Positions 1 to 64,000 of a stretch of DNA of 64,000 bases are shown here, one piece after another (within the stretch, counting starts at the first letter, position 1; each line of letters starts with the position of its first letter). Below the pieces are notes generated by a model. The model did no database searches, was not told the DNA's origin, and worked only from the letters and a program-made list of their open reading frames with translations. The position numbers and the translations under genes are program-made. Source of the stretch: Rubrivivax sp. (GTDB taxonomy: Bacteria; Pseudomonadota; Gammaproteobacteria; Burkholderiales; Burkholderiaceae_C); the NCBI GenBank assembly GCA_020248915.1, contig JADCGP010000015.1:124001-188000 (forward strand), in the 5' to 3' direction.

Positions 1-150
1 CTGCTGGCGTTGGTGGAGCGCGGCACGAAGCCGACACCCGCTGGCATTGCCGAGCGCTGCCGCTCGCTGCGCGCGGCAGCGCCGGCCGAGTGCCGCTTCG
101 TGGTGGACCATGCGGCCAGGCCGTTGGCGTCGCGGGTGGCGCCGCGGTGA
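1..150 (+). CDS. C-terminal 49 residues of an unidentified protein
   Basis: The first frame is open from the window edge to a TGA at 148-150 and encodes 49 residues (begins LLALVERGTKPTP, ends LASRVAPR) with two cysteines. The codon pattern is normal for this genome, so I take it as the true end of a plus-strand gene that starts outside the window. It converges on tolA with a 48-bp gap. I do not recognise the family. Its position means tolB and pal do not follow tolA here. Confidence 0.5.
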   Translation: MLALVERGTKPTPAGIAERCRSLRAAAPAECRFVVDHAARPLASRVAPR

Positions 151-198
151 TGCCGCGGTGATGCCGCGGGGCCGTGCGGTCGGCGCGCACGCGTCGCG

Positions 199-1032
199 CT
201 ATTCCTTCGGCCGGAAGGCGACGATGAGCGTCGACGGCACGCGGCCGTCGGTGTCGCGCGGCAAGGTGCCGACGCGGTCGATCGCGCGCAGCACCGCCTC
301 GTCCCAGGGCGGATGCCCGCTGCTGCGCAGCAGCCGCCTAGCGATAATCGTGCCGCTGGCCGCCGCGCGCACCTCGACCTCGGCGGCCGGGTTGCCGGGG
401 ACGTCGCCGCTGAAGACGGTCTGGCTGCGGATCAGGTCGGCCAGGCGCGCCACGTAGGCGGTCGAAGGCGGCGCGTCGATGGCGCTGCCCGCGGCGGAGG
501 CGGCCACCTGCGGCGCGCCTGCCCCGGCGCCGGCCTGGGCCAGCATCCGGCGCAGCTGCTGCTGGCGCGCCTGCTCGCGCGCGGCCTCGGCCTCGCGCTG
601 GCGTTCGCGCCGCTCGCGGCGTTCGCGCACAGCCTGTTCCCGCGCAGCCTGTTCGCGCGCAGCCCGCGCACGGTCGGCCTGCTCGCGTCGTGCCGCCGCG
701 CGCTCCGCGGCTGCCTTCGCGGTGGTGATGTCCGGCTGCGGCGCCGGGGGTTCGGCTGCGGGCTCCTGCGCCGGTGCCGGGGCGGGCGGCTGGACAGGTG
801 GCGCCATGGCCGCCGCCTCGGCGGCCGGCGCCGGTGCGGGCGCGGCGAGCTCGGGCAGGCTGGCCCACAACTCGGCCGTGACGACCTGCGGCGTGGTGGT
901 GCGCCACTGGGTCGCCCAGGCCAGCGCCGCGATCAGCACCGCGTGGGTCGTCAGCGCGAGCAGCGCGCCCAGCGCGGTGCCGCCGGGCGGCCGCGGCAGC
1001 AGCGCGTCGTGGGGCAGGGCGCCAGTGGTCAT
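199..1032 (-). CDS. tolA: TolA, energy-transducing cell-envelope protein
   Basis: TolA spans the periplasm and links the TolQR proton channel to TolB/Pal, supporting outer-membrane constriction at division. The 277-residue product has an N-terminal transmembrane segment (about 18-42), a Pro/Ala-rich stretch (60-100), a long charged Ala/Arg/Glu/Gln helix (about 105-170, with the repeated pattern REQAAREQA) and a C-terminal TolA/TonB-like domain (about 195-277). The central helix is much shorter than in E. coli TolA (421 residues). I chose the ATG at 1032 because it leaves a short cytoplasmic tail before the membrane segment; an upstream in-frame start would run into tolR. It is the last gene of ybgC-tolQRA. 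Confidence 0.9.
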   Translation of the reverse strand: MTTGALPHDALLPRPPGGTALGALLALTTHAVLIAALAWATQWRTTTPQVVTAELWASLPELAAPAPAPAAEAAAMAPPVQPPAPAPAQEPAAEPPAPQPDITTAKAAAERAAARREQADRARAAREQAAREQAVRERRERRERQREAEAAREQARQQQLRRMLAQAGAGAGAPQVAASAAGSAIDAPPSTAYVARLADLIRSQTVFSGDVPGNPAAEVEVRAAASGTIIARRLLRSSGHPPWDEAVLRAIDRVGTLPRDTDGRVPSTLIVAFRPKE

Positions 1033-1063
1033 CGTCGGCAGGCTCGCAGCCGGCGTGGCCCGG

Positions 1064-1495
1064 TCAGCCGCCGTCCGGGGCCGCCTGCCGGACCGCCAGG
1101 CCGACGCGGCGCACGCCGGCACGCTGCAGCGTGTCCATCACGCGGACGACCGCCTCGTAGCGCACCGTGCGGTCGGCACTGATCACCACCGGCACGTCGT
1201 CGCCGCCGGCCTGGCGCCGGCGCACTTCCGACGCGAGCGCGGCCAACGCCACCGTCGACGGCTCCTGCGCGTCGGCGCGCACGCGCAGCCGCTCGTCGCT
1301 GCCGACGATGACCTCGACCACCCGCACCGGCCGCTGCTGCGACTGTGCCACCGAGGGCAGATCGACGACACCGGTGGTGATCAGCGGCGCGGTCACCATG
1401 AAGATGATCAGCAGCACCAGCATCACGTCGATGAACGGGACCATGTTGATCTCGCTGATCGACCGGCGCCGCGCGCCGCGCGAGGTGGCCGGCAT
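1064..1495 (-). CDS. tolR: TolR, proton-channel subunit of the Tol-Pal system
   Basis: This is a 143-residue ExbD/TolR family protein. A single transmembrane helix (about 18-42, sequence MVPFIDVMLVLLIIFMVTAP) carries the conserved Asp of the proton path. The rest is a periplasmic domain containing PVVISADRTVRYEAVVRVMD, typical of the family. The ATG at 1495 overlaps the tolQ TGA in an ATGA junction, so translation is probably coupled. TolR works with TolQ to harvest the proton-motive force and move TolA. Confidence 0.95.
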   Translation of the reverse strand: MPATSRGARRRSISEINMVPFIDVMLVLLIIFMVTAPLITTGVVDLPSVAQSQQRPVRVVEVIVGSDERLRVRADAQEPSTVALAALASEVRRRQAGGDDVPVVISADRTVRYEAVVRVMDTLQRAGVRRVGLAVRQAAPDGG

Positions 1496-2205
1496 CAGCG
1501 CCCCCCGGCGCCCGGCGCCGCTGCCGGGCCGGCCGCCGCGCCGACGTTGCGCTGCAGGATGTTGGTGAACTCCTCGATGAAGGTCTCGAGCTGGATCGCG
1601 ATGCGGTCGATGTCGCGCGCGAAGCGGTTGTAGGCGACCACCGCCGGGATCGCGGCGAACAGGCCGATCGCGGTGGCGATCAGCGCCTCGGCAATGGCCG
1701 GCGCCACGGTGGCCAGCGTCACCTGCTGCAGCGTGCCGAGGTTGACGAAGGCGTGCATGATCCCCCACACGGTGCCGAACAGCCCGACGTAGGGGCTGAC
1801 CGAGCCGACGCTGGCCAGGAAGCTGAGGCGGCTCTCGACCGCGTCGATCTCGCGCTGCAGGCTGGCGCGCATCGCGCGGCGCGCGCCGTCGAGCTGGGCC
1901 TGGCCGTCCAGGCGCCGCTCGCGCAGCTTCAGGAACTCGCGCATGCCGCTGGCGAAGATGCGCTCCAGCGGCGCCGTGCCGGCGGTCTTGGCGGCGATGG
2001 CCTGGTTCATCTCTGTCAGGCTGCGCCCGCTCCAGAACTCGCGCTCGAACTCGTCGTTGCCCGCGCGCACGCGGCGCAGGCCGAACAGCTTGCCGAAGAT
2101 GACCGTCCAGCTGGCCAGCGAGGTCAGCAGCAGGCCGGCCATCACCAGCTGGACGACGAAGCTGGCCTGCAGGACCAGCGCGGTGATCGACATTTCGTTG
2201 GTCAT
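1495..2205 (-). CDS. tolQ: TolQ, proton-channel subunit of the Tol-Pal system
   Basis: This is a 236-residue MotA/TolQ/ExbB family protein with three predicted membrane helices (near 12-35, 125-155 and 165-190). The family segment SVSPYVGLFGTVWGIMHAF and the following GLFAAIPAVVAYNRFA helix are clear. The start at 2205 overlaps the ybgC stop (ATGA), and its stop overlaps tolR. TolQ forms the stator channel around TolR. Confidence 0.95.
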   Translation of the reverse strand: MTNEMSITALVLQASFVVQLVMAGLLLTSLASWTVIFGKLFGLRRVRAGNDEFEREFWSGRSLTEMNQAIAAKTAGTAPLERIFASGMREFLKLRERRLDGQAQLDGARRAMRASLQREIDAVESRLSFLASVGSVSPYVGLFGTVWGIMHAFVNLGTLQQVTLATVAPAIAEALIATAIGLFAAIPAVVAYNRFARDIDRIAIQLETFIEEFTNILQRNVGAAAGPAAAPGAGGR

Positions 2206-2639
2206 GGCAGTGCGTCGAGGATCCGGTTCGGAATGCGGCGCGGGCGGAAGGTTCCCGCGTCGACGCAGCCGATGCGGATCTCGCCCTCGGCCAGCAGGGT
2301 GGTGTCGCGCAGCGCGCGCTGCGCGATCCGCATCGACGCGCGGCCGGCCTCGCGCAGTTCCACCGTGACGCGCAGCCGGTCGTCCAGGCGCGCCGGGGCG
2401 TGATAGGCGACCTGCGTGGCGGCGACGACGAAGATCGCGCCGGTGGCGTCGCGCAGCGCCTGCTGCTCGACGCCGAGGGCGCGCAGCCACTCGGTGCGGG
2501 CGCGCTCGAAGAACTTCAGGTAGTTGGCATAGAACACCACGCCGCCGGCGTCGGTGTCCTCCCAGTACACGCGCAGCGCGAACTCGAAGGGTGCGGCAGG
2601 GGGCGTGGCGGTTCGTGCGCTCATCGCGCGCGGCATCAT
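2202..2639 (-). CDS. ybgC: YbgC-type acyl-CoA thioesterase
   Basis: This is a 4-hydroxybenzoyl-CoA thioesterase (hotdog fold) protein of up to 145 residues. The family signature YWEDTDAGGVVFYANYLKFFERARTEW is present, including the catalytic Asp. YbgC hydrolyses short-chain acyl-CoA or acyl-ACP thioesters and is the usual first gene of tol-pal operons. The stop overlaps the tolQ start by 4 bp. Starts at 2639, 2636 and 2624 are all possible; 2624 (MSARTATPP) leaves the most typical N-terminus and none has an obvious ribosome-binding site. Confidence 0.9.
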   Translation of the reverse strand: MMPRAMSARTATPPAAPFEFALRVYWEDTDAGGVVFYANYLKFFERARTEWLRALGVEQQALRDATGAIFVVAATQVAYHAPARLDDRLRVTVELREAGRASMRIAQRALRDTTLLAEGEIRIGCVDAGTFRPRRIPNRILDALP

Positions 2640-2682
2640 AGCCGCGTGCCGCGTCAGGCCGCGTCCGGCTTGTCGAGCCGTC

Positions 2683-3147
2683 TCACTGCCCGGCGATGCG
2701 CCGGTACACCGGCCCCCAGATCGGATGCCCGGCCTCGGGGCGGCTCAGCTGGAAGGCGGGGTCGGCGGCCCGCGCCGCGCGGAAGTGGAACTCGCATTCC
2801 GCCGTGCGTTCGCTGGTGCAGGTGATGAAGGCGATCAGCTTGTGCGCCACGGCGCGGTCGCGCGCGCTGCGCAGGGCGTTGTCCAGCGCGCGCCGCAGGT
2901 GGCTCTCGGCGGCCAGGTACTGGCCGTCCTCGTAGGAACGCATCCCTTCGTACAGCGCGCGCTCGGCCGGGCGGTCCATCAGGTCCGCCAGGCCGACCGG
3001 CGGGGGTGGTGGCGGCGGGGGCGGCGGCGTGGCGCAGCCGGCCAGCACCGCGAGCGCGAGCGCGGCGCTGGCGGCGCCGAAGGCGCTCCGGCGGCCGGTC
3101 CGCGCGGGCCGGACGGGAGGGGGGAGTGGACGGAGCGCGGTACTCAC
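2683..3147 (-). CDS. Small outer-membrane lipoprotein with polyproline linker, coupled to a kinase gene
   Basis: The 154-residue product starts at a GTG (3147) that overlaps the kinase stop in a GTGA junction. It has a signal peptide ending in the lipobox LAGC (Cys about 41), then ten consecutive prolines, then a helical region (about 60-154) that resembles a TPR pair (YEDGQYLAAESHLRRALDNA) and ends HPIWGPVYRRIAGQ. The polyproline run would be expected to need elongation factor P. Function is not known; coupling to the Ser/Thr kinase gene suggests the two products act in the same pathway. Confidence 0.7.
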   Translation of the reverse strand: MSTALRPLPPPVRPARTGRRSAFGAASAALALAVLAGCATPPPPPPPPPPVGLADLMDRPAERALYEGMRSYEDGQYLAAESHLRRALDNALRSARDRAVAHKLIAFITCTSERTAECEFHFRAARAADPAFQLSRPEAGHPIWGPVYRRIAGQ

Positions 3148-5015
3148 GGCGAGAAGCGGTGGCGGATGACGATGGGCCGGTCGGCGTGCACCTGGACCGT
3201 CGTCACGTAGGGCGGGAAGTCGGCGTTGCGCACGGTGATCTGGTGCGTTCCCTCGGACAGGGTGAGCTGGGTCAGCGGCGGGGTCGTGCCTGCCGGCGTG
3301 CCGCCGACCTCGACCTGTCCCCAGGGGCTGATGGCCAGCTGCACGGTGCCCCGGGCATCGGCCTTGCGGGCCGTGCTCTCGACCGCGGCCGGGCGTGGGC
3401 GGGCCGCCGGGGGTGCCGCGGGCGGCGGGCGCGCGGCTGCTGCGCGTCCCGCCGGCGGCGTCGCGGCCGCCGCCGCGGTGGCCGCGGGCGGCTGCGCCAG
3501 CGGCGCAGCCGCCCGATCGGCGTCCGGCTCTGCGGCGGGCGCATCCGCACCCGCCGGCGCGGGCGCGTCCCCGGCCATCACCAGCGGCGCCTGTCTCGCC
3601 GCGGTTGCGCCGTCCGGCGCCGGCGCCGCGCGGGTGCCGGCGCCGGCGGTCCCGGCCGATCCGTCCAACCCGCCGGCCGGCGGGTTGGATGCCTCTGGCG
3701 CCATGCGGCCGCCAGACCACACCATCAGGACCACCACCGCGGCCGCCGCCGCGGAACCGGCGAGCCAGGCCGCGCGCGGCGGCCGCTGCAGCCGCCGCCG
3801 CGCAGGGGCGGCAGCAAGCTCGCCCGCGGAAGCAGCCGGGATGTCCTCGGGCGACGCGGGCAGCGCGGGCAGCACCTTGCCGTGGGCCTCGATCCAGCGC
3901 TTGAGGTCCGTCGCCAGCGCCGAGGCGCAAGCGTGGCGCTCGGCGGGATCGCGCGCCATCGCCTTGGCCGCGATCAGCGCCAGCGAGGGCGAGACCCCGC
4001 TGCGCAGCGCGTTCGCTGGCGCGGGGTGGTTGGTCAGCACGGCAGTGGAGATCTGCTCGACCGAGTCGCCGGCGAAGGCCTTGCGCCCGGCGAGCAGCTC
4101 GTAGAAGACGACGCCCAGCGCGTAGACGTCGGTGCGCGGGTCGACCGCCTCGCCGCGCAGTTGCTCGGGTGCCATGTAGTGCGGCGATCCGGCCAGCCAT
4201 CCCTGCTGCCCGGAGGCATCGCCGCTGCGGGCGACCCGGGCGATGCCGAAGTCCAGCACCTTGGGCTTGTCCCGTTCGCCGAGGAAGATGTTGGCCGGCT
4301 TGATGTCGCAATGCACGACGCCGCGCGCGTGCGCGTAGGCCAGCGCCTCGGCGATACGCCGCACGAGCTGGGCAGCCTGGGCGTTGCCGGGGCGCCAGCC
4401 CTCGGCAAGGCGCTGGCGCAGGTCGCTGCCGTGCAGCCGCTCCATCGCGATGTAGACCCCCTGCGGCGAGGAGCCGGCGTCGTGCACCGTGACGATGTTC
4501 GGGTGCGACAGCGAGGCGATCGCGCGCGCCTCGTGCAGGAACATGCGGTCGAACGTCTCGCGCCCGGGCCCGTCGGTCGGCACGTGGAGGGTCTTGATTG
4601 CCACCGTGCGCGACAGCAGCGGATCCCAGGCCTCGTGGACCTGGCCGAGTCCGCCGACGCCCAGCTGGCGCTTCAGCTCGTAGCGGCCGATGGTGTCCAG
4701 CGTCGGCGCGGAGGAGACTCTGTCGTCGTCCCCGCCGCCGCCGCCGCCGCCGCCGCTGCCGGTGCCGGCCGGGACGTCGCCCGCCTTGTCACCCGCCTTG
4801 TCGGTTGGCGCATTGGCCGCAAGGTCGGTGGGGATGTCGGCCAGGATGTCGACCGATACGCCGCCGGGCCCCCGATCGGCACCCCCGCGGGCGACCGCGG
4901 CGTCGGCCGGCGGTGGATCGGGGCGGCCCGGCTCCAGCGGCAGCGCCACCGTGGCCGCGAACTCCGAGTCGGCGGCGACGTGTCCCAGGTGCTGCGCGAA
5001 GAGATTCTTCCCCAC
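3144..5015 (-). CDS. Membrane-anchored Ser/Thr protein kinase with C-terminal PEGA-like domain
   Basis: This is a 623-residue Hanks-type kinase. An acidic, glycine-rich N-terminal region with an eight-glycine run precedes the kinase domain. The domain shows a glycine loop (GVGGLGQV), the catalytic Lys in VAIKTL, HCDIKPANIFL as the catalytic loop, DFGIARV as the metal site, and the APE segment (MAPEQLRG). A transmembrane helix (WLAGSAAAAAVVVLMVW) follows, then a long Pro/Ala/Asp linker and a C-terminal PEGA-like beta domain (QVEVGGTPAGTTPPLTQ). The catalytic loop has HCD in place of HRD. The GTG start at 5015 is a choice: no ATG lies near, and the frame stays open upstream. It is translationally coupled to the lipoprotein. 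Confidence 0.88.
   Translation of the reverse strand: MGKNLFAQHLGHVAADSEFAATVALPLEPGRPDPPPADAAVARGGADRGPGGVSVDILADIPTDLAANAPTDKAGDKAGDVPAGTGSGGGGGGGGDDDRVSSAPTLDTIGRYELKRQLGVGGLGQVHEAWDPLLSRTVAIKTLHVPTDGPGRETFDRMFLHEARAIASLSHPNIVTVHDAGSSPQGVYIAMERLHGSDLRQRLAEGWRPGNAQAAQLVRRIAEALAYAHARGVVHCDIKPANIFLGERDKPKVLDFGIARVARSGDASGQQGWLAGSPHYMAPEQLRGEAVDPRTDVYALGVVFYELLAGRKAFAGDSVEQISTAVLTNHPAPANALRSGVSPSLALIAAKAMARDPAERHACASALATDLKRWIEAHGKVLPALPASPEDIPAASAGELAAAPARRRLQRPPRAAWLAGSAAAAAVVVLMVWSGGRMAPEASNPPAGGLDGSAGTAGAGTRAAPAPDGATAARQAPLVMAGDAPAPAGADAPAAEPDADRAAAPLAQPPAATAAAAATPPAGRAAAARPPPAAPPAARPRPAAVESTARKADARGTVQLAISPWGQVEVGGTPAGTTPPLTQLTLSEGTHQITVRNADFPPYVTTVQVHADRPIVIRHRFSP
4732..4755. repeat. (CCG)8 triplet repeat inside the kinase gene
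   Basis: Eight consecutive CCG units encode the eight-glycine run of the kinase N-terminal linker on the minus strand. Length changes would stay in frame, so this would alter linker length rather than switch the gene off. Confidence 0.85.
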
Positions 5016-5151
5016 GGGCCTCAGCTTATGCCAAGCGGCCGGCCGCGGGGCGTGCGAATAGCGCGGTGGATCGGGTCCTCCACTGCCGCTGGCGGCGGGA
5101 CAGGCCGGGACTCCTGCGGCCGCCGGCGCAGGATCTCCCGGTGGGGTGCGC

Positions 5152-5173
5152 CGGGCCGGGCCGGCCCGGCCCG
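5152..5173. terminator. 22-bp perfect GC palindrome downstream of the aminotransferase gene
   Basis: Positions 5152-5173 form a perfect palindrome whose core is GGGCCGGGCCGGCCCGGCCC. It lies 55 bp past the stop of the minus-strand aminotransferase gene and upstream of the kinase start. A second smaller dyad (GTCGGGGTTCCGAC) follows at about 5176-5189. There is no T tract, so a classical intrinsic terminator is not shown; a transcription-stopping or insulating hairpin is an inference. Confidence 0.4.
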
Positions 5174-5227
5174 CGGTCGGGGTTCCGACCCCCGGGTCCG
5201 ACCCGTGAGCCAGAGGTCGGCCGGAGG

Positions 5228-6418
5228 TCAGCCGGCCAGCGTCCGCCGCAGCCGCTCCACCGTCTCCTCCAGCTCGGACATCGCGCTGGCGAAGCTCAGC
5301 CGCAGGTAGCGCTCGGCCGCGGCAGGGCCGAAGTCGCGTCCGGGTGTCAGCGCCACGTGGGCGCGCCGCATCAGGTCGAAGACCAGGTCCCAGCTCGACG
5401 CCGCGTGCGCCGAGCAGTCGGCCCAGGCGTAGAAGGCGCCGTCGGGCGGCACCGGCACCGGCAGGCCGACCGAGCCCAGCGCGGGCACGATGAAGTCGCG
5501 CCGGCGCCGGAACTCCTCGCGGCGGCGCTCGTACTCGGCGATCGAATCGGGCTCGAAGCAGGCCAGCGCCGCGCGCTGTGCGATGACGCTCGGGCAGATG
5601 TACAGGTTCTGCGCCAGCCGTTCCACCGCGCCGACCAGGGCCGGCGGCAGCACCAGCCAGCCCAGCCGCCACCCGGTCATCGAGAAGTACTTCGAGAAGC
5701 TGTTGATCGAGACGATGTCGTCCCCCTGCGCCAGCGCGCTGCCCGCGAACCGCTCGTCGTAGCCGAGCCCGAGGTAGATCTCGTCGACCAGCGTCACGCC
5801 GCCGCGCTCGCGTACGGCCGAAGCGATCTCCCCGAGGACCTGGGGCGCGATCGAGGTGCCGGTCGGGTTGCCGGGGCTGGCCAGCAGCACGCCGCGCGTG
5901 GCCGGCGTCCAGGCCGCAAGCACCGAGGCGGCGTCGGGCTGGAAGCGGGCCTGCGGCCCCGCCGGCAGCAGCCGCGCCCGCGCGCCGGCGGCCGCGACGA
6001 AGTGCCGGTTGCACGGGTAGCTCGGGTCCGGCATCAGGACTTCGTCGCCGTCCTCGAACAGCGCCAGGCACGCGAGCGCCAGCGCCCCCGACGCGCCGGC
6101 GGTGACGACCACGCGCCCCGGGTCCACTACGAGTCCGAAGCGGCTGGCGTACCAGCCCGCGATGGCCTCGCGCAGCTCGGGCAGGCCGGTGGCCGGCGTG
6201 TACTGGGTGCGGCCGTCGCGCAGGCAGCGCTCGGCCGCCCTGAGCACCGGCGGCGGCGCGGTGAAGTCGGGCTCGCCGATGTGCAGCAGCAGCATCCGCT
6301 CGCCGCCGCATGCCGGGTCGCACTCGGGCAGCGCGGCGATGCGCGCGGCCTCCTTGGCGCACTCCATCACGTAGAACGGCTCGATCTGCCCGAGCCGCGA
6401 GGCGGTGCGCAGCGTCAT
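5228..6418 (-). CDS. Class I/II PLP-dependent aminotransferase
   Basis: This is a 396-residue fold-type I aminotransferase. It shows the glycine-rich substrate segment ([15 protein letters not shown]), the PLP-contacting NPTGTS motif, VDEIYLGL with the cofactor Asp, and the Schiff-base lysine in [18 protein letters not shown]. It probably transaminates an amino acid of the aspartate or aromatic type; the substrate cannot be read from sequence. The ATG at 6418 overlaps the nusB stop (ATGA), so it is the last gene of a ribB-ribH-nusB-aminotransferase series. Confidence 0.88.
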
Positions 6419-6948
6419 CGGGGCGGCTGCCGGCGCGCCGGTGCCGCGGCCACCTCGGCCGGGCGCAGCGCGGCCGCGGCCTTGTCCAGCACGCCGTTGA
6501 CGAACTTGTGGCCGTCGGTGCCGCCGAAGGTCTTGGCCAGCTCGACGGCCTCGTTGATGACGACCCGGTAGGGCACGTCGACGCAGTGCGTCAGCTCGTA
6601 GGCGCCGATCAGCAGCAGCCCGTGCTCGATGGGCGACAGCTGCGCCGCGGCGCGGTCGAGGTGGCGCGCCAGCTGCGCATCCAGCGCCTCCTGCCCCGCG
6701 ATCGTGCCGTGCAGCAGTGCATCCAGGTGCTCGCGGTCGGCCTTGGCGAAGCCGTCCTGGTCGCGCAGCACGGCCTCGATCCGCGCCGGCTCGGTTCGGG
6801 CCAGCAGCCACTGGTACAGCCCCTGCAGGGCCAGCTCGCGGGCACGGCGCCGCGGCGACCGCACCGCCGGGCGCGGCCGCGACGGCGCGCGGGTGGGGGC
6901 GGGAGCGCTGGCGTCGGCGTCGGCGCGTTCGGGGGCGGCGTCGGTCAA
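6415..6948 (-). CDS. nusB: NusB, transcription antitermination factor
   Basis: This is a 177-residue NusB. The all-helical core starts near residue 33 ([18 protein letters not shown]) and ends with the family segment [30 protein letters not shown]. NusB binds boxA RNA with NusE (S10) in rRNA antitermination. The first 32 residues are a low-complexity Ala/Pro/Arg extension, common in high-GC relatives. It overlaps ribH by 4 bp; ribH-nusB is a widely conserved pair. Confidence 0.95.
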
Positions 6949-7409
6949 GACAGGTCTTCGAGCAGGTTGGCCATCTCGACGGCCACGCGGGCGGCGTCGC
7001 GTCCCTTCTCCTCGGCGCGCGCCCAGGCCTGGGCCTCGGTGTCGCAGGTGAGGATCGCGTTGGCCACGGGCACGCCGCGGTCGAGCGCGACGCGGGTGAC
7101 CCCGGCCCCGCTCTCGTTGGCCACCAGCTCGAAGTGGTAGGTCTCGCCGCGGATCACGCAGCCGATGGCCACCAGCGCGTCGTGGTCGCCCGACTCGGCC
7201 AGCGTCTTCAGCACCACCGGGATCTCCAGCGCGCCCGGCACGGTGACGTGGCGGATGTCGTCGCTCTCCACGTCCAGTCGCAGCAGCTCGCCGATGCAGG
7301 CCTGCGCGATGGCCTGCGTCACGGCGTCGTTGAAGCGCGCGCGCACGATGGCGACGCGCAGCCCCGCGCCCTCGAGCTCCGCACTGCTGCCCTTGTCGGC
7401 CTGCTGCAT
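6945..7409 (-). CDS. ribH: 6,7-dimethyl-8-ribityllumazine synthase
   Basis: The 154-residue RibH condenses the RibB product (3,4-dihydroxy-2-butanone 4-phosphate) with the ribityl pyrimidine to give lumazine, the penultimate step to riboflavin. Family motifs seen are [32 protein letters not shown] (with the general-base His) and [17 protein letters not shown]. It lies 10 bp downstream of ribB and overlaps nusB, forming one transcription unit. Confidence 0.95.
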
Positions 7410-7419
7410 CGGTTGTCCT

Positions 7420-8532
7420 TCAGTCGGCGGCCGTGAAGCCGGTGATCTCGAGGCCGTAGCCGGCCATGCTCGGCATGCGGCGCGGGCTGCCGAGCAGCTG
7501 CATCCGGCGCACGCCGAGCTGCCGCAGGATCTGTGCGCCGACGCCGTACAGGCGCAGGTCCATCGGCGAGCGCGGCTGCGCCGGCTGCACGGCGGCCGCG
7601 GGCAGCAGCTGGCCCCACAGCGCCTGCGCGTCGGGGCCGCAGTTCAGCAGTACGGCGACACCGCCGGGGTGCTGCTGCAGCCGCTGCAGCGCCCGCGGCA
7701 GCGGCCAGCTGTGCGTACGGCCTCCGGCGTCGAGCAGGTCGAGCGCGGTGAAGGGCTCGTGCACACGCACGTGGACGACGTCGGCCGCCTCCCAGCGGCC
7801 GTGCACCAGGGCCAGGTGCATGCCGCCGCCCTGGTCGCGGAAGACATGGGCCTCGAAGGCGCCGAACGGCGTGTCGATGGGGCGGCGGCCGTGGCGCTCG
7901 ATCAGCGTCTCGTGGCGCACGCGGTGGCCGATCAGGTCGGCGATGGTCCCGATCTTGAGCCCGTGGCCCTTCGCGAAGCGCTGCAGGTCGGGCAGGCGGG
8001 CCATCGTGCCGTCCTCGTTCATCACCTCGCAGATGACGGCGGCCGGCTCCAGGCCGGCCAGGCGTGCCAGGTCGCATCCGGCCTCGGTATGGCCGGCGCG
8101 CATCAGCACGCCGCCGTCCTGCGCCATCAGCGGGAACACGTGGCCGGGCTGCACGAGGTCGGACGGCCGCGCATCGCGGGCCACCGCGGCGGCGACGGTG
8201 CGCGCCCGGTCGGCCGCCGAGATGCCGGTCGTCACGCCGCTGGCGGCTTCGATCGAGACCGTGAACGCGGTCCCGTGCCGGGTGCCGTTGCGGGTGGCCA
8301 TCAGCGGCAGCTGCAGCTGCTCGCAGCGCTGGCGCGTCAGTGTCAGGCAGATCAGGCCGCGCGCGTGGCGCGCCATGAAGTTGATCGCCTCCGGCGTGAC
8401 GTGCTCGGCCGCGAGGACCAGGTCGCCCTCGTTCTCGCGATCCTCCTCGTCGACCAGGATGACCATCCGGCCGGCGGCCAGCTCGGCCACCAGCTCGGGC
8501 ACGGGCGCAATGGGGGCGACGACGGTCGACAT
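7420..8532 (-). CDS. ribB: RibB with degenerate GTP-cyclohydrolase-II-like half (RibBX type)
   Basis: This is a 370-residue two-domain protein. Residues about 1-210 are a complete 3,4-dihydroxy-2-butanone 4-phosphate synthase with the acidic loop [11 protein letters not shown] and [14 protein letters not shown]. The second half (about 215-370) follows the RibA fold, including the late segment [22 protein letters not shown]. However, the zinc-binding cysteines and the RVHSECLTGD-type segment of true GTP cyclohydrolase II are replaced by [14 protein letters not shown]. Only RibB activity should remain; a separate ribA is expected elsewhere. Hybrids of this type are known in proteobacteria as RibBX. 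Confidence 0.9.
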
Positions 8533-8630
8533 GGGGGCGGATTGTAGGTGGGCACCCCCGGCGGACGTGTCGCGCCGGCGGCACCGGCAGGCTGCAGACG
8601 GGGGGTGGTCGGAGCCGGTCCGGCCGGTGC

Positions 8631-9779
8631 TCAGAACTCATCCGCGCCGGGGCGGCGCAGCAGCAGCCGCAGGTCGTCGCCGAGCGGCTGCACACCGGTG
8701 AAGTGCCACTGGGGCGCGTCCTGCAGGCGCGCCAGCGCAGGCAGCCCGGCCAGCGGCAGGCCCGGACCGAGCAGGCGCGGCGCGACGTACACCAGCAGCT
8801 CGTCGACCAGCCCTGCGGACAGCAGCGCGCCGTTGAGCACGGCGCCGGCCTCGACGTGGAGTTCGTTGACGCCGTGCGCGGCCAGGTCGCGCAGCAGCGC
8901 CGGCAGGTCGACGCGGCCGCCTGGGCCGGGCAGCACGCGGATCTCCGCGGCGCGCGCGCGCAGGGCCTCGGCGCGGGCCTCGGCGGAGGGGTCGGCGGCC
9001 GCCACGGGGTCCGTGGCCGCATACAGCCAGACGGGGCGGCCGGGCGGCTCGAACAGCCGCGCGCCGGGCGGTGTGCGCAGGCCCGAGTCCACCACCGCCA
9101 GCGCAGGCTGGCGTGCGGTGGACACCTCGCGCACGTCCAGCCGCGGGTCGTCGCCGAGCACGGTGCCGACGCCGGTGAGCACGGCGCCGGCGCGGCGCCG
9201 CCAGGCGTGGCCATCGGCGCGTGCGGCCGGGCCGGTGATCCAGCGGCTCGAGCCGTCGGCCAGCGCACTGCGGCCGTCGAGCGAGATCGCGGCCTTCATC
9301 CGCACCCACGGCCGCTGCCTCAGCACGCGCGAGAAGAAACCGATGTTGAGCTCGCGCGCGGCGCGCGCGACGGCGGCCGGCGCGAACTCGACCTCGACGC
9401 CGGCCGCGCGCAGCCGCGCCACGCCCGCGCCGTCGACCTTCGGAAACGGGTCGCCGACCGCGATCACGGCGCGCGCGATGCCCGCGGCCACCAGTGCGTC
9501 GCAGCACGGCGGCGTGCGGCCATGGTGCGCGCAGGGTTCCAGCGTCACCCAGGCCGTGGCCCCGCCGACCGGGGCCCCTGCGTCGCGCGCGTCCTGCAGC
9601 GCAACGACCTCGGCGTGCGGCCCGCCAGCGTGCTGGGTGTGGCCACGGCCGAGCACCTGCCCGTCCTCGCTGCCGAGGATGCAGCCCACGCGCGGGTTGG
9701 GCTCGCTCAGGCCGATGGCGGACTCGGCCAGCTGCAGCGCCTCGGCGAGCCGGATGTGATCGAGTGCCGTCAGCGGCAT
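8631..9779 (-). CDS. ribD: Bifunctional pyrimidine deaminase/reductase
   Basis: RibD deaminates and then reduces the GTP-derived pyrimidine in riboflavin synthesis. The 382-residue product has the N-terminal deaminase with its zinc motifs (GGPHAEVVAL and TLEPCAHHGRTPPCCDAL) and a C-terminal reductase domain from about residue 150 (WVRMKAAISLDGRSALADG, ELHVEAGAVLNGALL). The ATG at 9779 gives a typical N-terminus (HIRLAEALQLAESAIGLSEPNP). The gene is 98 bp upstream of ribB on the same strand. I saw no FMN riboswitch before it or before ribB. Confidence 0.95.
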   Translation of the reverse strand: MPLTALDHIRLAEALQLAESAIGLSEPNPRVGCILGSEDGQVLGRGHTQHAGGPHAEVVALQDARDAGAPVGGATAWVTLEPCAHHGRTPPCCDALVAAGIARAVIAVGDPFPKVDGAGVARLRAAGVEVEFAPAAVARAARELNIGFFSRVLRQRPWVRMKAAISLDGRSALADGSSRWITGPAARADGHAWRRRAGAVLTGVGTVLGDDPRLDVREVSTARQPALAVVDSGLRTPPGARLFEPPGRPVWLYAATDPVAAADPSAEARAEALRARAAEIRVLPGPGGRVDLPALLRDLAAHGVNELHVEAGAVLNGALLSAGLVDELLVYVAPRLLGPGLPLAGLPALARLQDAPQWHFTGVQPLGDDLRLLLRRPGADEF

Positions 9780-9878
9780 GCCGACAAGTCTAGTGGGCCG
9801 GGGCCGCCGGGCGTTGGCGGCAGCGGCGGCCACACGGTGCGCCGCTCGACCGCGAGCCGGTGCCGGCAACGGTGGCGG

Positions 9879-11081
9879 TCAGGGCGTCGTCGGCTGGTGC
9901 GTCCAGGTCGGAGGCGACGGGCAGGCGAAGGCCTGCGTGCCGCTGCCGGCAAGCACGATCGCGTAGTTCTGGTCGAACAGCGCGGCCGTGACGTTGGCGT
10001 ACGACGCGGCGGCGAAGTAGCGGCAGATGCGGAACCGGTCGGCACGGGTGTCGGCGGCGCCGCTGGCCAGCAGGAACGGCGGCGACGAGGCCGGGTTGTC
10101 GGAGAACGCGACGCTGCCGGTCCAGAAGCCGCCGATCGCCGGGTCGACGGGCACGGCGCAGTAATACTCGCCGAACGTGGCCGACCCGGTGCGGGAGACG
10201 AGGCAGCCGCGCGTGGCCGCCAGCGATGCGGGCAGTGACTGCACGACCGCGAGCTGTGGCTGCGGGAACAGCGGGCCCACGGCCGCGGCATCGGCCACGT
10301 CCGCCGCCGTCGGTCCGGGCGGCGCGGCCTGGGTCGCGTAGCGAAGGTAGCCCTGCACCAGCAGGTGCAGCTGAGTGCCGCAGTTCACGAACTGGCTGGC
10401 CGGAGGGACCGACGGCAAGACCGGTGCTGCTGCCTCGCAGACCGAGAACAGGCCGGTGACGTTGTCGAACAGCCACGCCACACTCGGGCCCGGACCTTCA
10501 GGCTGGGGCGGGATGAAGCCGCTCTGGCCATTGCCGAAATCGACGGCGCCGACCGGGATGTTGCTGCTGCGGGCGGCGGGCGACAGGGAAGGCCCCGCGG
10601 CGCCCGGCGTGCCGACGGAAGCCGCCAGCCCCGGCGCGACGCCGGCGATCAGGCTGGCCAGGCGCACGCTTTGGGTGATGCCGTTGCGGTCGGCCCAGGA
10701 GACGTCGACGACGACGGTCTTGGCGCCGCCCGCCACGTCCTCGGTGACGATGCCGCTCAGCGTGTAGGTCGTGTTGGTCGTGTAGCCGGTGACGCTGCTC
10801 GGGCCCCGGTCGTTGATGTCCGCGTAGACGCGCAGGTGCGTGGGCGTGGTGTTCAGCACCGAGAAGGCGCGCCACGACTCGAGCGCCTCCTGCGCGATGC
10901 GGACCGCCTCGGTGCGCTGCTTGGCCAGGTCCGCGTTGCCGCGCAGCGTGGCCTGGATGCCCAGCACGCCGAGCATGCCGAACCCCATGACCGCGAAGGC
11001 GACAAGCGCCTCGATCAGCGACAGGCCGCGGCCAAGGCGGCGGGAGCCCGCGCCGCCGGGCGTGCGTTGGTTCGGGATCAT
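9879..11081 (-). CDS. PilV-like minor pilin
   Basis: This is a 400-residue type IV pilin-like protein. A basic leader ends at Gly before the mature N-terminus LSLIEALVAFAVMGFGMLGV, giving a class III prepilin peptidase site with Glu at +5. A long, cysteine-containing globular domain follows, far larger than ordinary PilV. The start overlaps the pilX-like stop (ATGA). It is the last of six linked minor-pilin genes and probably joins the priming complex at the pilus tip. Confidence 0.82.
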   Translation of the reverse strand: MIPNQRTPGGAGSRRLGRGLSLIEALVAFAVMGFGMLGVLGIQATLRGNADLAKQRTEAVRIAQEALESWRAFSVLNTTPTHLRVYADINDRGPSSVTGYTTNTTYTLSGIVTEDVAGGAKTVVVDVSWADRNGITQSVRLASLIAGVAPGLAASVGTPGAAGPSLSPAARSSNIPVGAVDFGNGQSGFIPPQPEGPGPSVAWLFDNVTGLFSVCEAAAPVLPSVPPASQFVNCGTQLHLLVQGYLRYATQAAPPGPTAADVADAAAVGPLFPQPQLAVVQSLPASLAATRGCLVSRTGSATFGEYYCAVPVDPAIGGFWTGSVAFSDNPASSPPFLLASGAADTRADRFRICRYFAAASYANVTAALFDQNYAIVLAGSGTQAFACPSPPTWTHQPTTP

Positions 11082-12433
11082 GGTGCGGTGTCCCTCCACC
11101 CGCCGGGCGACCGCACGAAGGTGCCGGTACTCACCCGCAGGCGCGTCAGCAGGTCGCTGTCGTGCACGACCTCCAGCGGACCGCCGGCCTCGAGGTCGCC
11201 CTCGGCAACCGCGGCGCCGCGGATTGTCCCGATGCCGGCCGTGGTCCACGTGGCGGCCCGGCTGTAGACCAGGCCGTGGACGATGACCGGGGCGCCGCCG
11301 AAGCGCACGCTGCCGCCGGCGACGATCGCGACCGGGTTCGTCGCACTTCCGATGTCCGCGTCGATGGTCAACGGACCGGCGCCGTCGAGCATCACGGCAT
11401 GGCCCGGGTGCATGCGCACGGCCTGGTTGACGTCGGCGGCCGAGCATGGCGCGCAAGGGACGACCACCACCCCGGTGGCCTCGGCGAAGGTCGCCGGCCA
11501 CACGCCGAAGACGCGCTGGAACATCCGGTCGACGCCGAAGTTGGCCGGCGTGCTGGGCACCAGCGGCGGCGACAGGTCGGCCAGCGCCAGGCCCGCGTCT
11601 GCGGTGAGGACCGAGCGCGCGGCCGGCGTGCCGGGGATGGTGTTCAGCACCGCGCCGGGAGCATTGAACGTGGCGCCGGCGTGAACGGTGATGCCCCGGC
11701 CCGTCGGCGCATCGTTGGTGATGCGCAGCGTCGGGGAGCCCCCGACCAGACCGACCGAGCCGCGGGCGGTGACCGCCGCCACGGGCACCGAGCCGAGCGC
11801 GCTGCGCAGCACGAGTTGTGCGTTGTGCGCTGCCAGGCCGTCGCCGAATTGCGACTGGCGGTCGAAGCGCAGGCAATCGGCGTCGTTGCGCGTGCAGCCG
11901 TTGACCTCGACGCGGACGATGCCGGGTCGCACGTTGGGGGGCACCGAGAAGCGCACCCAGAACGCGACGTAGGGCCCGTCCCCGCGTGCGACGAAGGTCG
12001 GGTTGGGGTTGCCCGACTCGGGGCAGTCGCACGACCAGTCGCTGCCGTCGAACACGCAGCCGGCCAGCCGCCCGGCCACCGGGGTGATCATGCCGCTGGT
12101 GGGATCGATCGCCAGGTAACGCTCGCGGAAGGACGGCTGCGGGGTCGTCGGGTCGATCGCGGCGGCCGCCAGCGGCCGGCACGCGTTGTCCATCCTCGAG
12201 TCGTTCAGCCGGGTGATGGCCCACTCGACGCCGGCGTCGGCCGCCTCGAAGGCGAGCGTGCCGCGGTACTGGTTGGCCGAGGTCCGCTGCTCGAACACCA
12301 GGTTGCGGCTGGCGTAGGCCGCGACCATCGCGACGATGAACAGCATCACCATCACGACGACGAGCGAGGTCGCGCCGCGCGGAGGGCCGGAGCGCGGCAC
12401 GCGGTGACGCAGGAAGGTCGGCATGGCCATCAT
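11078..12433 (-). CDS. PilX-like minor pilin assembly protein
   Basis: This is a 451-residue protein with a single N-terminal hydrophobic helix (about 20-42, ATSLVVVMVMLFIVAMVAAYASRN) followed by EQRTSANQYRGTLAFEAADAGVEWA, the typical PilX continuation. It lacks the usual Glu at +5, as PilX proteins often do. The C-terminal part is large and beta-rich with several cysteines. It is coupled by ATGA overlaps to pilW upstream and the pilV-like gene downstream. I chose the start at 12433 because it makes the pilW junction; 12424 is possible. Confidence 0.82.
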   Translation of the reverse strand: MMAMPTFLRHRVPRSGPPRGATSLVVVMVMLFIVAMVAAYASRNLVFEQRTSANQYRGTLAFEAADAGVEWAITRLNDSRMDNACRPLAAAAIDPTTPQPSFRERYLAIDPTSGMITPVAGRLAGCVFDGSDWSCDCPESGNPNPTFVARGDGPYVAFWVRFSVPPNVRPGIVRVEVNGCTRNDADCLRFDRQSQFGDGLAAHNAQLVLRSALGSVPVAAVTARGSVGLVGGSPTLRITNDAPTGRGITVHAGATFNAPGAVLNTIPGTPAARSVLTADAGLALADLSPPLVPSTPANFGVDRMFQRVFGVWPATFAEATGVVVVPCAPCSAADVNQAVRMHPGHAVMLDGAGPLTIDADIGSATNPVAIVAGGSVRFGGAPVIVHGLVYSRAATWTTAGIGTIRGAAVAEGDLEAGGPLEVVHDSDLLTRLRVSTGTFVRSPGGWRDTAP

Positions 12434-13167
12434 GCCGGGCAGGCCTGCGCCGGCGAGCCCCCGGCCTGGAACGTGACGAGATCGTTGCGCGGCCGCACGA
12501 CGCTGCGCAGCGTGCGCCGCACGCGGCTGTCGTTGCGCGCCTCGGCCTCCAGGATGACCTCGTACTCGCGCACGCGCACTTCGGGCCAGCAGTCCACACT
12601 GCCATCGGGGCACAGCCTGGGGCAGGGCACCCGGACCGGCGTGCTTGCCGTCTCGTTGACCTCGAAGCGGGTCACACGCATCACGTTGCCGTCGGTCAGG
12701 TCCTGCAGCGTGCTGCTGCCCACGGAGCGCGTGCGGATGACGCCGTTCTGGAGCACGAAGCGCCAGGGCCCGACCTCGGCGCCGCGGCGGTGATAGGAGA
12801 ATTCGATGTCGGCGGCCGGGCCGGCACTGGTGATCGTGACGGTCGAGAACGGGTTGGGCGCGGCCGCCGCGCCGGGCGTGGCCACCGCGGAGATGGCGTT
12901 CTGCATCGTCCCGATGCGGCGCAGTTCGCGGGTGACGATGTCGGCCGCCGCGCGCAGGTCCTGCTGCAGCTGGGTGTCCAGCATCAGCTGGCGGTTCTCG
13001 GACAGCTGGCCGGTCATCGTCACCGACGCCGCGGCGACGACGAACAGGCCGACGGTGATGCCGACCATGAGCTCGACCAGCGACAGGCCGCGGGAGAGTG
13101 CGCGCGAAGGCGCACCGGCGCGCCTCGCGCAGGCACGACCGCGGGCTGCGGGCGCGTTCGGGCTCAT
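12430..13167 (-). CDS. pilW: PilW-like minor pilin
   Basis: This is a 245-residue minor pilin with leader cleavage before LSLVELMVGITVGLFVVAAASV and the family continuation GQLSENRQLMLDTQLQQDLRAAADIVTRELRRIG. This is the PilW pattern of a long helix followed by a beta domain with a Cys-rich stretch near residue 200. Starts at 13167 (overlapping the upstream TGA) and 13173 are both possible; the overlap favours 13167. Confidence 0.85.
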   Translation of the reverse strand: MSPNAPAARGRACARRAGAPSRALSRGLSLVELMVGITVGLFVVAAASVTMTGQLSENRQLMLDTQLQQDLRAAADIVTRELRRIGTMQNAISAVATPGAAAAPNPFSTVTITSAGPAADIEFSYHRRGAEVGPWRFVLQNGVIRTRSVGSSTLQDLTDGNVMRVTRFEVNETASTPVRVPCPRLCPDGSVDCWPEVRVREYEVILEAEARNDSRVRRTLRSVVRPRNDLVTFQAGGSPAQACPA

Positions 13168-13832
13168 CCCCATGGCATGCAGGTGCCGGCGGCCGGGTCG
13201 TCCGGCGGACAGGCCTCGAGGCCCCGCACCGAGCCGTCGGGGGTGCACAGCGTCGCGCGTCCGCCGAGGCCGGCCATGGCGCGGATGCGGCCGCCGATGT
13301 CGCGCACCACGTCGACGCAGAAGGCGGCCGGAATGACCGTCAGCATGCCCTCCGAGCTGATGTTCCAGATGCGGACCGCGCCGGTCACCGGGTCGATGCC
13401 CATCCAGCGGGGCTGCTGCGGAGGCCGGCGCAGGCCGAGCTCCAGCGTGCGCGGCACCTGCACCGTGCGCAACTCGCGTTGGCTGCCGGTGCAGGCGCTG
13501 CCGGCACCGGCGGTGCAGTCGCACCGGCTCGGATCGAGCGAGGTGAACGCCAGCGGGTTGTTCGTGGCGGCGAAGATCGTGTAGCAGCTCATTGCGGACG
13601 ACGAGTCCTGCACGACGATGCCGATGGCCTGGTTGCGCGACACCGCCTCGCTGCGTGCGTACTGGATGTCCGACAGCAGCTCGGCGCTGACGCTGCGCAG
13701 TCGCTGCATGCCGATCATCTCGCGCATCGACGGCGCGGCCAGGGCCAGCAGGACGCCGACGATGCCGATCGTGATCATCGCCTCGATCAGCGTCAGCGCG
13801 CGCGGCACACGGGCCTGCAGGGAAGGTTTCAT
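13164..13832 (-). CDS. FimT/GspH-type minor pseudopilin
   Basis: This is a 222-residue pseudopilin. The mature helix LTLIEAMITIGIVGVLLALAAPSM is followed by RLRSVSAELLSDIQYARSEAVSRNQAI, the GspH/FimT pattern. The residue before the predicted cleavage site is Ala (PRA|LTLIE) instead of the usual Gly, so processing may be inefficient or shifted. Six cysteines lie in the second half. It occupies the place where pilV stands in the classical fimT-pilV-pilW-pilX-pilY1-pilE order. It has 4-bp overlaps on both sides. Confidence 0.8.
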   Translation of the reverse strand: MKPSLQARVPRALTLIEAMITIGIVGVLLALAAPSMREMIGMQRLRSVSAELLSDIQYARSEAVSRNQAIGIVVQDSSSAMSCYTIFAATNNPLAFTSLDPSRCDCTAGAGSACTGSQRELRTVQVPRTLELGLRRPPQQPRWMGIDPVTGAVRIWNISSEGMLTVIPAAFCVDVVRDIGGRIRAMAGLGGRATLCTPDGSVRGLEACPPDDPAAGTCMPWG

Positions 13833-14353
13833 CGTTGCCAGCAACGGTTTGGGTCGGGGTTGATGACCGTCCAGTCGATGGCGGCCAGCGTGGCGCCGCC
13901 GCCGTAGCGGACGTTGCCGCCGACGTGCTGCACGGCAAGGGTGCGGCACGCCGCGTCGGACTCCTGCGCGGCACCGGCCACGCCGAAGGCGGCCACCACG
14001 TAGCCGGTGGCCGAGACATTGGCCAGCGAGAGCTCGTACAGCCCGTTGCCGGTCAAGGTGCCGGCCATCTCGAGCCCTGGCGGCACCGCCGTACGGGGAT
14101 CGGTCAGCGAAGCGGCGTAGGTCGGCTGGTTGCTTCGGTGCCGCTCCTGCCGCTGCTGCACGTCGGCCAGCGCCGCGAAGGCCTCGCTGCGGCGGCCCTT
14201 GCGTACCGAGTCGAGGTAGCTCGGCAAGGCGACGGCAATCACGACGCCCAGGATCAGAAGCGCTGCGAGCAGCTCCAGCAGGGTGAAGCCGCGCGCGCCC
14301 GGACCCGCATGGCCGGGGCCGGACGCAGTGGCAGGGGGCGGCAGCGCGGGCAT
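13829..14353 (-). CDS. pilE: PilE-like minor pilin
   Basis: This is a 174-residue type IV pilin-like protein with cleavage site ARG|FTLLELLAALLILGVVIAVALPSY followed by the PilE hallmark YLDSVRKGRRSEAFAALADVQQRQE. The mature protein ends in a Cys-bounded loop typical of pilins. The start at 14353 gives a short basic leader of about 23 residues. It overlaps the next gene by 4 bp and lies 100 bp downstream of the fimT-like gene. Confidence 0.85.
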   Translation of the reverse strand: MPALPPPATASGPGHAGPGARGFTLLELLAALLILGVVIAVALPSYLDSVRKGRRSEAFAALADVQQRQERHRSNQPTYAASLTDPRTAVPPGLEMAGTLTGNGLYELSLANVSATGYVVAAFGVAGAAQESDAACRTLAVQHVGGNVRYGGGATLAAIDWTVINPDPNRCWQR

Positions 14354-14453
14354 CCGCGCATTCTGTTCAGCGCAGGCCACCCGTTCCACGCCGTCCGTCG
14401 CCCCCCGCCCGCCGGCTGTCGGCTGCGCAGGCCTGCGCCGCGCCAGGGCGGGC

Positions 14454-14996
14454 TCAGCAGGGGGCATGGCCCGACAGGACTGGCGCAGGCGAGCAGCTGC
14501 GCACCCGGCCCATCAGGTTGACGACCTGGTGCACGGCGCGGCCGTCGCGGGCCGTGAATCGCACCGTGCCGGTGGGACTGACCGTTCCGTGCAGCGGGTC
14601 GAGCGTCATCGCGCCGACGTTGGCGCGCACGCTGACGCTGCCGTCGGCCGGCAGGTGCACGTGGCGCAGCGGCCGCCCGCCGGCACCGCACACCGCGCCG
14701 GCGACGCTGCAGCTGCAGGCTGCCGGGTCGCCGGCGAAGACGACGTAGCAACTACCCGAGGCGTCGCCGCCGAAGCGCAGGCGCAGCGGCTGCTGCGTGG
14801 CGACCGCGGCCCCGCGCGCGTAGGCGAAGTCGGTCTCGAACTGCGCTGCCGCGCCCTCGACGTGGCGCCGGCGCAGCGAGTCCGACAGGTCGGGCAGCAC
14901 GGCACCGAGCAGCACGGCGCCGATCGACAGCGCGATCAGCGTCTCGGTGAGCGTCAGGCCGGCGCGGCGGCGGCTGGTGTCGGCAAGGGCTGGCAT
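14454..14996 (-). CDS. fimT: FimT/GspH-type minor pseudopilin, first gene of the cluster
   Basis: This is a 180-residue pseudopilin with leader cleavage before LTLTETLIALSIGAVLLGAVLPDL and a GspH-like domain (FETDFAYARGAAVATQQPLRLRF). A good ribosome-binding site (GGGAG, seven bases before) supports the ATG at 14996 over the one at 15014. It is one of two FimT-like genes in the operon, and it heads the six-gene unit. Confidence 0.82.
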   Translation of the reverse strand: MPALADTSRRRAGLTLTETLIALSIGAVLLGAVLPDLSDSLRRRHVEGAAAQFETDFAYARGAAVATQQPLRLRFGGDASGSCYVVFAGDPAACSCSVAGAVCGAGGRPLRHVHLPADGSVSVRANVGAMTLDPLHGTVSPTGTVRFTARDGRAVHQVVNLMGRVRSCSPAPVLSGHAPC

Positions 14997-15060
14997 CGCG
15001 GTCTCCCGGTCCATGGGGTCCGGAGCACGATAGGACGATGGCGCCGGCGCAGCCGTCCCC

Positions 15061-15157
15061 CCGCGGCGGGTGCGGCGGGGGATGGAACCGGGGGGGGCTG
15101 CGGGGCCTGCCATTGGGTCCCCCCGGGGACAGGGCGGCTGGGGCGGCTGGGGCGGGC
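15061..15157 (+). other. G-tract region with quadruplex-forming pattern
   Basis: The plus strand between nrdR and the pilin operon carries many runs of three or more G. One example at about 15124-15156 reads GGGG-ACA-GGG-CGGCT-GGGG-CGGCT-GGGG-C-GGG. This fits the four-tract quadruplex pattern with loops of seven or fewer. The G-rich strand is the template strand for the pilin operon. Folding and any role are inference. Confidence 0.4.
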
Positions 15158-15194
15158 ACCGGGCCGGCTGCGACGGCCCTGGCCGGCGCGCGGC

Positions 15195-15638
15195 TCAGAT
15201 GTCCCGGATCAGCTGCCGGAAGGCGTCGACGTCCTCGAAGTCGCGGTAGACGGAGGCGAAGCGGACGTAGGCCACCTTGTCGATGCGCTTGAGCTCGCGC
15301 ATCACCAGCTCACCCACGCGTGTGCTGGGCACCTCGCGCAGGCCGGTGGCCAGCAGCCGGTCCTGGATGCGCTCGATGGCGGCGTCGACCTGCTCCACGC
15401 TGACCGGCCGCTTGCGCAGGGCCAGGTCCATCGACGCGCGCACCTTGGCCGGGTCGAACTCGGCACGCGTGCCGTTCTTCTTCACCACCGCGGGCAGCGC
15501 GATCTCGCTGCGCTCGTAGGTCGTGAAGCGCTTGTCGCAGCTGGTGCAGCGGCGGCGCCGGCGCACCACGTCGCCCTCGTCGGACTCGCGCGTCTCGACG
15601 ACCTGGGTCTCCTCGTGGCCGCAGTACGGGCAGCGCAT
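15195..15638 (-). CDS. nrdR: NrdR, repressor of ribonucleotide reductase genes
   Basis: This is a 147-residue NrdR. A zinc ribbon with two Cys pairs ([10 protein letters not shown] and [14 protein letters not shown]) is followed by the ATP-cone domain ([20 protein letters not shown]). NrdR senses ATP/dATP and represses nrd operons through NrdR boxes. It is 49 bp downstream of glyA on the same strand; the glyA-nrdR pair is common in betaproteobacteria. Confidence 0.95.
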
Positions 15639-15687
15639 CGGGGCTCCGGGTGCCGTGCGGTGGACAGCTGCGCGGCCGCGTCCGCGC

Positions 15688-16938
15688 TCAGCGGTAGACC
15701 GGGAAGTCGCGCGTCAGCGCGGCCACGCGCTCGCGCACGGCGGCAATGTGCGCCTCGTCGTGCGGACGGTCCAGCACGTCGGCGATCAGGTGCCCGGTCA
15801 TGCGGGCCTGCTCCTCGCGGAAGCCGCGGGTCGTCATCGCCGGGGTGCCCAGGCGGATGCCGCTGGTGACCATCGGCTTCTGCGGGTCGTTCGGGATGCC
15901 GTTCTTGTTGCAAGTCATGTGGGCGCGGCCCAGCACCGCCTCGGCTTCCTTGCCGGTCAGGCCCTTGGGCCGCAGGTCGACCAGCATCACGTGGCTCTCG
16001 GTGCGGCCGCTGACGATTCGAAGCCCGCGGCCGGCCAGCGTGCGCGCCAGCTCCTGGGCGTTGGCCACGACCTGCTGCTGGTAGGCGCGGAACGACGGCA
16101 GCAGAGCCTCCTGGAAAGCCACCGCCTTGGCCGCGATGACGTGCATCAGCGGCCCGCCCTGGATGCCGGGGAAGACCGCGCTGTCGACCTTCTTCGCGAT
16201 CGCCTCGTCGTTGGTGAGCACGATGCCGCCGCGCGGACCGCGCAGGCTCTTGTGGGTGGTGCTGGTGACGACGTCGGCGTGCGGCAGCGGATTCGGGTAG
16301 ACGCCGGCGGCGATCAGCCCGGCGTAGTGCGCCATGTCGACCATGAGGATCGCGCCGACAGATCGTGCCACGCGGGCGAAGCGTTCGAAGTCGATGCGCA
16401 GGCTGTAGGCGCTGGCGCCGGCGATGATCAGCCGCGGCCGGTGCTCGTGCGCGAGCCGCTCGACCTGCTCGTAGTCGATCGCCTCGTCGGCGTCGAGCCC
16501 GTAGCTCACCACCTGGAACCAGCGGCCGCTCATGTTCAGCGGCATGCCATGCGTCAGGTGCCCTCCCTCCGCCAGGCTCATGCCCATGATCTTGTCGCCG
16601 GGCTGCAGCAGCCCGAAGAAGACGGCCTGGTTGGCCTGGCTGCCGCTGTTGGGCTGCACGTTGGCGAAGCGGGCGCCGAACAGCGTCTTCAGGCGCTCGA
16701 TCGCCAGGGTCTCGACCACGTCGACGTGCTCGCAGCCGCCGTAGTAGCGCCGGCCAGGGTAACCCTCGGCGTACTTGTTGGTCATCTGGCAGCCCTGCGC
16801 CGCCATCACGGCCGGCGAGGCGTAGTTCTCGCTGGCGATCAGCTCGATGTGCTCTTCCTGACGCCGGTTCTCGGCCTCGATCGCGGCCCAGACCTCGGGG
16901 TCGACGCGGGCGAGGGTGGATTGGGAACGGTCGAACAT
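15688..16938 (-). CDS. glyA: Serine hydroxymethyltransferase
   Basis: The 416-residue PLP enzyme interconverts serine and glycine and produces 5,10-methylene-tetrahydrofolate. Motifs include [27 protein letters not shown], and the Schiff-base lysine in [16 protein letters not shown]. The length is standard. The ATG at 16938 ([15 protein letters not shown]) matches family N-termini. A 290-bp gap upstream (16939-17228) holds no gene and no glycine-riboswitch pattern that I could recognise. Confidence 0.97.
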
Positions 16939-17228
16939 GGCGGTCCTGTGCTGCGGTGTGTGCGGGTGTGGCCGCTCGGCGCCGCCGCGAGGCGTTGCGT
17001 TCGAGGGCTGCCCAGGCGCACGGCGGACACCGGGCCGGCCCGGCATGGGCGCGGCGTTCCGGCCCGCGCTCCCCGGTGGTCGTCCACCTCGAACCTCGGC
17101 CCTGGCGCTCGTGCGCCGCAGCTCCGGTCCTATCGCCAGTCGCGCAGGCGACCAGTGTATCCCCGACTCCGGTCGAAGCCGGCCTGCTTCGCACCCGCCG
17201 AACCGGGGGCGTGCGGGCGGTGTGACGG

Positions 17229-18131
17229 TCAGCGCAGCAGCGCGACGCGCTCGCCCGGCGCCGGTTGCGCGCCGTCCGGCGCCGGCGCCGCCGGCGCCGG
17301 CTCGCGGCCGCCGCCGGCCGTCGCGGCCGGCTCGGGGGTTCCCGCGATCACCGCGGGCGCGTTCACCGGTACCCGCTTGCCGTCGGCCACCGCCCGCAGG
17401 TGCAGCTGCTCGCCCAGCACGCGCGCGACGTAGCCGCCGTCGTGCTCGAGCAGCGCGGCGCCGACGTAGTGGCGCAAGCCTTCCTGCAGGCTTCCGGCGC
17501 GGGCGATGCACTCCTTGAGCACCTGCACGCCCACGCGCAGGTTCGTGATGGGGTCGAAGGCCGCGTGCGTGCCGCCGAAGGCCTCGTACTTGTCGTCGTG
17601 CACGCGCGTCATCACCTGCATCAGGCCCTGGGCACCGACGGGGCTCTGCGCGAACGGGTTGAAGCCCGACTCGATGGCCATGATCGCCAGGATCAGCGTC
17701 GGGTCGAGCCCGGCGCGCTGGCCGATCGTCCACGCCTCGCGGACCAACGCGGCGATCGGCTCCGGGGCAACCCGGTAGCGGCGCGCGATCCACTGGGCCA
17801 CGGCCAGCTGCTCGCGCGGCAGAGCGCTCAGGTCGGCGGCCGTGGCGCGGCTGACCGCCTCGGGTTCCGACACCGCCGCCAGCATGTTGCCGGCGGCCTG
17901 TTCGCGGGCCTCGTGGCGGTCTTGCAGCCACTCCAGCGCAACCACCTCCGCCTGCTGGCGCAGGTCGGCCCGGCCAATGCCGAAAGCCAGCACGGCGACG
18001 GCCGCCAGGCCGACGAGCGCCAAGGTGTTGTGGCTGATCTCCAGCATCCCGCGACCGACGTCGCGGAAAAACACGCCCAGAGATCGGGCGCTTGATTGCC
18101 ACGCGCCGCGCAGCAGTTCGATCGCTCGCAT
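17229..18131 (-). CDS. Membrane-anchored lytic transglycosylase
   Basis: This is a 300-residue protein with an N-terminal anchor (about 28-50, [22 protein letters not shown]) and an SLT (lysozyme-like) domain at about 125-230. The catalytic Glu is in [28 protein letters not shown]. The C-terminal tail is Pro/Ala-rich. It should cleave peptidoglycan with formation of anhydromuropeptides in the periplasm. AGGAGA seven bases before the ATG at 18131 decides the start. Confidence 0.87.
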
Positions 18132-18249
18132 TCTGGTCTTCTCCTGGCCCGTTGCCCGCCGCCGCCGGAGAGCCGGAGGCGTCATGTGCGAGGGCACGGC
18201 GATAATGAAAACACGACGCCGCCCACCGCAGCGGGCTTCAGCGTCCTTC

Positions 18250-18317
18250 CGGGTTGACCCGTACTCCGATGCGTGAGCTGCGGGCCGGTTCGTCCCACAA
18301 CCTTCTCGGGTTAACCC
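18250..18317. promoter_or_regulatory. Two GGGTTRACCC dyads (candidate operators)
   Basis: A perfect 10-bp palindrome GGGTTAACCC lies at 18308-18317, and a near-palindrome CGGGTTGACCCG lies at 18250-18261; the centres are 57 bp apart. Both sit between the strong minus-strand promoter at 18338-18366 and the transglycosylase start. Two similar dyads downstream of a promoter suggest a dimeric regulator. The regulator is not identified. Confidence 0.45.
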
Positions 18318-18337
18318 TGAAATCTGAACTTGAGGCG

Positions 18338-18366
18338 ATTCTAGGAACGCCCAAATACCCGGTCAA
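18338..18366 (-). promoter_or_regulatory. Sigma-70-like promoter facing the transglycosylase gene
   Basis: On the minus strand, TTGACC (18361-18366) and TAGAAT (18338-18343) are separated by exactly 17 bases. This is close to the consensus and stands out in this GC-rich window. Predicted transcription begins near 18331, giving a leader of about 200 nt before the transglycosylase ATG. The surrounding 18330-18399 stretch is locally AT-rich. Confidence 0.6.
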
Positions 18367-18399
18367 TAATTTGTTTTTCACTTCAAATAACTGCAAGGA

Positions 18400-19995
18400 A
18401 TGAAGTACCGCGACCTGCGCGACTTCATCGCCCAGCTCGAGCAGCAAGGAGAGCTGCGCAGGCTGGACGAGCCGGTCTCGCCGCACTTGGAGCTGACGGC
18501 CATCGGCGACCGGTTGCTTCGCTCCGGCGGGCCAGCCGTGCTGTGCACGTCGCCGGTGGGCAGTTCGATGCCCTGCCTGATCAACCTGTTCGGCACGCCG
18601 CGCCGGGTGGCGCTGGGCATGGGGGCCTCATCCACCGAGGAACTGCGCGACATCGGCCGGCTGCTGGCGGCGCTGAAGGAGCCCGAGCCGCCGCGCGGGC
18701 TGAAGGAGGCCGGCCGGCTGCTGGCGATGGTCAAGGCGGTGTGGGACATGAAGCCGGCCCTGCTGCGTCAGGCTCCCTGCCGCGAAGTGGTGTTCGAGGG
18801 CGATGACATCGACCTGGGGCGGTTGCCGGTGCAGACCTGCTGGCCGGGCGACGCGGGCCCCCTGATCACGTGGGGTCTAGTGATCACGCGCGGCCCGCAA
18901 ACCGTTGCGTCACCGCGACAGAGACAGAACCTGGGCATCTATCGGCAGCAGGTCATCGGGCGGCGCGAGGTCATCATGCGATGGCTGGCGCACCGTGGTG
19001 GTGCGCTCGACTTCCGTGACTTCGCCCGCGCGAACCCCGGGCGTCCCTTCCCGCTGGCGGTGGCGCTGGGCGCCGACCCGGCGACGATCCTCGGCGCGGT
19101 GACCCCGGTGCCCGACACGCTGTCGGAGTACCAGTTCGCCGGGCTGCTGCGCGGCGGCCGCACCGAGGTGGTCGACAGCGGCGTGGGTGAAGGCGAACGC
19201 ATGCTCCAGGTGCCGGCCAGCGCCGAGATCGTGCTCGAGGGCCACATCCCGCCTGCGGCCCGGGGGTTCGAAGGCCTGAGCGAGCGCGGCGTGCGGCTGC
19301 GCGAGGTCGGCGGCTACCTGCACGCCCTCGAGGGGCCCTTCGGCGACCACACGGGCTACTACAACGAGCAGGACTGGTTCCCGGTGCTGCGCCTCGAGCG
19401 GCTGACCCAGCGCCGCGATGCGATCTACCACAGCACCTACACCGGCAAGCCACCCGACGAGCCGGCCGTGCTCGGGGTCGCTCTCAACGAAGTGTTCGTG
19501 CCGATCCTGCAGAAGCAGTTCCCAGAGATCGCCGACTTCTACCTGCCTCCCGAGGGCTGCAGCTACCGGCTGGCCGTGATCAGCATCCGCAAGGCCTATC
19601 CGGGCCACGCCAAGCGCGTGATGTTCGGCCTGTGGAGCTTCCTGCGCCAGTTCATGTACACGAAGTTCATCGTCGTCACCGACGACGACGTGGACATCCG
19701 CGACTGGAAGGAAGTGGTGTGGGCGCTCACCACGCGGATGGACCCGGTGCGCGACACCACGCTGGTGGAGCAGACCCCGATCGACTACCTCGACTTCGCC
19801 TCGCCGGTGAGCGGCCTGGGCGGCAAGATGGGGCTGGACGCCACGAACAAGTGGCCCGGCGAGACCTCGCGCGAGTGGGGTCGGCCGATCACGATGGACC
19901 CGGCGGTCACCGCACGCGTCGAGCGCATCGTCGCCGGGCTCGCCGAGCCGGCGGCCCTGTCCGCCCCGGCCGCCGCCCCGTCCGCGCTGCGCTGA
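18400..19995 (+). CDS. ubiD: UbiD, prFMN-dependent 3-polyprenyl-4-hydroxybenzoate decarboxylase
   Basis: This is a 531-residue UbiD family decarboxylase of ubiquinone synthesis. The N-terminus [22 protein letters not shown] and the blocks [53 protein letters not shown] and [14 protein letters not shown] match the family. It needs prenylated FMN made by UbiX, which is not in this window. The last 20 residues are an Ala/Pro tail. The purine-rich AAGGA directly abuts the ATG at 18400, with no normal spacer, although the conserved N-terminus leaves no other start. Confidence 0.95.
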
Positions 19996-20008
19996 CGGGC
20001 GGACGCTC

Positions 20009-21610
20009 TCAGGCGGCCCGCGCCGCCGCGCGCACGAGGTCCGCGGCCCGCTCCGCGATCATCACGGTCGGCGCCGTCGTGTTGCCAGACACGATGCGCG
20101 GCATGATCGACGCGTCGACCACCCGCAGGCCCTCCAGGCCGTGCACCCGAAGCTGGGCGTCGACCACGTCGCGCGGCCCGGGACCCATGCGGCAGCTGCC
20201 TACCGGGTGATAGATCGTGTCGGCGTGGCTGCGCACGAAGCGCTCGATCTCCTCGTCGGTCCGAGCGGCGGCCGACCCGGCCAGTTCGCGGCCGCCCAGC
20301 CCCGCCAGCGCCGGCCGGCCGAGGATGGATCGCACGCGCCTGATGCCGACCACCAGCCGTTCCAGGTCGCCCGGGGCGGCGAGGAAGCCGGGGTCGATGG
20401 CCGGCGCGGCGTCCGGGTTGGCGCTGGCCAGCGTGACGCGGCCGCGGCTCTCGGGGCGCAGCACGCAGACGTGGCAGCTGTAGCCATGGCCGAGCACGGT
20501 CTTGCGGCCGTGGTCGAGCAGCTTGGCGATGACGAAGTGCAGCTGCAGGTCGGGCGTCGGCTCGTCCGGGCGGCTGCGCAGGAAGGCGCCGGCCTCGCCG
20601 AAGTTGGTGGTCAGGATGCCGCGCCGCTCGCGGCGCCACTGCAACACGCCTTGCAGCGCGTTCAAGGCTCCGGGCAGCGACAGACCGAACAGCTCGGTGC
20701 GGCCGTCGGCGCGGTGCACGACGGTCACGTCGACGTGGTCGTGCAGGTGCTCGCCGACGCCGGGCAGGTGGTGCACCACCGGCACGCCCAGCGCCTGCAG
20801 CATCGCCCCGTCGCCCACGCCTGACAGTTGCAGGATCTGCGGCGACTGCAGCGCGCCCGCGCACAGCACGACCTCGCGCCGCGCCTCCAGCGTGCGCGTG
20901 GCTGCGCCCTGGACCACCTCCACGCCAGTGGCGCGGCGGCCGTCGAAGCGCACACGCCGCACCCGCGCATCCGTCAGCACCCGGAGGTTCGGGCGCCGGC
21001 CCAGGTGCGGCGTCAGGTAGCCCTTGGCCGGACTGCAGCGCTCGCCGCCCTTCTGCATCACCTGGTACAGGCCGGCACCTTCCTGTGTCGGGCCGTTGAA
21101 GTCGTCGTTGCGCGGCAGCCCGTCCTGCAGCGCCGCCTCGACGAACAGCGCCGAGAAGCGGTTGGGCTGCTGCAGGTCGGCCACGTTCAGCGGCCCCCCG
21201 GTGGCGTGCAGCGCGTCGGCGCCGCGCTCGTTGTGCTCGGCGCGGCGGAAGTAGGGCAGCACGTCGTCCCAGCCCCAGCCGGGGTTGCCCTCGGCGGCCC
21301 AGTGCTCGTAGTCCTCGCGCTGGCCGCGGATGTAGATCATCGCGTTGACCGAGGCCGACCCGCCCAGCACCTTGCCGCGCGGCTGGTAGCCGCGGCGGCC
21401 GAGCAGGCCCGGCTGCGGCACCGTCTCGAAGCCCCAGTTGATGTTGCCCAGGCGCGCCAGCAGCGCGAACCCGGCCGGGCAGTGCACCAGGGCACTGCGG
21501 TCGGGCGGGCCGGCCTCCAGAAGGCAGACGCTGACGGCCGGGTCTTCCGACAGCCGCGCCGCGAGCACGCAGCCCGCGGCGCCGCCACCGACGATGAGGT
21601 AGTCGAACAT
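20009..21610 (-). CDS. GMC family FAD-dependent oxidoreductase (choline/alcohol dehydrogenase type)
   Basis: This is a 533-residue glucose-methanol-choline oxidoreductase. It has an N-terminal dinucleotide site (YLIVGGGAAGCVLAARLSED), the GMC signature around GKVLGGSASVNAMIYIRGQREDY, and the C-terminal catalytic segment HADTIYHPVGSCRMG with the active-site His. It oxidises an alcohol with FAD as cofactor. The substrate is not determinable. It lies 18 bp downstream of a cupin gene on the same strand, so the two are probably co-transcribed. Confidence 0.9.
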   Translation of the reverse strand: MFDYLIVGGGAAGCVLAARLSEDPAVSVCLLEAGPPDRSALVHCPAGFALLARLGNINWGFETVPQPGLLGRRGYQPRGKVLGGSASVNAMIYIRGQREDYEHWAAEGNPGWGWDDVLPYFRRAEHNERGADALHATGGPLNVADLQQPNRFSALFVEAALQDGLPRNDDFNGPTQEGAGLYQVMQKGGERCSPAKGYLTPHLGRRPNLRVLTDARVRRVRFDGRRATGVEVVQGAATRTLEARREVVLCAGALQSPQILQLSGVGDGAMLQALGVPVVHHLPGVGEHLHDHVDVTVVHRADGRTELFGLSLPGALNALQGVLQWRRERRGILTTNFGEAGAFLRSRPDEPTPDLQLHFVIAKLLDHGRKTVLGHGYSCHVCVLRPESRGRVTLASANPDAAPAIDPGFLAAPGDLERLVVGIRRVRSILGRPALAGLGGRELAGSAAARTDEEIERFVRSHADTIYHPVGSCRMGPGPRDVVDAQLRVHGLEGLRVVDASIMPRIVSGNTTAPTVMIAERAADLVRAAARAA

Positions 21611-21628
21611 GTTGGCCTGGCGCGCCGA

Positions 21629-22093
21629 TCAGGCGCGGTGGATGGGGTCGATCCAGGGCACGTTCTCGGGCTTCTCGGCCGGCTCGATGTCCAGGTTGAT
21701 CGCCACCGCCTCACCGTCGCTGCGCACCAGCACGCACTCGAGCACCTCGGTGGCGCTGGCGTTGATCTCCTGGTGGGGCACGTAGGGCGGCACGTAGATG
21801 AAGTCGCCCGGGCCGGCCTCGGCCGCGAACTCCAGCCGTTCGCCCCAGCGCATCCGGGCGCGTCCGCGCACGACGTAGATCACGCTCTCGAGCGGCCCGT
21901 GGTGGTGGGCGCCGGTCTTGGCATCGGGGTGGATGTGCACCGTGCCGGCCCACAGCTTGCGCGCCCCGACCCGGGCCAGGTCGATCGCCGCCCGGCGGTC
22001 CATGCCGGGGGTCTGCGCGGTGTTGGGGTCGAGCCGGTCGCCGGGCACGACCCGCACCCCGTCGTTGCGCCAGCGGGCGCCTGCGTCGCTCAT
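21629..22093 (-). CDS. Single-domain cupin protein
   Basis: This is a 154-residue cupin. Metal-binding motif 1 is seen in GAHHHGPLESVIYVVRGRARM, and motif 2 around GDFIYVPPYVPHQEIN. The N-terminus contains WAGTVHIHPDAKTG. Proteins of this form are usually called cupin-domain sugar-binding or dioxygenase-like proteins; no reaction can be assigned. It is the first gene of a probable cupin-GMC pair, divergent from the ABC transporter across 171 bp. Confidence 0.82.
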   Translation of the reverse strand: MSDAGARWRNDGVRVVPGDRLDPNTAQTPGMDRRAAIDLARVGARKLWAGTVHIHPDAKTGAHHHGPLESVIYVVRGRARMRWGERLEFAAEAGPGDFIYVPPYVPHQEINASATEVLECVLVRSDGEAVAINLDIEPAEKPENVPWIDPIHRA

Positions 22094-22264
22094 CGTGCGC
22101 TTGCCTTCCGTGTGACTGCCGTGTGGCCTGCCCGGCCGCGCGCGGGGCGCGCGGCCTCGCGGAGCATTGTGCGCGACCGGCCCGCCGCGGCGCGCGCCGA
22201 TAATCCGCGGTTTGCGCGCGCTCCGGGTGGCTTCCCGGCAGCGGCCGCGCGGGGGAGGCTTCCG

Positions 22265-24169
22265 GTGCTGTTCCGGCGATTCGAGACGCTCGTGCACCCG
22301 TACCCGGAGGCCCTGCCCCCGGTGCCGCCGCGCACCTTCTTCGCGTTCCTGTGGGCCTGCTCGCGCGGCACGCGGCCCTACCTGCTGCTCATCGGGCTGC
22401 TGACGGCGGCCATCGGCGTGTTCGAGGCCATGCTCTACAGCATGATGGCCCACATCGTCGACGCGCTGGCCCGCACCCGGCCGGCCGAGCTGTGGGCCGA
22501 CCACGGCGGCACGCTGGCGCTGCTGGCGGCGGTGCTGCTCGGCTCGATCGCCGTCGCCGCCGGCCAGGCGCTGGTGAAGTACCAGGCGCTGTTCGGCAAC
22601 TTCCCGATGCGGCTGCGCTGGAACTTCCACCGGCTGATGCTCGAGCAGAGCATGAGCTTCTTCCAGGACGAGTTCGCCGGCCGCATTGCCACCAAGGTGA
22701 TGCAGACCTCGCTGGCGGTGCGCGACTGCTGGCTGATCGTCACCGACATCCTGGTCTACGTCGTCATCTACTTCGCGACGATGCTCGGGATCGTGGCCGT
22801 GTTCGACCCGCTGCTGGCGCTGCCCTTCGTCGGCTGGCTGGTGCTGTACGCGCTGGCGCTGTGGTATTTCGTGCCGCGCCTGGGGCGGGTGGCGCAGCTG
22901 CAGGCCGACGCGCGCAGCCTGATGACGGGCCGCGTCACCGACGCCTACACCAACGTGGCCACCGTCAAGCTGTTCAGCCACGCCGACCGCGAGGCGCAGT
23001 TCGCCCGCGGCGCGATGCAGGAGTTCATGGGCACCGTGCATGCGCAGATGCGGCTGGTCACGCTGTTCGAGACCTGCATCCAGGCGCTGTCGGTGGCACT
23101 GATCGGCGCCATCACCGCCGCGGCGCTGCACGGCTGGGCGGCAGGCGCGATCGGGGTCGGCGCGGTCGCGGCCTCCACCGCGCTGGCGATCCGGCTGCAC
23201 GGCATCTCGCACTGGGTGATGTGGGAGATGGCCTCGCTGTTCGAGCACGTGGGCACGGTGCAGGACGGGATGCGCACGCTCTCGCGGCGCCGCCCGATCG
23301 TCGATCCCCCGGGCGCGCAGGCGCTGGAGGTCACGCGCGGCGAGCTGCGCTTCGAGGACGTGCGCTTCGGCTACGGCGGCAGCCGGCCGGTGCTGGACGG
23401 CTTCTCGCTCGTGGTGCGGCCCGGCGAGAAGATCGGCCTGGTGGGTCGCTCGGGCGCGGGCAAGAGCACGGTCGTCAACCTGCTGCTGCGCCTCTACGAC
23501 GTGGAGGGCGGCCGCATCCTGGTCGACGGCCAGGACATCGCCGGAGTGACGCAGTCCAGCCTGCGCAGCGCGATCGGCATGGTCACCCAGGACACGTCGC
23601 TGCTGCACCGGTCGGTGCGCGACAACATCGTCTACGGCCGGCCCGGCGCCACCGACGAACAGATGCAGCGCGCCGCCGAGCGCGCCGAGGCGCACGACTT
23701 CATCGGCTCGCTCACCGACCCGCAGGGCCGGCGCGGCTACGACGCCCATGTCGGCGAGCGCGGTGTCAAGCTGTCCGGCGGACAGCGCCAGCGCATCGCG
23801 ATCGCCCGCGTGATGCTCAAGGACGCGCCGATCCTGCTGCTCGACGAGGCCACCAGCGCGCTCGACAGCGAGGTCGAGTCGGCAATCCAGGCCAGCCTGT
23901 ACCGGCTGATGGAGGGCAAGACGGTGGTGGCGATCGCGCACCGGCTGTCGACGATCGCGGCGATGGACCGGCTGGTCGTCATGGATCGCGGGCGCATCGT
24001 CGAGATGGGCGACCACCGGACGCTGCTGGCGCAGGGCGGCCTGTACGCGCGGCTGTGGGCGCACCAGAGCGGGGGCTTCCTCGGAGAGGACGACGACGAG
24101 GGGTCGCCGCCCGAGCAAGGTGCCGTGCGGGTCGCCGGCCAGCCGGCCGCCACGCGGCCCGAGGACTAG
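22265..24169 (+). CDS. MsbA/multidrug-type ABC exporter (fused TMD-NBD)
   Basis: This 634-residue half-transporter has a six-helix membrane domain (about 30-330) and a C-terminal ATPase. Walker A is GLVGRSGAGKSTVVNLLL, the signature is KLSGGQRQRIAIARVML, Walker B is PILLLDEATSALD and the H-loop is AIAHRLSTI. It should homodimerise to export a lipid or drug. The GTG start at 22265 is set by a strong ribosome-binding site (GGGGGAGG, about seven bases before). The last 40 residues are acidic and variable. Its stop shares the palindrome CTAG with the converging gene. Confidence 0.92.
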   Translation: MLFRRFETLVHPYPEALPPVPPRTFFAFLWACSRGTRPYLLLIGLLTAAIGVFEAMLYSMMAHIVDALARTRPAELWADHGGTLALLAAVLLGSIAVAAGQALVKYQALFGNFPMRLRWNFHRLMLEQSMSFFQDEFAGRIATKVMQTSLAVRDCWLIVTDILVYVVIYFATMLGIVAVFDPLLALPFVGWLVLYALALWYFVPRLGRVAQLQADARSLMTGRVTDAYTNVATVKLFSHADREAQFARGAMQEFMGTVHAQMRLVTLFETCIQALSVALIGAITAAALHGWAAGAIGVGAVAASTALAIRLHGISHWVMWEMASLFEHVGTVQDGMRTLSRRRPIVDPPGAQALEVTRGELRFEDVRFGYGGSRPVLDGFSLVVRPGEKIGLVGRSGAGKSTVVNLLLRLYDVEGGRILVDGQDIAGVTQSSLRSAIGMVTQDTSLLHRSVRDNIVYGRPGATDEQMQRAAERAEAHDFIGSLTDPQGRRGYDAHVGERGVKLSGGQRQRIAIARVMLKDAPILLLDEATSALDSEVESAIQASLYRLMEGKTVVAIAHRLSTIAAMDRLVVMDRGRIVEMGDHRTLLAQGGLYARLWAHQSGGFLGEDDDEGSPPEQGAVRVAGQPAATRPED

Positions 24170-24657
24170 CGCGGCGGTGTCGGCAGGCCCATCGGGGTCG
24201 GCAGCGTCGGGGCGAACGGGGGCGGTTCGGGCGGTTCGGATGGCTCGATCGGGTCGATCGGGTCGATCGGGTCCTCACCCCGATCGGCCGGCGGCAAGGC
24301 CGACTTGACGATCATCGGCTGGGTGTCCGGGAACGCCGAGTCCTCGCGCCCGGCGTGCGCTGCCATCCGGTTCATCGCCGCCGACATCGCGGCCGCGCGC
24401 TCGGCCTGGTCGCCCTGCGTGCCGGCGCCGCGTCCGCGCGAGAGCGGGTGCGACTCGGCCAGCACCTCGCTCAGCGCAGCCAATCGGGCGCCGAGCGTGT
24501 CGGCCTGCCGCTCCAGCATGAAGCGCGAGTTCTCCGAGTCCTCGAGCCGGCGCTCGACCTCGGCCAGCCGACGGCGGTGCTCCCACCACGCGAGTCCGAG
24601 CGCGCCGACCGCCAGCACGGCCAGGAACAGCCCGAGAGGACCCCAGATGTCTCCCAT
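24166..24657 (-). CDS. Membrane-anchored coiled-coil protein of unknown function
   Basis: The 163-residue product starts MGDIWGPLGLFLAVLAVGALGLAWW, an N-terminal membrane anchor. A charged helix follows (about 27-65, RRRLAEVERRLEDSENSRFMLERQ, probably coiled coil), then a Pro/Asp-rich tail (DPIDPIDPIEPSEPPEPPP). I recognise no family. It converges on the ABC exporter gene, and the two stop codons are complementary within CTAG (24166-24169). Confidence 0.62.
   Translation of the reverse strand: MGDIWGPLGLFLAVLAVGALGLAWWEHRRRLAEVERRLEDSENSRFMLERQADTLGARLAALSEVLAESHPLSRGRGAGTQGDQAERAAAMSAAMNRMAAHAGREDSAFPDTQPMIVKSALPPADRGEDPIDPIDPIEPSEPPEPPPFAPTLPTPMGLPTPPR
24246..24272. repeat. Three 9-bp tandem units (CGATCGGGT)
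   Basis: Three perfect tandem copies of CGATCGGGT encode part of the DPIDPIDPI run in the small membrane-anchored protein. The repeat keeps frame. Confidence 0.8.
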
Positions 24658-24802
24658 CCCGCCGGTATCGGCCCCGGCTGCCGCGACTTGAGCAGCCGTC
24701 GCCGCCAGCGCCAAGCGTGCCACGGAGCAGGGCGGCCTGACGGCCGGGCCGCGGCGGCCCGGGGCCCCGGCGCCGCCGACGCTGCCGCGCCGCCGGCCCG
24801 GG

Positions 24803-25225
24803 TCAGCCGCCCGCCGGCTCGACGGCGGGCACGAAACGCAGCGCGACGCCGTTGTTGCACCAGCGCTGGCCGGTGGGCGCCGGCCCGTCGTCGAACACGT
24901 GGCCATGGTGGCCGCCGCAGCGCGCGCAGTGGTACTCGGTGCGGGTCATGAAGAACTTGCGGTCGGTCTTGGTCTCGAACGCCCCGGGCAGGGTCGTGAA
25001 GAAACTCGGCCAGCCGGTGCCGCTGTCGAACTTCATGTCGCTCGTGAACAGCGGCGAGCCGCAGCCCGCGCAGACGAAGGTGCCCTGCCGGTGCTCTTCG
25101 TACAGCGGGCTCGTCCAGGCGCGCTCGGTGCCTTCCTTGCGCAGCACGGCATAGGCCTCGGGCGAGAGGCGCGCCTTCCACTCGGCCTCCGTCAGGCGGC
25201 GCGGGTCGGGGTTCGGTTCGGTCAT
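24803..25225 (-). CDS. msrB: Methionine-R-sulfoxide reductase B
   Basis: The 140-residue MsrB reduces methionine-R-sulfoxide in proteins. Two zinc CxxC pairs ([11 protein letters not shown] and [18 protein letters not shown]), the [10 protein letters not shown] block and the catalytic Cys in [11 protein letters not shown] are all present. The final block differs slightly from the common R(Y/F)CxNS form. It is divergent from the YgiQ-like gene across 129 bp. Confidence 0.95.
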
Positions 25226-25354
25226 CGTCGGGCTCCGTCCAGGGGCCGCAGTGTCGCCCGGCGGCGGCGGCGTCCGCCGCCTGCAGGGGCAAGGGAGGGC
25301 AGCGACAATGCCGGGTCGCGCGCAGCCTCCGGTGCTGCTGCTCGAGTCCACACC

Positions 25355-27859
<2,505 letters not shown>

Positions 27860-27957
27860 GCGCAGGCCGCTCCCGGCGGCCGCGGCCCGGGCGTATCCTG
27901 CCAGGAGGCAGCCGCTGTGCGCCGCGCCGCGAGGCGCGCCACCACGAGGAGATCCCG

Positions 27958-28635
27958 ATGACCCTGCGTCCCGGAAGCAGCGCCCTTGTGGCCGGCCTGG
28001 CCGCTGCGGCCCTGCTGGCGTCCTGTGCCAGCACATCGCAGAGCGGTCCGATGGGCTTCTTCGTCACCAGCACCGGCGTCGGCCGTGGCGCCGACCTCGG
28101 CGGGCTCGATGGCGCCGATGCGCACTGCCAGAAGCTGGCCGCGGCCTCGGGCGCGCCCGGCGCCGCGCAGCGCCGCTGGCGTGCCTACCTGAGCACGAGC
28201 GCGGCCGGCCCGGCCGCCCCTGCGGTCAACGCCCGCGACCGCATCGGCAAGGGCCCGTGGTTCAACGCCAAGGGCGAGCTCGTCGCGCGCGACGTCGAGC
28301 AGCTGCACGGCGCCAACCGCCTGATCAAGGCGACGGCGCTCGACGAACGCGGAAACGCGGTCAAGGGGCGCGGCGACACGCCCAACGAGCACGACATCCT
28401 GACCGGCTCGCGCCTGGACGGCACGGCCTTCTCGCCGGCCTACGACCTGACCTGCCGCAACTGGACCAGCAGTGGCGAAGGCCAGGCGATGGTGGGGCAC
28501 CACGACCGGATCGGGCTGGTGAGCGACCCCTGGGCGCTGTCCTGGAACTCGTCGCACTTCACGCGCGACTGCAGCCAGGACCAGCTGCGAACGACCGGCG
28601 GCGCCGGCCTGTTCCACTGTTTCGCGGCCGACTGA
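27958..28635 (+). CDS. Lipoprotein with lectin-like (DUF1554/endostatin-like) fold
   Basis: The 225-residue product has a signal peptide with lipobox LASC (Cys about 22). Its domain contains [22 protein letters not shown] near the start and [14 protein letters not shown] plus [21 protein letters not shown] later, ending in GLFHCFAAD. This spacing of cysteines and the pattern resemble C-type-lectin-like collagenase NC10/endostatin or DUF1554 proteins. A periplasmic or surface role is likely; the ligand is unknown. GAGGAG lies a few bases before the ATG. Confidence 0.7.
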
Positions 28636-28731
28636 CAGCCCGGGAAGACTCGAGCCGCGCCCGCACCAGGGGGCCCTAGGGCGTCGAGCAGGACGCGGCG
28701 TGCAGGCCGGGCCGGTTGCCCCGGCGCGCGC

Positions 28732-29892
28732 TCACACCCGCTCGGCGGCCAGCGCGAGCTCGAGCGCGTCGAGCTCGTCGTCGCGCGTGTAGGGCATCAC
28801 CGACACGCGCACGAAGGCGTGCGCACCGTGCGTCGTCACCGGCACCTCGATGCGGTGGTGCTCGAACAGGCGCCGCCGCAGCGCCTCGGCGTCGGTGCAG
28901 CGGACCGGCACCGGCACCATCTGGCCGAAGCAGTCGTCGGGCGCGATCGGTGCGAGGCCGTTGCGGCGGCCCACGCGGTGCATCAGCGCCAGGGCGCGGA
29001 CGCGGCTCTCGGCGCGCAGCCGCGGCGCGTCGTGCGCAGCCCAGAAGTCGAGTGCTGACGGCAGCGCGAGCCAGGGCGTGACGTCGCGCGTGCCCTGCCA
29101 TTGCAGCCGGCGCTCGAGCAGCGTACGGCCGGTGTAGGCGTCGAAGCCGGTGTGGCCGGCGCCGGCCGCGTCGGCGACATAGCCCCAACTCACCACCGGC
29201 GCGTGCACGAGGGGCTGCACGTCGCGCCGCACGTGCAGGAAGGCGCTGCCGCGCGGGGCGCACAGCCACTTGTGGAAGTTGCCGGTGTAGGCGTCGGCGC
29301 CCAGCGCGTCGAGGTCGAGCGGCAGCTGGCCGGGCACGTGGGCGCCGTCGACGACGACGGCGATGCCGAGCGCCCGCGCCCGCGCCACCAGCCCGGCCAG
29401 CGGGAACACCAGCGCGGTGGTCGAGGTGACGTGCGAGACGAAGATCACCCGCGTGCGCCCGTCGGCGGCGGCCAGCACGCGGCCGGCGAAGGCATCCGGG
29501 TCGAACGGCAGCGGCACCTCGACGCGCCGGTAGCCGGCGCCGCGCTCGCGGCAGGCCACCTGCCACGCGGCCTCGCAGGCGCCGTACTCGTGGTCGGTAC
29601 CGAGCACCTCGTCGCCGGGCGCGAGCGGCCACGAGCGGGCCATCGTGGCGACGCCGGTGGTGGCGTTGGGCACGAACACGAGGTCGTCGGCCTGCGCTCC
29701 GAACGCAGCGGCCGCCCGCTCGCGCGCCGTGCGCAGCAGCGCCGCCGAGCGTCGGCCGAGGAACTCCACCGGGTTGCGCTCGAGCTCGCGCTGCCAGCCC
29801 TGCCACGCCTCGAGCACGGGTGACGGGCAGGCCCCGTAGGAGCCGTGGTTCAGGAAGACGAGGCCCGGATCGAGCAGGAACTGGTCGCGCAT
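28732..29892 (-). CDS. Class V PLP aminotransferase, isopenicillin-N-epimerase-like
   Basis: This is a 386-residue fold-type I PLP enzyme. The N-terminus FLNHGSYGACPSPVLEAW, the cofactor Asp/His region VVVDGAHVPGQLPLDLDALGADAYTGNFHKW (with the Schiff-base Lys in NFHKW) and the segment VPNATTGVATM match the isopenicillin N epimerase-like branch of class V. The family includes epimerases and cysteine desulfurase-like enzymes; the substrate here is unknown. Confidence 0.85.
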   Translation of the reverse strand: MRDQFLLDPGLVFLNHGSYGACPSPVLEAWQGWQRELERNPVEFLGRRSAALLRTARERAAAAFGAQADDLVFVPNATTGVATMARSWPLAPGDEVLGTDHEYGACEAAWQVACRERGAGYRRVEVPLPFDPDAFAGRVLAAADGRTRVIFVSHVTSTTALVFPLAGLVARARALGIAVVVDGAHVPGQLPLDLDALGADAYTGNFHKWLCAPRGSAFLHVRRDVQPLVHAPVVSWGYVADAAGAGHTGFDAYTGRTLLERRLQWQGTRDVTPWLALPSALDFWAAHDAPRLRAESRVRALALMHRVGRRNGLAPIAPDDCFGQMVPVPVRCTDAEALRRRLFEHHRIEVPVTTHGAHAFVRVSVMPYTRDDELDALELALAAERV

Positions 29893-29925
29893 CGCGCGGC
29901 CATCATCGCTCAGGTCGGCGGACCC

Positions 29926-30867
29926 TCAGACCGCGTCGAGCTGGAGCTGCAGCGGCTCGTCCCACTCCTCGAGCTCGGCCGGCCCGATGGCCAGCCAGCG
30001 CAGCGCACGCTCGCCGTGGTCGAGCCAGTCGCGCTCGGGCTCCAGGCCCTCGCGCCGGCGCGTCAGGTGCTCGGCCAGCAGCGTGGCCGCCACCAGCGTC
30101 TGCGCCTCGGGCGGCACGCCCGTGCTGCCGAGTGCGTCGAAGTCGTGGTGCAGCCGGATCGCCAGCACGACGGGCTCCGCCAGGCCCCAGGTGCGCGCCA
30201 CGAGCGCACCGACCACTGCGTGGTCGGTGCGGTGGTTCGCGTTCTCGGTGGCCACGTACGAGCGGTCGATGCGGGCCTCCGCCTCGGCCATCGTGCCGCC
30301 GTAGCCGCGCAGGCTCTGCAGCAGAACCGGGATGCCGACATGGTTGAACAACCCGCAGGTGTACGCCAGGTCCGGCGACAGGCCGGGCAGCTGCCGTGCG
30401 ATGAAGGCCAGCGCCATCGCCCGCAGCGCGGAGCGCTCCCAGAACCGGGCCAGCCGCGGCGGGTTCACCGCGATCGCGTGGCGTACGAGGAACCCCGTCA
30501 TCGTGGCGGCGGTGACCTCCAGGCCGAGCCGGTTCATCGCCTGGCCCACCGTGCGCGCCGGCTGGCCCGCGGCGTGCAGCGGCGAGTTGGCGTGCCGCAC
30601 CAGGGTGGCGGCCATCGCGATGTCGCTGGCGGCGATGCGCGAGATCTCCGACAGGTCGGGCTCGGGCTTGGCCAGCGCGACCTGCAGCCGGCGCAGCAGC
30701 TCCGGGCAGGGCGGGATCACGATCTCGCGCAGCGGGCCATGCCGGCGAGCGTGATCGAGTTCACGGTACACCCGCTCGCCGTGGCTGCTGCTGGCTGCTG
30801 CTGGCGCGCGGCTGCCGGCGGCAGCGGTCGGGGCCGCGGCTGCTTCGCGGCGGAGGATCTCGGTCAT
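29926..30867 (-). CDS. HDOD domain protein
   Basis: This is a 313-residue protein with an HDOD (non-catalytic HD-related) domain over most of its length. Features include PELLRRLQVALAKPEPDLSEISRIAASDIAMAATLVRHANSP and AMNRLGLEVTAATMTGF, with an HD-like helix near TDHAVVGALVARTWGL. HDOD proteins act in signalling, often with c-di-GMP or chemosensory systems. Here it stands alone, divergent from the DUF808 gene across 62 bp. Confidence 0.85.
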   Translation of the reverse strand: MTEILRREAAAAPTAAAGSRAPAAASSSHGERVYRELDHARRHGPLREIVIPPCPELLRRLQVALAKPEPDLSEISRIAASDIAMAATLVRHANSPLHAAGQPARTVGQAMNRLGLEVTAATMTGFLVRHAIAVNPPRLARFWERSALRAMALAFIARQLPGLSPDLAYTCGLFNHVGIPVLLQSLRGYGGTMAEAEARIDRSYVATENANHRTDHAVVGALVARTWGLAEPVVLAIRLHHDFDALGSTGVPPEAQTLVAATLLAEHLTRRREGLEPERDWLDHGERALRWLAIGPAELEEWDEPLQLQLDAV

Positions 30868-30929
30868 GGGTTCGATATCGGCGGCTCGGCGGCCCGCTGA
30901 AGGCCCCGCGGACGGCGGACAATCCGCGG

Positions 30930-31850
30930 GTGGCCGCCACCAGCCTGCTCGCGCTGATCGACGACATCGCGTCGCTGCTGGACGACGTCGCGGTGCTGTC
31001 CAAGGCGGCCGCGCGCAAGAGCGCCGGGGTCCTCGGCGACGACCTGGCGCTGAATGCGCAGCAGGTCACCGGGCTGCGGCCGGAGCGCGAGCTGCCGGTG
31101 GTGTGGGCGGTGGCCCGCGGCTCGCTGCGCAACAAGGCCATCCTCGTGCCCGCGGCACTGGCCATCAGCGCGTTCGTGCCGTGGCTGGTGACGCCGCTGC
31201 TGATGGCGGGCGGCGCCTTCCTGTGCTACGAGGGCTTCGAGAAGCTCGCGCACCGCTTCCTGCACGCCGGCGCCGACGGGCGCCAGCGCCGAGCCGAGCT
31301 TGTGCAGGCGCTGGCCGACCCCGCGGTCGACCTCGTCGCGTTCGAGCGCGAGCGCATCCGCGGCGCGGTGCGCACCGACTTCATCCTGTCGGCCGAGATC
31401 ATCGCGATCACGCTCGGCGCCGCGGCCGGTGCGGCGCTGGCCACGCAGGCGCTGGTGCTGTCGGGCATCGCGCTGGCGATGACCGTGGGCGTCTACGGTT
31501 TCGTGGCAGGCATCGTCAAGCTCGACGATGCCGGGCTGTGGCTGAGCCGGCGCAGCGGCGCCGCCGCGCGCGGCCTCGGCCGGGTGATCCTGCGCGCGGC
31601 GCCCTGGCTGATGAAGGCGCTGTCGGTGGCCGGGACGGCAGCGATGTTCCTGGTCGGCGGCGGCATCCTCGTGCACGGCCTGGCGCCGCTGCACCACGCG
31701 GTGCAGCAGGCGGCCGCGGCCGCGGGCCCGGCGGGCGCGATGCTGCTCCCGACGCTGGCCGATGGGTTGGCGGGGCTCATCGCCGGGGCGCTGGCGCTGG
31801 CGGCCGTGATGCTGGTCCGCCGCCTGTCCGGGCGCGCCGCGACGGCCTGA
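30930..31850 (+). CDS. DUF808 (YedI-like) membrane protein
   Basis: This is a 306-residue inner-membrane protein of the DUF808 family. The start VAATSLLALIDDIASLLDDVAVLSKAAARKSAGVLGDDLALN and VVWAVARGSLRNKAILVPAALAISAF are characteristic, with several hydrophobic helices up to the C-terminus. Function is unknown. The GTG at 30930 directly precedes the conserved N-terminus. A GACAAT box lies just upstream (30918-30923), but at that distance it is unlikely to be the promoter. Confidence 0.87.
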   Translation: MAATSLLALIDDIASLLDDVAVLSKAAARKSAGVLGDDLALNAQQVTGLRPERELPVVWAVARGSLRNKAILVPAALAISAFVPWLVTPLLMAGGAFLCYEGFEKLAHRFLHAGADGRQRRAELVQALADPAVDLVAFERERIRGAVRTDFILSAEIIAITLGAAAGAALATQALVLSGIALAMTVGVYGFVAGIVKLDDAGLWLSRRSGAAARGLGRVILRAAPWLMKALSVAGTAAMFLVGGGILVHGLAPLHHAVQQAAAAAGPAGAMLLPTLADGLAGLIAGALALAAVMLVRRLSGRAATA

Positions 31851-31866
31851 TCGGCCCGGAGGCGCC

Positions 31867-31909
31867 CGGGCCCGGGCAAGTGGCTCGCGGGCCGCCTCTC
31901 CCGGGCCCG
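31867..31909. terminator. Stem-loop between converging DUF808 and FKBP genes
   Basis: CGGGCCCGGG (31867-31876) pairs perfectly with CCCGGGCCCG (31900-31909) around a 23-nt loop, midway between two converging genes. This would serve both directions. No T tract is present, so its role as terminator is inferred from position. Confidence 0.5.
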
Positions 31910-31943
31910 TCCCCGGCCCCTTCCAGGGGCGTCCGCGGCCCGA

Positions 31944-32471
31944 TCAGCGCCCGATGCCGAGCAGCTCGACCTCGAAGACCAGCGTCGCGTTGGGCGGGAT
32001 CACGTTGCCGGCACCGCGCTCGCCGTAGGCTAATGCGGACGGGCAGGTGAGCCGCGCCTTGCCGCCCACCTTCATCCGCTGCAGGCCCTCGGTCCAGCAG
32101 CGGATCACGCGGTCCAGCGGGAAGCTCGCCGGTTGGCCGCGGCGGTACGAGCTGTCGAACTCGGTGCCATCCGTCAGCGTGCCGCGGTAGTGCACGCGCA
32201 CCACGTCCGCCGCGGCCGGGCTCGCGCCCGAGCCGGCAGTCAGGTCGCGGTAGACCAGGCCGCTCGGCGTGACGACGGCACCGGCCTCGGCAGCGGCGCG
32301 GGCCAGCGGATCGGCCGCAGCCTGGGCGTGCAGTGAGCCGGCTGCGAGGAGGCCGCTGACGGCGGCGAGGGCGGCGAGAGAGCGCCCGACCCAGGTGACG
32401 CGCGAGACCCGCGCGACCTGCGAGGCTTGCCCGCGCGCCGCGCGCCGCGGAGAGGTCGTAGAAGGATTCAT
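31944..32471 (-). CDS. FKBP-type peptidyl-prolyl isomerase, periplasmic
   Basis: This is a 175-residue protein. A signal peptide ends near AGSLHAQA (about 51), followed by a single FKBP domain (about 75-175): [34 protein letters not shown], then [31 protein letters not shown]. It should catalyse proline isomerisation during folding in the periplasm. Confidence 0.92.
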
Positions 32472-32505
32472 CCGCCCGATGCTACCCGCCGGCCGGGCCG
32501 GCGGA

Positions 32506-33117
32506 TCACTTGGCGGGGGCGACGTTCTCGTCGAACCAGCGTTCCAGCATCCGGGCCTCGTACGACAACTCGCCGTCGCGCGCCCGCGGGCCGGCGTCGA
32601 ACAGGTAGCCGAGGTCGGACACGCGGTCCACGCCGCCGCGCAGCGTGCGCTCGCCTTCCAGAAGCGTCCAGCGCACCGTGATCCGCGGTGCGTCCGTGGT
32701 GCCGCGCAGCACGCGCACCTCGCCGCCGCGGGTCGGCTCCAGCGCGCCGGCCAGGTCGACGTCGAGCACCTCGACGCGCAGCGTGCGGCCGTCGGGAAGA
32801 CGAGCGGCCAGGCGCTCGAACTGCGCGCCGAGCGCGGCGAGCACCCGCTCGCGATCCAAGGCGCCGCGGCCCACGTCGCTGAAGCGCTCGGGCTCGACGT
32901 AGCGCACCTCGGCGCGGCCGGCGGCCTGAGCGGGCGGGGCCAGTGCAAGCGCCAGCGCGACGGCCGCCACGCTGGCGGCGGCCCAGGAGCGCAAGAAGGT
33001 GCCGACCGCAGCCGGTGCCAGCACCGCGGGCCGCGCGCCCTGCGGCGCGCACTCGGGGTGCCGGGTACTGCCCGCAAGGGCGGAACTGCTGCGTTGCACG
33101 CGGGCTGCGTCGGTCAT
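32506..33117 (-). CDS. DUF3016 family exported protein
   Basis: The 203-residue product has an internal signal-like hydrophobic segment (about 42-65, ending PPAQAAG) and a DUF3016 domain: [26 protein letters not shown], then [12 protein letters not shown] and [16 protein letters not shown] at the C-terminus. Function is unknown. The ribosome-binding site GGAGGA precedes the ATG at 33117, although this leaves an unusually long region before the signal segment. Confidence 0.82.
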
Positions 33118-33166
33118 CGTGTCGTCCTCCGGACGCGGACCGGGGCAGGCCGCGCCCGCCGTTACT

Positions 33167-34966
<1,800 letters not shown>

Positions 34967-35024
34967 GCCCGGGATTCTAGGTAGCGGTCGCCCGGGCGGG
35001 AGCGGCGCGCCCATTCGCGGCGGC

Positions 35025-35441
35025 TCAGGTCAGTCCCAACCCGTGCGGCCAGACCAGGCGGCCCAGGAACCGTCCCGGCAGCAGCGTGAAGACGCCGGCC
35101 GCGATGCATGCGCCCCAGTACAGCTGCGTCATCGCGCTGCGGTGTGCGGCGACGCGGCCGCGGCGCGCGGCCAGCACGGCCAGCGGCAGCGTCAGGCACA
35201 CCAGCAGCGTCAGCAGGTGGATCCAGGACAGCCCCCACCACGGCCCGCTGCCGCGGATGAACCAGCTCGTCAGCGCCGCCGTGGCCATCAACGCCACCCA
35301 GGTCCAGCCGAGCACGCGGTGCGTCATGGCCCCCTTGCGCCCGCGCAACAGCACCGCGCCGAGCGCGACGGCGCCGAGCATGGACACCAGGTGGACGAAG
35401 ACGACGGGGCGCTGCTGCAGGAGCTGGGCGAGGGGTTCCAT
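35025..35441 (-). CDS. DUF2306 family membrane protein
   Basis: This is a 138-residue protein with four predicted membrane helices (VFVHLVSMLGAVALGAVLL, WTWVALMATAALTSWFI, WIHLLTLLVCLTLPLAVLA and WGACIAAGVFTLL). The pattern HLVSMLGAVALGAVLLRGRKGAMTHRVLGWTWV is typical of DUF2306. Function is unknown. A 194-bp gap upstream (35442-35635) shows no further feature. Confidence 0.8.
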   Translation of the reverse strand: MEPLAQLLQQRPVVFVHLVSMLGAVALGAVLLRGRKGAMTHRVLGWTWVALMATAALTSWFIRGSGPWWGLSWIHLLTLLVCLTLPLAVLAARRGRVAAHRSAMTQLYWGACIAAGVFTLLPGRFLGRLVWPHGLGLT

Positions 35442-35635
35442 GGCGGCGGGGCCGTTGGCGGGTGGATGGCGCCATGGTCGGGCCGGCCGTCACTGCCCGC
35501 CATCGCGCTGCGACGAAACGGTGCCGGGGGCGACGACACTGCGCGGCAGCGGCGCCGGATGCCGCTCCGTGCTGGCGGGGCCGGCTGCCGGCGCTTGTCG
35601 CTGCGCCTGCCCCCCCGCCCCGCCGCCCGCCCGGG

Positions 35636-36469
35636 CTACAGGCCCTTGAACAGGTGCGCGTACAGCCGCGAGGCCACCAGGGTCTCGGGCCGGCCGCGCA
35701 GCGCGAGGTAGACCTTGCCCGACTCGTCGCGGCGCGCCTGCGCGATGCAGCGCGCCTGCACGATCGTGCCGCGGTGCACCTGCCAGAAGCGGGCCGGGTC
35801 CAGCCGCGGCAGCAGCTCCTTCAGCGGCATGCGGATCAGGTGCTCGCGCTCGGCGGTGACCACGCGCACGTACTTGTCGGCGGCCTCGAAGTAGACGACG
35901 TCGTCCACCGGCACGAGGTGCACCAGGTTGCCGGCCTGCGTCGGCAGCACGTCCAGCCGCTCGGCCGCGGACGGCGCGGCGGCCTGGCCGGTGACGATGC
36001 CCGCCAGCACGCCGTGCAGCCGCTGCAGCTCGGCGGCCAGTGCGGCGCCGTCCTGCGCCGGTGCCGCCGCGCGCCCGACCATCTGCCGCTGCAGGCGCTG
36101 CACGGCGCAGAGCAGTCGCGACGGCGCCACCGGCTTGACCAGGTAGTCCACCGCCTGGCGCTCGAAGGCCACCAGCGCGTGCTGCTCGTAGGCGGTCACG
36201 AACACCAGCAGCGGGAAGCGTTCGGTCTCGGGCCACTCCTCGACCAGCGCCGCGGCGACCTCGAGGCCGTCCAGGCCCGGCATGCGGATGTCGAGGAAGG
36301 CGATGTCGGGCTTCAGTTCGAGCGCCTGCGCCAGCGCGGCCCGACCGTCGCCGACGCAGGCGACGATCTCCAGCCCGGGCCAGTGCGCGCGCAGGTCGGC
36401 GGCCAGGCCGGCGGCGAGCAGCGGCTCGTCCTCGGCGATCAGGGCGCGGGCGGCGGGCGGTGCGTTCAT
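35636..36469 (-). CDS. LytTR-family response regulator
   Basis: This is a 277-residue two-domain regulator. The receiver domain (about 8-130) has the phosphoacceptor Asp in IAFLDIRMPGLDGLE and the conserved Lys in DYLVKPVAP. A LytTR DNA-binding domain (about 165-277) contains VYFEAADKYVRVVTAEREHLIRMPLKELLPRLDPARFWQVHRGTIV. It is coupled by ATGA overlap to the sensor kinase gene upstream. It should regulate transcription when phosphorylated by that kinase. Confidence 0.93.
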   Translation of the reverse strand: MNAPPAARALIAEDEPLLAAGLAADLRAHWPGLEIVACVGDGRAALAQALELKPDIAFLDIRMPGLDGLEVAAALVEEWPETERFPLLVFVTAYEQHALVAFERQAVDYLVKPVAPSRLLCAVQRLQRQMVGRAAAPAQDGAALAAELQRLHGVLAGIVTGQAAAPSAAERLDVLPTQAGNLVHLVPVDDVVYFEAADKYVRVVTAEREHLIRMPLKELLPRLDPARFWQVHRGTIVQARCIAQARRDESGKVYLALRGRPETLVASRLYAHLFKGL

Positions 36470-37659
36470 GGCGGCGGCTCGGCCGTGGCCGCGGGGGCCG
36501 GGTCCAGCGGCAGCCTCAGCGTGGCGATGGTGCCGCCCTCGGGCCCCGCGGCCTCCTCGAGGTGCAGCGAAGCGGCGGCGCCGTACAGCGTGGCCAGGCG
36601 GTCGCGGACCTGGGCCAGCCCGAAGCCACCGCCCGGCCCCGGCGTGCCGGCCCGCGACAGCCCGACGCCGGTGTCGCGCACCGTCAGGCGCAGCGTCGCG
36701 CCCTCGCGCAGCGCGCCGACCTCGATGCGGCAGCCGCCCACCTGCGGCTCGGCGCCGTGGCGCACGGCGTTCTCCACCAGCGGCTGCAGCACCAGCGGCG
36801 GCACCGGCAGCGCGGCCAGCGCCGGGGCCAGCGCGAGCTGCACCTCGAGCCGCTCGCCCATGCGCATCTTCATGAGTGCCAGGTAGTCTTCGACCCAGGC
36901 GAACTCGCGCCCGAGCGGGTGCAACGGCGCCTGCGAGGCGGCCAGCGTGGTGCGCAGGAAGGCGTTGAGCCGGTCGAGCATCTGCTGCGCGCGCGGCGGG
37001 TCGATGCCGATCAGCACGCGCAGGTTGGCCAGCGTGTTGAACAGCATGTGCGGTTCGAGCTGCGACTGCAGCAGCGCGAGCCGGGCTGCAGTGCTCTGGC
37101 GCTCGGCAGCCTCCGCAGCGGCTCGCGCGGCGGCGAGCCGCTCCCGCAGGCTGAGCACGGCCACGGCGACCAGCGTGCCCGCGAGCGCCATCGCGAAGGT
37201 GATCCGGGAGTTGCCGGCGCTGAAGTCGAGCAGGCTCGGGCTGACGAGGCCGGTGAGGCGGTCGCCGATCGTCAGGCCGAGCGGCGGCCCCAGCAGCACT
37301 GCCAGCAGCACCCCCGGCGCCACGCCGCCCCAGCCGCCGCCGCCGAAGGTGCCGGCGTCCGCGGGCAGGCCGCGCTGGCGACGCAGCAGGTCGTGCAGCG
37401 CGGCGGCGAGCAGGCGGGTGGCGCTGATCGTGGCCAGGCACGACAGGCCGACCGCGAAGGAGTAGACGAGCTTGAAGCGCAGCCCCGAGCCGTCGATCGC
37501 GGTGATGACGAACGCGATCAGCGTGCACAGCACGGTCATGAACAGGCCGGTGCGCCACCAGTTGGCAGCCATGCGCGCGACCATCGCCGCCAGCGCGGAA
37601 GGGCCCGGGGCACGGGTCGGAGCGCCCGGGGAGTCGATCGACGGGGCCGGTGCGCTCAT
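36466..37659 (-). CDS. LytS/YehU-type sensor histidine kinase
   Basis: This is a 397-residue kinase with several membrane helices in the first 180 residues. The His_kinase domain has phosphoacceptor segment LQSQLEPHMLFNTLANLRVLI (the usual form is NPHFLFN) and an ATPase domain with VENAVRHGAEPQVGG (N box) and VRDTGVGLSRAG (G1 box). The glycine-rich loop GTFGGGGWGGVAPG lies between helices. The signal sensed is unknown. It pairs with the LytTR regulator. Confidence 0.92.
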   Translation of the reverse strand: MSAPAPSIDSPGAPTRAPGPSALAAMVARMAANWWRTGLFMTVLCTLIAFVITAIDGSGLRFKLVYSFAVGLSCLATISATRLLAAALHDLLRRQRGLPADAGTFGGGGWGGVAPGVLLAVLLGPPLGLTIGDRLTGLVSPSLLDFSAGNSRITFAMALAGTLVAVAVLSLRERLAAARAAAEAAERQSTAARLALLQSQLEPHMLFNTLANLRVLIGIDPPRAQQMLDRLNAFLRTTLAASQAPLHPLGREFAWVEDYLALMKMRMGERLEVQLALAPALAALPVPPLVLQPLVENAVRHGAEPQVGGCRIEVGALREGATLRLTVRDTGVGLSRAGTPGPGGGFGLAQVRDRLATLYGAAASLHLEEAAGPEGGTIATLRLPLDPAPAATAEPPP

Positions 37660-37755
37660 CGGCCGCGATTGTCGGGCGCCGGCCGGCGGCGCGGCACCGC
37701 CGTGCGACGAAACGCCACTTGTGGTCGCGGGACGCCGCTGCGCCGCCGCTGCGTG

Positions 37756-38256
37756 TCAGCCGGCCGCCAGCCGGGCGCGGATGGCCTCGATGCGGGCGCG
37801 GTTGACGCCGAAGTCACCGTGCCCCAGACGCGACGCCGACCGCACGTGGATCACGCCGGCGCCGCCGCCGGTGTCGCGCTGCAGCGTGAACTCGGCGTCG
37901 TCGACGAAGCGCAGCCAGCGCGTCTCGAACTGCACGTACAGGTAATCGTCGCGCGAGGTGACGACCGTCGCGCCGGGCATCGCGGCCACCAGCGTGGCCA
38001 GGCGCCGCATCGTCGCGCGGCCGTCGGCGCCGGCCGGCAGCGGCTCGATGCGGGCGTACTCGAGCTGCGGGTGGCCGGGCCACAGCGCCGCCTGACTGGA
38101 CACGCTGTTCGGGGTGGCCGACGGCGCCTTGAGTTTGCCCTCCCGCAGGCCCAGGTCCGACGGCGCCTGCCCGCGCAACGCGCCGAGCTGGCCAGCGGCC
38201 AGGAACATGAGCGGTGGCGCCAGAAGCACGATCAACGTCCACTTCAGCCAGGTCAT
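37756..38256 (-). CDS. DUF1499 family protein
   Basis: This is a 166-residue protein with an N-terminal membrane helix (MTWLKWTLIVLLAPPLMFLAAG). Its DUF1499 domain contains LREGKLKAPSATPNSVSSQA, DDYLYVQFETRWLRFVDDAEF and VIHVRSASRLGHGDFGVNRARIEAIR. Function is unknown. GGAGGAGCCCC directly before the ATG gives a clear ribosome-binding site. Confidence 0.87.
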   Translation of the reverse strand: MTWLKWTLIVLLAPPLMFLAAGQLGALRGQAPSDLGLREGKLKAPSATPNSVSSQAALWPGHPQLEYARIEPLPAGADGRATMRRLATLVAAMPGATVVTSRDDYLYVQFETRWLRFVDDAEFTLQRDTGGGAGVIHVRSASRLGHGDFGVNRARIEAIRARLAAG

Positions 38257-38326
38257 GGGGCTCCTCCAGTGCGGGCAGACGCTGCCGCGTCCGCAGTCCG
38301 TATCATCGCGCGTCAGGCGCCTGCTG

Positions 38327-38362
38327 CATCGTCGAGGTCATCGTCGAGGTCATCGTCGAGGT
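38327..38362. repeat. Three tandem 12-bp units just past the NUDIX gene
   Basis: Three perfect copies of CATCGTCGAGGT run from 38327 to 38362, ending on the first base of the NUDIX stop codon. The repeat itself is non-coding in the annotated frame. Confidence 0.85.
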
Positions 38363-38937
38363 CAGCGCCAGGTAAAGCGCGGCTGGTCGAAGTGCGCCAC
38401 GCGCGTGGCCCGGTCCAGCAGCCCCACCTCGCGGAACTGGTACAGCAGCGCGGCCGTGGGCGCTGCCACCCACGAGTCGGCGCGGGGACCCAGCGGCAGC
38501 CGCAGCACCGGGGGTCCGCCCGCGTCGTGCGGCGGGTCGAGCAGCGGCGCGTCGGCGCGCAGCAGCTCGGCCAGCGGGATGCGGTGCACGCTGGCCACCT
38601 CGCCGGGGTCGGGCTCGAGCGGCTCGGCGCGGCCGGCCCAGGCGACGAAGGGCGTGATGACGTAGCCCGAGCGGGTGGCGTAGTCGTCCAGCGCGCCGAG
38701 CAGCGCGTCGGCGCCGAGCTCGAGTCCGAGCTCCTCTTGCAGCTCGCGCAGCGCGGCCGCGGCAGCCGTCTCGCCGTCATCGATGCGGCCACCGGGCAGG
38801 GCCCACTGGCCGGCGTGGCGGTCGAGGTGGCGCGGACGCCGCGTCAGCAGCAGCGCGGCCTCGTCGCTCCAGCCGGCGTGGCGCGGCAGGCCCGGCAGGT
38901 CGGCGCCGCCGCCGGCCTCGACCACGGCGATCACCAC
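38362..38937 (-). CDS. NUDIX hydrolase (CoA pyrophosphatase-like); true start uncertain
   Basis: The product has at least 191 residues. The Nudix box is GGRIDDGETAAAAALRELQEELGLEL, preceded by LTRRPRHLDRHAGQWALP, as in CoA/ADP-ribose pyrophosphatases. The first usable start codon is the GTG at 38937, but the frame stays open upstream with family-like sequence (ALQRRLAAWPRQALDEPGLRRAAVVIAVV) and no ATG, GTG or TTG. The real start may be a rare codon near 39030-39060, overlapping the end of the HerA-like gene. Substrate is inferred from the family only. Confidence 0.83.
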   Translation of the reverse strand: MVIAVVEAGGGADLPGLPRHAGWSDEAALLLTRRPRHLDRHAGQWALPGGRIDDGETAAAAALRELQEELGLELGADALLGALDDYATRSGYVITPFVAWAGRAEPLEPDPGEVASVHRIPLAELLRADAPLLDPPHDAGGPPVLRLPLGPRADSWVAAPTAALLYQFREVGLLDRATRVAHFDQPRFTWR

Positions 38938-39049
38938 CGCCGCGCGCCGCAGCCCGGGCTCGTCGAGGGCCTGCCGCGGCCAGGCCGCCAGGCGGCGCTG
39001 CAGAGCGTCGCGCAGCGCCGCGTCGCAGCGCGGCGCGGGCGCCAGCAGT

Positions 39050-40573
39050 TCAGCGGCGACGGGTGCCCCCCAGCAGTGAACCGAGCACGCCGCGCATGAT
39101 CTCGCGGCCGACCTGTGTGCCGATGCTGCGAACGGCCGAGGTGGCGGCGGCCTCCACGAGGCCGGGGCGGCGCCCGCCGCGCGGACCGGTGCTGCCGAGC
39201 ATCATGTCCTTGACCATGTCCATCATGCCGCCGGCCGCAGGCCCGCCGCCGGCTGCACTGCCGGCCGCCGCGCCCCCGCCACCCGCCGTGCCCGTCTCGG
39301 CACGGCCCTTCAGCTTCTCGCAGGCCGACTCACGGTCCACCTGCTTCTCGTAGGTGCCCGCCACCAGCGAGCCGGCGACGAGCGCCTTGCGCTGCTCGGG
39401 CGTGATCGGGCCGATCTGGCTGCCCGGCGGCAGCACGTAGACGCGCTCGGTGACGCTCGGGCGGCCTTTCTCGTCGAGGAAGCTGACCAGCGCCTCGCCG
39501 ACGGCCAGCTCGGTGATCGCGCTGGCCATGTCGCGGATCTTCGGGTTGGCGCGCATCGTCTCGGCGGCGCTCTTCACCGCCTTCTGGTCGCGCGGCGTGA
39601 AGGCGCGCAGCGCGTGCTGCACGCGGTTGCCCAGCTGCGCCAGCACGGTGTCGGGCACGTCCAGCGGGTTCTGCGTCACGAAGTACACCCCCACGCCCTT
39701 GGACCGCACCAGCCGCACGACGAGCTCGATGCGCTCGACGAGCACCTTGGGCGCATCATTGAACAGCAGGTGCGCCTCGTCGAAGAAGAACACCAGCTTG
39801 GGCTTGTCGAGGTCGCCCACCTCGGGCAATGTCTCGAACAGCTCCGAGAGCATCCACAGCAGGAACGTGGCGTAAAGCCGTGGCGAGGTCATCAGCCGGT
39901 CGGCGGCGAGGATGTTGACCACGCCCTTGCCGTCCACCGTCTGCATGAAGTCGCCGATGTCGAGCATCGGCTCGCCGAAGAAGCGGTCGCCGCCCTGCTC
40001 CTCGATCTGCAGCAGGCCGCGCTGGATCGCGCCCACCGAGGCGGCGCTGATGTTGCCGTACTCGGTGGTGAACTCCTTCGCGTTGTCGCCCACATGCTGC
40101 AGCATCGCGCGCAGGTCCTTCATGTCCAGCAGCGCCAGGCCCTGGTCGTCGGCGATCTTGAACACCAGGTTCAGCACGCCCTGCTGCGTCTCGTTGAGCG
40201 CCAGCATCCGCGCGAGCAGCAGCGGGCCCATGTCCGACACCGTCGCGCGCACCGGGTGGCCCTGCTCGCCGAACACGTCCCACAGCGTCGCCGGGCACAC
40301 CGTGCTGTCGGGGAGCGGCAGGCCGCGATCCTTCAGGATGCCGGCCACCTTGGGGCTCAGGCTGCCCTTCTGCGTGATGCCGGTCAGGTCGCCCTTGACG
40401 TCGGCCATGAACACCGGCACGCCGATGGCGCTGAAGCTCTCGGCCAGCTTCTGCAGCGAGATCGTCTTGCCGGTGCCGGTGGCGCCCGTGATCAGGCCGT
40501 GACGGTTGGCCAGGGCCGGCAACAGGTGGCATTGGATGTCGCCATGCTGGGCGACGAGGATCGGTTCGGGCAT
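39050..40573 (-). CDS. DUF853/HerA-like ATPase
   Basis: This is a 507-residue P-loop ATPase. Walker A is in [20 protein letters not shown] and Walker B in [15 protein letters not shown]. The blocks [15 protein letters not shown] and [39 protein letters not shown] are typical of the DUF853 branch of the HerA/FtsK superfamily. A glycine-rich segment (about 425-450) precedes the C-terminal amphipathic end. The cellular role is unknown. Confidence 0.9.
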
Positions 40574-40683
40574 GGGGGACTCCGAGCGCCGCCGGCGATG
40601 CGGGAGGGTCCGCGCTGGGTGCTCGCGCGCAGTCTAGACGAGCCGATGCGCCCCCGATCGGCGTGGGCCGGGCCGCGGTTGCG

Positions 40684-41577
40684 TCAGCGGGCGGCCAGCT
40701 TGTCCAGCTCGGCCCGGCACCAGCCCTGGTCGCCGGCGTCGAGGCGCTCGAAGGCCGCCCGTGCCTGTGCCAGCGCCTCGCCGTGGCCCACGCGGTTGCC
40801 GGCCGCCGCCTCGACGTGGCCGAGCGCCTCCCAGCCGAAGAAGGCCTCGAGCGCGACGTCGCCGTGCTCGCGCACGATCTCCAGGCAGGCCTGGGCGTGG
40901 CGCCGCGCCTGCACCAGGTCGCCGGCGGCGATCCACGTCCTGGCCAGGCGGTACTCGGCGCGCTCGGTCTCCAGCCAGGTGCCGGCGCGCGCCCAGCACG
41001 CGCGGCCGGTGCGCGCGGCCAGGATCATCAGCGCGCGTTCATCGGCGCTGCGATCGGACTTCTCCTCCAGCGTGGCGGCGATGTTGTTGCCCGTCATGGC
41101 CAGCGCGCGCACCGCCGGGTCGGCGTCGGGCAGGCCGGCGATCTCCTCCTCGGCCAGCGCCTGCTGCAGCAGCGCGGCGGCGCGGGCGCTGTCGCGCTCG
41201 GCGAGGTTGCTGGCGGCGAGGGCCTGCACGCGGATGCGGTCGGCCGCGCCCAGCGCCTGGGGCGGCGCACCGCCGCCGGTGAGCACGAGGCTCGCGTCGA
41301 GCAGCGCGATGCCGGCGCGGGCCCCGTCGCCGGCCCGGGGGTGCGCGGCCAGGCGGACCAATTGCGCGCGGCCGGCGGCCAGTTGCGCGGGTTCGCCGCC
41401 GAGGTGGTCGCCATGCACGTGATGGCCGAGGCGGGCGAGGGCGTGCACGTCGGCGTCGCCGGCGGCCAGCGCGTTGCCCTCGGCGTCGATGCGCGCGGCC
41501 ACGGCGGCGGGGTGGTCGGCGTGGTCGGTCCAGGCCTGGTCGAGCCAGGGGGCGAACTCGGTGGGGGCAGCGGTCAT
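40684..41577 (-). CDS. Helical-repeat protein of unknown function
   Basis: This is a 297-residue, Ala/Leu-rich, all-helical protein with TPR-like stretches (RDSARAAALLQQALAEEEIAGLP; AGDLVQARRHAQACLEIVREHGDVALEAFFGWEALGHVEAAAG). No catalytic motif or signal peptide is visible. The ATG at 41577 (MTAAPTEFAPWLDQAW) is the likely start; 41643 is possible. It lies 142 bp downstream of the HTH-TPR gene on the same strand, and the two share the same composition. Confidence 0.6.
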   Translation of the reverse strand: MTAAPTEFAPWLDQAWTDHADHPAAVAARIDAEGNALAAGDADVHALARLGHHVHGDHLGGEPAQLAAGRAQLVRLAAHPRAGDGARAGIALLDASLVLTGGGAPPQALGAADRIRVQALAASNLAERDSARAAALLQQALAEEEIAGLPDADPAVRALAMTGNNIAATLEEKSDRSADERALMILAARTGRACWARAGTWLETERAEYRLARTWIAAGDLVQARRHAQACLEIVREHGDVALEAFFGWEALGHVEAAAGNRVGHGEALAQARAAFERLDAGDQGWCRAELDKLAAR

Positions 41578-41719
41578 CGGGTGCTCGTCCGTCGGGTGCT
41601 CGTCGATGGCCGCCACGGTACTCGCGCGGCCGCGCGGTGCCAAGTGACACGCGGTGACATGGCTGGCGTGGGCGCGGGCGCTTGCACGGCCACGATGTTG
41701 CCGCGTCAGGCGTCAGGCG

Positions 41720-43111
41720 TCAGGCAGCCAGCGCGCGGGCCCGCTCGGCCTTCAGCGGCGCGCCCAGCCGTTCGAAGCGCGCCGCGGCGTCCAGGGCCAG
41801 CGCGCGCCGTTCGTCGGCCGCTGCCGCGAGCCGGGCCTGCAGCAGCCGCAGCTCGGCCTGCTCGAGCGGAAACGGCCCGGCCCAGGTCCAGGCGCGGCCC
41901 AGGGCCTGCCGCGCTGCCTCGGGCGCGCCGGCCCGCGCCAGAGCGCGCGCGGCCAGGCGCTCGTTCAGCGACTCGCGGATGCCGAGCACGGCGAAGGCAG
42001 CGCGGCCGGCCTCGACGCGCGCCTCGACGTCGGCCCGGGCGGCGCCACGGCGCGCGTCCACCTCGGCCCGCAAGAGCAGCGCGAAGGCCAGGCCGCGTCG
42101 GTAGTCGGCCCGCCGGGCCTGCGCCTCGCTGCGCAGTGCCTCGCGCTCGGCGATGCCGACCAGATCGCCCGCGCTGGCGTCCTCGGCATCGAGCGCCGAA
42201 AGCGCCGCCAGCGCCAGCAGGCCGCGCGCGATGCTCCGGTTCATCGCCGTGCCGTCGTCGTCGAAGCACTCCAGCGCGTGCAGCAGGCGCGCGCGGCCTT
42301 CGTCCAGGCGGCCGATCTCGCACAGCGCGGCGCCCAGGTTGTTGTGCAGGCTGCCCCGTGCGCGCGGGCCGAACACCGCCTCGTCGGCCAGCGCGGCCTG
42401 CCAGTCGGCCAGCGCCGCGGCCAGTTCGCCGCGCCACCAGCGCAGGTTGGCGCGGCTGCCCAGCGCCTCGGCCTGCAGGGCGCGGTCGCCGCAGCGCGAG
42501 GCGAGCGCCAGCGCGGTGGCGTTGTGGCGCGCGGCGTCGTCCAGCTTGTCCTGCCGCCAGCAGGCCACGGCCAGCTGGTGCAGCAGGCGGCCCAGCACCG
42601 CGGCCGGCAGGTCGGGCAAGGCCACTGCCTTCAGCAACTGCTCGGCCACGTCCCACTCGTGCACGGGCCCCAGGCGGTCGAGCAGGTGGCCGGCCGCCAG
42701 CGCCGCGCCGGCGGCGCGCTGCTCGTCGGCGCCGGCCAGCGCCGAGGCGGCGGCCTGCGGCGTGGCCAGCAGCAGCTCGTGCTCGGCGCAGCCCAGCACG
42801 GCGGCCAGCCGTCGCTGGTTGGCCGGCTGGATCTGACGCACCTGGCCGTTCACCCATCGCAGCACGGTACGCCGGTCGACACCGGCCTGCTCGGCCAGCC
42901 ACCACTGCTTCAGTCCGAGCGCGGCGACGCGGTTGCGCAGCGCGCTGTCGTCCAGCGTCAGCGGCTGGGGCGACGACGGGGCGGCTGCGGCGCGGTCGGC
43001 GCGGCGAGCGCCGGGCCGATCGCCGGGCCGATCGCCGGGCCGATCGCCGGGCGGGGAGTCCGGTAACGGGTCGGGCAACGGGTCGGCACTCACGCCGCGA
43101 TCCTGCCCCAA
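41720..43111 (-). CDS. HTH transcriptional regulator with TPR-like repeats
   Basis: This is a 463-residue protein. A low-complexity N-terminus with [13 protein letters not shown] is followed by a helix-turn-helix (about 58-105, [43 protein letters not shown]). About 330 residues of TPR-like helices follow (for example [34 protein letters not shown] and [35 protein letters not shown]). The architecture suggests a peptide- or protein-sensing regulator; its target is unknown. It is divergent from yebC. Confidence 0.72.
43009..43051. repeat. 12-bp tandem repeat (3.6 copies) in the HTH-TPR gene
   Basis: CGCCGGGCCGAT is repeated three times in perfect tandem, plus a partial fourth copy. It encodes the PGDR units near the N-terminus of the regulator, in frame. 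Confidence 0.85.
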
Positions 43112-43220
43112 GCCGGCGCCCCGCGGCCGGACTGCGCCAGATCAGACCGGCCGCGCGGCGCCGCCCGGTAAACTCGCGCCCCCGTTCCGACATGCCGCCG
43201 ATCAGGCGCGAGACATCCCG

Positions 43221-43949
43221 ATGGCCGGTCATTCCAAGTGGGCCAACATCCAGCACCGCAAGGGCCGCCAGGACGAGAAGCGCGGCAAGGCCTGGACACG
43301 CGTGATCCGCGAGATCATGGTCGCCGCGCGCCAGGGCGGCGGCGACCCGACCGCCAACCCGCGGCTGCGGCTGGCCATCGACAAGGCCAAGGCCGTCAAC
43401 CTGCCGGCCGACACCGTCAAGCGCAACATCGACAAGGCCACCGGCAACCTCGAGGGCGTGCACTACGAGGAGATCCGCTACGAGGGCTACGGCATCGGCG
43501 GCGCAGCCATCATCGTCGACTGCATGACGGACAACCGCGTGCGCACCGTGGCCGAGGTGCGCCACGCCTTCAGCAAGCACGGCGGCAACCTCGGCACCGA
43601 AGGCTCGGTGGCCTTCCAGTTCAAGCACTGCGGGCAGCTGCTGTTCGCCCCCGGCACCAGCGAGGACAAGGTGATGGAGGCCGCGCTCGAGGCCGGCGCC
43701 GACGACGTGATCACCGGCGACGACGGCTCGATCGAGGTGCTGACCGCGCCCACGGCCTTCGAGGACGTGAAGGCGGCGCTCGAGAAGGCCGGCCTCAAGG
43801 CCGAGGTGGCCGAGGTGACGATGCGCCCCGAGAACACGATCGCGCTGGCCGGCGACGAGGCCGCGAGGATGCAGAAGCTGCTCGACGTGATCGAGGAACT
43901 GGACGACGTGCAGGACGTGTTCCACAACGCCGAGCTGGACCTCGGATGA
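43221..43949 (+). CDS. yebC: YebC/PmpR family protein
   Basis: This is a 242-residue DUF28 protein. The N-terminus [37 protein letters not shown] and [46 protein letters not shown] are diagnostic. The family has been linked to transcription regulation and to translation. The stop overlaps the purD start (ATGA). Confidence 0.95.
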
Positions 43950-45226
43950 AGGTCCTCGTCGTCGGCTCCGGCGGCCGCGAGCACGCGCTCGCCTGGCGCC
44001 TGGCCCAGAGCCCGCGCGTGCAGACGGTCTACGTGGCGCCGGGCAACGGCGGCACGGCGCTCGACCCTGCGCTGAAGAACCTGCCGCTCGCGAAGATCGA
44101 CGAACTGGCCGACTTCGCCGCCGCCGAGAAGATCGCGCTCACGGTGGTGGGCCCCGAGGTGCCGCTGGCCGCCGGCATCGTGGACCTGTTCCGCGCCCGC
44201 GGCCTGCGCATCTTCGGACCGACGAAGGCGGCGGCGCAGCTCGAGAGCTCCAAGGCCTTCGCCAAGGAGTTCATGCAGCGCCACGGCATCCCGACCGCGC
44301 TCTACGCCAGCTTCACCGACGCGGCCGAGGCGCACGCACACGTCGAGAAGCACGGCGCGCCGATCGTCATCAAGGCCGACGGCCTGGCGGCGGGCAAGGG
44401 CGTGGTGGTCGCGACGACGCTCGCCGAGGCGCACGCCGCCATCGACGACATGCTGGGCACCAACACGCTGGGCGTGGCCCATGTCGGCGGCCAGGCGCGC
44501 GTGGTGATCGAGGAGTTCATGGAAGGCGAGGAGGCGAGCTTCATCGTCGCCAGCGACGGCGCGAACGTGGTCGCGCTCGCCACCAGCCAGGACCACAAGC
44601 GGATCGGCGAAGGCGACACCGGGCCCAACACCGGCGGCATGGGCGCCTACTCGCCGGCGCCTGTGGTGACGCCCAACGTGCATGCGCGCGTGATGCAGGA
44701 GATCGTTCAGCCCACGATCGCCGGCATGGCCAGGGAGGGCACGCCCTTCACCGGCTTCCTCTACGCCGGGCTGATGATCGACGCCCAGGGCCGGCCGCGC
44801 ACGGTGGAGTTCAACTGCCGCCTCGGCGACCCCGAGGCCCAGGTGCTGCTCGCGCGGCTGAAGAGCGACCTGTTCGACCTGCTCGCGCATGGCGCCGACG
44901 GCACGCTCGACCGCGCCGAGCTGCAGTGGGACCGCCGCGTCGCCCTCGGCGTGGTGATGGCGGCGGCCGGCTACCCGGCCAAGCCGCGCGCCGGCGACGC
45001 CATCAGCGGCGTGCCGGCGGCCACCGAGGACCTGCAGGTGTTCCACGCCGGCACCGCGCTGAAGGACGGCCAGCTCGTCACCAGCGGCGGGCGCGTGCTG
45101 TGCGTCACCGCGCTGGGTGACTCTGTGCGCATCGCGCAGCAGCGCGCACTGGCGGCGGTGCGCGGCATCCGCTTCGCCGGCGCGCAGTGGCGCAACGACA
45201 TCGGCCACCGCGCCATCCGTCATTGA
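43946..45226 (+). CDS. purD: Phosphoribosylamine-glycine ligase
   Basis: PurD joins glycine to phosphoribosylamine with ATP, the second step of purine synthesis. The 426-residue ATP-grasp enzyme has [71 protein letters not shown] and [15 protein letters not shown]. It is coupled to yebC by ATGA and to the acyltransferase by TTGA overlap. Confidence 0.97.
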
Positions 45227-45864
45227 ACCCGACCCCGGCGGCGCACGAACTGCGCGAGCGCCCGGTGCAGCTGCGCGGCAGCGCGCTGGCCCGCGCGGTG
45301 CTGCGCCTGTTCGGCTGGCGGCTGGCATGGAGCGGCCTGCCCTCGGCGCAAGGCGTGATCGTGGCCTACCCGCACACCTCGAACTGGGACTTCCCGCTCA
45401 CGATGCTGGCCAAGTGGGGCACCGGCATCCCGGTGCACTTCTGGGCCAAGGACTCGCTGTTCCGCGTGCCGCTGTTCGGGCGCTGGCTGCGCGCCATCGG
45501 CGGCGTGCCGGTGGTGCGCGGTTCGCCGCAGGGCATCGTCGGGGCGATGGTGCAGCAGATGCAGGCGGCGCGCGCCGAGGGGCGCACGTTCTGGCTGGCG
45601 CTGGCCCCGGAGGGCACGCGCTCGCGCGGCAGCGGCTGGCGCACCGGCTTCTACCGCGTGGCCGACGGCGCCGACGTGCCGGTGGCGCTGGGCATCATCG
45701 ACTACGCGACGCGGCGCGTGGGCATCGACAGCGTCTGGCAGCTGTCGGGCGACCTCGACGCCGACCTCGCCTGCTTTGCCGAGCGGCTGGCCCCGGTGCG
45801 TGGCCGCCATCACGACCAGGCCGCGCCCGTGCGCGCGGCGCGCCAGGAGGAGAGCCGGAGATGA
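45223..45864 (+). CDS. PlsC-like 1-acyl-glycerol-3-phosphate acyltransferase family protein
   Basis: This is a 213-residue acyltransferase. Catalytic motif HTSNWDF (HxxxxD) and the EGTRSRG motif are present, with [21 protein letters not shown] later. It lacks a clear membrane anchor. The TTG at 45223 overlaps the purD stop (TTGA) and gives [19 protein letters not shown]; a GTG at 45187 inside purD is the alternative. The acyl acceptor is unknown. It is coupled to hemF downstream. Confidence 0.83.
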
Positions 45865-46829
45865 ACGACATCCCCACCGATCAGGCCATCGACACGCAGG
45901 CCGTGCGCAGCTACCTGCTGGGCCTGCAGAACCGCATCGTGAGCACGCTGCAGGCCGAGGACGGCAAGGCCTTTCTCAGCGACGGCTGGACGCGCCCGGC
46001 GGGCGGCGCGCTCGAAGGCGACGGCCTGTCGCAGCTGGTGGAGGGCGGCAACCTGCTCGAGCGCGGCGGCTGCAACTTCAGCCACGTCAAGGGCAAGGCG
46101 CTGCCGCCTTCGGCCACGCAGCACCGGCCGGAGCTCGCCGGCGCGCCCTTCGAGGCGATGGGCGTCTCGCTCGTGATGCACCCGCTGAACCCCTACGTGC
46201 CCACGGTGCACATGAACGTGCGCATGCTGGCGGCCGCCCCCGCCGGCGGCGCGACCGTGACCTGGTTCGGCGGCGGCATGGACCTCACGCCCTACTATGG
46301 CTTCGAAGACGACGCGCAGCACTTCCACCGCGTCTGCCGCGACGCCATCGGCCCCGCGCTCTACGCGCGCTTCAAGCCCTGGTGCGACGAGTACTTCTTC
46401 CTGAAGCACCGCAACGAGCCGCGCGGCGTGGGCGGCATCTTCTTCGACGACTTCGCGCTGCCGCCGGAGCAGGGCGGCCACGAGGCCGGCTTCGCGCTGA
46501 TGCGCGCCACCGGCGACGCCTTCCTCGAGGCCTACGTGCCGATCACGCAGCGCCGCCGCGGCATGCCGTACGGCGAGCGTGAGCGCGACTTCCAGGCCTA
46601 CCGGCGCGGCCGCTACGTCGAGTTCAACCTCGTCTGGGACCGCGGCACGCACTTCGGGCTGCACGGCGGAGGCCGCACCGAGAGCATCCTGATGAGCATG
46701 CCGCCCGTGGTGAAGTGGCGCTACGACTGGAGGCCCGAGCCGGGCACGCCCGAGGCACGGCTGTACACCGACTTCCTGCGCCCGCGCGAATGGGCGAGCG
46801 ACAGGGCGAGCGACAGGGCGAGCGAGTGA
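45861..46829 (+). CDS. hemF: Coproporphyrinogen III oxidase, aerobic
   Basis: HemF decarboxylates coproporphyrinogen III to protoporphyrinogen IX with O2 in heme synthesis. The 322-residue protein contains [54 protein letters not shown] and [18 protein letters not shown]. The C-terminus carries a non-conserved [11 protein letters not shown] tail from a 12-bp repeat. GGAGG and GGAG lie 10-20 bases before the ATG at 45861, which overlaps the upstream stop. Confidence 0.97.
46792..46827. repeat. 12-bp tandem repeat at the hemF 3' end
   Basis: Two perfect GGGCGAGCGACA units and a third that differs only at its last two bases run in tandem, encoding the repeated ASDR tail of HemF right before its stop. 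Confidence 0.85.
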
Positions 46830-46842
46830 GTCCATCGCGCCC

Positions 46843-47454
46843 GTGAGCCCGCCGCGCCGCGCCGCCCTCTTCGGCGGCACCTTCGACCCGGTGCACAACG
46901 CGCACCTGGCACTGGCGCGCGTGGCGCTCGAGGCGCTGGCGCTCGACGAGGTGCGCTGGGTGCCGGCGGGCCGGCCGTGGCAGAAGGAGCGCGCCATCAC
47001 GCCCGCCTTCCACCGCGAGTCGATGCTGCGGCTGGCACTGGCGGGCACGCCGGAGCCCGGGCGCCACGTGCTCGACCCGGTCGAACTCGCGCGCGACGGT
47101 CCGAGCTACACCATCGACACCGTGCGCGAGCTGGCCGCCGCGCACCCGGGCACGGTCTGGACGCTGGTGATCGGCCAGGACCAGTACGCCGGCCTGCACA
47201 CCTGGCGCGAGTGGCGCGCGCTGCTCGCCTCGGTGCAACTGGCCGTGGCCGCGCGGCCGGGCGCGCCGCCCGCCGCCGACCCCGAGGTGGCGGCGCTTCC
47301 GCGCGTGCTGCTGCCACTGCCGCCGATGGCGGTGTCGGCCAGCGACATCCGCGCGCGCGTCGCGGCCGGGCAGGACATCTCCGCGCTGGTACCCCCCGAG
47401 GTGGCGCGCTATATTGAAATCAACGGGCTCTACCGGGCCCCCATCGGGAGCTGA
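46843..47454 (+). CDS. nadD: Nicotinate-nucleotide adenylyltransferase
   Basis: The 203-residue NadD makes deamido-NAD from nicotinate mononucleotide and ATP. The nucleotidyltransferase motif ALFGGTFDPVHNAHLALA and the C-terminal SASDIRARVAAGQDISALVPPEVARYIEINGLY are present. The start at 46843 is a GTG. It directly adjoins rsfS, as in most proteobacteria. Confidence 0.95.
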   Translation: MSPPRRAALFGGTFDPVHNAHLALARVALEALALDEVRWVPAGRPWQKERAITPAFHRESMLRLALAGTPEPGRHVLDPVELARDGPSYTIDTVRELAAAHPGTVWTLVIGQDQYAGLHTWREWRALLASVQLAVAARPGAPPAADPEVAALPRVLLPLPPMAVSASDIRARVAAGQDISALVPPEVARYIEINGLYRAPIGS

Positions 47455-48222
47455 ATGGACATCCGCAAGCTGCAACGCGCCATCGTCGACGGCCTGGAGG
47501 ACGTCAAGGCCCAGAACATCGTCGTCTTCGACACCGAGGCGATGTCGCCGCTGTTCGAGCGCGTCATCATCGCCAGCGGCACCAGCAACCGCCAGACCAA
47601 GGCGCTGGCCAGCAGCGTGCGCGAGACCGTCAAGGAGCGCGGCATGCAGGTGCTGCGCACCGAGGGCGAGGACAACGGCGAGTGGATCATCGTCGACTGC
47701 GGCGCCGCGGTGGCGCACATCATGCAGCCGGCCATCCGCGAGTACTACCACCTCGAGGAGATCTGGGGCGGCAAGCCGGTGCGCATGAAGAAGGGCGCCG
47801 CGCCGGCCGCTGCCCCGCAGGCCCGGCTGTCCGCGGCGCCTGGCAAGGCCGCGTCGGTGGACGCGGCAGGAACGGCAACGACGGCGAACGCGGCGCCCAA
47901 GGCGGGTGCGAAACGCGCCGCGCCGGCCGTGAAGAAGACGGCGGCGAAAACCGCCACGAAAGCCGCCCCGAAAGCCGCCACGAAGACCGCTACGAAGACC
48001 GCTACGAAAACCGCCGCCACCGCGGCCGGCAAGGTTGCCGCGAAGACGGGTGCCAGGACCCTCACCAAGCCGCCGCCGGCGCGCCGCACGGCCTCGGGCG
48101 GTGCCCCGGCCGCCAAGGCCCCGTCCGCGCGAAGCCGAGCGGGCGCGGGCGCGCCTGCCAAGACCGCGGCGCCCAAGTCCGGGGTGCGCAAGACCGCGGT
48201 GCGCAAGACCGTCCGCTCCTGA
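47455..48222 (+). CDS. rsfS: Ribosomal silencing factor RsfS with a histone-H1-like basic tail
   Basis: Residues 1-117 are a complete RsfS ([58 protein letters not shown]), which binds ribosomal protein uL14 and blocks subunit joining in slow growth. Residues 118-255 form a long Lys/Ala/Thr/Pro-rich tail ([20 protein letters not shown] and similar), like bacterial histone H1-like proteins. The normal protein is about 110-130 residues, so the tail doubles its size. It starts one base after the nadD stop. Confidence 0.93.
47935..48020. repeat. Lys-Thr-Ala coding degenerate repeats in rsfS
   Basis: A run of 12-bp-like units (for example ACGAAGACCGCT twice in succession, with variants before and after) encodes the TKTA/AKTA motifs of the RsfS tail. 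Confidence 0.7.
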
Positions 48223-48226
48223 GCCG

Positions 48227-48706
48227 ATGAAGCTGCTGGTGGTGGCGGTGGGCCAGCGCCAGCCGGCCTGGGCCGATGCCGCCTGGGACGAGTTCGCCCG
48301 CCGCTTCCCGCCCGAGATGCGGCTCGAGCTGCGCGCGCCCAAGGCCGAGCCGCGCACGGGCGGCCGCAGCCCGGCGCAGTGCATGGCCGCCGAGGCCGAG
48401 CGCATCGAGGCCGTGCTGGCCCGTGACGGGCGCGGCGCCCGCCGCGTGCTGCTCGATGAACAGGGTACGCGGCACACGACGCGTGCGCTGGCCGCCCGCG
48501 TGGCGGCCTGGCGTGGCGAGGGCCGCGACGTCGCCTTGGTGATCGGCGGGCCCGACGGGCTCGACCCGGCCCTGAAGGCGCGCGCCGACGAGACGCTGCG
48601 GCTGTCGGACCTGACGCTGCCGCACGCGCTGGCGCGCGTGCTGCTGGCCGAGGCGCTGTACCGCGCGTGGACGCTGCTCGAGGGGCACCCCTACCACCGC
48701 GAGTGA
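48227..48706 (+). CDS. rlmH: 23S rRNA pseudouridine-1915 N3-methyltransferase
   Basis: This is a 159-residue SPOUT methyltransferase. The C-terminal knot region [58 protein letters not shown] is diagnostic; [28 protein letters not shown] is the typical start. It modifies helix 69 of 23S rRNA. It sits four bases past rsfS. Confidence 0.96.
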
Positions 48707-48722
48707 GCGGCGGGCGCCGACA

Positions 48723-49370
48723 ATGCTGCCGATGTCCGGCTTCGTCTACCTCGCCTCGGCCAGTCCGCGCCGGCGCCAGCTGCTCGAGCAGCTCGGCGTG
48801 GCGTACCGGCTGCTCGCGCCCGGCGCCGACGAGGATGCCGAGGCGCTCGAGGCCGAGCGGCCCGGCGAGCGCCCCGAGGACTACGTGTGCCGCGTCACGC
48901 GCGCCAAGCTGGCCGCGGCGCGCGCCCGGCTCGCGCGGCGCGCGCTGCCCGCGGCGCCGATCCTGTGCGCCGACACCACCGTTGTGCTCGGGCGTCGCAT
49001 CCTCGGCAAGCCGGCCGATGCCGCGCAGGCGCGCGCCATGCTCGCCGCGCTGTCGGGCCGCACGCACCGCGTGCTGAGCGCGGTGGCGGTTTGGGACGGC
49101 CGGCGCGCCGCGCTGGCGCTGGACGTCTCGCGCGTGCGGATGGCGCCGCTGCCCCCGGCACTGGTGGAGCGCTACGTCGCCGGCGGCGAGCCCTTCGGCA
49201 AGGCCGGCGCCTACGCGATCCAGGGCGCGCTGGCCGGATGGATCGAGCGCATCGAGGGCAGCCACAGCGGCATCGTCGGTCTGCCGCTGCACCCCACCGC
49301 GCGGCTGCTCGGGCGCGCCGGCGTCGCCACCGCGCTGGCGCCGGCCGCAGGGCGCGCGGCCAGCGCATAG
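48723..49370 (+). CDS. maf: Maf family nucleotide pyrophosphatase
   Basis: This is a 215-residue Maf/YhdE-like protein. The motif [20 protein letters not shown], the catalytic Asp region [28 protein letters not shown] and [31 protein letters not shown] match dTTP/UTP (and m7GTP) pyrophosphatases. Starts at 48723 and 48732 are both possible; 48732 (MSGFVYLAS) resembles family N-termini more closely. Confidence 0.93.
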
Positions 49371-49380
49371 ACTCGGTCGC

Positions 49381-50853
49381 ATGGCCAGCCAGGACATCCT
49401 CATCAACTGGTCCCCGCAGGAGACGCGGGTGGCTGTGGTCGAGAACGGCGCCGTGCAGGAGCTGCACATCGAGCGCACGCTCGAGCGCGGGCTGGTGGGC
49501 AACGTCTACCTGGGCAAGGTGGCGCGCGTGCTGCCCGGCATGCAGAGCGCCTTCGTCGACATCGGCCTGGAGCGCGCCGCCTTCCTGCACGTGGCCGACC
49601 TGCTGCCCGGCGGCCCCGCGCGGGCCGACGCGCCGCCGGTGCCCATCGAGCGCCAGGTGTTCGAGGGCCAGACGCTCACCGTGCAGGTGATCAAGGACGC
49701 CATCGGCACCAAGGGCGCGCGGCTGTCCACGCAGGTGAGCATCGCCGGTCGGATGCTGGTTTTCCTGCCGCACGACCAGCACGTCGGCGTGTCTCAGAAG
49801 ATCGGCAGCGCCGAGCTGCGCGAGCAGCTGCGCGCGCGCGTGCAGGCGCTGGCCGCGCTGCCCGGCGGCGAGAACCCGGGCGGCTTCATCCTGCGCACCA
49901 ATGCCGAGGAAGCCAGCGACGCCGAGCTGGCCGAGGACATCGCCTACCTTCGCAAGACCTGGGCCGCGATCCGCGAGCGCTCGCTGCAGTCGCCGCCGGG
50001 CACGCTGCTGCACCAGGACCTTGGCCTGGCCGAGCGCGTGCTGCGCGACCTGGCGCACGAGGGCACGCAGTCGATCCGCATCGACTCGAGGATGCAGCAC
50101 GAGCAGCTCAGGGCCTTCGGCGAGGCCTACATGCCGCGCGCCGCGGCCCGGCTCGAGCACTACAAGGGCGAGCGGCCCATCTTCGACCTGTTCGGCATCG
50201 AGGAGGAGATCGCGCGCGCGCTCGCCCGCCGCGTCGACCTGAAGAGCGGCGGCTACCTGATCATCGACCAGACCGAGGCGCTGACGACGATCGACGTCAA
50301 CACCGGCGGCTTCGTCGGCGCGCGCAACTTCGACGACACGATCTTCAAGACCAACCTCGAGGCGGCCGGCGCCATCGCGCGCCAGCTGCGCCTGCGCAAC
50401 CTGGGCGGCATCATCATCGCCGACTTCATCGACATGACGCGCGAGGAGCACCGACAGTCGGTGCTGGCCGAGCTGAGGAAGCAGCTCGCGCGCGACCGCA
50501 CCCGCACCACGGTGAGCGGCTTCACGCAGCTGGGGCTGGTGGAGATGACGCGCAAGCGCACGCGCGAGAGCCTGGCCCACATGCTGTGCCAGCCCTGCCC
50601 CACCTGCGAGGGCCGCGGCCAGGTGAAGACGCCGCGCACCGTGTGCTACGACATCCTGCGCGAGATCCTGCGCGAGGCGCGCCAGTTCAGCCCCAAGGAA
50701 TTCCGCATCGTCGCCAGCGCCGCCGTCGTCGAGACGCTGCTCGACGAGGAGAGCGTGCACCTGGCCGGCCTGTCGGAGTTCATCGGCAAGCCGATCTCGC
50801 TGAGTGCCGAGCCGGGGATGAGCCCGGAGCAATACGACATCGTGCTGATGTAG
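49381..50853 (+). CDS. rng: Ribonuclease G
   Basis: The 490-residue endoribonuclease acts in 16S rRNA 5' processing and mRNA decay. It has an S1 domain at the N-terminus (GNVYLGKVARVLPGMQSAFVDIGLERAAFLHVADL), catalytic Asp residues in TIDVNTGGF and IIADFIDM, and the zinc-link Cys pair in CQPCPTCEGRG. The end, SPEQYDIVLM, overlaps the left attachment repeat of the island that follows. The protein looks full length. Confidence 0.96.
   Translation: MASQDILINWSPQETRVAVVENGAVQELHIERTLERGLVGNVYLGKVARVLPGMQSAFVDIGLERAAFLHVADLLPGGPARADAPPVPIERQVFEGQTLTVQVIKDAIGTKGARLSTQVSIAGRMLVFLPHDQHVGVSQKIGSAELREQLRARVQALAALPGGENPGGFILRTNAEEASDAELAEDIAYLRKTWAAIRERSLQSPPGTLLHQDLGLAERVLRDLAHEGTQSIRIDSRMQHEQLRAFGEAYMPRAAARLEHYKGERPIFDLFGIEEEIARALARRVDLKSGGYLIIDQTEALTTIDVNTGGFVGARNFDDTIFKTNLEAAGAIARQLRLRNLGGIIIADFIDMTREEHRQSVLAELRKQLARDRTRTTVSGFTQLGLVEMTRKRTRESLAHMLCQPCPTCEGRGQVKTPRTVCYDILREILREARQFSPKEFRIVASAAVVETLLDEESVHLAGLSEFIGKPISLSAEPGMSPEQYDIVLM
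50832..50853. repeat. attL-like direct repeat (3' end of rng)
   Basis: This is the left copy of the 22-bp repeat, comprising the last codons and TAG stop of rng. It differs from the right copy by two adjacent bases (AT versus CC). Confidence 0.75.
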
Positions 50854-50857
50854 CGGT

Positions 50858-50967
50858 TCACGGGGTCCCACCCCGGATCAGTTGCCACCCGCAAGCGCCT
50901 GATTTCCCAGGCGTTTTCGGGTGGCAAGTTTCTTCGATGCCCTTGAAGTCTCACCGGGTCCCACTCC
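50858..50967. repeat. Pair of 17-bp direct repeats at the island left end
   Basis: TCACGGGGTCCCACCCC (50858-50874) and TCACCGGGTCCCACTCC (50951-50967) agree at 15 of 17 positions and flank the long palindrome. Spaced repeats of this kind next to an att core resemble integrase arm-type sites; this is inference. Confidence 0.5.
50882..50927. other. Long interrupted palindrome at the left end of the island
   Basis: TTGCCACCCG (50882-50891) pairs with CGGGTGGCAA (50918-50927), and the inner arm CGCCTG (50896-50901) pairs with CAGGCG (50908-50913), with small internal bulges and a six-base loop. It could end rng transcription or be an integrase or excisionase site. A smaller hairpin (CGGGGT-CCC-ACCCCG, 50861-50875) lies just before it. 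Confidence 0.55.
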
Positions 50968-51038
50968 AATCGGGCAGCTGGCTGGGTCGCTAGACGGGTA
51001 GCCGCGATCCTGCCCACATCCGAGCAACGGGGGTGCGG

Positions 51039-51361
51039 ATGGCACGGGGCAAGGGCCACCTGACGGACCTGCAACTCAGGCACTGGATCAAGGCCGGCAA
51101 GCCTCGCCCAAGACCGACGGCGATGGCCTCACGTTCACGCTTTCGGCCGCCGGCGTGTCCGGCTGGATCCTGCGTTACCCGCACCGCGGCCGGCGCCGCG
51201 AGCTGACCATCGGCCGCTACCCCGACATCGGCCTGACCGAGGCGCGCGGCATCGCCACCCTCAAGCGCGCAGAAGTTCAGCAGGGCCGCAACCCGGCAGC
51301 CGAGAAGCAAAAGCCAAAGGCCAGGCTGATTGATCCTCGCGGTACGCGCGCCTCTTGGTAG
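51039..51361 (+). pseudogene. Remnant of a DUF4102 (arm-domain) tyrosine recombinase
   Basis: The frame from the ATG at 51039 reads MARGKGHLTDLQLRHWIKAGKP, the usual start of P4-type integrases. A one-base loss near 51104 shifts the frame, after which KTDGDGLTFTLSAAGVSGWILRYPHRGRRRELTIGRYPDIGLTEARG continues the arm-binding domain. The sequence then ends at a TAG (51359-51361) with no core-binding or catalytic domain. The gene is thus both frameshifted and truncated to about 105 codons of a protein normally near 400 residues. Confidence 0.8.
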
Positions 51362-51365
51362 ATCG

Positions 51366-51998
51366 ATGCAAATCAAGCGACAATTGGCGCCTTTAATGCA
51401 TCAGCCCGTCGCCTCCTTGCTATTCCCCGAGTACCGCCGCCGGGTGCTCGGGCTGCTGCTGCTGCGCCCGGATGAGGCGTTGCATGGCCGGGAGGTTGCG
51501 CGCCGCACGGGCTTGCCGGCCGGCACGATCACGCGTGAACTGACCAAGCTGGCCGGGGCGGGGCTGTTGCGGCGCGAGAAGCGCGGCAATCAGCAGGTCT
51601 ACAGCGCCAACACCAGTGGGCCGATCTTTGCCGAACTCGCGAGCATCCTGCGCAAGACCTCCGGCCTGGGCGACGTGCTGTCGGCAGCGCTGGTGCCGCT
51701 GGCCGGGCGGGTGAAGCTGGCCTTCGTCTTCGGCTCGGTCGCCCGGGGAGAGGAAGCGGCGGGCAGCGACATCGATGTGCTGCTGGTCGGCGAAGCCGGC
51801 TTCCGCGACGTGGTTGAGGCGCTGCATCCGGCGCAGACGACACTCGGCCGCGAGATCAATCCGAAGGTCTTCGCGCCTGACGAGTTTGCGGCGAAGGCTC
51901 GCTCGGAGCCGTTCCTGCGGGACGTGCTGTCTCGCCCCAAGATCTTCCTGATCGGAGATGCCGATGACCTTGAAGAACTTGCTGGGCATCAGCCTTGA
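51366..51998 (+). CDS. HTH-nucleotidyltransferase (MNT) protein, putative antitoxin
   Basis: The 210-residue product has a winged-helix domain (about 25-85, LLLRPDEALHGREVARRTGLPAGTITRELTKLAGAGLLRREKRGNQQVYSAN) and a minimal nucleotidyltransferase domain with KLAFVFGSVARGEEAAGSDIDVLLVG, which has the GS...DxD motif. MNT proteins of MNT-HEPN pairs neutralise the HEPN toxin, in studied cases by adenylylation. It overlaps the following HEPN-like gene. Starts at 51366 or 51396 are possible; neither has a clear ribosome-binding site. The frame is intact. Confidence 0.8.
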   Translation: MQIKRQLAPLMHQPVASLLFPEYRRRVLGLLLLRPDEALHGREVARRTGLPAGTITRELTKLAGAGLLRREKRGNQQVYSANTSGPIFAELASILRKTSGLGDVLSAALVPLAGRVKLAFVFGSVARGEEAAGSDIDVLLVGEAGFRDVVEALHPAQTTLGREINPKVFAPDEFAAKARSEPFLRDVLSRPKIFLIGDADDLEELAGHQP

Positions 51999-52353
51999 CG
52001 CGGTTCCGCCGGACCCTGCGGCCATCGGAAGGCTCCTGGCCGCCGCGCAGCGCAATCTGGCCGATCGCGGCCGGCAAGGCCATCATCCATTTGTCGATGG
52101 TGGCGGTGCAGGCCAACGGCTACCGCAGGCTGACCAGCAAGCCTGGACACCACCAGACGGCGTCCAGACCCTCACCACCAGCGTCGGTGTCGCAACAGCC
52201 CGGGTCATCGTGCTCGACGCGCTGCGCAAGCAGCGCAGCGTGTCCGACTACTCGGGCGATCTCATCCCCGATGCCGTGGCCGCCGAGTGCCTGGCCAGCG
52301 CGCAGGCCTTGCAGGGGCACGTGTTGGCCTGGCTGAAGGAGCACCGACCCTAA
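51964..52353 (+). pseudogene. Frameshifted HEPN-family partner of the MNT gene
   Basis: The frame from the ATG at 51964 is open to 52353 and begins MTLKNLLGISLDAVPPDPAAIGRLLAAAQRNLAD. The stretch from about 52062 to 52162 is meaningless in that frame. Another frame there reads KAIIHLSMVAVQANGYRRLTSKPGHHQT, the conserved HEPN-family segment, and the first frame resumes with VQTLTTSVGVATARVIVLDALRKQRSVSDYSGD. So a deletion plus frameshift near 52065 is balanced by a one-base loss near 52162. The toxin core is scrambled and probably inactive. GGAG six bases before 51964 supports that start over 51958. Confidence 0.72.
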
Positions 52354-52399
52354 CTGCTGTCGGGCTGACGCCAACATCGCCTCCGGATCCCCTCACCGC

Positions 52400-55300
52400 A
52401 TGCGCCTGCTCCAATACAAGGACCTGAACCTCCGCCGCGTCAAGGCCGCATTCGACAAGGTCAAGGCCGCCATCGAGTCCGGCGACTTCCGCTCGGCCGA
52501 CGTGAAGAAGCTCAACGCCGGGCCGTACTACCGTGCCAAGCTGGACTACGCGAACCGGCTGCTGCTGCAGTTCGCGCGCATCGACCGTCCAGAGGTGGAC
52601 GGCGGCACCGAGACCGTGTGCCTGGCCTTGGAGGTGATCGAGAACCACGCCTACGATCGCTCGCGCTTCCTGCGCGGTGCGGTGGTGGACGAGGCCCGCC
52701 TCGAGCGCGAACCGGCAGCCGACACCAGGGCCCCGGCGCTGGCCGCCGAGGCCGCGCCGCTGCGCTGGCTGGGCCCGGGCCGCACGCAGTTCGAGCTGCT
52801 GGACAAGCCCATCGTCTTCGACGAGGCGCAGGAAGAGGCCTACCGCCACCCGGCGCCGCTGGTCGTCATCGGCTCGGCCGGTTCGGGCAAGACCGCGGTC
52901 ACGTTGGCGCGGCTGCGCGACGCCGAGGGCCGGGTGCTGTACGTCACGCTGTCGGCCTACCTGGCGCAGGGCGCCCGTGCACTGCACGCAGCGCTGGGCT
53001 TCGAGAACCCGAAGCAGGAGGTCGACTTCCTCAGCTACCGCGAACTGCTCGAGACGCTGCGTGTGCCGCCCGGTCGCGAGGTGACGCTGCCGATGTTCGC
53101 CGCCTGGTGCGAGCGCCACCGCCAGACGCTGCGGCTGCTGGGCGAGCTGGATGTGCAGGCGCTGTTCGAGGAGTTCCGTGGCGTCATCGGCGCACAACCG
53201 GCGGGCCCGTTGTCGCTGGCCGACTACCTGGCGCTGGGCACGCGGCAGAGCCTGTTGAACAGCGCGCAGCGCGAGCTGGCCCATGGCCTGTTCCAGCGCT
53301 ACCGCACCTGGCTGGCTGAGACCGGGCTTCACGACAGCAACCTGGTGGCGCACGAGTGGCGCACGCAGATGGCCGAGAAGCAGCCGCCGGTCTACGACTT
53401 CGTCGTCATCGACGAGGTGCAGGACCTCACGCCGGTGCAGCTGGCCCTGGTGCTGGCACTGCTGAAGGCGCCGGGACAGTTCATCCTGTGCGGCGACAGC
53501 CACCAGATCGTGCATCCCAATTTCTTCAGCTGGGCCGCGCTGAAGAGTCTGTTCTGGCAGGGCCTGGCCGGCGATGCGGCGCAGCGTCAGCCGCTGAAGC
53601 TGTTGCAGGCCAACTTCCGCAACACGCTGGCCGTCACCGCAATCGCCAACCGGCTGCTGAAGATCAAGCAGGCGCGTTTCGGCTCGGTGGACCGCGAGAG
53701 CAACTTCCTCGTGCGCAGCACCTCGCCCGTGGCCGGCGAGGTGCGGCTGCTCGACTCGAAGGAAAGGACGCTGGCGCAGCTGGACGCAGCGACGCGGCAG
53801 TCGGTCCGCCATGCGGTGATCGTGCTGCGCGACGAGGACAAGCCCGCGGCACGCCAGGCCTTCCACACGCCGCTGGTCTTCAGCGTGCACGAGGCCAAGG
53901 GCCTGGAGTACCCGCACGTGCTGCTGTTCCGGCTGGTGTCGAGCCAGCGTCAGGCCTATGCCGAGGTGTGCGAGGGCGTCAGCGCGTCCGACCTCCAGGC
54001 CGACGACCTCGAGTACCGCCGCGCGCGCGACAAGGCCGACAAGTCGCTGGAGCTGTACAAGTTCCAGATCAATGCGCTGTACGTGGCGATGACGCGCGCG
54101 GTCGAGACGCTTACGCTGGTCGAACAGGACACGGGCCACCCGCTGCTGGAACTCCTCGGCCTGAAGGCGGGCGAGGTAACGGCGCAAGCCGCGGCGAAGT
54201 CGACGCAGGACGAGTGGGCCCAGGAAGCGCGCCGGCTCGAACTGCAGGGCAAGGCCGAGCAGGCGCAGGCCATCCGCGATGCCTTCCTGCAGCACAGGCC
54301 GGTGCCGTGGGTGCCGTGGAGCCAGGCGCTGATCGAAGACCAGTTCGCGAAGGCCTTCGACCCGCAGAACCCGAGCAGCAAGCCGCGGCAGACGGTCTTC
54401 GACTATGCGCTGTGGCATGGCCAGCACGCCTGGATCGAGTCGCTGGCTTCGGCCAGGTTCGCTCCAGCCCGTGGCCTGATGGAGGAGCATGAGTTCGCCG
54501 GCGCCGGCACCCTGCTGCCGCCACGCTACGGCATCGAAGGCTCGTGGATGGCCCGGCAGCAGCTGGTGCGCAAGACGGTCGCTGCGGTGCACCAGCGCCA
54601 CCTGCAGCCGTACCAGGCGAAGAACTTCAAGGACATCCTGCGTGCCGCTGACGTGCACGGCCCCGACCATGCCACGCCGGTGGGTGCCGCGCCGCTGATG
54701 CTCGCCGCCATGGCCGGCAATGCACCTTTGGTGGAAGCGCTGCTGGCCAAGGGCGCCGACCCCGCGCGCCGCGACGAGTTCGGCCACACGGCCTGGGACC
54801 ATGCGGTCAATCGTGCGATGCGCGAAGCCGCTTTTGCAGGCAGTGGTCTTCCGGCGCTCTTCGACCTCCTGGCACCACCAGCGCTGGACGTGCAGACCGA
54901 CGGTCGCCTCGTGCGGCTGGAACGTCACCAGGGGGAGTACTGGCTGCTCACGCTGATGCTGGCCGGGCTGAAGACGCAGTGGTCGCAGTGCGTGACTCGC
55001 CGGCTGGAGCCGTACCGCTACCTGTCGGGCTACTTCGCCGACCAGCTCCACGACGTGCTGCAGCAGTTGCCGCTCTGGTTGTGGCCCGAGGCGCGTGCCA
55101 AGCGCACCTATGTCAACCAGGTGCTTGCCCGCGCCGAGGTGAACAGCAGCTACCAGCCGGCGCGGCGTTTGTGGGTGCGCACGAAGAACGGCCACTATTT
55201 CCCGAACCCGGCAATGCAGCTGCGGGCCGGCGAGGGATGGCAGCCGGTGTACGAGCGGATGGCACTGACCTGGATCGACCGCGGCTGCGGCCGCGAGACC

Positions 55301-55435
55301 GAGCACCGGCCCAGGCCGGCGGAGTCGATCCAGTGGGCGCGCGAGGCGCTGGCGCGGGCCACTGAGCCGGAGCCGCCTGCCGCAGAACCGGAACCGCCGC
55401 CGGCAGAAGCGGACGGGCAGCAGCGGCTGTTCTGA
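52400..55435 (+). CDS. Large UvrD/Rep-like SF1 helicase with possible RelE-like N-terminus and ankyrin repeats
   Basis: The product has 1011 residues. Residues 1-95 (FRSADVKKLNAGPYYRAKLDYANRLLLQF; LALEVIENHAYDRSRFL) resemble RelE/ParE-fold toxins. The helicase has Walker A GSAGSGKT (158-165), motif II VVIDEVQDL (336-343), QANFRNT (403-409), VHEAKGLEYPHVLLF (496-510) and ALYVAMTRA (559-567). Around 765-820 is an ankyrin-like stretch (APLMLAAMAGNAPLVEALLAKGADPARRDEFGHTAWDHAV). The last 190 residues match nothing I recognise. The gene is intact and takes up most of the island. A defence role is plausible from context but unproven. Confidence 0.8.
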   Translation: MRLLQYKDLNLRRVKAAFDKVKAAIESGDFRSADVKKLNAGPYYRAKLDYANRLLLQFARIDRPEVDGGTETVCLALEVIENHAYDRSRFLRGAVVDEARLEREPAADTRAPALAAEAAPLRWLGPGRTQFELLDKPIVFDEAQEEAYRHPAPLVVIGSAGSGKTAVTLARLRDAEGRVLYVTLSAYLAQGARALHAALGFENPKQEVDFLSYRELLETLRVPPGREVTLPMFAAWCERHRQTLRLLGELDVQALFEEFRGVIGAQPAGPLSLADYLALGTRQSLLNSAQRELAHGLFQRYRTWLAETGLHDSNLVAHEWRTQMAEKQPPVYDFVVIDEVQDLTPVQLALVLALLKAPGQFILCGDSHQIVHPNFFSWAALKSLFWQGLAGDAAQRQPLKLLQANFRNTLAVTAIANRLLKIKQARFGSVDRESNFLVRSTSPVAGEVRLLDSKERTLAQLDAATRQSVRHAVIVLRDEDKPAARQAFHTPLVFSVHEAKGLEYPHVLLFRLVSSQRQAYAEVCEGVSASDLQADDLEYRRARDKADKSLELYKFQINALYVAMTRAVETLTLVEQDTGHPLLELLGLKAGEVTAQAAAKSTQDEWAQEARRLELQGKAEQAQAIRDAFLQHRPVPWVPWSQALIEDQFAKAFDPQNPSSKPRQTVFDYALWHGQHAWIESLASARFAPARGLMEEHEFAGAGTLLPPRYGIEGSWMARQQLVRKTVAAVHQRHLQPYQAKNFKDILRAADVHGPDHATPVGAAPLMLAAMAGNAPLVEALLAKGADPARRDEFGHTAWDHAVNRAMREAAFAGSGLPALFDLLAPPALDVQTDGRLVRLERHQGEYWLLTLMLAGLKTQWSQCVTRRLEPYRYLSGYFADQLHDVLQQLPLWLWPEARAKRTYVNQVLARAEVNSSYQPARRLWVRTKNGHYFPNPAMQLRAGEGWQPVYERMALTWIDRGCGRETEHRPRPAESIQWAREALARATEPEPPAAEPEPPPAEADGQQRLF

Positions 55436-55455
55436 CGCTCGGCTACCCTGGCACC

Positions 55456-55683
55456 ATGAAGATCCGCCCGATTCACACTGAAGTCGACTACCGGGCCGCG
55501 CTCGCCGGCATCTCGGCCTTGATGGAGTCCGACCCTGCTCCGGGTGCGACCGAGGGTGACCGGCTGGACATCCTGGCCACGCAGGCTCAGGCCCATGAGT
55601 CCCGGCACTTTCCGATCGATGCGCCCGAACCCCGTGTCTGGGATGCCGAGCTGCAAGTGCCAAGGTCACTGCAGCCCGCGTGA
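55456..55683 (+). CDS. Truncated COG5499-type (HigA-like) antitoxin
   Basis: The 75-residue product begins MKIRPIHTEVDYRAALAGISALMESDPAPGATEGDRLDILATQAQAHESRHFPIDAPEP, the dimerisation half of COG5499 antitoxins. After residue 60 the sequence departs from the family and ends without the helix-turn-helix that normally fills residues 65-120. No toxin gene accompanies it. It is probably a remnant left by recombination near the right end of the island. Confidence 0.68.
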   Translation: MKIRPIHTEVDYRAALAGISALMESDPAPGATEGDRLDILATQAQAHESRHFPIDAPEPRVWDAELQVPRSLQPA

Positions 55684-55797
55684 GTCCATGAAAGCCCCTG
55701 CGGTCCAGGTAGCCAGACGGGTAGCCCGAAACGCCACCCGCCTCAGACGCGAACGCAAGCCGTCGTTCCGCCTGCGACTTTCGCCGCGTTCCCCTCG

Positions 55798-55819
55798 ATA
55801 CGACATCGTGCTGCCGTAG
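55798..55819. repeat. attR-like direct repeat (copy of rng 3' end)
   Basis: This is the right copy of the 22-bp island boundary repeat. It encodes RYDIVLP and a TAG when read in the frame of the duplicated rng end. Confidence 0.75.
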
Positions 55820-55880
55820 GAGTTCGCCGGCTTCCGCCCCCGCATGACCCCAGGCCGCGGGACGACGCCCGCCCTCGGGC

Positions 55881-56603
55881 ATGCTGCGCACGATGCAACC
55901 AGCCCTGCGCCGCCATCCCGTGCGCTGGCGCGCCTTCCGGCTCGGCGCGCGCTGCGTCGTGCCGAGCCTGCCGGCCATGGCGGCGTGGGGGCTGGTGACG
56001 GGCGTGGCCATGGTCAAGGTCGGGCTCGAGCTGCTGCCGGCGCTGGGCATGACCTTCATCGTCTACTCGGGCACCTCGCAGCTGACGGTGCTGCCGCTGC
56101 TGGCGGCCGGCACCGGGGTGCTGGCGATGGCGGCCGCGGCGGCCGTGGCCAACCTGCGCTTCGTCGTCTACAGCGCGCTGCTGTCGCGCCACCTGCGGCG
56201 CGTGCCGCTCGCGCTGCGGCTGGGCACCGGCTTCTGGACCATCGACGGCCCGGTGGCGGCCTTCATGCAGCAGCAGCGCCGGGGGCCGCTGGTGCAGCGC
56301 GTCGCGTTCCTGAACGGCGCAAACGCGCTCACCGCGGCCGTGTGGTGCGGCAGCTCGGTGGCGGGCATCGCGCTGGCTGCGGTGCTGCCGCTCGGGGCTG
56401 AGCTGGCCTACATCGGGCTGCTGGCGCTGTTCGGCATCACGGTGCCGCTGCTGGCCGGACGGCCGGCCTGGGCCGCTGCCGCGGCCAGCGTGGCCGTGGC
56501 GCTGGCCGGGGCCGACTGGCCGCACCGCCTGGGCACCTTCGCGGCGGTGCTGGCCGGCGTGGCGGCGGCGCTGTGGGCCGGCCGCGGCCGGGGGCCGCGA
56601 TGA
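55881..56603 (+). CDS. azlC: AzlC family branched-chain amino acid exporter, large subunit
   Basis: This is a 240-residue membrane protein with the AzlC pattern: FRLGARCVVPSLPAMAAWGLVTGVAMVKVGL, GMTFIVYSGTSQLTVLPLLAAG and ANLRFVVYSALLSRHLRRVPLALRLG. AzlC works with AzlD to export branched-chain or related amino acids. The stop overlaps the azlD start by 4 bp. It directly follows the right end of the island. Confidence 0.9.
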   Translation: MLRTMQPALRRHPVRWRAFRLGARCVVPSLPAMAAWGLVTGVAMVKVGLELLPALGMTFIVYSGTSQLTVLPLLAAGTGVLAMAAAAAVANLRFVVYSALLSRHLRRVPLALRLGTGFWTIDGPVAAFMQQQRRGPLVQRVAFLNGANALTAAVWCGSSVAGIALAAVLPLGAELAYIGLLALFGITVPLLAGRPAWAAAAASVAVALAGADWPHRLGTFAAVLAGVAAALWAGRGRGPR

Positions 56604-56965
56604 GCGTGTCGGCAGCGGCGCTGTGGGTGCTGATCGGGCTGCTGGCGGCGGTCACGCTGGTGGCGCGCAACCTGTTCCTGGTGCTGCCGCCGCGCTGGCA
56701 GCCGCGCGGCGCGGTGGAGCAGGCGCTGCGCGTGGCGCCGCTGGCGGCGCTGCTGGCCATCACGGTGCCGGAGATCGTGCGCGACCTGCCGCTGCGCCTG
56801 GCCGCGGCGCCCGGCTGGGGCGCGGGCGCGCTGGCGGTGGCCACCGACCCGCGGCTCGCGGGTGCGCTGGCGCTGCTGCTGGTGGTGCGGCTGACGCGCA
56901 AGTCGCTCTGGGGCCTGGTCGCCGGGGCCTCGGTCTACCTGGGGCTGCTGGCGCTGGCGGGCTGA
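56600..56965 (+). CDS. azlD: AzlD family branched-chain amino acid exporter, small subunit
   Basis: This is a 121-residue hydrophobic protein with four predicted helices. The segment RNLFLVLPPRWQPRGAVEQALRVAPLAALLAITVPEIV is typical of AzlD. It is coupled to azlC by ATGA overlap. The 182-bp gap after it (56966-57147) has no recognisable feature. Confidence 0.87.
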   Translation: MSVSAAALWVLIGLLAAVTLVARNLFLVLPPRWQPRGAVEQALRVAPLAALLAITVPEIVRDLPLRLAAAPGWGAGALAVATDPRLAGALALLLVVRLTRKSLWGLVAGASVYLGLLALAG

Positions 56966-57147
56966 GGCGGCCGGCCGTTTCGGATGCCATGACTCCCTCG
57001 GCCGCCATTGGCGCCTCGGCCGCGTCGGACGACTGCTGACGACCATGGACGATTCCTGACTACCCTGGGTGCGGTCGGCGCTGCGGCGGCGAAGGCGCCC
57101 CCGCGGCGCACGCAGATCCGCCCGCCCGAGGCGCCATACTGCCAGTC

Positions 57148-58497
57148 ATGGGCCTGTCCTTCTTCACCTGCACGGTCGCCGGTCTGGGCGCGTGCCTGTC
57201 GGCTGCTGCACTGCGAGCCGTCGGCCGTTGCGGGATCGCTGCGCTGGCGGGAGTCCTGCTGCTGCAGGCGGGGGCCGGGGCGCAGGATGCGCCGGCCTTC
57301 GCTGCGCTGCCGGCGCAGCCCGCCGGCGCCTTCAAGCTGAGCGACGAGTCGCGCTTCGCCGGGCACGACTGGCAGGCCATCGAGGCGCGGACGATGCAGT
57401 GGGCCGAGCGCACGGTCGGCTCGTTCGAGGGGCGGCCGACGGGCTGGTCCGGGCGCACGGTGCGCATCCACTACCGCGCCTACGAGCACCGGCAGGAGAG
57501 CCGCGGCGGCGTGGTCGTGGTGCCCGGCTTCACCGAGGGCCTTTCGATGTACCAGGAGGTCATCCACGACCTGGTGCGCAACGGCTGGTCGGTGTACGTG
57601 CACGACCATCGCGGGCAGGGCTTCTCGACCCGGCTGCTCAACGACCCGGACGACGCGAGCAAGGGTCACCTGGACGACTTCGACCGCCTGGTCGACGACC
57701 TCGAGGGCTTCGTCGCCCTGGTGCAGGCCCGGCGTGCGGACCGAGGGGGGCCGCTGGTGGCGCTGGCGCACTCGATGGGCGGCGCGGTGGTGTCGATGCA
57801 CCTGGCGCGGCGCGGCGCGCAGACCCCGTTCGCGCGTGCCGCGCTGGTGACGCCGATGCACGAGCCGCGGGTGGCCGAGCCCGGCACCGCGTCGGCGCTG
57901 CGCCGCTGGTGCCAGGTGAGCGCCACCGGCTTGCCGGTGCCGCTGCCGTGGTTGTCGAGCCTGCGCGTGCAGGGTCCGGGCTTCGAGGCCGAGCGCGCGG
58001 CCTTCGAGACCGATCCCGAGGCGGGCCTCGCCGGCATGTCGCACAGCCAGCCGCGCATCGCGCGCCGCTGGGCCGACCGCACGGCCACCTGCGCGGGCGA
58101 GCACTGCGGCCATGCCGACGCGCGCGTGGCCGGCCCCACGCTGCGCTGGGTGGCCCAGGCCTGCCGCGGCGCCCGCGAGGCGCGCGGCCCGCAGGCCGGC
58201 GGCATCGCGGTGCCGGTGCTGCTGCTGCAGGGCGGCGAGGACACGGTGGTCGAGCCGCGGGCGCAACTCGAGTTCTGCGCCCACGTCAACGCCGGCGCGG
58301 CCGGGGGCCGCTGCACCGGGTGGAGGCTCGCCGAGGGCCGGCACGCGCTGCTGGTCGAGCGCGACGACCTGCGCAGTCCCGCGCTCGTGGCGGTGATGGA
58401 CTTCCTCGCCGGGGCGCCCCGTCCGGCCGCCGCCTGCTGCGGACCGCGGACCGCGGCCCTCTTGCTGCCGCAGCCGTGGGCGCGACCGTCGCGCTGA
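57148..58497 (+). CDS. Exported alpha/beta hydrolase, lysophospholipase-like
   Basis: This is a 449-residue protein with a signal-like N-terminus (hydrophobic to about residue 45, ending GAGAQDAPA) and an alpha/beta hydrolase domain similar to PldB/monoglyceride lipases. It shows [31 protein letters not shown], nucleophile Ser in [11 protein letters not shown], acid in [11 protein letters not shown] and catalytic His in [12 protein letters not shown]. It probably hydrolyses lysophospholipids or glycerides in the envelope. Cys residues in the lid region ([10 protein letters not shown]) may form a disulfide. Confidence 0.85.
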
Positions 58498-58540
58498 CCG
58501 TCCTCCTGCAGGCGCGGGCCCCGGACCCGGGGCCCCGCGC

Positions 58541-59072
58541 TCAGCGCGGGCCTTCCGCGCCCTCGATACGGATCCGCACGCGCTCGGGATAGCCTCCGAA
58601 GCTGCCGCCGCGCAGCCCGTGGATGATGCCGGCGATCTCGCGGCCGCGCAGCACCGCGCCCACGACGACCGCCGCCGCCATCGCCGCGCCGGCCACCGGT
58701 GCCGCGGCGGCTGCTGCGGCCACGCCGGCCGCAGCGCCCGCCCCGCCGCCCACGGCCTGCGCGCGTCGCGCCGACCTCGACCGCCGCGCGCGACCCCGGC
58801 GGCACCGTGCACTCGATGCGCAGCGGCGCGCCCGTGGCGCGCACCCGCACCGTGCCCGGGGCGGTGAATTCCCAGCTCCCGGCCGGGGTGGAGGCCCGGC
58901 AGGCGAGCGTCGGTGGCCAGTCCGCAGGCATGCCCTCGAGCTCGACCGCGATCACCGCCATGGCCGGCGGCGGCGCGCTGGCGCAGCCGCCGAGCGCCCA
59001 GGCCACGGCCCAGGCCAGGGCGCAGGCCCGGCCCAGCCGTGCGGCGGCGGGCTCAGTGCGGTGCCGGCGCAT
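58541..59072 (-). pseudogene. Frameshifted small lipoprotein gene
   Basis: The first frame (from ATG 59072) gives a lipoprotein signal with lipobox LGGC, then a domain ending ECTVPPGSRAAVEVGAT. Near 58763 the sensible reading moves to another frame, which gives [28 protein letters not shown], a Gly/Ala hydrophobic stretch, and IHGLRGGSFGGYPERVRIRIEGAEGPR to the stop at 58541. The break lies in a GCGCG-rich run and amounts to one extra base; it may be a real mutation or a base-call error. The start overlaps the P450 stop by 20 bp. Confidence 0.65.
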
Positions 59073-60507
59073 CGGCGCGCAGCCGCAGCCGCACGGGCAT
59101 GCGGCTCGGCATCACCGTGAAGGCACAGACCTCGTCGATCGCGGCGGGATCGCAGGCGAGCTCGACCTCGAAGTGGCGCAGCAGCATCGACAGCACCAAC
59201 CGCATCTCAACGCTGGCCAGGTGGCGGCCGGGGCACACGCGCGGCCCGGCCCCGAACTGGTTGTGGGCGCGCGGCTCGTGCGCGCCGGCCGGGCCAGCGC
59301 CGACCCAGCGCTCGGGCCGGAAGGCCTGCGGGTCGTGGAAGTGCGCGGGGTTCGTGGCCTGCGGCCGCATCAGGAAGATCAGGCGCGTGCCGGCGGGCAC
59401 GTCGAGGTCGCCGACCCGCTCGTCGCCGATCGCGTCGACGATCAGGAAGGCCACCACCGGGCGCAGCCGCGTGGCCTCGGTGGCCAGCGCCTCGAACTCG
59501 TCGAGCTCGCGCAAGGCCTCCAGGCTGGCGGCCACAGGCGCGTCGCCGAGCAGCGCCACCGCACGCTCGTGAAGCCGGGTCTGGCGCGCCGGCTCGGCCG
59601 CCAGGAAGGGCAGCGTCCAGGCCAGCGAATGCGCGGTCGTGTCCTCCCCGGCCAGCAGCAGCGTCAGCACGTTGGCGCGCACCATCGCCTCGGTGAAGTC
59701 GGAACCCGGCGCGTCGCAGGCATCGAGCATCGCCTCCAGCACGTGGCGCGGCGGCTCGCCCGGCTCGCGCGGCGCGTCGCGGCGCCGCGCGCGGGCGCGC
59801 TCGACCACCTCGCCGACGTAGGCGTGCACCGCGGCGAGGTCGCGCTCGAGGCGCCGGTCGGCGGGCGTCTTCACCCAGTGCCACACCGGCCAGGGCAGCA
59901 GCACCCGCTTCATCAGCATCGGGAACACGGCCGCGAGGTGCTGCTGGATCCGGTTGCCCTCGCGCTCGATGGTGTTCGGGTCCTCGCCGAACGAGAGCGC
60001 GCTGGTCACGTCCACCGTGTAGCGCATCAGCTCGTCGCCCATCTCGAGCGTCTGGCCGCGCTCCGCCGCCCGGTGCCAGCGCCGGTGCAGCCGCCGGGTC
60101 ACCTCGTGCAGCGTAGGGAAGAAGCCGCGGAAGTGGCTCGCGTTGAGCGACTGCATGATCAGCCGCCGCTGCACCACCCACTCGTCGCCCTCGACCGAGA
60201 ACAGGCCGTCCAGGCCCATCTCGCGCGACACCGGAAGGATGCGGCCGTTGCGGATCCAGCGCTGCGGCCGCTCGCGCGCGATGCGGTGGAACAGCTCGAC
60301 GTCGTCCAGCACGACGGCGGGCGTCGGGCCGAGCTGCAGCCGGTAGGGCATGCCGAGCCTGCGGCCCCAGTCCTCGAGCGAGCGGTGCACCTTGGTGGGG
60401 TCGACGCGCAGCAGGTGACCGATCACCGGCCACTCGCCGGGTGGCGCGGGAAGGTCTCGCAGCGTGCGGACGGGTCGGGGAGCCGGGGCGGAGGCGGCGT
60501 CGCTCAT
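59053..60507 (-). CDS. Cytochrome P450
   Basis: This is a 484-residue P450. The I-helix oxygen-binding segment is LLLAGEDTTAHSLAW, the K-helix ExxR is in ATEATRLRPVVAF, and the heme Cys is in FGAGPRVCPGRHLASVEM. It is cytosolic by sequence (no membrane anchor), a class I bacterial type, and needs separate ferredoxin partners not seen here. It lies 61 bp downstream of the citE-like gene on the same strand. The substrate is unknown. Confidence 0.92.
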   Translation of the reverse strand: MSDAASAPAPRPVRTLRDLPAPPGEWPVIGHLLRVDPTKVHRSLEDWGRRLGMPYRLQLGPTPAVVLDDVELFHRIARERPQRWIRNGRILPVSREMGLDGLFSVEGDEWVVQRRLIMQSLNASHFRGFFPTLHEVTRRLHRRWHRAAERGQTLEMGDELMRYTVDVTSALSFGEDPNTIEREGNRIQQHLAAVFPMLMKRVLLPWPVWHWVKTPADRRLERDLAAVHAYVGEVVERARARRRDAPREPGEPPRHVLEAMLDACDAPGSDFTEAMVRANVLTLLLAGEDTTAHSLAWTLPFLAAEPARQTRLHERAVALLGDAPVAASLEALRELDEFEALATEATRLRPVVAFLIVDAIGDERVGDLDVPAGTRLIFLMRPQATNPAHFHDPQAFRPERWVGAGPAGAHEPRAHNQFGAGPRVCPGRHLASVEMRLVLSMLLRHFEVELACDPAAIDEVCAFTVMPSRMPVRLRLRADAPAPH

Positions 60508-60568
60508 CGGGATCCCCCGGTGCGGAGGGAAACGCGACCGATTGTGTGCCCGGCTGCCGCCGCGGGCT

Positions 60569-61501
60569 TCAAGGTGTTTCTGGGGGCGGCTGCCCGACCG
60601 CGTCGCCGGACTCCGCCGCGCCGGCCTGCGCGAGCCGCCGCGCGCGCTCCATCAGTCGGCGCGCGTTGCGGTAGGTCGGCACCTCGACCCAGTGCCCGGC
60701 CACCAGCGCCCGATCTTCGCCGCGCTCGCGCGCTGCCTCGAACCCGGCCACCACGGCCGCGGCCGCGCGCAGCTCGGCGGCGTCGGGGGTCAGCGCGGCG
60801 TTCAGGGCCTGCGCGTGGTCGGCCCGCACCAGCGCCTTGCTGCGGTATCCCAGGCGCCGCGCGTAGCGCGCCTCGCGCACCGCGCCCTCGGCATCGCCCC
60901 AGGTGTAGGGCGCGTCGATCGGCTCGATGCCGGCCGCGCGGCACTCGAGCACGAAGCGCCGGCGCGCGTGGTCGAGCTCGACCGCATCGGGCTGGCGTTC
61001 GGCGCACAGGTCGGTGGCCAGGTCCTCCGCGCCCAGCAGCGCGCAGCGGATGCGCGGGCTGCCGGCGGCGATCGCGCGCACGTCGACGACGCCGAGCGCC
61101 GTCTCGCACACCGGCACGATCTCGGTGCGGCCCGCCTCGATGCCCAGCGCCCGCTCCCAGTGCGACAGGGCCGCGTGCAGGGCCTGCATCTGGGCGGCGC
61201 TGGCGGCCATCGGGTAGGCCACGACATCGGGCCGCGCCGGCATCGCGGCGGCCAGGTCGTCCGGCCCGTCGGCGTCCAGCGCGTTGATGCGCACCACCGC
61301 GATCCGGCCCGCCTCGTGCCAGCGCGGCAGCAGCGCGGCCAGCGCGCGCCGGGCTTCGTCGCGGCGCGGCGGCGGCGTGAAGTCCTCCAGGTCGACGATC
61401 AGCGCGTCGGCGCCGCTCGCGAGCATGGCCTCGTGGGCGTTCGCATCGGCACCGGGGCCGAACAGCCAGGTGCGGCGCAGGTCGGGGTCGGCGATCGGCA
61501 T
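60569..61501 (-). CDS. HpcH/HpaI aldolase / CitE-like lyase
   Basis: This is a 310-residue TIM-barrel protein of the CitE/malyl-CoA lyase-like family. It contains TWLFGPGADANAHEAMLASGADALIVDLEDFTPPPRRDEARR, VVRINALDADG, VPVCETALGVVDVRAIAAG (metal-binding Glu) and IDAPYTWGDAEGA. It likely cleaves or forms a C-C bond of an acyl-CoA or keto acid. It is first of the citE-P450-lipoprotein unit and divergent from the DUF3088 gene. Confidence 0.87.
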   Translation of the reverse strand: MPIADPDLRRTWLFGPGADANAHEAMLASGADALIVDLEDFTPPPRRDEARRALAALLPRWHEAGRIAVVRINALDADGPDDLAAAMPARPDVVAYPMAASAAQMQALHAALSHWERALGIEAGRTEIVPVCETALGVVDVRAIAAGSPRIRCALLGAEDLATDLCAERQPDAVELDHARRRFVLECRAAGIEPIDAPYTWGDAEGAVREARYARRLGYRSKALVRADHAQALNAALTPDAAELRAAAAVVAGFEAARERGEDRALVAGHWVEVPTYRNARRLMERARRLAQAGAAESGDAVGQPPPETP

Positions 61502-61565
61502 GGCGGGGCGACGGGCAGGCAGACCGGGGACGGCAGGGCGCGTGGAAGCCGAGCATAGGGCCGCA

Positions 61566-61646
61566 GCGGGCAGCATGCTGCCCGCGGTAGCATCCTTGCG
61601 ACGTGCAGTGGATACCCGCCGGCGAGCCCCTTCGCGCCGCGAAGGG
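61566..61646. promoter_or_regulatory. Two dyads in the divergent citE/DUF3088 intergenic region
   Basis: GCGGGCAGCATGCTGCCCGC at 61566-61585 is a perfect 20-bp palindrome. CCCTTCGCG-C-CGCGAAGGG at 61628-61646 is a second perfect dyad about 61 bp away. Their central position between divergent genes suggests operator sites; the second has too short a loop for a hairpin. The binding factor is unknown. Confidence 0.5.
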
Positions 61647-61732
61647 CCACGGTGAGTGCGGGCACGGCCGGTGCGGACCGGTTCAGTGGCCGGGCGGCCG
61701 CCGGGTTGTCGGCTGACCACACCACGACGCGC

Positions 61733-62080
61733 ATGACACGCCCCAAGCTCTTCCTGCTGAAGCCCTCCTTCCCCGACCCCAAGGCTGGCCCGGGGTTGTT
61801 TCACTGCCCTCACAGCGCCGCGGTCGAAGGTCTGCTCTCCTTCCACCCCGAGTTGCGCGAACGGCTCGAGGTGCGCTACGTGGACTTCGCTCGCCCGCGG
61901 CAGGAGGTCATCGCCGAGCTCGGCGAGGCCCATCAGGTCTGTCCGGTCCTGGTGCTGCCGCCCGGCGTGCAGGGCCCGGTGCCGGGCCGCAGTGCCGAAG
62001 GGCGGAGTTTCTTCGTCGGCTCCCCCGAGATCGCGGGGTTCCTCGCGCAGTGGGCCGGCACCAGCCTGCCGCACTCGTAG
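61733..62080 (+). CDS. DUF3088 family protein
   Basis: This is a 115-residue protein: KLFLLKPSFPDPKAGPGLFHCPHSAAVEGLLSFHPELRERLEVRYVDFARPRQEVIAELGEAHQVCPVLVL is the DUF3088 pattern, a thioredoxin-like fold with one Cys in each of two conserved spots (HCPHS and QVCPVL). Function is unknown. The ATG at 61733 gives the conserved N-terminus. A TGCCCG-TTTG-CGGGCA hairpin follows at 62119-62134 and may end its transcript. Confidence 0.82.
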   Translation: MTRPKLFLLKPSFPDPKAGPGLFHCPHSAAVEGLLSFHPELRERLEVRYVDFARPRQEVIAELGEAHQVCPVLVLPPGVQGPVPGRSAEGRSFFVGSPEIAGFLAQWAGTSLPHS

Positions 62081-62118
62081 CGCGACCGGGCCGCGACACG
62101 ACCCGCACGCCTCCGGCC

Positions 62119-62134
62119 TGCCCGTTTGCGGGCA
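62119..62134 (+). terminator. Small hairpin after the DUF3088 gene
   Basis: TGCCCG and CGGGCA pair around a TTTG loop 39 bases past the DUF3088 stop. There is no T tract, so the terminator role is tentative. Confidence 0.35.
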
Positions 62135-62211
62135 CTCCCGCAGCGTGACGGCGCGCCCGACCCGATAGACTGGCGCGGCGCCCGCGCCGGGCGCTGCTGC
62201 ACGGAGCGCCG

Positions 62212-63579
62212 ATGCAAGCCGCCCAGAACGACCTGATCACCCGCATCGGCCCGGGCACGCCTTGCGGCGCTCTGATGCGCCGCTACTGGCAGCCGGTGGC
62301 GCTGCTCGACGAGTTCGACCCGCGCCTGTTCCCGGAGATGGCGGCGCGGCCGCTGAAGGCGGTGCGCCTGCTGGGCCAGGACTTCGTGCTGTTCCGCGAC
62401 CAGTCGGGCCGCTTCGGGCTGCTCGACCGCGATTGCCCGCACCGCGGCGCCGACCTGAAGTTCGCGCGCCACGAGGGCGACGGCATCCGCTGCCCCTTCC
62501 ACGGCTGGAAGTTCGACGCCGCCGGCCGCTGCCTGGAGACTCCGGCCGAGCCTGCCGGCTCGACGCTGTGCCGCCGCGTGCGCCAGCAGAGCTACCCGCT
62601 GCGCACCGCCGCCGGCGTGATCTTCGCGTGGCTCGGCCCGGACGAGGTGGCTCCGCCCGAACTGCCCGCCTTCGACGCCTTCCGCGCCCCGGCCACGCAC
62701 AGCTTCGCCTTCAAGGGCATGTGGCGCTGCAACTGGCTGCAGGCCTTCGAGGTGGGCATCGACCCGGCGCACCCGAGCTTCCTGCATCGCATGCTCGACG
62801 AGGGCGAGGATGCCGACGCGTTCGGACGCCAGTTCCGCGCCGCCAGCGTGGGCGAGGTCGACGGCGCGCGCTGGCCGATGACCAGGATCATGCGCGAGTT
62901 CTGCAGCCCCGAGATCCGCCACGAGGAGGTGGCGCCGGGCCTGGTGCGGATCACGACGCTGCGTGCGATCGACCAGGCGCACACCCACGTGCGTGTCACG
63001 CACGCGGCGTTCCCGTACACCTTCGTGATCCCGCTGTCGGAGACGGTGACGATCACCCAGATGCACGTGCCGATCGACGACACGCACACCTGGTGGTACA
63101 GCTTCTTCACCAGCTTCGGCGCGCCGCTGGACAGGGAGACGATGCGCGCGCAGCGGATGGCCAACACCGTGCTGCCGGACTGGACGCCGCGGATGGGCGC
63201 GCACAACGACTGGGGCTTCTCGGCCGAGGAGCAGCGCGGTCGCACCTACCTCGGCATGGGCGAGGCCGACATCAACGTCCACGACCAGTGGGCCGTGGAG
63301 AGCATGGGCGCGATCCAGGACCGCACCCGCGAGCACCTGGGCACGAGCGACAAGGTGATCATCGCCAACCGGCGCATGCTGCTGCAGGCCATCGAGACGG
63401 TGCGCAACGGCGGCGCCCCGCCGCTGGCCGTGGATGCCGAGGCCGCCGCGGCGCTTTCCGGCCCCGACACCATCGACTGCATCGCGCCGGCGCAGGACTG
63501 GCAGGCCTACTGGCAGCGCCAGGCCGCAGCCAAGCGCGAAGGCGCGGCCTGGCTGGCGGCGGCCGCGGCCGCCGCATGA
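62212..63579 (+). CDS. Rieske aromatic ring-hydroxylating oxygenase, alpha subunit
   Basis: This is a 455-residue phthalate/vanillate-type oxygenase subunit. The Rieske ligands are CPHRG and CPFHGWKF (about residues 82-104). The mononuclear iron triad is suggested by NWLQAFEVGIDPAHPSFLHR (D..H...H). It would hydroxylate or demethylate an aromatic or related substrate with electrons from a reductase not present here. GGAG six bases before the ATG at 62212 sets the start. Its stop overlaps the next gene by 4 bp (ATGA), linking it to a glutamine-synthetase-like protein. Confidence 0.93.
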   Translation: MQAAQNDLITRIGPGTPCGALMRRYWQPVALLDEFDPRLFPEMAARPLKAVRLLGQDFVLFRDQSGRFGLLDRDCPHRGADLKFARHEGDGIRCPFHGWKFDAAGRCLETPAEPAGSTLCRRVRQQSYPLRTAAGVIFAWLGPDEVAPPELPAFDAFRAPATHSFAFKGMWRCNWLQAFEVGIDPAHPSFLHRMLDEGEDADAFGRQFRAASVGEVDGARWPMTRIMREFCSPEIRHEEVAPGLVRITTLRAIDQAHTHVRVTHAAFPYTFVIPLSETVTITQMHVPIDDTHTWWYSFFTSFGAPLDRETMRAQRMANTVLPDWTPRMGAHNDWGFSAEEQRGRTYLGMGEADINVHDQWAVESMGAIQDRTREHLGTSDKVIIANRRMLLQAIETVRNGGAPPLAVDAEAAAALSGPDTIDCIAPAQDWQAYWQRQAAAKREGAAWLAAAAAAA

Positions 63580-64000
63580 GCCGGGGCCGCGCACCCGCCG
63601 CGGCGGGCGGGCCCCGACTTCGGGACCAGCACGAGCCGCAGGACGTGCAGGACCCGCAGCCCGTGCGGGCGGCGCCGCCGCCGGGTCCGCCGGCCGCGTC
63701 GGCCGCGTCGGCCGATCCTGCAGCCCTGGTCGCGCGGTTGCGCGCCGACGGCGTCGAGCGCGTGCGCATCGGCTGGGCCGACCTGCACGGCGTGCTGCGC
63801 GGCAAGACGCTGACGCTGGCCGCGCTGCCGGCGGCGCTGGACGGCGGCATCACGATGGTGTCGACGATCGTGCTGAAGGACACCTCCGACCGCACCGCGT
63901 TCAAGGTGTTCGAGCCCGGCGCGCTGGCCAAGCTGCCGGGCTTCGGGCCGGCCAACAACCTGGTGCTGCGGCCCGATCCGGCCTCGCTCGTGCGGCTGCC
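63576..64000 (+). CDS. Glutamine-synthetase-like ligase, N-terminal part (cut by window end)
   Basis: About 141 residues are visible. A low-complexity extension (to residue 45) is followed by the GS beta-grasp domain: LVARLRADGVERVRIGWADLHGVLRGKTLTLAALPAALDGGITM and FGPANNLVLRPDPASLVRL. This form is closer to gamma-glutamyl-amide (PuuA, aniline-type or type III) ligases than to housekeeping GlnA. The ATG at 63576 overlaps the oxygenase stop. The catalytic domain lies outside the window. Confidence 0.8.
   Translation, partial: MSRGRAPAAAGGPRLRDQHEPQDVQDPQPVRAAPPPGPPAASAASADPAALVARLRADGVERVRIGWADLHGVLRGKTLTLAALPAALDGGITMVSTIVLKDTSDRTAFKVFEPGALAKLPGFGPANNLVLRPDPASLVRL

Follow-up and report, generated by a model that had tools for sequence, protein, structure and literature searches.

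Islands inserted at the protein-coding gene yicC are known and those at trmE/mnmE have already been described; integrases related to those considered here were recovered at both genes, but the target genes differ from rng. The islands at dusA, according to the consulted parts of their description (Farrugia et al. 2015, PMC4482086), parallel the rng islands presented below in that a tyrosine recombinase family is fixed to one conserved protein-coding gene in Proteobacteria and serves diverse cargo including prophages, but they use the 5' end of their gene, whereas the rng islands use the 3' end of a different target. Integrases with the DUF4102 (PF13356) arm domain belong to islands, ICEs and phages in the consulted sections of Smyshlyaev et al. 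2021 (PMC8138268), where the IntSXT subgroup shares this N-terminal domain with the rng integrases, a likeness of domain content; the main text of that article has neither 'rng' nor 'ribonuclease'. Literature searches combining rng, cafA or RNase G with integrase and island, mostly at the level of titles, did not recover rng as an insertion target, and the consulted portions of PMC3091744, PMC8138268, PMC12884075, PMC10224339 and PMC12189769 contain nothing on insertion at rng. Arm-domain integrases and islands that target protein-coding genes were known before; what is new is rng as a clade-specific target.

The window, a stretch of 64,000 nucleotides from Rubrivivax sp. (contig JADCGP010000015.1), contains rng followed by an interval that an earlier note had proposed to be a genomic island attached at the 3' end of this gene, on the grounds that the last 22 bases of rng recur downstream around a 16-base core. 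The recurrence was confirmed: the two copies agree at 20 of 22 bases, the longest unbroken exact match being 16 bases, and rng retains an unbroken reading frame through the left copy. Direct repeats lie at both ends of the interval and one of them is the 3' end of the host gene (Table 1). The window's own genome (4.35 Mb, 54 contigs, 99% complete) has exactly two copies of the 16-base core, with one further copy on another contig if a single mismatch is allowed. Within the window, a pattern of the repeat that accepted any base at the two differing positions matched only attL and attR at up to three mismatches, and had no match in 100 shuffles. A chance repeat is ruled out by the copy number of the core, the shuffles and the composite-motif scan given below. 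The two positions at which the right copy departs from the rng end were counted against an island.

Table 1. Features of the rng-associated interval, compiled from open reading frames and family matches (window coordinates)
Feature	Coordinates	Strand	Evidence or remark
rng (RNase G, 490 aa), target gene	49381..50853	+	NCBIfam NF008689 ribonuclease G, 3.2e-194; Pfam PF10150
attL, 22-base 3' terminus of rng (covering the end of the YDIVLM codons and the stop), ATACGACATCGTGCTGATGTAG	50832..50853	+	
Short palindrome CGGGGT-nnn-ACCCCG just past the rng stop, within the element's left end	50861..50875	+	6/6 pairs
Terminator-like element: strong hairpin with a T-rich stretch behind it, supplied by the inserted DNA	50882..50927	+	inverted repeat I2
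Left arm-type repeats, three units (GGCAGC, GGTCGC, GGTAGC), 12-bp period	50973..51002	+	
Integrase remnant (arm-binding domain; frame change, remainder lost)	51039..51322	+	PF13356 Arm-DNA-bind_3, E 1.6e-12
Winged-helix + nucleotidyltransferase (MNT-type), PDC-M05A, intact	51396..51998 (ORF 51330-51998)	+	PADLOC 1.4e-75
PDC-M05B, HEPN-type partner gene, disrupted by frame-shifting deletions	51958..52353	+	PADLOC 8.8e-32
UvrD/Rep-like helicase with ankyrin repeats, 1011 aa	52400..55435	+	
PD-Lambda-2_B N-terminal fragment	55456..55683	+	matches first 60 of 402 profile positions
Right arm-type repeats GTAGC-N7-GTAGC, 72 bases ahead of the attR core	55709..55725	+	
attR, second copy of the rng end, ATACGACATCGTGCTGCCGTAG	55798..55819	+	outside any recognised gene

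Comparison of the sequences adjoining the two repeats revealed further structure at both ends. The palindrome just past the rng stop retains all six pairs in 11 of the 18 rows compared and three to five pairs in the remaining seven; its fourth pair varies (GC in 6, CG in 4, GT in 3, AT in 1, unpaired in 4). The first 100 bases past the stop fold with a predicted energy of -50.5 kcal/mol, suggesting that a hairpin borne by the element terminates rng transcription; as RNAalifold returned no consensus structure on a longer left-end alignment, we propose such a terminator for the window type only. Beyond it, a pair of repeats with a 12-bp period is found in 34 of 38 left ends (the window included) versus 56 of 1000 control stretches. 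Since GTAGC-type repeats of this period stand at both ends, placed as in intact relatives, both ends look like real att halves. A composite motif joining arm repeats and core, which was composed after five of its nine sites had been seen, gave these nine matches in 2.08 Mb, every one at a right-end core, and none in three shuffles; the arm motif is absent at the second core of one locus (L037), at the right ends of the inverted layout described below and in G032. DNA resembling the left end is found in 11 of 81 genus genomes, with 10 of 12 matches (the window's own included) lying directly at the rng stop. Right-end DNA recurs in 17 of 81 at E<=0.01 and in 10 of 81 below 1e-4; six of these ten have rng on the same contig, and there all seven matches are found past the gene and in its orientation. 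Several right junctions in Rubrivivax are blurred. Illegitimate recombination that duplicated part of the rng end, with no site-specific integration, would be compatible with an unbroken match of just 16 bases and a right copy that falls outside recognised genes, but we regard it as highly improbable given that the arm repeats stand at a fixed distance from the core in several genera, that the element-type letters TCAATACGAC precede right-end cores in seven genus genomes and that an integrase clade is fixed to rng.

The interval has a GC fraction of 0.67-0.70, versus 0.71-0.81 in those sliding segments between positions 40 and 64 kb that do not touch the island. The predicted integrase remnant at its left end could be verified: besides its arm-domain match, it is 89% identical across 73 residues to the integrase of L037, itself frameshifted. 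The presence of toxin-antitoxin or defence genes, also suggested previously, is borne out by a candidate PDC-M05 defence pair, of which component A is intact and component B broken, and by a PD-Lambda-2_B gene reduced to positions 1-60 of the 402 in the full-length profile; the helicase bears no more than a weak resemblance to GajB (best 7.4e-11). Homologues of the nucleotidyltransferase lie beside rng in other genus genomes, and intact HEPN homologues are present in L046, L057 and L086. In L086, four of the window's genes (nucleotidyltransferase, HEPN, PD-Lambda-2-like and helicase) have homologues, which are distributed in another order across two stacked elements; an element left end lies directly behind the first attR, and there is a second right end. 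This arrangement raises the possibility of a patchwork, in which successive elements stacked at the rng end and later suffered deletions, such that attL and attR of the window might stem from different elements. The position of the helicase gene also speaks for this. Its homologues, located downstream of rng in L037, L053, L062 and L086, follow a second core in L037, L053 and L086 and an attR in G024; the window has the gene between its two core copies. Against it, the window genome has only two exact cores, and the window has no further match at up to three mismatches. We consider a patchwork a serious contender, though with slightly less than even chances.

Beyond the window, we recovered 17 bounded islands between rng-end repeats, ranging from 3.3 to 42 kb and differing in gene number, which agrees with the expectation that different cargo would occupy the same repeats. 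Among the cargo genes of rng-end elements are those of MZA, AbiL, Lamassu and type III restriction systems, and one such element is a tailed-phage prophage. G009 has both repeats, 19 kb apart, and a full-length integrase with 84% identity to that of L072 (residues 1-383 of 392). The window's island genes are absent at rng in most of the 60 genus loci, contrary to the uniform content in all relatives that would have spoken against an island.

A search for DUF4102 integrases next to rng, as recommended in the earlier note, was productive: scanning of genome contigs uncovered homologous integrases, whole or broken, just downstream of rng and on the same strand in 37 of 59 loci, the match starting 155-231 bases from rng and an open frame of at least 330 aa being retained in 27 of the 37. 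Likewise, rng is adjacent in six of the seven closest family-level loci, which partly represent the same genomes. Six more loci display an inverted layout, in which rng-end repeats enclose islands of 18-38 kb and the integrase, in reversed orientation, lies at the end distant from rng; the attR repeat is clear in five of these and weak in Duganella. Intact relatives combine arm and catalytic domains (PF13356 and PF00589; 4e-18 and 8.3e-19 in L075, 2.3e-19 and 9.9e-14 in L270), so that the designation P4-type holds for them in terms of domain content, while the window remnant retains the arm domain alone. Residues R240, K265, H339, R342, H365 and Y374, which we take to be the catalytic set of a tyrosine integrase, are invariant in seven relatives and missing from the remnant.

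In the integrase tree these proteins form one clade of 38 rows (support 100/98), which is betaproteobacterial wherever the class is named; 35 rows are linked to rng (L155 by the core only) and three are not (L126, L148, L151). The exceptions count against a strict association: L126 and L158 have the core but lie far from rng, L157 and L159 start at contig edges, and L148, L151 and L182 showed no clear rng link. The rng end might alternatively be a general recombination hotspot with the integrase as one passenger among many, as the highly variable gene content after rng in the genus, even where no element end is seen, could suggest. However, none of 23 more distant integrase loci has rng inside its 1.5-kb flanks (an inverted layout would escape this test), and several distant groups sit after other genes, namely an argA-like gene (6 loci), folA (4), yicC (3) and mnmE (1); hence, we hold a general hotspot to be unlikely. 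The integrases lying 195 bases after mnmE (L114) and 175 bases after yicC (L112) share 32-35% identity with the rng-clade query. Plasmids yielded six records at 29-44% identity and viral contigs a single match at 24%. The only phage record matched at 1e-40, Burkholderia phage BcepC6B (NC_005887), encodes an integrase with 43% identity over the full length, a value in the sister-clade range.

The earlier note further expected close relatives with a single repeat copy and rng followed directly by azlC. This was not upheld: no genus stretch examined places rng beside azlC, and hence no pre-insertion site was found for the window island. An azlC relative (E<1e-30) is encoded in 8 of 81 genus genomes, and in none of the other seven is it on the rng-end contig, contig breaks limiting this comparison in G028, G049 and G069. 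As the original neighbor of rng, azlC is thus unsupported. An unoccupied site was recovered for a related island in Cupriavidus: of 24 loci from relatives, 17 have rng ahead of the post-attR sequence at a distance of 44-710 bases, with a spacing that fits a clean junction in five of the 17 (44-92 bases); seven loci have no rng inside the flank. In Caballeronia there are two near-empty sites only, where the junction is not clean, as 1.3 kb containing other sequence separates rng from the flank. For Bordetella, a search with the DNA following attR in L153 matched its own genome only (1/15), giving no empty site.

Taken together, the repeats, the integrase remnant, the rng-linked relatives and the other islands support the island proposed in the earlier note, and positions 50854-55797 are very probably what decay has left of one site-specific integrative element or several, inserted by a tyrosine recombinase at the rng end. 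Such a recombinase, with its PF13356 arm-binding and PF00589 catalytic domains, would recombine the attP of the element with the conserved last codons of rng; as attP would carry the same codons, the rng frame would be rebuilt at attL and a second copy left at attR. The integrase is predicted to catalyze insertion, bind the GTAGC repeats and cut inside the shared stretch starting TACGAC. The window copy could hardly excise unaided, as no more than part of the arm domain remains of its integrase.

More broadly, we favor, with moderate confidence, a reading in which a single integrase clade owns the 3' end of rng as its docking site throughout the Betaproteobacteria. Defence islands would share this site with one or more tailed-phage prophages; elements would stack there, and the integrase would stand either at attL or, in a mirror-image layout, inverted at attR. 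Sister groups located behind other conserved genes, at the 3' ends of folA, an argA-like gene, yicC and mnmE, would then imply that target choice has spread from one gene to another without loss of the arm-site code (GTAGC, 12-bp period). The rng end offers a new docking site on the chromosome, mapped with precision, that has an integrase clade of its own and att sites whose anatomy can be read. It can be used for the automatic finding of defence islands, and the sister groups, as related natural proteins with different target genes, make integrase target switching testable.

The 3' end of the window's rng gene, which encodes RNase G and is whole (NCBIfam ribonuclease G), is repeated downstream: 20 of its last 22 bases recur, the 16-base core without a difference, as the earlier note had claimed. 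A 22-mer pattern leaving the two differing positions free and allowing up to three mismatches matched only these two sites in the window and none in 100 shuffled versions. In the organism's own genome (4.35 Mb, 54 contigs) there are two exact copies of the core and, on another contig, a third copy that differs at one base; a tRNA search of the window found none. Between the repeats, the expected integrase remnant was recovered at the left end, and the proposed defence genes were recognized by PDC-M05A, PDC-M05B (broken) and a PD-Lambda-2_B fragment. What is whole in this island is the helicase gene and one half of the defence pair. The helicase-ankyrin gene is only weakly similar to GajB and RecB-like helicases. 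Beside rng at three other loci (L046, L057 and L086) the MNT/HEPN pair is whole, with intact homologues of the HEPN gene.

Features of the rng-end island and its borders (window coordinates)
Feature	Coordinates	Evidence	State or place
Last 22 bases of rng (attL)	50832-50853		
Two hairpins			Directly 3' of rng stop; island left end
Arm-like repeats, 12-bp period			After hairpins; island left end
Integrase arm-domain remnant		PF13356, 1.6e-12; 89% identity to locus L037 over 73 residues	Frame change
Winged-helix/nucleotidyltransferase gene, MNT-type	51396-52353 (with HEPN gene)	PDC-M05A, 1.4e-75	Whole
HEPN-type partner gene	51396-52353 (with MNT gene)	PDC-M05B	Broken by frame-shifting deletions
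UvrD-like helicase with ankyrin repeats, 1011 aa	52400-55435		
PD-Lambda-2_B fragment		First 60 positions	Rightmost gene of island
Second repeat copy (attR)	55798-55819		
azlC region, right of attR	55881-56965		

Searches of 399 family genomes with an rng-adjacent integrase (L075) recovered seven loci at 63% identity or more, six of them with rng just upstream; rng was found within the 1.5-kb flanks of none of the 23 other fetched loci. A profile built from seven integrases and scanned against 84,980 species recovered 59 loci, which are betaproteobacterial insofar as their titles give a class or genus, apart from a Paraferrimonas outlier (29% identity); L127 and L137 are titled only Proteobacteria. 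Some of these loci come from genomes that the other searches also covered: L124 (G024), L129 (G066), L166 (G037) and L164 (G061). In 37 of the 59 loci the integrase match is preceded closely, at 155-231 bases, by rng in the same orientation, so that DUF4102-type integrases, for which the earlier note proposed a search, do occur next to rng; in 10 of the 37 the integrase is broken or cut. Upon exclusion of 18 short or broken proteins and four duplicates, a tree of 67 sequences united the rng group as one clade of 38 rows (support 100/98); 35 of these are rng-linked.

Six loci (L133, L147, L150, L163, L175 and L178) display an inverted layout, in which the integrase sits reversed at the far end with the rng-end core adjoining in reverse, while rng lies 18-38 kb off on the same contig. 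Five of the six have a clear far repeat (scores 17-21); that of Duganella (L163) is weak, its score of 10 being equalled by two chance matches, yet it is at the expected place. The integrases of L147 and L175 are identical. L155 has the reversed core, but on a contig that stops short. The rng-clade integrases of L126 and L158, which carry the core far from rng, are probably ectopic copies, and so is L099, a similar frameshifted locus in genome G331 with a putative IS66-like gene nearby. L148, L151 and L182 were assigned to neither layout (in the L151 genome the rng contig stops 160 bases after rng), L157 and L159 start at a contig edge, and eight of the 59 (29-36% identity) fall outside the rng group.

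The element ends share a common anatomy. A GTAGC-type pair with a 12-bp period is present in 34 of 38 left ends as against 56 of 1000 control stretches from the window. In the six second cores examined first, GTAGC-N7-GTAGC occurs 76-90 bases before the core in the window, L053, L149 and L153; L086 has one exact and one variant unit, and L037 has none. A composite arm-plus-core motif, written after five of its nine sites were known, matched nine times in 2.08 Mb of partly overlapping loci, always at right-end cores, and never in three shuffles. Its sites in G530, G531 and G532 are attR positions already set by the repeat search, that in L130 is new, and it fits neither the inverted-layout right ends nor G032. 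Seven genus right ends have TCAATACGAC, whereas the host rng mostly has CAGTACGAC (the window's rng, like L067 and L089, has CAATACGAC), which, judged from sequence, would place the crossover within the shared stretch from TACGAC onward. In the best reading, integrase-mediated attP x attB recombination, with putative arm binding, would occur inside the last rng codons; the element carries a copy of those codons, so RNase G would be unchanged, and its hairpin may end the rng transcript.

Within the genus, the window's left end matched 11 of 81 genomes, with 10 of 12 matches beginning at most 6 bases from the rng stop and the other two (G066:C39 and G052:C50) weak. For the right end, 17 of 81 genomes gave a match at E<=0.01, and 10 of 81 gave one below 1e-4. 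Six of these 10 have rng on the same contig, with all seven matches downstream of it on the same strand, and the remaining four have it on another contig; eight matches above 1e-4 were left out, being short and in several cases rng ends themselves. G009 combines an integrase of full length with arms at either end, and its two repeats are 19 kb apart. At L086, the first attR is directly followed by an element left end, which matches L072 at 87% identity over 95 bases, and a second right end comes later: these are two stacked elements at one rng gene. The stretch L086:3430-5462 (rng orientation) has a left end in its interior as well as two right ends. L175, with an additional rng-end copy 2 kb in, is stacking again. 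L086 also has counterparts of four genes of the window (nucleotidyltransferase, HEPN, PD-Lambda-2-like and helicase), arranged differently and interspersed with other genes, and the helicase homologue lies after a second core copy in L037, L053 and L086 (helicase-ankyrin homologues lie downstream of rng in these three, L062 and G024:C198). Hence the rival reading, in which the window interval is a patchwork of successive stacked elements rather than one island, keeps high, though less than even, odds.

A rng query matched all 81 genus genomes, in several only at an RNase E-like paralogue or fragment. The DNA 3' of rng, taken from 60 genomes (up to 12 kb each; under 1.5 kb in four), varies strongly in gene content; the gene-family block F5-F12-F2-F3-F6-F7-F8 is frequent, lying directly 3' of rng in L039 and displaced elsewhere. 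The expectation that close relatives have rng followed directly by azlC failed: azlC follows rng in 0 of the 60 stretches, and in the seven further genomes of the genus that have a relative of azlC it is never on the contig carrying the rng end. Accordingly, what now adjoins the window island on the right was probably not there ancestrally, and the block beyond attR may be an acquisition in its own right. Across the genus azlC is uncommon (8 of 81).

For the 10.5-kb island of Cupriavidus sp. IDO, the post-attR sequence matches 60 of 60 genus genomes (IDO included), some only at a paralogue. Twenty-five loci were given, one being IDO itself; among the 24 compared, rng lies 44-710 bases before this sequence in 17 (five at 44-92 bases, fitting an empty site, three at 166-219 and nine at 623-710 with extra sequence), and seven have no rng within the flank. 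In Caballeronia, rng precedes the flank by about 1.3 kb in two of 12 strongly matching relatives, the junction not being clean; the Bordetella trematum flank matches no relative, its sole match among 15 genomes being itself.

That different cargo lies between the same repeats is confirmed by 17 bounded islands of 3.3-42 kb with 218 predicted genes. The G009 island (10 of 15 predicted genes per scan) encodes MzaB, MzaC, MzaE, a cytosine methylase with Vsr, and an AbiL-like pair with a NYN gene. For 85 proteins from seven other islands, the PADLOC matches listed (25 of 141 families, not assigned to single proteins) include Lamassu, type III restriction, Pbe, DarG and viperin. The 42-kb element between rng-end repeats in Pigmentiphaga litoralis (L270-L272) is a tailed-phage prophage, as shown by terminase, portal, head and tail families in a scan that covered 45 of its 47 predicted proteins.

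In the literature searched, mostly open-access main text, no report of rng/cafA as an integration target was found, in agreement with the view that this terminus is not commonly described as one; large island databases of the TIGER/Islander type may hold it unnamed. The kind of island is known, dusA islands being an example (PMC4482086), and the rng target with its integrase clade seems new. The sister clade of the rng group (sister SPECIFICITIES; nine rows, support 100/99) has four rows just after folA (DHFR; L102, L103, L104 and L109, about 45-48% identity; Pfam on L102 only) and five with other or no clear neighbour genes. Other integrases lie after yicC (L112, L113 and L119; Pfam on L112 only), after mnmE (L114), and 194-200 bases 3' of the same argA-like gene (L168-L170, L172, L173 and L180; AA_kinase + GNAT, Pfam on L168 only). 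The argA-like-linked integrases (35-36% identity, mostly Rhodocyclales) mark another group-specific gene-end target. Given these sister groups after folA, the argA-like gene, yicC and mnmE, this integrase stock seems to specialize group by group on the 3' ends of genes.
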